11,753 bases of DNA from the NCBI GenBank assembly GCA_021797295.1, contig JAKAAA010000032.1, positions 1-11,753 of the forward strand. The letters are read 5' to 3'. The notes under the pieces were generated by a model. That model worked only from the letters and a program-made list of their open reading frames with translations. It made no database searches and was not told the DNA's origin. How positions within the stretch are numbered: position 1 is the first letter of the stretch; every line of letters starts with the position of its first letter. This DNA is from Thermoplasmata archaeon (GTDB lineage Archaea > Thermoplasmatota > Thermoplasmata > Thermoplasmatales > Thermoplasmataceae). Below, in pieces: positions 1 to 11,753 of this stretch. The position numbers and the translations under genes are program-made.

Positions 1-401
1 GGCACTTCCTTCCCTATTTTTTTTATTGTGGGAATAAGCGAAAATAAAAGGACAAGGCCAAATATCACATAAACTATCCAGATTAAAGCATGCTTATCTA
101 TAAACACCAGGGTCAGGGACCCGACTATGGCACCTGTAGTTGTTGCTATTTCCAGCCCTATGCCAATTTTTATATTTGCTATTTTCTTCTTTGTATAGGC
201 ACTTGCAGAACCAGCAGAGGTTGCTATTGTAGATATCAAACTTGCACCTGCAGCGAAAATAAACGGTATACCATAAAACAGGGTAAGAACTGGGACAAGA
301 ACAGTTCCTCCACCGAGACCGGTGAGCGACCCTATGAAACCGGCAATAATGGAACCAAAGACGATTGTAAGGAATTTGACAATTATCAGAATTAATGTCA
401 T
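1..401 (-). CDS. TauE/SafE-family membrane permease, N-terminal part (runs off window)
   Basis: Reading the minus strand from an ATG at 401 gives 133 codons with no stop before the window edge, so the C-terminal half is missing. The translation is very hydrophobic and begins with a membrane helix (about residues 3-24) that leads into a glycine-rich turn, GSLTGLGGGTVLVPVL (24-39), the signature of the TauE/SafE (sulfite exporter/anion permease) family. Further helices follow at about 46-66, 80-100 and 105-124, with the positive segment YTKKK (69-73) between them. The family moves organosulfur anions, sulfite or other small anions across the cytoplasmic membrane; the substrate here cannot be read from the sequence. 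It is divergent from the molybdenum-cofactor operon, with 147 bases between. A link to sulfite chemistry and molybdoenzymes is possible but only inferred. The family call is firm. Confidence 0.85.
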   Translation of the reverse strand, partial: MTLILIIVKFLTIVFGSIIAGFIGSLTGLGGGTVLVPVLTLFYGIPFIFAAGASLISTIATSAGSASAYTKKKIANIKIGIGLEIATTTGAIVGSLTLVFIDKHALIWIVYVIFGLVLLFSLIPTIKKIGKEV

Positions 402-548
402 TTACAGTTTATTACTTAACCATATTTATTATTTATTGATAGATATTATATTTATACATAGAATAAATTGCCAGTTAGCATCAATATGTAAGGCTGGTAG
501 GGTGGCTATAAACATTAATACAAAGAATAAATAACAGTCCGTAGGGTT
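402..548. promoter_or_regulatory. Divergent promoter region between the permease and moeA genes
   Basis: This AT-rich spacer separates two divergent genes. For the minus-strand permease, an A/T box at 421-430 (AATAAATATG on the minus strand) is centred about 25 bases from the ATG at 401, the spacing of a leaderless archaeal transcript. For plus-strand moeA, the box CTATAAACA at 506-514 would place the transcript start near 535 and leave a leader of about 14 bases carrying GTAGGG just before the ATG at 549. A second A/T box at 526-533 would instead fit a start near the alternative ATG at 564. A further TATA-like run at 444-455 has no obvious gene at the right distance. No BRE or operator is clear, and the boxes are assigned by spacing only. 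Confidence 0.35.
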
Positions 549-1778
549 ATGGTAAAACATATTATGGAGAGGTTTGACAGTTTAATGCCATACAGAGAGG
601 CAGTTTTAATATTCGACGGAGTACCATGGAATTTGCCAGATCATGATACAGTAAATATTGAAGATGCCGCAGGTAAAATTTCCGCCTGCAATGTATTTTC
701 CCCAGTTGACATTCCCGATAAGAACAAGGCTGCCATGGACGGTTATGCTGTGAAACATCTGGATACAGTGAATGCCTCGGATCACAATCCTGCAAGGCTT
801 GATCTAGCTGGTGTGAACATGGCAGGCGGGACTGCAGGAGAGCCACTTAAGGATGGCCAGTGCAGGGAGATCTATACAGGGTCGATCATGCCTGAAGGAG
901 CCGATGCTGTAATCAAGGTTGAAAAATGTGAACAGTACGGTGATCATATTTACGTTTATTCGCCGGTAATGGCCGGAGAAAATGTAGCATCTATAGGAGA
1001 GGATTTAACCAGAGGAAGTACCATTCTCAAGGATAAATCCATCGTAAGGCCCCAGAATATTTCATCCATGACTGCAGCAGGCATTAAATCCCTTAAGGTA
1101 TACCGGAATATTACAATTGGTATTGTAAATACCGGAATGGAACTTGTAACCGGCCAGATCAATAATTCAACCGGTTCCCTGTTAAGGTCATTTTATAGAA
1201 TGCCTTTCATAGATACCTTAGACGGCGGAATTGCTGATGACAGTATAGATTCTATAATGGAAAAGGTCTCAAATCTCAGGGAGAAATGCAATATAATTAT
1301 AGCAACGGGCGGAAGCAGCCTTGGAAGGAAAGACCTGACGACTGATGCAATATCCCGGCTGGGTAAAATGCTGTTTTCAGGAGTTTCCATCAAACCCGGG
1401 AGAACCATAGCCCTGTTCAACATGGATAATATCCCGGTTCTATCAGTCTCTGGTCTTCCAGTTGCTGCCCTTCTATCTTCACTTATTTTTGTAAACAGAT
1501 ACGTGCACAATGCTTTCGGCATAGAACTTACAGAAAGGATGCCGGCCATACTGGAAGAAAGAATACACAACAAAACCGGGTTTACAACATTTCAGGCTAT
1601 GGATACATTTGAGAAGGGAGGTGAACTGCACGCAAGGCCTCTGGAGACCACCGCTTCAGGAAGAATTTCCTCGCTTCTCCAGGGCAATTCCTTTACTTGC
1701 ATAGACGAAAATCTGGAGGGAATAGAGGAGGGTACCAGGATAATAATCAATATAATAGGTGATATAAGATGGGAATGA
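549..1778 (+). CDS. moeA: MoeA-family molybdopterin molybdenumtransferase, divergent paralogue
   Basis: At 409 residues this is the normal length of a MoeA protein, which inserts molybdate (or tungstate) into adenylylated molybdopterin in the cytoplasm. Family landmarks appear in order: AAMDGYAV (61-68), YTGSIMPEGADAV (109-121), GENVASIGEDLTRG (143-156), RPQNISSMTAAG (167-178), an NTGMEL motif (194-199) and a C-terminal MoeA domain from about 330. Three active-site loops differ from what is usual: NTGMEL instead of STGDEL, ATGGSSLGRKD (252-262) instead of a GG-S-GD-D loop, and GLPVAAL (302-308) without the GN of GLPGNPVS. Catalysis may therefore be weak, or it may bind a different ligand. An alternative ATG lies at 564 (residue 6); the first MoeA-like residues follow it, so both starts are acceptable. 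Its stop overlaps the next moeA by 10 bases, which implies coupled translation. Confidence 0.9.
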   Translation: MVKHIMERFDSLMPYREAVLIFDGVPWNLPDHDTVNIEDAAGKISACNVFSPVDIPDKNKAAMDGYAVKHLDTVNASDHNPARLDLAGVNMAGGTAGEPLKDGQCREIYTGSIMPEGADAVIKVEKCEQYGDHIYVYSPVMAGENVASIGEDLTRGSTILKDKSIVRPQNISSMTAAGIKSLKVYRNITIGIVNTGMELVTGQINNSTGSLLRSFYRMPFIDTLDGGIADDSIDSIMEKVSNLREKCNIIIATGGSSLGRKDLTTDAISRLGKMLFSGVSIKPGRTIALFNMDNIPVLSVSGLPVAALLSSLIFVNRYVHNAFGIELTERMPAILEERIHNKTGFTTFQAMDTFEKGGELHARPLETTASGRISSLLQGNSFTCIDENLEGIEEGTRIIINIIGDIRWE

Positions 1779-3523
1779 TTTTTCATAACCTTATTAAATT
1801 CAGGGAGGCTGAAGAAAAGATAATGGTCAATTCCGTAAAAATTCATGAGACCGAAAAGATAAGGATAAGTGATGCCAATGGTAGAATATCTGCTGAGGAT
1901 ATATATAGCGCCAGCAATCTTCCCCTGTATTCCAGGTCCCAGGTTGATGGATACGCAGTGATTGCATCTGATCTTGTTGGTGCGTCACGGGAATCACCTG
2001 TGGCACTTGAACTTGCCGGGGAAACCAGTATAGGCGAACCTGCAGTTGAATTTCCCGGAAATGGGAAATGTATAAAGGTGCCAACAGGTGGTGTTATTCC
2101 TGTAGGTGCCGATGCCATGGTACCATTTGAGGATACAGAGATAAGTGGAAACCGTGTTGTATTCTTCAGTAAAATCGAACGGTTTCATGAACTTTCCAAT
2201 TCCGGCATTGATGTGATAAGGGGCGAAAGGCTTCTGGGCAACGGGTCAATGATAGATCCTAGAAGCATAGCCGTGATGGCATCCACCGGTGTTGGAACTG
2301 TAACTGTAATCAGGAAAATCAGGATAGGCATAGTGTCCACAGGAAATGAACTTCTTTATCCTGGCATGGAATACAGAGAGGGCAAAATTTACGAATCAAA
2401 CAGCATATCCATATACTCTGAACTCAAAAGTCATACTGCCTTTGAAGTTAAAAACTATGGAATTATAAAGGATGACTATTCAGAGATAAAAAGATCTATA
2501 GATAAATCCATTGAGGAAAATGATGTAACGATTACTATCGGTAGCACATCAGCCGGAGATCACGATATGGTTTACCTTATCCTCGGTGAGAAAAATCCAG
2601 GAATAATTTTCCATGGGATACGTGTTAAACCTGGAAAACCCGCGATATTTGCAAAATCAGGAGATAAATTAATCTTTGGCCTCCCTGGTTTTCCAGTCTC
2701 ATCAATGATGATCTTATATTCCCTTGTTATTCCTGCATTATTCCTCATGGCTGGGCATAAATTTTCATACACGGAAATAAATGCCACATCAGGGGATCGC
2801 ATTGGACTTCATGAGGGAAATACAGATCTTCTCCTGTTGAAACTGGTAAATTACAACGGAAAATACTTTGCCTATCAGGTGCCAGGAAACTCCGGGTCAA
2901 TATCCCGAATAAGCAGGGCTACAGGTTTTTCCATAGTGGATTCCAGATCATCATATATTGCCCGGCATTCTGATTTAAAAATAAAATTATTCACATCAAC
3001 AATTCCGGAAATTCTATTCTACGGGCAGTACCTTCCTGCCATGGAAAAGATGCACGGGGAAATACTGGATGCATCTACATTTGTTGAGGCCGGAAAGAAT
3101 GAAATTATAAGATCCATGGAATCCGGGGATGCTGATGTTTACTTCTGGAATTACATGGAACTGCCTGATATCAATAATATTGACGATGCTGTAACATATA
3201 AAATCCCCTATGGTGTGGCCTACAGAACTGACAATTATAAAACCATGGCAGTAATGTACCGTGGATCAGGTCTGCAAGATTACTCCAATGAAATATTGAG
3301 ACATGAAGATTTAACATATCTTGACAATCCAGAAATTATCTGCGATTACGTAAAAAATGGAAGATGCGATGCAGGAATCACTTATAAACAGTATGCGGAA
3401 CTTTATTCCCTGAAGTTTGAACAGAAGGGATACTTAACTTTTCATGTAATGATAAATAAGAACAGCATGAGGTACAAAGAATTGAAGAATGCTTTTATAG
3501 CCATTGCCGGAGAATATCAATGA
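1769..3523 (+). CDS. moeA: MoeA fused to a C-terminal PBP-like domain
   Basis: This 584-residue protein has a complete MoeA part (about 1-405) and a C-terminal extension (about 406-584). The MoeA part keeps the consensus loops its upstream paralogue lacks: SQVDGYAV (57-64), VPTGGVIPVGADAMVPFE (104-121), STGNEL (190-195), GSTSAGDHDMV (258-268), VKPGKP (286-291) and GLPGFPVSS (304-312). It is therefore the better candidate for the active molybdenum/tungsten insertase. The extension resembles the LysR-substrate/PBP-like domain that several archaeal MoeA proteins carry, ending in a recognisable stretch NGRCDAGITYKQYAELYSL (530-548) and a typical hydrophobic tail. The usual arginine/glycine-rich central motif is not visible, so this domain is divergent. 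It may sense or bind the oxyanion (inference). The ATG at 1769 lies inside the end of the preceding gene, and an ATG at 1775 is an alternative start. The stop overlaps mobA. Confidence 0.9.
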   Translation: MGMIFHNLIKFREAEEKIMVNSVKIHETEKIRISDANGRISAEDIYSASNLPLYSRSQVDGYAVIASDLVGASRESPVALELAGETSIGEPAVEFPGNGKCIKVPTGGVIPVGADAMVPFEDTEISGNRVVFFSKIERFHELSNSGIDVIRGERLLGNGSMIDPRSIAVMASTGVGTVTVIRKIRIGIVSTGNELLYPGMEYREGKIYESNSISIYSELKSHTAFEVKNYGIIKDDYSEIKRSIDKSIEENDVTITIGSTSAGDHDMVYLILGEKNPGIIFHGIRVKPGKPAIFAKSGDKLIFGLPGFPVSSMMILYSLVIPALFLMAGHKFSYTEINATSGDRIGLHEGNTDLLLLKLVNYNGKYFAYQVPGNSGSISRISRATGFSIVDSRSSYIARHSDLKIKLFTSTIPEILFYGQYLPAMEKMHGEILDASTFVEAGKNEIIRSMESGDADVYFWNYMELPDINNIDDAVTYKIPYGVAYRTDNYKTMAVMYRGSGLQDYSNEILRHEDLTYLDNPEIICDYVKNGRCDAGITYKQYAELYSLKFEQKGYLTFHVMINKNSMRYKELKNAFIAIAGEYQ

Positions 3524-4074
3524 TGGCGATAATTTTTGCAAAGAAAAGCCAGAGACTAAAAGACAAGCACACCATGGATATATGCGGGGAGCATCTTATA
3601 GATAGGGTGTCAAGAATAATCTTAGAGTCGAATTTATTTGAGGAAATAATACTTTTTACAAAAAACTCTCTACTTTCATCTAAATACTGTATAACTGAAA
3701 ATGATGCAACCGAAGGTGTTCTTATTGATTCAATCCTATATTCCATTGGAAAGCATAAAGAGTTTCTAGCCGTCGGTGGCGATATGCCCTATATTGACAA
3801 GGGTCTGATTGATAACATAATTAAAAGCTACAGTGGAACTGCCATCACATGTACGGCCGACGGATTTTACCAGCCTCTTTTCACTGTTTACACGGAAAAA
3901 CTCTACAAACCAATGAAGGAATACAGAAATAATGGTGGGGAAAGTGTAAGCAGGTTTCTCGGTACATCTGAAATTCAGGCACTAAGAGTTGAAAGTGAAA
4001 AATTGAGGAGTATAAATTATATGTCTGATCTGAATGAAGCACGGAGAATTCTGTGTGGGGTGAAAAATGATTAA
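3520..4074 (+). CDS. mobA: MobA-like molybdenum cofactor guanylyltransferase
   Basis: This 184-residue protein of the nucleotidyltransferase fold resembles MobA, which transfers GMP from GTP to Mo-molybdopterin to form the guanine dinucleotide cofactor. The visible landmarks are VGGDMPYI (85-92, the metal-binding GDMP loop), FYQPLFTVY (116-124), SVSRFL (142-147) and SINYMSDL (164-171, the NxNTPEDL equivalent). The N-terminal nucleotide loop is unusual: the family consensus LAGGxSxRMGxDK is here IFAKKSQRLKDK (5-16), keeping the Arg and the DK but losing both glycines. Its function is best supported by context, because it follows two moeA genes and meets mobB end to end. The ATG at 3520 overlaps the moeA stop in an ATGATG arrangement; the second ATG (3523) is equally usable. 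Alternatives are a MobA paralogue or a related sugar- or CMP-type transferase. Confidence 0.75.
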   Translation: MMAIIFAKKSQRLKDKHTMDICGEHLIDRVSRIILESNLFEEIILFTKNSLLSSKYCITENDATEGVLIDSILYSIGKHKEFLAVGGDMPYIDKGLIDNIIKSYSGTAITCTADGFYQPLFTVYTEKLYKPMKEYRNNGGESVSRFLGTSEIQALRVESEKLRSINYMSDLNEARRILCGVKND

Positions 4075-4080
4075 AATAAT

Positions 4081-4548
4081 CTAATTCTCAATTCCCGTCG
4101 TAATTATTTTAAGGATTCTGTTGACTTCTTCAGGGTAAACTATGCATTTGCCAGTGTAAGTGCTGTTATTTGCCATTATCATATAATTATATCCATATTT
4201 CAGGTAATCCTCACTGCCGAGTACAAGAAATCTGGTACCTTTTCCATAATCCCTGAACCCCTCTATAAATATTATATCACAGTATCTGTTATCATCGATT
4301 ATCCTATCCAGTTCCATATGCTCCCTAAACATTTTATATGTCCTGTCAGGTGTTATGCCATAGGTTACATCAGCTCCAGCATCTTCCATAATCCATGTAT
4401 CCTTTCCATGGGTGTCCAGCGATATGTTTCCATGGGGAATGTCCTTTATATATACTATTTTATACTGACCGGAAAGTACGGAAATTAGATTTTGGATTAC
4501 CGTAGTTTTTCCGGATGAAGATGATCCAAAAAAGGTAAAAATTTTCAT
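4081..4548 (-). CDS. mobB: MobB-like molybdopterin-guanine dinucleotide biosynthesis GTPase
   Basis: This is a 155-residue P-loop protein. MKIFTFFGSSSSGKTT holds the Walker A motif (residues 8-16), DTHGKDTWIMEDAGAD (45-60) matches the DxxGKDSxxxxxAGA segment of MobB, and DIIFIEGFRD (91-100) is the Walker B-like VEGFK motif. MobB binds GTP and assists MobA in making the guanine dinucleotide form of the cofactor. I start at 4548 because the P-loop strand begins there and the longer reading frame (to 4644) would run into the preceding gene and add 32 residues unlike the family. An A/T box on the minus strand, TTTATATT at 4566-4573, is about 22 bases upstream and suits a leaderless message. The gene is convergent with mobA, with six bases between their stops, so the pathway is split over both strands. 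Confidence 0.88.
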   Translation of the reverse strand: MKIFTFFGSSSSGKTTVIQNLISVLSGQYKIVYIKDIPHGNISLDTHGKDTWIMEDAGADVTYGITPDRTYKMFREHMELDRIIDDNRYCDIIFIEGFRDYGKGTRFLVLGSEDYLKYGYNYMIMANNSTYTGKCIVYPEEVNRILKIITTGIEN

Positions 4549-4577
4549 ATTATTGCATTGCTGATAAATATAAAATT

Positions 4578-5159
4578 TTAAAGGAACAGATGGTATCCAA
4601 GTGCGAAGTTCAATGTGGCAGCAAAGGTAAGATACATCAACCATGTACCTGTAACCAGCTGGAAAAAGGCCTTAGTCCTTGCCCATGATGGTGAGTGTAC
4701 AAGGCTAGCAGGTATATCACTTACATAAACAAATGCAAGCAGTATGAAAAGAATCATTACAGGTACATCATCCCCCAGACCGAAGACTACGGCGCCTATT
4801 ATGGAAATCCACAGAAAACCAACTGCCATGAAACCATCAACCGTGGTATCAGCATTTTTATACTTGTTATATCCAAGGGCAAACCAGTGCACACCATAAG
4901 CAGTGAAGGCGAGTCCGGCCATATACAGTATTGGAGAGGATCTGAAGGCAGTGAATACAGTCAATCCCAGAAATATGTATGTTCCGGCAAGGAATTGCAT
5001 AAATCCCGGCATGAATATGCCCCATAATCCCATGGCATGGTTGACATTTTCATTGTTTTCCTTCGGGTACTTGAAAAATACAGCCCCTCCGAAAACAAAA
5101 TAACCGATTCCTAGACCGAAGAATCCAATCGCCAGAGGCGGTAAAGCTGCTGCAATCAT
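4578..5159 (-). CDS. GPR1/FUN34/YaaH-family membrane protein (acetate/succinate permease-like)
   Basis: About 193 residues in six hydrophobic segments with short charged loops, the size of the GPR1/FUN34/YaaH (AceTr) family, which forms small hexameric channels or symporters for acetate and related monocarboxylates. Two stretches support the family: PPLAIGFFGLGIGYFVFG near the N-terminus (the place of the NPAPLGL-type signature, here altered) and GIFMPGFMQFLAGTYIFL followed by GLAFTAYGVHWFALGY, which matches the family's FTSYGxFWL region. The substrate is not provable. I prefer the ATG at 5159 because the only good TATA box (about 5200-5212) would start transcription near 5178, downstream of the alternative ATG at 5192 (204 residues). 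The stop is 29 bases before the mobB start on the same strand, so read-through into mobB is possible. Confidence 0.65.
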   Translation of the reverse strand: MIAAALPPLAIGFFGLGIGYFVFGGAVFFKYPKENNENVNHAMGLWGIFMPGFMQFLAGTYIFLGLTVFTAFRSSPILYMAGLAFTAYGVHWFALGYNKYKNADTTVDGFMAVGFLWISIIGAVVFGLGDDVPVMILFILLAFVYVSDIPASLVHSPSWARTKAFFQLVTGTWLMYLTFAATLNFALGYHLFL

Positions 5160-5342
5160 AATAACACAACCCCACAGTCGATACTTAATCATTTCTATTT
5201 TTATAAATATATTGCATAATATTATGTCATTTTCAATTATACCTTAGATATTCCAATAATGTGACTAATGAAATTGATATTATATTTTATAATAGAGATG
5301 AAATATGCATGAATGGCATTATTTTTAAGAAATTAAAATTCC
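5160..5342 (-). promoter_or_regulatory. Promoter of the GPR1-like gene and spacer after the helicase gene
   Basis: On the minus strand ATATATTTATAAA (5212-5200) is a strong archaeal TATA box. A start about 25 bases downstream gives a leader of roughly 19 bases before the ATG at 5159, and this leader contains the G-rich run TGTGGGGTTGTG, a weak ribosome-binding candidate. The remainder (5213-5342) is almost pure A/T and receives transcripts from the helicase gene, whose stop is at 5343. T-runs such as ATTTTAATTTCTTAAAAAT at about 5322-5340 could end transcription. I see no gene in it. Confidence 0.45.
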
Positions 5343-8018
5343 TTATTTTTCCAGTAAGTCTCCTAGCCTTCTGCAGAGGGTATCATCGCATGGATAATTT
5401 AAATAATCCGCAATAAATTCATCAGGATCATTCTTATACTTCAGGAACCTGGCAATATATTTTTTTAACTGCTCCTCGGATCTCTTATCAGGCTGTTTAA
5501 AATTAATGCCATTGGAATTTTCTCCTGTATTTATTTTTCCCCTGAGGCTAATATAACCAATTGCAATATCTATATTTTTCATGTCTATGCCATTCTTGAT
5601 GGCATAAAGTAGTCTGTAAGCCAGGAGTTGAACCCGGTGGTGCGAAGACCTCTCCGTGTTCTTGTCTGTTTTATAATCAAGTATCACATATTTTTCCCCG
5701 TTGCTGAATACCGCATCAAGTTTTCCATAGAACATTATTGAATCTGATTCATCTGAGAACTCAGGGAACATCTGATTTACCCTTGCTATAACAGAAACTT
5801 CGGATTCGATCTGCTGCATACTGTATGTAGATTTTATCTGGTTAACAACAGACTCTATATTACCCAGTACTTTCCTGTCCTTCGTGGATAATATCTCTTC
5901 CTGAATTGCGCCCTTATAAAGTGATTCTGCCATTTCATGTGCATTCAAACCATAATAAAGAGCTTCGGTTTTCTCATTCAATTTCAATATATTATTCTTC
6001 AAAAGCCAGTATGGATTATCAAGGCTTATCAGAGAGTAAGAAAGCACATTCTTTGTTCTGAAAAATTCGTATATTTTATCCCTGAGCCAGTTATCATTAC
6101 TTTTAATGATTTTTTCTGAACCTATATAGTTTCCCGCCACAAACTGGAAATATGCTTCATCATATCTGTTTTTATCAGGCACCGGTGATTTCTCACTGAA
6201 TGCATCATCTATTACCAGCTCTGAATATTCAGGTATGAGATAGCCGGAAGCTTCCCTTGTTGATGCGCATATCCATAATTTCTCCCTCGCCCTTGTAAAT
6301 GCGACAAAATCAATTCTTATACTCTCATTTTTTAATTCATCATCTACATCTATTCCCCTTACTGTCTCTATTATGGACGAGACTATCAGGTCTATATATG
6401 CATCCGAAACTCTGGGCTTTTTTGGCAGATATACGACACGGTCAAATTCCCTGCCCTTTGCCTTATGCACAGTGGTGAGCACCAGTTTTGAATTGCCTGC
6501 TTTTATTCCATTTTCAGAATATGACAAATCAAGGAAATCAAAGAAGTTTTCTTTCGTATACTCCTTTTCACCCTGGAAGAATTCATCAATAGAGGATTTA
6601 ACAGTGGATGCAGTGAGGAAATATTCCTGGCTTATTGAGGCTGCAACCGGAAGTATCCTTGTATCGAATAGTTTTTTTATGCCCTCCTTTGATAGTTCCA
6701 TGTTCCTCAGGGAAAAAAATGGATTCCCTGTATCAAACCGGTCAATTGTGCTGCTATCATTATGCAGGGATTCTGAAATTTCAAAGGCTTCCTTTAGCGA
6801 TAATCCTGAGAATGGTGTTACTAAGGCAGAAATAATATCATCATCATTATCATAGAGGATTCCACGGAGAAATAGGGTAATATCTCTTTTTGCCTCGTTG
6901 ACGGAATGCACATTTGAATCGCTGGAATAATCGATATTATACTTATCAAGTAGTGTTGAAAGCATGTCTATCTGTGCATTTGTCCTTGCAATTATTCCGG
7001 TGGTGCCCTCATGGCTAGAAATTTCTGATATCCTGTTGATTACCGATTCTTCTGGAGACTCTGACTGTATTATGGTTACCTTTTCTCCCTTCTCATGCAC
7101 CCCTTTGAAATTTTCAAGCTCCTGTGTATCCTTCTCAAATTTCATATAGTAATTCTTTGAATATTCCAGAATAGTATCTGTGCTCCTGTAATTTGTTTTC
7201 ATATTTTCTTTGGCCACATCTTCATCTGCAAGCAAAGAATTAAATACGGATAATGCACCTCCCTGGAATCCAAAAATAGACTGCTTTCTGTCACCCACCA
7301 TGAATTTTATATTTCCGGAGGACTTTGCAATTGACGCTTCTATATCATTAATATCCTGGAGTTCATCCACGAAAACATATTTGTAGACTGTTTTACCATC
7401 AAATTTCTGAAATTCAAAAAGAAGGTCATTGAAATCCAGATTTCCCTTTTTTTCCTCGTAGTATTTGAATGCCTGATAAAAATAATCAAATAAATACTGT
7501 TCCTCCTCTGCCTCGATATTTTTTACTCTGCCCGTAGAAAATTTTTCCCCTATTCTTTTCGATATTTTATCTCTGAAATTCTCTATATCCTGAGGACTAA
7601 TACCGAAGCTTTTTATATACCTTATTGCATTTTCCAGCTTTGGTACTATTTCATTTATTACATAATCGCGAGCATAGTTGAATGCCCTCAGTTCTCTCAA
7701 TTTTTTATATATTAAATATCGCGCCATATTGTATGAAATAATAGAATTTTCTGATTTAATTCCTGGCAAATGGTTGAATGCAAGTGCGTGGAATGTATAT
7801 ATATTTATATCATAGGCAGTATATTTAATTATTTTCTTGTCAATTAACTTTTTATCGATGGTGTTCTGAAGCTGAGCTACCGCATTATTAGTGAATGTGA
7901 TGCAAAGTATGCTATCAGGCGATACCCCTTGTTCTATAAGATTAACCACCTCGTCAGCTATTCTGGTTGTTTTTCCAGTACCCGGATTGGATATTACCAG
8001 TGTATCTCTATTTATCAT
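5343..8018 (-). CDS. UvrD/Rep-like SF1A helicase fused to a RecB-type nuclease
   Basis: An 891-residue DNA repair or end-processing enzyme. Helicase motifs appear in order: Walker A SNPGTGKTT (10-18), CITFTNNA (39-46), YTFHALAF (74-81), motif II FVDELQD (216-222), VGDRKQSIFGFQGG (241-254), NYRST (276-280), TTVHKAKGREF (515-525) and VAFTRAREKL (572-581). The C-terminal third (about 655-885) is a PD-(D/E)xK nuclease: H694 in NAHEMAE, YGKLDAVF (764-771), VILDYKT (778-784) and the QLLAYRLLY helix (797-805). This matches AddA/RecB-like proteins that unwind DNA and degrade it by ATP-driven translocation. Two oddities: the protein begins only nine residues before the P-loop, so the Q motif is missing, and an in-frame stop at 8049-8051 with no start codon between rules out a longer form. 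An AT box at 8042-8049 puts the start codon at the leaderless distance. No AddB-type partner is visible. Confidence 0.92.
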   Translation of the reverse strand: MINRDTLVISNPGTGKTTRIADEVVNLIEQGVSPDSILCITFTNNAVAQLQNTIDKKLIDKKIIKYTAYDINIYTFHALAFNHLPGIKSENSIISYNMARYLIYKKLRELRAFNYARDYVINEIVPKLENAIRYIKSFGISPQDIENFRDKISKRIGEKFSTGRVKNIEAEEEQYLFDYFYQAFKYYEEKKGNLDFNDLLFEFQKFDGKTVYKYVFVDELQDINDIEASIAKSSGNIKFMVGDRKQSIFGFQGGALSVFNSLLADEDVAKENMKTNYRSTDTILEYSKNYYMKFEKDTQELENFKGVHEKGEKVTIIQSESPEESVINRISEISSHEGTTGIIARTNAQIDMLSTLLDKYNIDYSSDSNVHSVNEAKRDITLFLRGILYDNDDDIISALVTPFSGLSLKEAFEISESLHNDSSTIDRFDTGNPFFSLRNMELSKEGIKKLFDTRILPVAASISQEYFLTASTVKSSIDEFFQGEKEYTKENFFDFLDLSYSENGIKAGNSKLVLTTVHKAKGREFDRVVYLPKKPRVSDAYIDLIVSSIIETVRGIDVDDELKNESIRIDFVAFTRAREKLWICASTREASGYLIPEYSELVIDDAFSEKSPVPDKNRYDEAYFQFVAGNYIGSEKIIKSNDNWLRDKIYEFFRTKNVLSYSLISLDNPYWLLKNNILKLNEKTEALYYGLNAHEMAESLYKGAIQEEILSTKDRKVLGNIESVVNQIKSTYSMQQIESEVSVIARVNQMFPEFSDESDSIMFYGKLDAVFSNGEKYVILDYKTDKNTERSSHHRVQLLAYRLLYAIKNGIDMKNIDIAIGYISLRGKINTGENSNGINFKQPDKRSEEQLKKYIARFLKYKNDPDEFIADYLNYPCDDTLCRRLGDLLEK

Positions 8019-8041
8019 ACAGAAACTAATAGTGTACTCTT

Positions 8042-8049
8042 TAATAAAT
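8042..8049 (-). promoter_or_regulatory. TATA box of the helicase-nuclease gene
   Basis: On the minus strand TTTATTAA, within AATTTATTAAAG, is centred about 27 bases upstream of the ATG at 8018. That is the usual box A distance for a leaderless archaeal message and supports the chosen start codon. Confidence 0.45.
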
Positions 8050-8103
8050 TATAAGGTTTCAATAGTTTTTAGATGGATTTTATATGTAATATTTTGATTA
8101 AAC

Positions 8104-8112
8104 TTAATATAT
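8104..8112 (+). promoter_or_regulatory. TATA box of the tRNA-Leu gene
   Basis: TTAATATAT is centred 24 bases upstream of the mature tRNA 5' end, the standard archaeal box A position. It is the only good match in the 113-base spacer between the divergent helicase and tRNA genes. Confidence 0.55.
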
Positions 8113-8131
8113 GTAAAAATGATACACAAGA

Positions 8132-8216
8132 GCAGAGGTTACCGAGTTAGGACAAAGGCGCTAGATTAAGGGTCTAGTCTCGAAGGAGTTCGCGGGTTCA
8201 AATCCCGTCCTCTGCA
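8132..8216 (+). tRNA. tRNA-Leu, anticodon AAG as written
   Basis: An 85-base class II tRNA. The acceptor stem GCAGAGG (8132-8138) pairs fully with CCTCTGC (8209-8215), followed by discriminator A and no encoded CCA. The D region keeps the leucine-type CAAAGGCG; its stem is ACC/GGC, so the first pair is A-C. The anticodon stem CTAGA/TCTAG (8161-8165, 8173-8177) encloses the loop TTAAGGG, so bases 34-36 (8168-8170) are AAG. The long variable arm (8178-8191) has a CTC/GAG stem, and the T arm GCGGG-TTCAAAT-CCCGT ends in a G-U pair. The long variable arm, A73 and the loop all indicate leucine. An A at position 34 is not expected in archaea, which read CUU/CUC with GAG. The tRNA identity is secure; the decoding is uncertain. 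Confidence 0.9.
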
Positions 8217-8303
8217 TAGTTCTAAAGATTTAAAATAAGAAAATCTAAATAAGTGTTATCACAATATTGCGAAATTTTATATATAGAATTTTAATAAACA
8301 CAT
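8217..8303 (+). promoter_or_regulatory. Spacer with TATA box for the STAS-like gene
   Basis: TTTTATATATA at 8275-8285 is centred 24 bases before the ATG at 8304, which makes a textbook leaderless archaeal promoter. It gives the small gene a message of its own. The bases between the tRNA and the box are A/T-rich, without a clear hairpin. Confidence 0.6.
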
Positions 8304-8603
8304 ATGGAAAAAATGATTGTAGCCAGCATGATAGGCATATATCCTACAACACGGGAGTCATGTGATGATTTATTCAAAAAGATTAATGAATCAATCGAAG
8401 AAAACATAATAATAGATTTTAAAAATGTTATTGGCATTACAAATTCCTTTGCATCGCAGTATCTGTTTAACATAAATAAATGTAAAAAGAATATTATGGA
8501 AAAAAATAAAAATAAGAATATAGTCTCCATGTTAGAAATAACGAATAAAATTAAAAAACCTGCTAAAGTTGAATACCTGGAAATTACACATTTTCAACTT
8601 TAA
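8304..8603 (+). CDS. Small STAS-like protein (DUF4325 type)
   Basis: This 99-residue cytoplasmic protein has a strand-helix core, NIIIDFKNVIGITNSFASQY (34-53), that matches the DUF4325/STAS-like pattern of hydrophobic strand, Asp-Phe, hydrophobic positions, then a Ser/Thr-rich turn leading into a helix. SpoIIAA-type STAS proteins carry their regulatory phosphorylated serine at this turn; S48 and T46 are candidates here (inference). The N-terminal part, SMIGIYPTTRESCDDLFKKI, has the Thr-Arg-containing helix seen before the STAS strand in this group. The C-terminal part (about 62-85) is lysine-rich. DUF4325 proteins commonly occur beside GHKL ATPases; here the partner is encoded convergently, with stops three bases apart. 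The start is fixed by a strong TATA box 24 bases upstream. The assignment rests on pattern recognition, not on a search. Confidence 0.65.
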   Translation: MEKMIVASMIGIYPTTRESCDDLFKKINESIEENIIIDFKNVIGITNSFASQYLFNINKCKKNIMEKNKNKNIVSMLEITNKIKKPAKVEYLEITHFQL

Positions 8604-8606
8604 TTT

Positions 8607-9404
8607 TTATTCTATGGTATCATAAAGATTTATTTCGTTGAGAACCTTTTTGTTTTTAAATATTATTGATACTAAAGTTCCATTCAATTGATAATTTTCA
8701 GGTAATTCATAGACCTTTTTGCTCCCATTTAAATAATGATATATACCCTTGTTTGAAATTATAATAAATTCATCTTCGTTTCTTTTCTTCATTATATTGT
8801 TTATGGATAGTAATCCTCTGCCTCTCTCAGCTTGATCAATATTACCACAATTTTTTGTTGACTCTCCTAATATTGCCTTTTCTATGGCCTCGCAATCATT
8901 TTTGAATGGAAGCGAATGATCTTTAAAATTACCCGGTATTCCTATCCCATTATCATAGACAGATATTTCAAGCCCTAATCTTTTATAATATTGTACCACA
9001 ATGTAATTTTCCGTTGATTTTGAATGATCTTTGATATTAGTATATAATTCACCTATTATGTATCCAATCACATTTTTATTTCTTATGTCAAATTTTGAGT
9101 TTAAAATGGTAAATGTCCGATCCAATAGATCGTCATAATTATTTTCATTTAAAGTTATTACCGGCATAAAATTTTCGTTTTCTTCCAAGCTATTATAATG
9201 GGCTGTAATAAAGTCTATATAACTTTTTACGGGACTGTTTGAATCTTGTATCGTTAAAGGTATATTATCTCTTAAATATGGGAAAACCAATAATAAAAGT
9301 TCTGTGTCTATAAAACTAAATTTTGACAAGTCGACAGTATCTGTTTTTTCCAGATTTTCTCTGATAATCAGAAATTCTTTGTACCAATCTAAAAGACTTT
9401 TCAT
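8607..9404 (-). CDS. GHKL ATPase with N-terminal STAS-like region (anti-sigma/RsbW-like)
   Basis: A 265-residue soluble protein. The C-terminal part is a histidine-kinase-type ATPase: N box GELYTNIKDHS (118-128; E119, N123, H127), G1 box YDNGIGIPG (150-158), G2 box RGRGLLSINN (194-203) and a final strand, NGTLVSIIF (241-249). No dimerisation helix with a phosphorylatable His, no membrane segment and no response-regulator gene are seen, so it is closer to SpoIIAB/RsbW-type kinases than to sensor kinases. The N-terminal segment (about 20-48, VDLSKFSFIDTELLLLVF) looks like a STAS-type strand-helix unit, so the protein may carry its own pseudo-partner. The ATG at 9404 is the only reasonable start; an A/T box at about 9421-9430 lies 17-26 bases upstream. 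It is convergent with the STAS-like gene. The target of the pair is unknown. Confidence 0.8.
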   Translation of the reverse strand: MKSLLDWYKEFLIIRENLEKTDTVDLSKFSFIDTELLLLVFPYLRDNIPLTIQDSNSPVKSYIDFITAHYNSLEENENFMPVITLNENNYDDLLDRTFTILNSKFDIRNKNVIGYIIGELYTNIKDHSKSTENYIVVQYYKRLGLEISVYDNGIGIPGNFKDHSLPFKNDCEAIEKAILGESTKNCGNIDQAERGRGLLSINNIMKKRNEDEFIIISNKGIYHYLNGSKKVYELPENYQLNGTLVSIIFKNKKVLNEINLYDTIE

Positions 9405-9410
9405 TGTGTG

Positions 9411-9430
9411 ATATAAATGTTTTAAATATT
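9411..9430 (-). promoter_or_regulatory. TATA region of the GHKL-ATPase gene
   Basis: On the minus strand AATATTTAAA (9430-9421) and ATTTATAT (9418-9411) both resemble box A. Only the first is at the correct distance for the start at 9404. The spacer to the vapC stop (9445) is only 40 bases, so read-through from vapBC is also possible. Confidence 0.35.
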
Positions 9431-9444
9431 AATTTTTGTTTAGG

Positions 9445-9861
9445 TTATAAAACGTTATTTAACGGGATTCTTTTAACTCCAACTATGTTATTAAAATCAG
9501 AATCGTTGGTAACAATTTCGCCAATATCATTTTCTATACAGCAGGCTACGTGTATTGAATCTCGTGGGTCTAATCTATATTTTTTCATTAAATCGATAGC
9601 GGTTCTCAATTCTTTTTCTCCCACATTCAATATTTTGAGTTTAGGGAATGTAAGGAATTTTTTGCCCTCAATGATTGCAGTTTCTCTGTCTTCAAACCTT
9701 TTGATCGCCCACACTACTTCATCCCAGGTCAGGGTTGACGTCGAGGCTAATATTTTTCCCTCAAATATTGCCTTCAATATATTTTTAGAATTTATCGCAT
9801 CCTCATCAGAATCTGGGGATAACGCTGCGTATATAAAGACGTTAGAATCTATGTAAATCAT
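9445..9861 (-). CDS. vapC: PIN-domain ribonuclease toxin VapC
   Basis: This 138-residue PIN-domain toxin of a type II toxin-antitoxin pair has its four acidic catalytic residues intact: D5 in MIYIDSNVFIY, E48 in TWDEVVW, D101 in LDPRDSIHVA, and D120/D122 in TNDSDF. VapC enzymes cleave specific RNAs (tRNA, rRNA or mRNA) using Mg2+, and the antitoxin blocks the site. I start at 9861 (MIYID), which lies inside the antitoxin gene and is preceded by TGAGGA, a ribosome-binding-like run. ATG 9870 is an alternative start. The open frame continues up to 9936, but those extra residues do not look like the family. The gene overlaps the antitoxin stop by 20 bases in another frame, the arrangement of a translationally coupled pair. 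Confidence 0.88.
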   Translation of the reverse strand: MIYIDSNVFIYAALSPDSDEDAINSKNILKAIFEGKILASTSTLTWDEVVWAIKRFEDRETAIIEGKKFLTFPKLKILNVGEKELRTAIDLMKKYRLDPRDSIHVACCIENDIGEIVTNDSDFNNIVGVKRIPLNNVL

Positions 9862-10093
9862 ATTCCTCATCAAGTATATCTTTAATAGATCTTGAGTTAA
9901 GATTTGGTATCTTTTTCGGTACATTTGCAAAATCATTGACTATCTCTTCTGGTTTGTTTTTGACTTCTATTATTATTTTGCCATCTTCCAAATTCAATTC
10001 AACTTCAGTCCCTCTCTTTAAGCCCATCTTAACTCTGATATCTTTAGGGATTACGATTTGGCCTTTTTCATTTATGGTCCTTTCAAGTTTCAT
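9842..10093 (-). CDS. vapB: AbrB-type antitoxin VapB
   Basis: An 83-residue protein with an N-terminal SpoVT/AbrB swapped-hairpin DNA-binding domain (about 1-45): TINEKGQIVIPKDIR (6-20), then GLKRGTEVELNLEDGKIII (24-42). The C-terminal part (about 46-83), rich in proline and charged residues and ending DEEYDLHRF, is the usual toxin-binding tail that wraps the PIN domain. It represses its own operon in related systems. The stop falls inside vapC. An in-phase upstream ATG is not available: ATG 10097 reads out of frame. Confidence 0.88.
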   Translation of the reverse strand: MKLERTINEKGQIVIPKDIRVKMGLKRGTEVELNLEDGKIIIEVKNKPEEIVNDFANVPKKIPNLNSRSIKDILDEEYDLHRF

Positions 10094-10099
10094 TCATAC

Positions 10100-10135
10100 T
10101 CACTAGTTCTACATAGTAATAATGACTATTTATAC
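10100..10135 (-). promoter_or_regulatory. vapBC promoter with candidate autoregulatory palindrome
   Basis: On the minus strand GTATAAATAGT (10135-10125) is a good TATA box, centred about 37 bases before the vapB ATG and implying a leader of roughly 12 bases with GTGAG as a weak ribosome-binding site. The inverted repeat ATAGT-7-ACTAT (10113-10117 and 10125-10129) overlaps the box, and the palindrome ACTAGT lies at 10102-10107, where transcription would begin. Sites over the TATA box and start region are where an AbrB-type antitoxin would be expected to bind; the assignment is inference. Confidence 0.45.
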
Positions 10136-10281
10136 TTTTTATACCAACATTGAATATTCATTATAACAGAAATGTAAGCAAATCAATATTTCATCTATGT
10201 TTAGTCTGATAAAGTCCAATCCATAAAATAACTTAAAATTAATCTATTTTAAAGTTTACAACCTATTTTTATACACTACAT
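10136..10281. other. AT-rich spacer between the HD gene end and the vapBC promoter
   Basis: This 146-base run holds no credible reading frame. It contains an imperfect A/T inverted repeat (10230-10239 with 10246-10256) that could form a weak hairpin after the HD-domain gene, whose stop is at 10282. The palindrome GAATATTC lies within 10149-10160, and a TATA-like TATAAAAAT on the minus strand (10273-10265) has no gene at the right distance. Confidence 0.4.
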
Positions 10282-11412
10282 CTACTTCCCAAGAATTTTC
10301 TGTACTTTGCTATATATGCCTTCTGAACAGGATACAAGAATCTGTCTGTTTTCCATTTCTCCGGAAAGTGCTCTTGCTATTGAGGATACTTCTGTGATTT
10401 CCTGCTTTTTACCGCCGTAATACACTGTAGCATAATTCTTGATCCTGCCTTTCCCGGAAAAATACAGTGGTGGTACTATATCAATTATATAGTCATGGGC
10501 ATTGAATTCTTCCAGAAGATTTTTTATGGCGGCTACCCTTTCCCTGCTATAGCTACCCCTGTATGCCACTTTATACAGTTGGCGATTTATTATGCGCTTA
10601 AGCATAACGGAAGAATTTCTATTCTTAATTTTCTCCATGAATTCAAAATCATTTAGCTTGATATCCTCAATGCTTCTCCCTTCCATGTCCATATATGCAT
10701 AACCGAGCATCTTCTGTGCTATCCTGCATGTTTTATGGAAATAAACTGTATTGAACATCAGGATTCTCGTTATTATAATAGATTCAATTGTAGGTATGGA
10801 TTTTTCCACCCCGATTAGCTTATTTTCATCTATCATGACTGTGTTGAATAATCTTTTGTAATCAATCTGTCCCATTGTTACGCCGCAGAAAAGTGCATCC
10901 CTTCTGAGATAATCTATCTCGTCCACATCCAGAGGTCCGCTGATCATTTCAGAAAACAATGGATATCGTTTCGATGAACCGGTAGCAACGTCCGCAATAT
11001 CCTCTGGATTGTATCCGTACTTTTCAAGTATATAAGGTACTGTACTATCATTATATGGGGTTGATCCTGTGATAATTTTTTTGGTGATATCCTCATGAAC
11101 GACACTGTACAGGCTATGGAACTCATCCTCTATCCCGTGGCTAAAAGGCATATGTCCGATATCATGCAAAAGTGCAGCCAGGGCAGGAATATCACTATTG
11201 ATTCCCACTGCCTCCACGAGTTCTTTTGCAAGAAACATTGAGCCAAGCGAATGCTCGAATCTTGTATGATTGGCTCCTGGAAACACTATATTGCATAAAC
11301 CCAGCTGTTTGATATACCTTAACCTCTGAAAATATTCTGAATCAACTATTTCATTGAATACCCCATCTATTTTTATCGGCCCGTTTACAGGGTCCTGAAT
11401 AATTTTGTACAT
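10282..11412 (-). CDS. HD-domain dNTP triphosphohydrolase-like protein (SAMHD1/COG1078 type)
   Basis: A 376-residue metal-dependent phosphohydrolase. The opening MYKIIQDPVNGPI and QRLRYIKQLG (29-38), VFPGANHTRFEHSLG (43-57), LLHDIGHMPFSHG (81-93) and SGPLDVDEIDYLRRDA (158-173) are the ordered signature of the SAMHD1/dGTPase-related HD group. H54, H83, D84 and D162 are the expected metal ligands, and R51 is also kept. Such enzymes remove triphosphate from dNTPs, control nucleotide pools and in some lineages restrict viruses; the substrate here is not provable. The C-terminal part (about 250-376) matches the family's less conserved extension. I choose ATG 11412 because homologous proteins begin at the ...IxDPxxG strand; ATG 11421 adds three residues, and the ATG at 11433 would lie inside the SRP RNA. 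No promoter is visible immediately upstream, because the SRP RNA gene ends there. Confidence 0.88.
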   Translation of the reverse strand: MYKIIQDPVNGPIKIDGVFNEIVDSEYFQRLRYIKQLGLCNIVFPGANHTRFEHSLGSMFLAKELVEAVGINSDIPALAALLHDIGHMPFSHGIEDEFHSLYSVVHEDITKKIITGSTPYNDSTVPYILEKYGYNPEDIADVATGSSKRYPLFSEMISGPLDVDEIDYLRRDALFCGVTMGQIDYKRLFNTVMIDENKLIGVEKSIPTIESIIITRILMFNTVYFHKTCRIAQKMLGYAYMDMEGRSIEDIKLNDFEFMEKIKNRNSSVMLKRIINRQLYKVAYRGSYSRERVAAIKNLLEEFNAHDYIIDIVPPLYFSGKGRIKNYATVYYGGKKQEITEVSSIARALSGEMENRQILVSCSEGIYSKVQKILGK

Positions 11413-11423
11413 AATAATCATAA

Positions 11424-11726
11424 TACTGGACACGCCTGGTTCAGTCCAGGTGTTTTGGTAGCGTCCTCCACTTCTTCTCCTCCCCGCACCCTCTCAGCAT
11501 CGATGGTCCAGGATACCGTTGTTCCCTTCCGGGCCTGGCGGGTTTTCCCGGTAAATTGTATATATATCTTCCTTTGAAGTTATATATGCAAACCCCCAAT
11601 CCAAAAGGACAGAGACTCTACGATTCCATGGAGACTGCCAAAGGCCTGGTTGCCCTTGCCAGGCAGTCGCCCCCGCATTTCGGCACGGGTCACAGGGAGG
11701 GCCTGGCTCCCCGGTCTAGTCCAGTA
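11424..11726 (-). ncRNA. Signal recognition particle RNA (archaeal 7S)
   Basis: About 303 bases, the usual archaeal length. The ends pair as helix 1: TACTGGAC on the RNA at 11726-11719 with GTCCAGTA at 11431-11424. The 5' Alu part contains the U-turn motif TGTGA (11694-11690) in CCCTGTGACCCG. The SRP54-binding helix 8 is unmistakable: GCCAGGCCCGGAAGGGAAC (11539-11521) with a GGAA loop (11530-11527) and the adenine-rich side of the symmetric loop, AACAACGG. Helix 6, the SRP19 site, is at about 11590-11557; it is mostly A-U pairs closed by a CTTC/GAAG stem. The RNA scaffolds SRP54 and SRP19 for membrane targeting of nascent proteins. It is much richer in G+C than its surroundings. The promoter is only partly inside the window: the T-rich run at 11745-11753 on the minus strand is at the box A distance. 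Confidence 0.95.
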
Positions 11727-11753
11727 TAACAGCAATGTAGACATGTTAAAAAA

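Follow-up and report, generated by a model that had tools for sequence, protein, structure and literature searches.

The window analyzed here, i.e., the 11,753-nucleotide stretch of DNA at positions 1 to 11,753 of contig JAKAAA010000032.1 from a Thermoplasmata archaeon (assembly GCA_021797295.1), raises the question of what a GHKL ATPase and a small STAS-like protein, a combination in which the preliminary description had recognized the parts of a partner switch, may regulate in an archaeon, a group which is devoid of bacterial sigma factors. The pair itself was confirmed and comprises a 99-residue STAS-like protein (S) and a 265-residue kinase (K), while the nearest characterized systems are not the sigma-factor partner switches but the sigma-free VapK/VapS and CapK/CapS pairs described in PMC13373217 (EMBO J 2026). 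The reading favored here, to which we assign a probability of roughly one half, is that S and K constitute a two-gene phospho-switch of this same type.

The gene specifying S, the putative phospho-substrate and inhibitor, is located at positions 8304 to 8603 on the forward strand and was classified as STAS-like (DUF4325-type) by profile and fold, while that of K, a SpoIIAB-type GHKL kinase with a STAS-like N-terminal part, is located at positions 8607 to 9404 on the reverse strand; the two genes thus face each other with stop codons three bases apart, exactly as had been described. Both are situated in a low-GC accessory stretch (8217 to 9500), the GC content of S and K being 26% and 28%, respectively, compared to 37% for the whole window. 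The S protein of the window scores 18.8 bits against DUF4325 (PF14213), i.e., under the curated cutoff of 23 bits, which is passed by its homologs in genomes G005 (30.1 bits) and G008 (23.1 bits). Its predicted fold is STAS-like and resembles that of RsbS in the VIA second look, while Foldseek returned nothing for S at E < 0.001, the STAS assignment being founded on sequence evidence together with the VIA second look. Ser48, which is situated close to where STAS helix 2 begins and is the candidate site of phosphorylation, is encoded at positions 8445 to 8447 (forward strand), and residues 81 to 99 form a C-terminal tail (8544 to 8600, forward strand) that is predicted with low confidence, its final two blocks having pLDDT values of 62 and 50. 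Sixteen of the 27 aligned S sequences end in L, I or F, and by analogy to the tail of VapS that of S is a possible partner-binding peptide.

For K, the anti-sigma factor SpoIIAB ranked first among the structural matches of the VIA second look. Its ATP-binding boxes are complete, in agreement with the preliminary description, and the ATP-site residues of the N, G1 and G2 boxes, including the N box E119 ... N123 (9036 to 9050, reverse strand), are invariant in all 29 aligned rows. No sensor-kinase domain was found on K, again as described, while the STAS-like character that had been ascribed to its N-terminus is suggestive, as indicated by the order of its elements and a weak profile match to S. 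Domain searches detected neither an HTH domain on K nor a wHTH on S, which stops after its short low-confidence tail, and no position could be assigned in K to the aromatic residue involved in ssDNA binding by CapK/VapK. An NCBIfam search with the window pair returned no meaningful match, and PADLOC matched neither S nor K of the window. The claim that each gene is preceded by its own TATA box was not supported, the TATA-like boxes of S and K being at chance level in a scan; a terminator-like site between the two genes was not detected either, the terminator scan being likewise at chance. An assembly of the same genome is broken at the tRNA end and inside K (window positions 8216 and 8693), with 476 bases of the window missing there.

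A PDB search with S profile A4 returned as its top match the Escherichia VapS protein in the VapS-VapC structure 9z7o (E-value 4.2e-4), which also ranked first for the narrower profile A2 (E-value 0.011), and the VapS sequence visible in that alignment matches DUF4325 at 2.1e-14. A search with the VapS sequence yielded no plasmid record and a single faecal phage record. According to PMC13373217, both CapK and VapK combine a GHKL kinase with a STAS part, and phosphorylation of the STAS protein by the kinase frees a toxin or a promoter: ssDNA activates CapK, which modifies a conserved serine of CapS by phosphorylation, while VapS binds and inhibits VapC, which is abolished by the substitution S48E and requires tail residues 94 to 116. 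In the same account, vapKSC shields E. coli from a phage, ssDNA activation of VapK itself is a prediction, and all 443 capK genes are immediately followed by capS. The word ‘archaea’ occurs in the available main text of that paper solely in the reference list, and our searches of the open-licence literature returned no archaeal kinase-STAS pairs.

The serine that had been placed at the switch position of S proved to be strictly conserved, as Ser48 is present, directly preceding a conserved Phe, in each of the thirty S proteins that are linked to a K gene. The 25 S loci at which no K was found comprise nine with Ser, twelve with Glu, one each with Ala, Gln and Gly, and one decayed copy, while two proteins in which S and K domains are fused possess Ser (Nostoc) or Ala (Falkowbacteria, L029) at this position. 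In the profile alignment, VapS Ser48 falls on residue 47 of S, one before Ser48; the VapS chain in 9z7o has 134 residues, compared to a tail ending at residue 116 in the available text of PMC13373217, which implies an 18-residue tag and makes VapS Ser48 residue 66 of the chain. Position 46 is occupied by Ser or Thr in 28 K-linked S proteins, the remaining two having Gly (L060) or Pro (L119). Thr46 is a second candidate acceptor in S, so that Ser48 is a tentative assignment, a point to be set against the phospho-switch.

Ten of the twelve Glu copies represent a single paralog per genome, present in all ten genomes of the genus as an open frame of 79 to 86 amino acids without K and without the C-terminal tail, in which residue 46 is Ser as well. 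Nitrilase-type and radical-SAM genes adjoin this paralog in the four loci read (L065, L066, L067 and L073), an example being G000:C6:11729-11929 (L066 1471-1716). VapS S48E loses toxin binding (PMC13373217), and the occurrence of Glu at position 48 in a K-less paralog throughout the genus is likewise counted in favor of the phospho-switch, against which count the Ser retained in nine K-less S copies and the Ala at position 48 in L029.

K was matched in ten of 81 relatives, one of these matches being a fragment with stops, while S-type proteins were found in 27 of 77 family genomes. Across the phylum, DUF4325 matches were obtained in 27 of 389 genomes, with 29 places listed. Four of these fall in reading frames of 406 or 3663 residues that do not correspond to S, one having been inspected directly: the match at contig C84 of the window's own genome is false and falls within a 406-residue frame resembling a membrane transporter, while those in G004 and G009 (406 residues) and in G139 (3663 residues) were dismissed on frame length. 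A set of 58 loci was compiled from these searches together with Methanobrevibacter, a viral contig, a Clostridioides phage, two bacterial plasmids and a Falkowbacteria genome, and an S match was obtained in 56 of these (none in L049 and L163). Co-occurrence in related genomes was checked in this set, and a separate K gene was found to adjoin S in 29 of the 56 loci (thirty with the window), two further loci, on a Nostoc plasmid and in Falkowbacteria, encode both domains in one protein, and at 25 no K was found within a searched stretch that often extended just 1.5 kb to each side. This tally begins from S and leaves out seven loci of bacteria or phages (L030, L031, L120, L122, L123, L124 and L125) at which a K-type gene is present but S was not detected. 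A broad search furthermore identified at least 1706 K-type clusters among the 7998 candidates scored, some of which are named ‘anti-sigma regulatory factor (Ser/Thr protein kinase)’ by their sources.

The earlier view that the genes are convergent rather than part of one operon is true of the window, yet 25 of the thirty pairs are arranged as K-then-S on one strand (K being split or short in five of these, i.e., L041, L045, L148, L151 and L156), while two are arranged as S-then-K and three are convergent. The convergent layout was observed solely in the genus of the window, namely in the window itself, in G002 (with a 4-bp overlap) and in G008 (with a 173-bp gap), whose K proteins form one clade with P0002-P0004 (99/99 support; layout known for the first three), and this form looks derived. 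In G005, the 3' terminus of S and that of an interrupted K are located at two contig ends that both carry GTGTCCCACAC, as would be expected with an insertion sequence between facing genes. Clustering of 373 neighbor ORFs from 33 loci revealed no third gene common to the pairs, the sole neighbor groups being local, i.e., an ATPase-like family in five loci of four genomes and chromosomal genes common to two or three loci.

Decay of the pair was found to be one-sided. K is split, shortened or cut while the S frame persists in G041, G019, G394, G352, G358 and G005, and of a lost convergent K facing a second S copy in G002, just the 17 C-terminal residues remain (76% identity, E-value 0.004). S was found in all ten K-positive genomes except G011, whose K is the fragment with stops, and loss of S with retention of an intact K was not seen among the archaeal relatives. 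S itself is damaged in G001 and G437, shortened in G394 (to 72 amino acids) and G018, and lost in G003; the frameshifts in K and S come from draft genomes, and some may be errors. Loss of K while S stays is expected if S inhibits and K releases, as K loss would then be safe and loss of S alone unsafe, and these roles are also compatible with the simultaneous loss of both genes, as in G003. We therefore infer that S is the inhibitor and K the trigger, within the limits set by the damaged S copies, the K-only bacterial and phage loci and possible draft errors.

The pair is located beside a tRNA-Leu gene (aag; 8132 to 8216, forward strand; ARAGORN), the fixed landmark of a variable spot that extends from a UvrD-type helicase gene to an HD gene. 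The same tRNA-Leu lies between the helicase and HD genes in all six sister loci read (L104-L109), and these two genes are found in all ten genus genomes, while the cargo differs among the six sister intervals. The G003 interval is nearly empty; a stretch of 196 bases in it that is 78% identical to the beginning of K and the terminal part of vapC points to a deletion that removed S along with most of K and of vapBC. G006 and G007 carry an HTH_10 regulator and a DUF1059 protein (Pfam on G006), while G004 and G009 carry a 243-residue predicted secreted protein (L108 5148-5879 and L109 5206-5937, both on the reverse strand), which returned no Pfam match when the G004 / L108 copy was searched and which looks halocin-like by eye. 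In G001, the cargo includes an S gene broken at an N and, not far from it, an AbiEii-type gene; AbiEii-type toxin genes (PF08843) were found close to the pair or to a copy of S at three loci (L129, L140 and L107). In G002, an inverted repeat (L016 7339-7354 and 7608-7624), discerned by eye, flanks ~290 bp between tRNA-Met and S, which may be the remnant of a small mobile element. The window also contains an archaeal SRP RNA at positions 11424 to 11726 (reverse strand; RF01857, 173.8 bits).

The adjacent VapBC had been put forward as a possible target, and control of these genes in a vapKSC-like manner, with S holding VapC besides or instead of VapB, would be in keeping with VapS as the top PDB match of the S profile, with the union of VapK, VapS and VapC in bacterial vapKSC (PMC13373217, available text), and with the position of the VapC-like PIN toxin gene (9445 to 9936, reverse strand; PF01850, 7.7e-19), which is co-oriented with K and terminates 40 bp upstream of it. 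However, this vapC is overlapped by the gene for its own VapB-like (MazE/AbrB-type) antitoxin (9842 to 10093, reverse strand; PF04014, 5.6e-11), relatives of this VapC were found in 35 of the 77 family genomes, and in each of the nine other VapC loci read (ten were returned, one being the window) VapB is adjacent, while K and S were not found in the surrounding stretches. Furthermore, a motif screen of 5 kb, or of the available and in some cases short stretch, around 39 other K/S loci detected no PIN motif, although such a screen can miss. VapBC is thus disfavored as a target, its control by the pair being improbable, and it looks like an ordinary, self-standing neighbor outside the conserved pair. 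A switch acting on general transcription, in which S or K would sequester a TFB/TBP-type factor in place of sigma, is highly improbable: the match of K to SpoIIAB is compatible with it, but a fold match names no target, no linked transcription factor was recognized, and the characterized DUF4325 relative VapS acts on a toxin and not on sigma (PMC13373217, available text).

Two further explanations dispense with a role in host defense. The pair could be a self-serving module by which a mobile element tunes its own genes after host damage, as suggested by its sporadic occurrence in relatives, its low GC content and its variable tRNA-side spot, by the pairs carried by a Clostridioides phage, an Alicyclobacillus plasmid and an IMG/VR contig, by the phage families phrog_3364 and phrog_5816, and by the annotated transposases by the Alicyclobacillus plasmid copy and the transposase-like ORFs (by eye) near some archaeal copies. 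Nevertheless, no integrase or replication gene was recognized beside the window pair, and all ten genus genomes possess the helicase and HD genes on either side; this explanation is rather unlikely. It is also unlikely that S and K are an ordinary accessory pair unlinked to defense, whose convergent layout is a neutral rearrangement without antisense control; the confinement of this layout to one genus, the variable gap between the stops and the chance-level TATA and terminator scans are consistent with such a scenario, while its persistence across several species of the genus is a weak argument against it.

The phospho-switch of the VapK/VapS-CapK/CapS type is supported by the conserved pairing, the intact kinase boxes, the predicted folds, the invariant Ser and the repeated loss of K. 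In the resting cell, S would bind and inhibit a partner protein; upon a signal, which by analogy to the bacterial relatives is most likely ssDNA arising through damage or infection, K would bind ATP and phosphorylate S on the conserved Ser near the start of helix 2, and phosphorylated S would let the partner go, which would then be active. Given that no third gene accompanies the pair at many loci, the partner is probably encoded at another genomic site, and a protein is a more likely partner than a promoter, because S is without a recognized DNA-binding domain. Hints at a link to defense or phages are provided by the phage families phrog_3364, which matches K, and phrog_5816, which matches both K and S of a relative, and by the first 400 positions of the PADLOC DrmA model, which are matched by K of three of four relatives and by S of one of three. 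Counting against the phospho-switch are the seven bacterial or phage loci with K and without S, the decay of S in G001, G437, G018 and G003, the missing PADLOC match of the window pair and the unplaced ssDNA-binding aromatic residue. In the DrmA model PDLC02567 (1750 positions), the first 400 positions match K and then S of the archaeal relative L034, which suggests either a switch fused to a DISARM helicase or a model artefact; the available text of a YprA-helicase preprint (PMC12458937) mentions neither STAS nor GHKL.

A broader proposal, which we consider doubtful, is that the pair represents a sigma-free STAS phospho-switch serving as an archaeal antitoxin-type lock: S would silence an effector in trans and K would release it on DNA damage, the core tail-less Glu paralog would be a permanently ‘phosphorylated’ form kept in every genus member, K would decay first since its loss leaves a safe locked state, and the facing genes would add RNA coupling at their 3' ends. 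The kinase-STAS trigger was described in 2026 from bacteria, and the same kind of pair is found here in several archaeal lineages; as archaea have no sigma factors to switch, the pair isolates the sigma-free use of STAS phosphorylation. Thanks to the paralog with Glu in place of Ser and to the one-sided decay of K, the roles of inhibitor and trigger can be tested directly.

Comparison with known systems places the pair nearest to the sigma-free ones. The predicted folds of K and S resemble those of SpoIIAB and RsbS, respectively, yet, in contrast to the setting of the SpoIIAB/SpoIIAA and RsbT/RsbS partner switches, archaea have no sigma factor, and K of the window possesses an extra N-terminal part. 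Bacterial DUF4325 genes exhibit the same two domains, either beside an ATPase gene (Alicyclobacillus plasmid) or fused (Nostoc plasmid); these, as well as phrog_3364 and phrog_5816, are uncharacterized, and those read are co-directional, unlike the window pair. CapK and CapS share with the window pair the combination of a GHKL kinase and a STAS substrate encoded by adjacent genes, while the HTH of CapK, the wHTH of CapS and a downstream immune operon were not recognized in the window. VapKSC differs in being a bacterial three-gene operon (K, S and C), as the window pair is archaeal, with S on the opposite strand to K, and without a conserved VapC partner, the nearby VapC having its own VapB. 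VapK, compared here by its description, consists of a STAS part followed by a GHKL part without HTH, while in K of the window the GHKL part is clear and the STAS part tentative. S of the window possesses the STAS domain, short C-terminal region and conserved Ser/Thr that define VapS, albeit with the Ser register off by one, and the two systems thus have in common a GHKL kinase, a small STAS/DUF4325 protein with a short tail and a conserved Ser, and an accessory setting.
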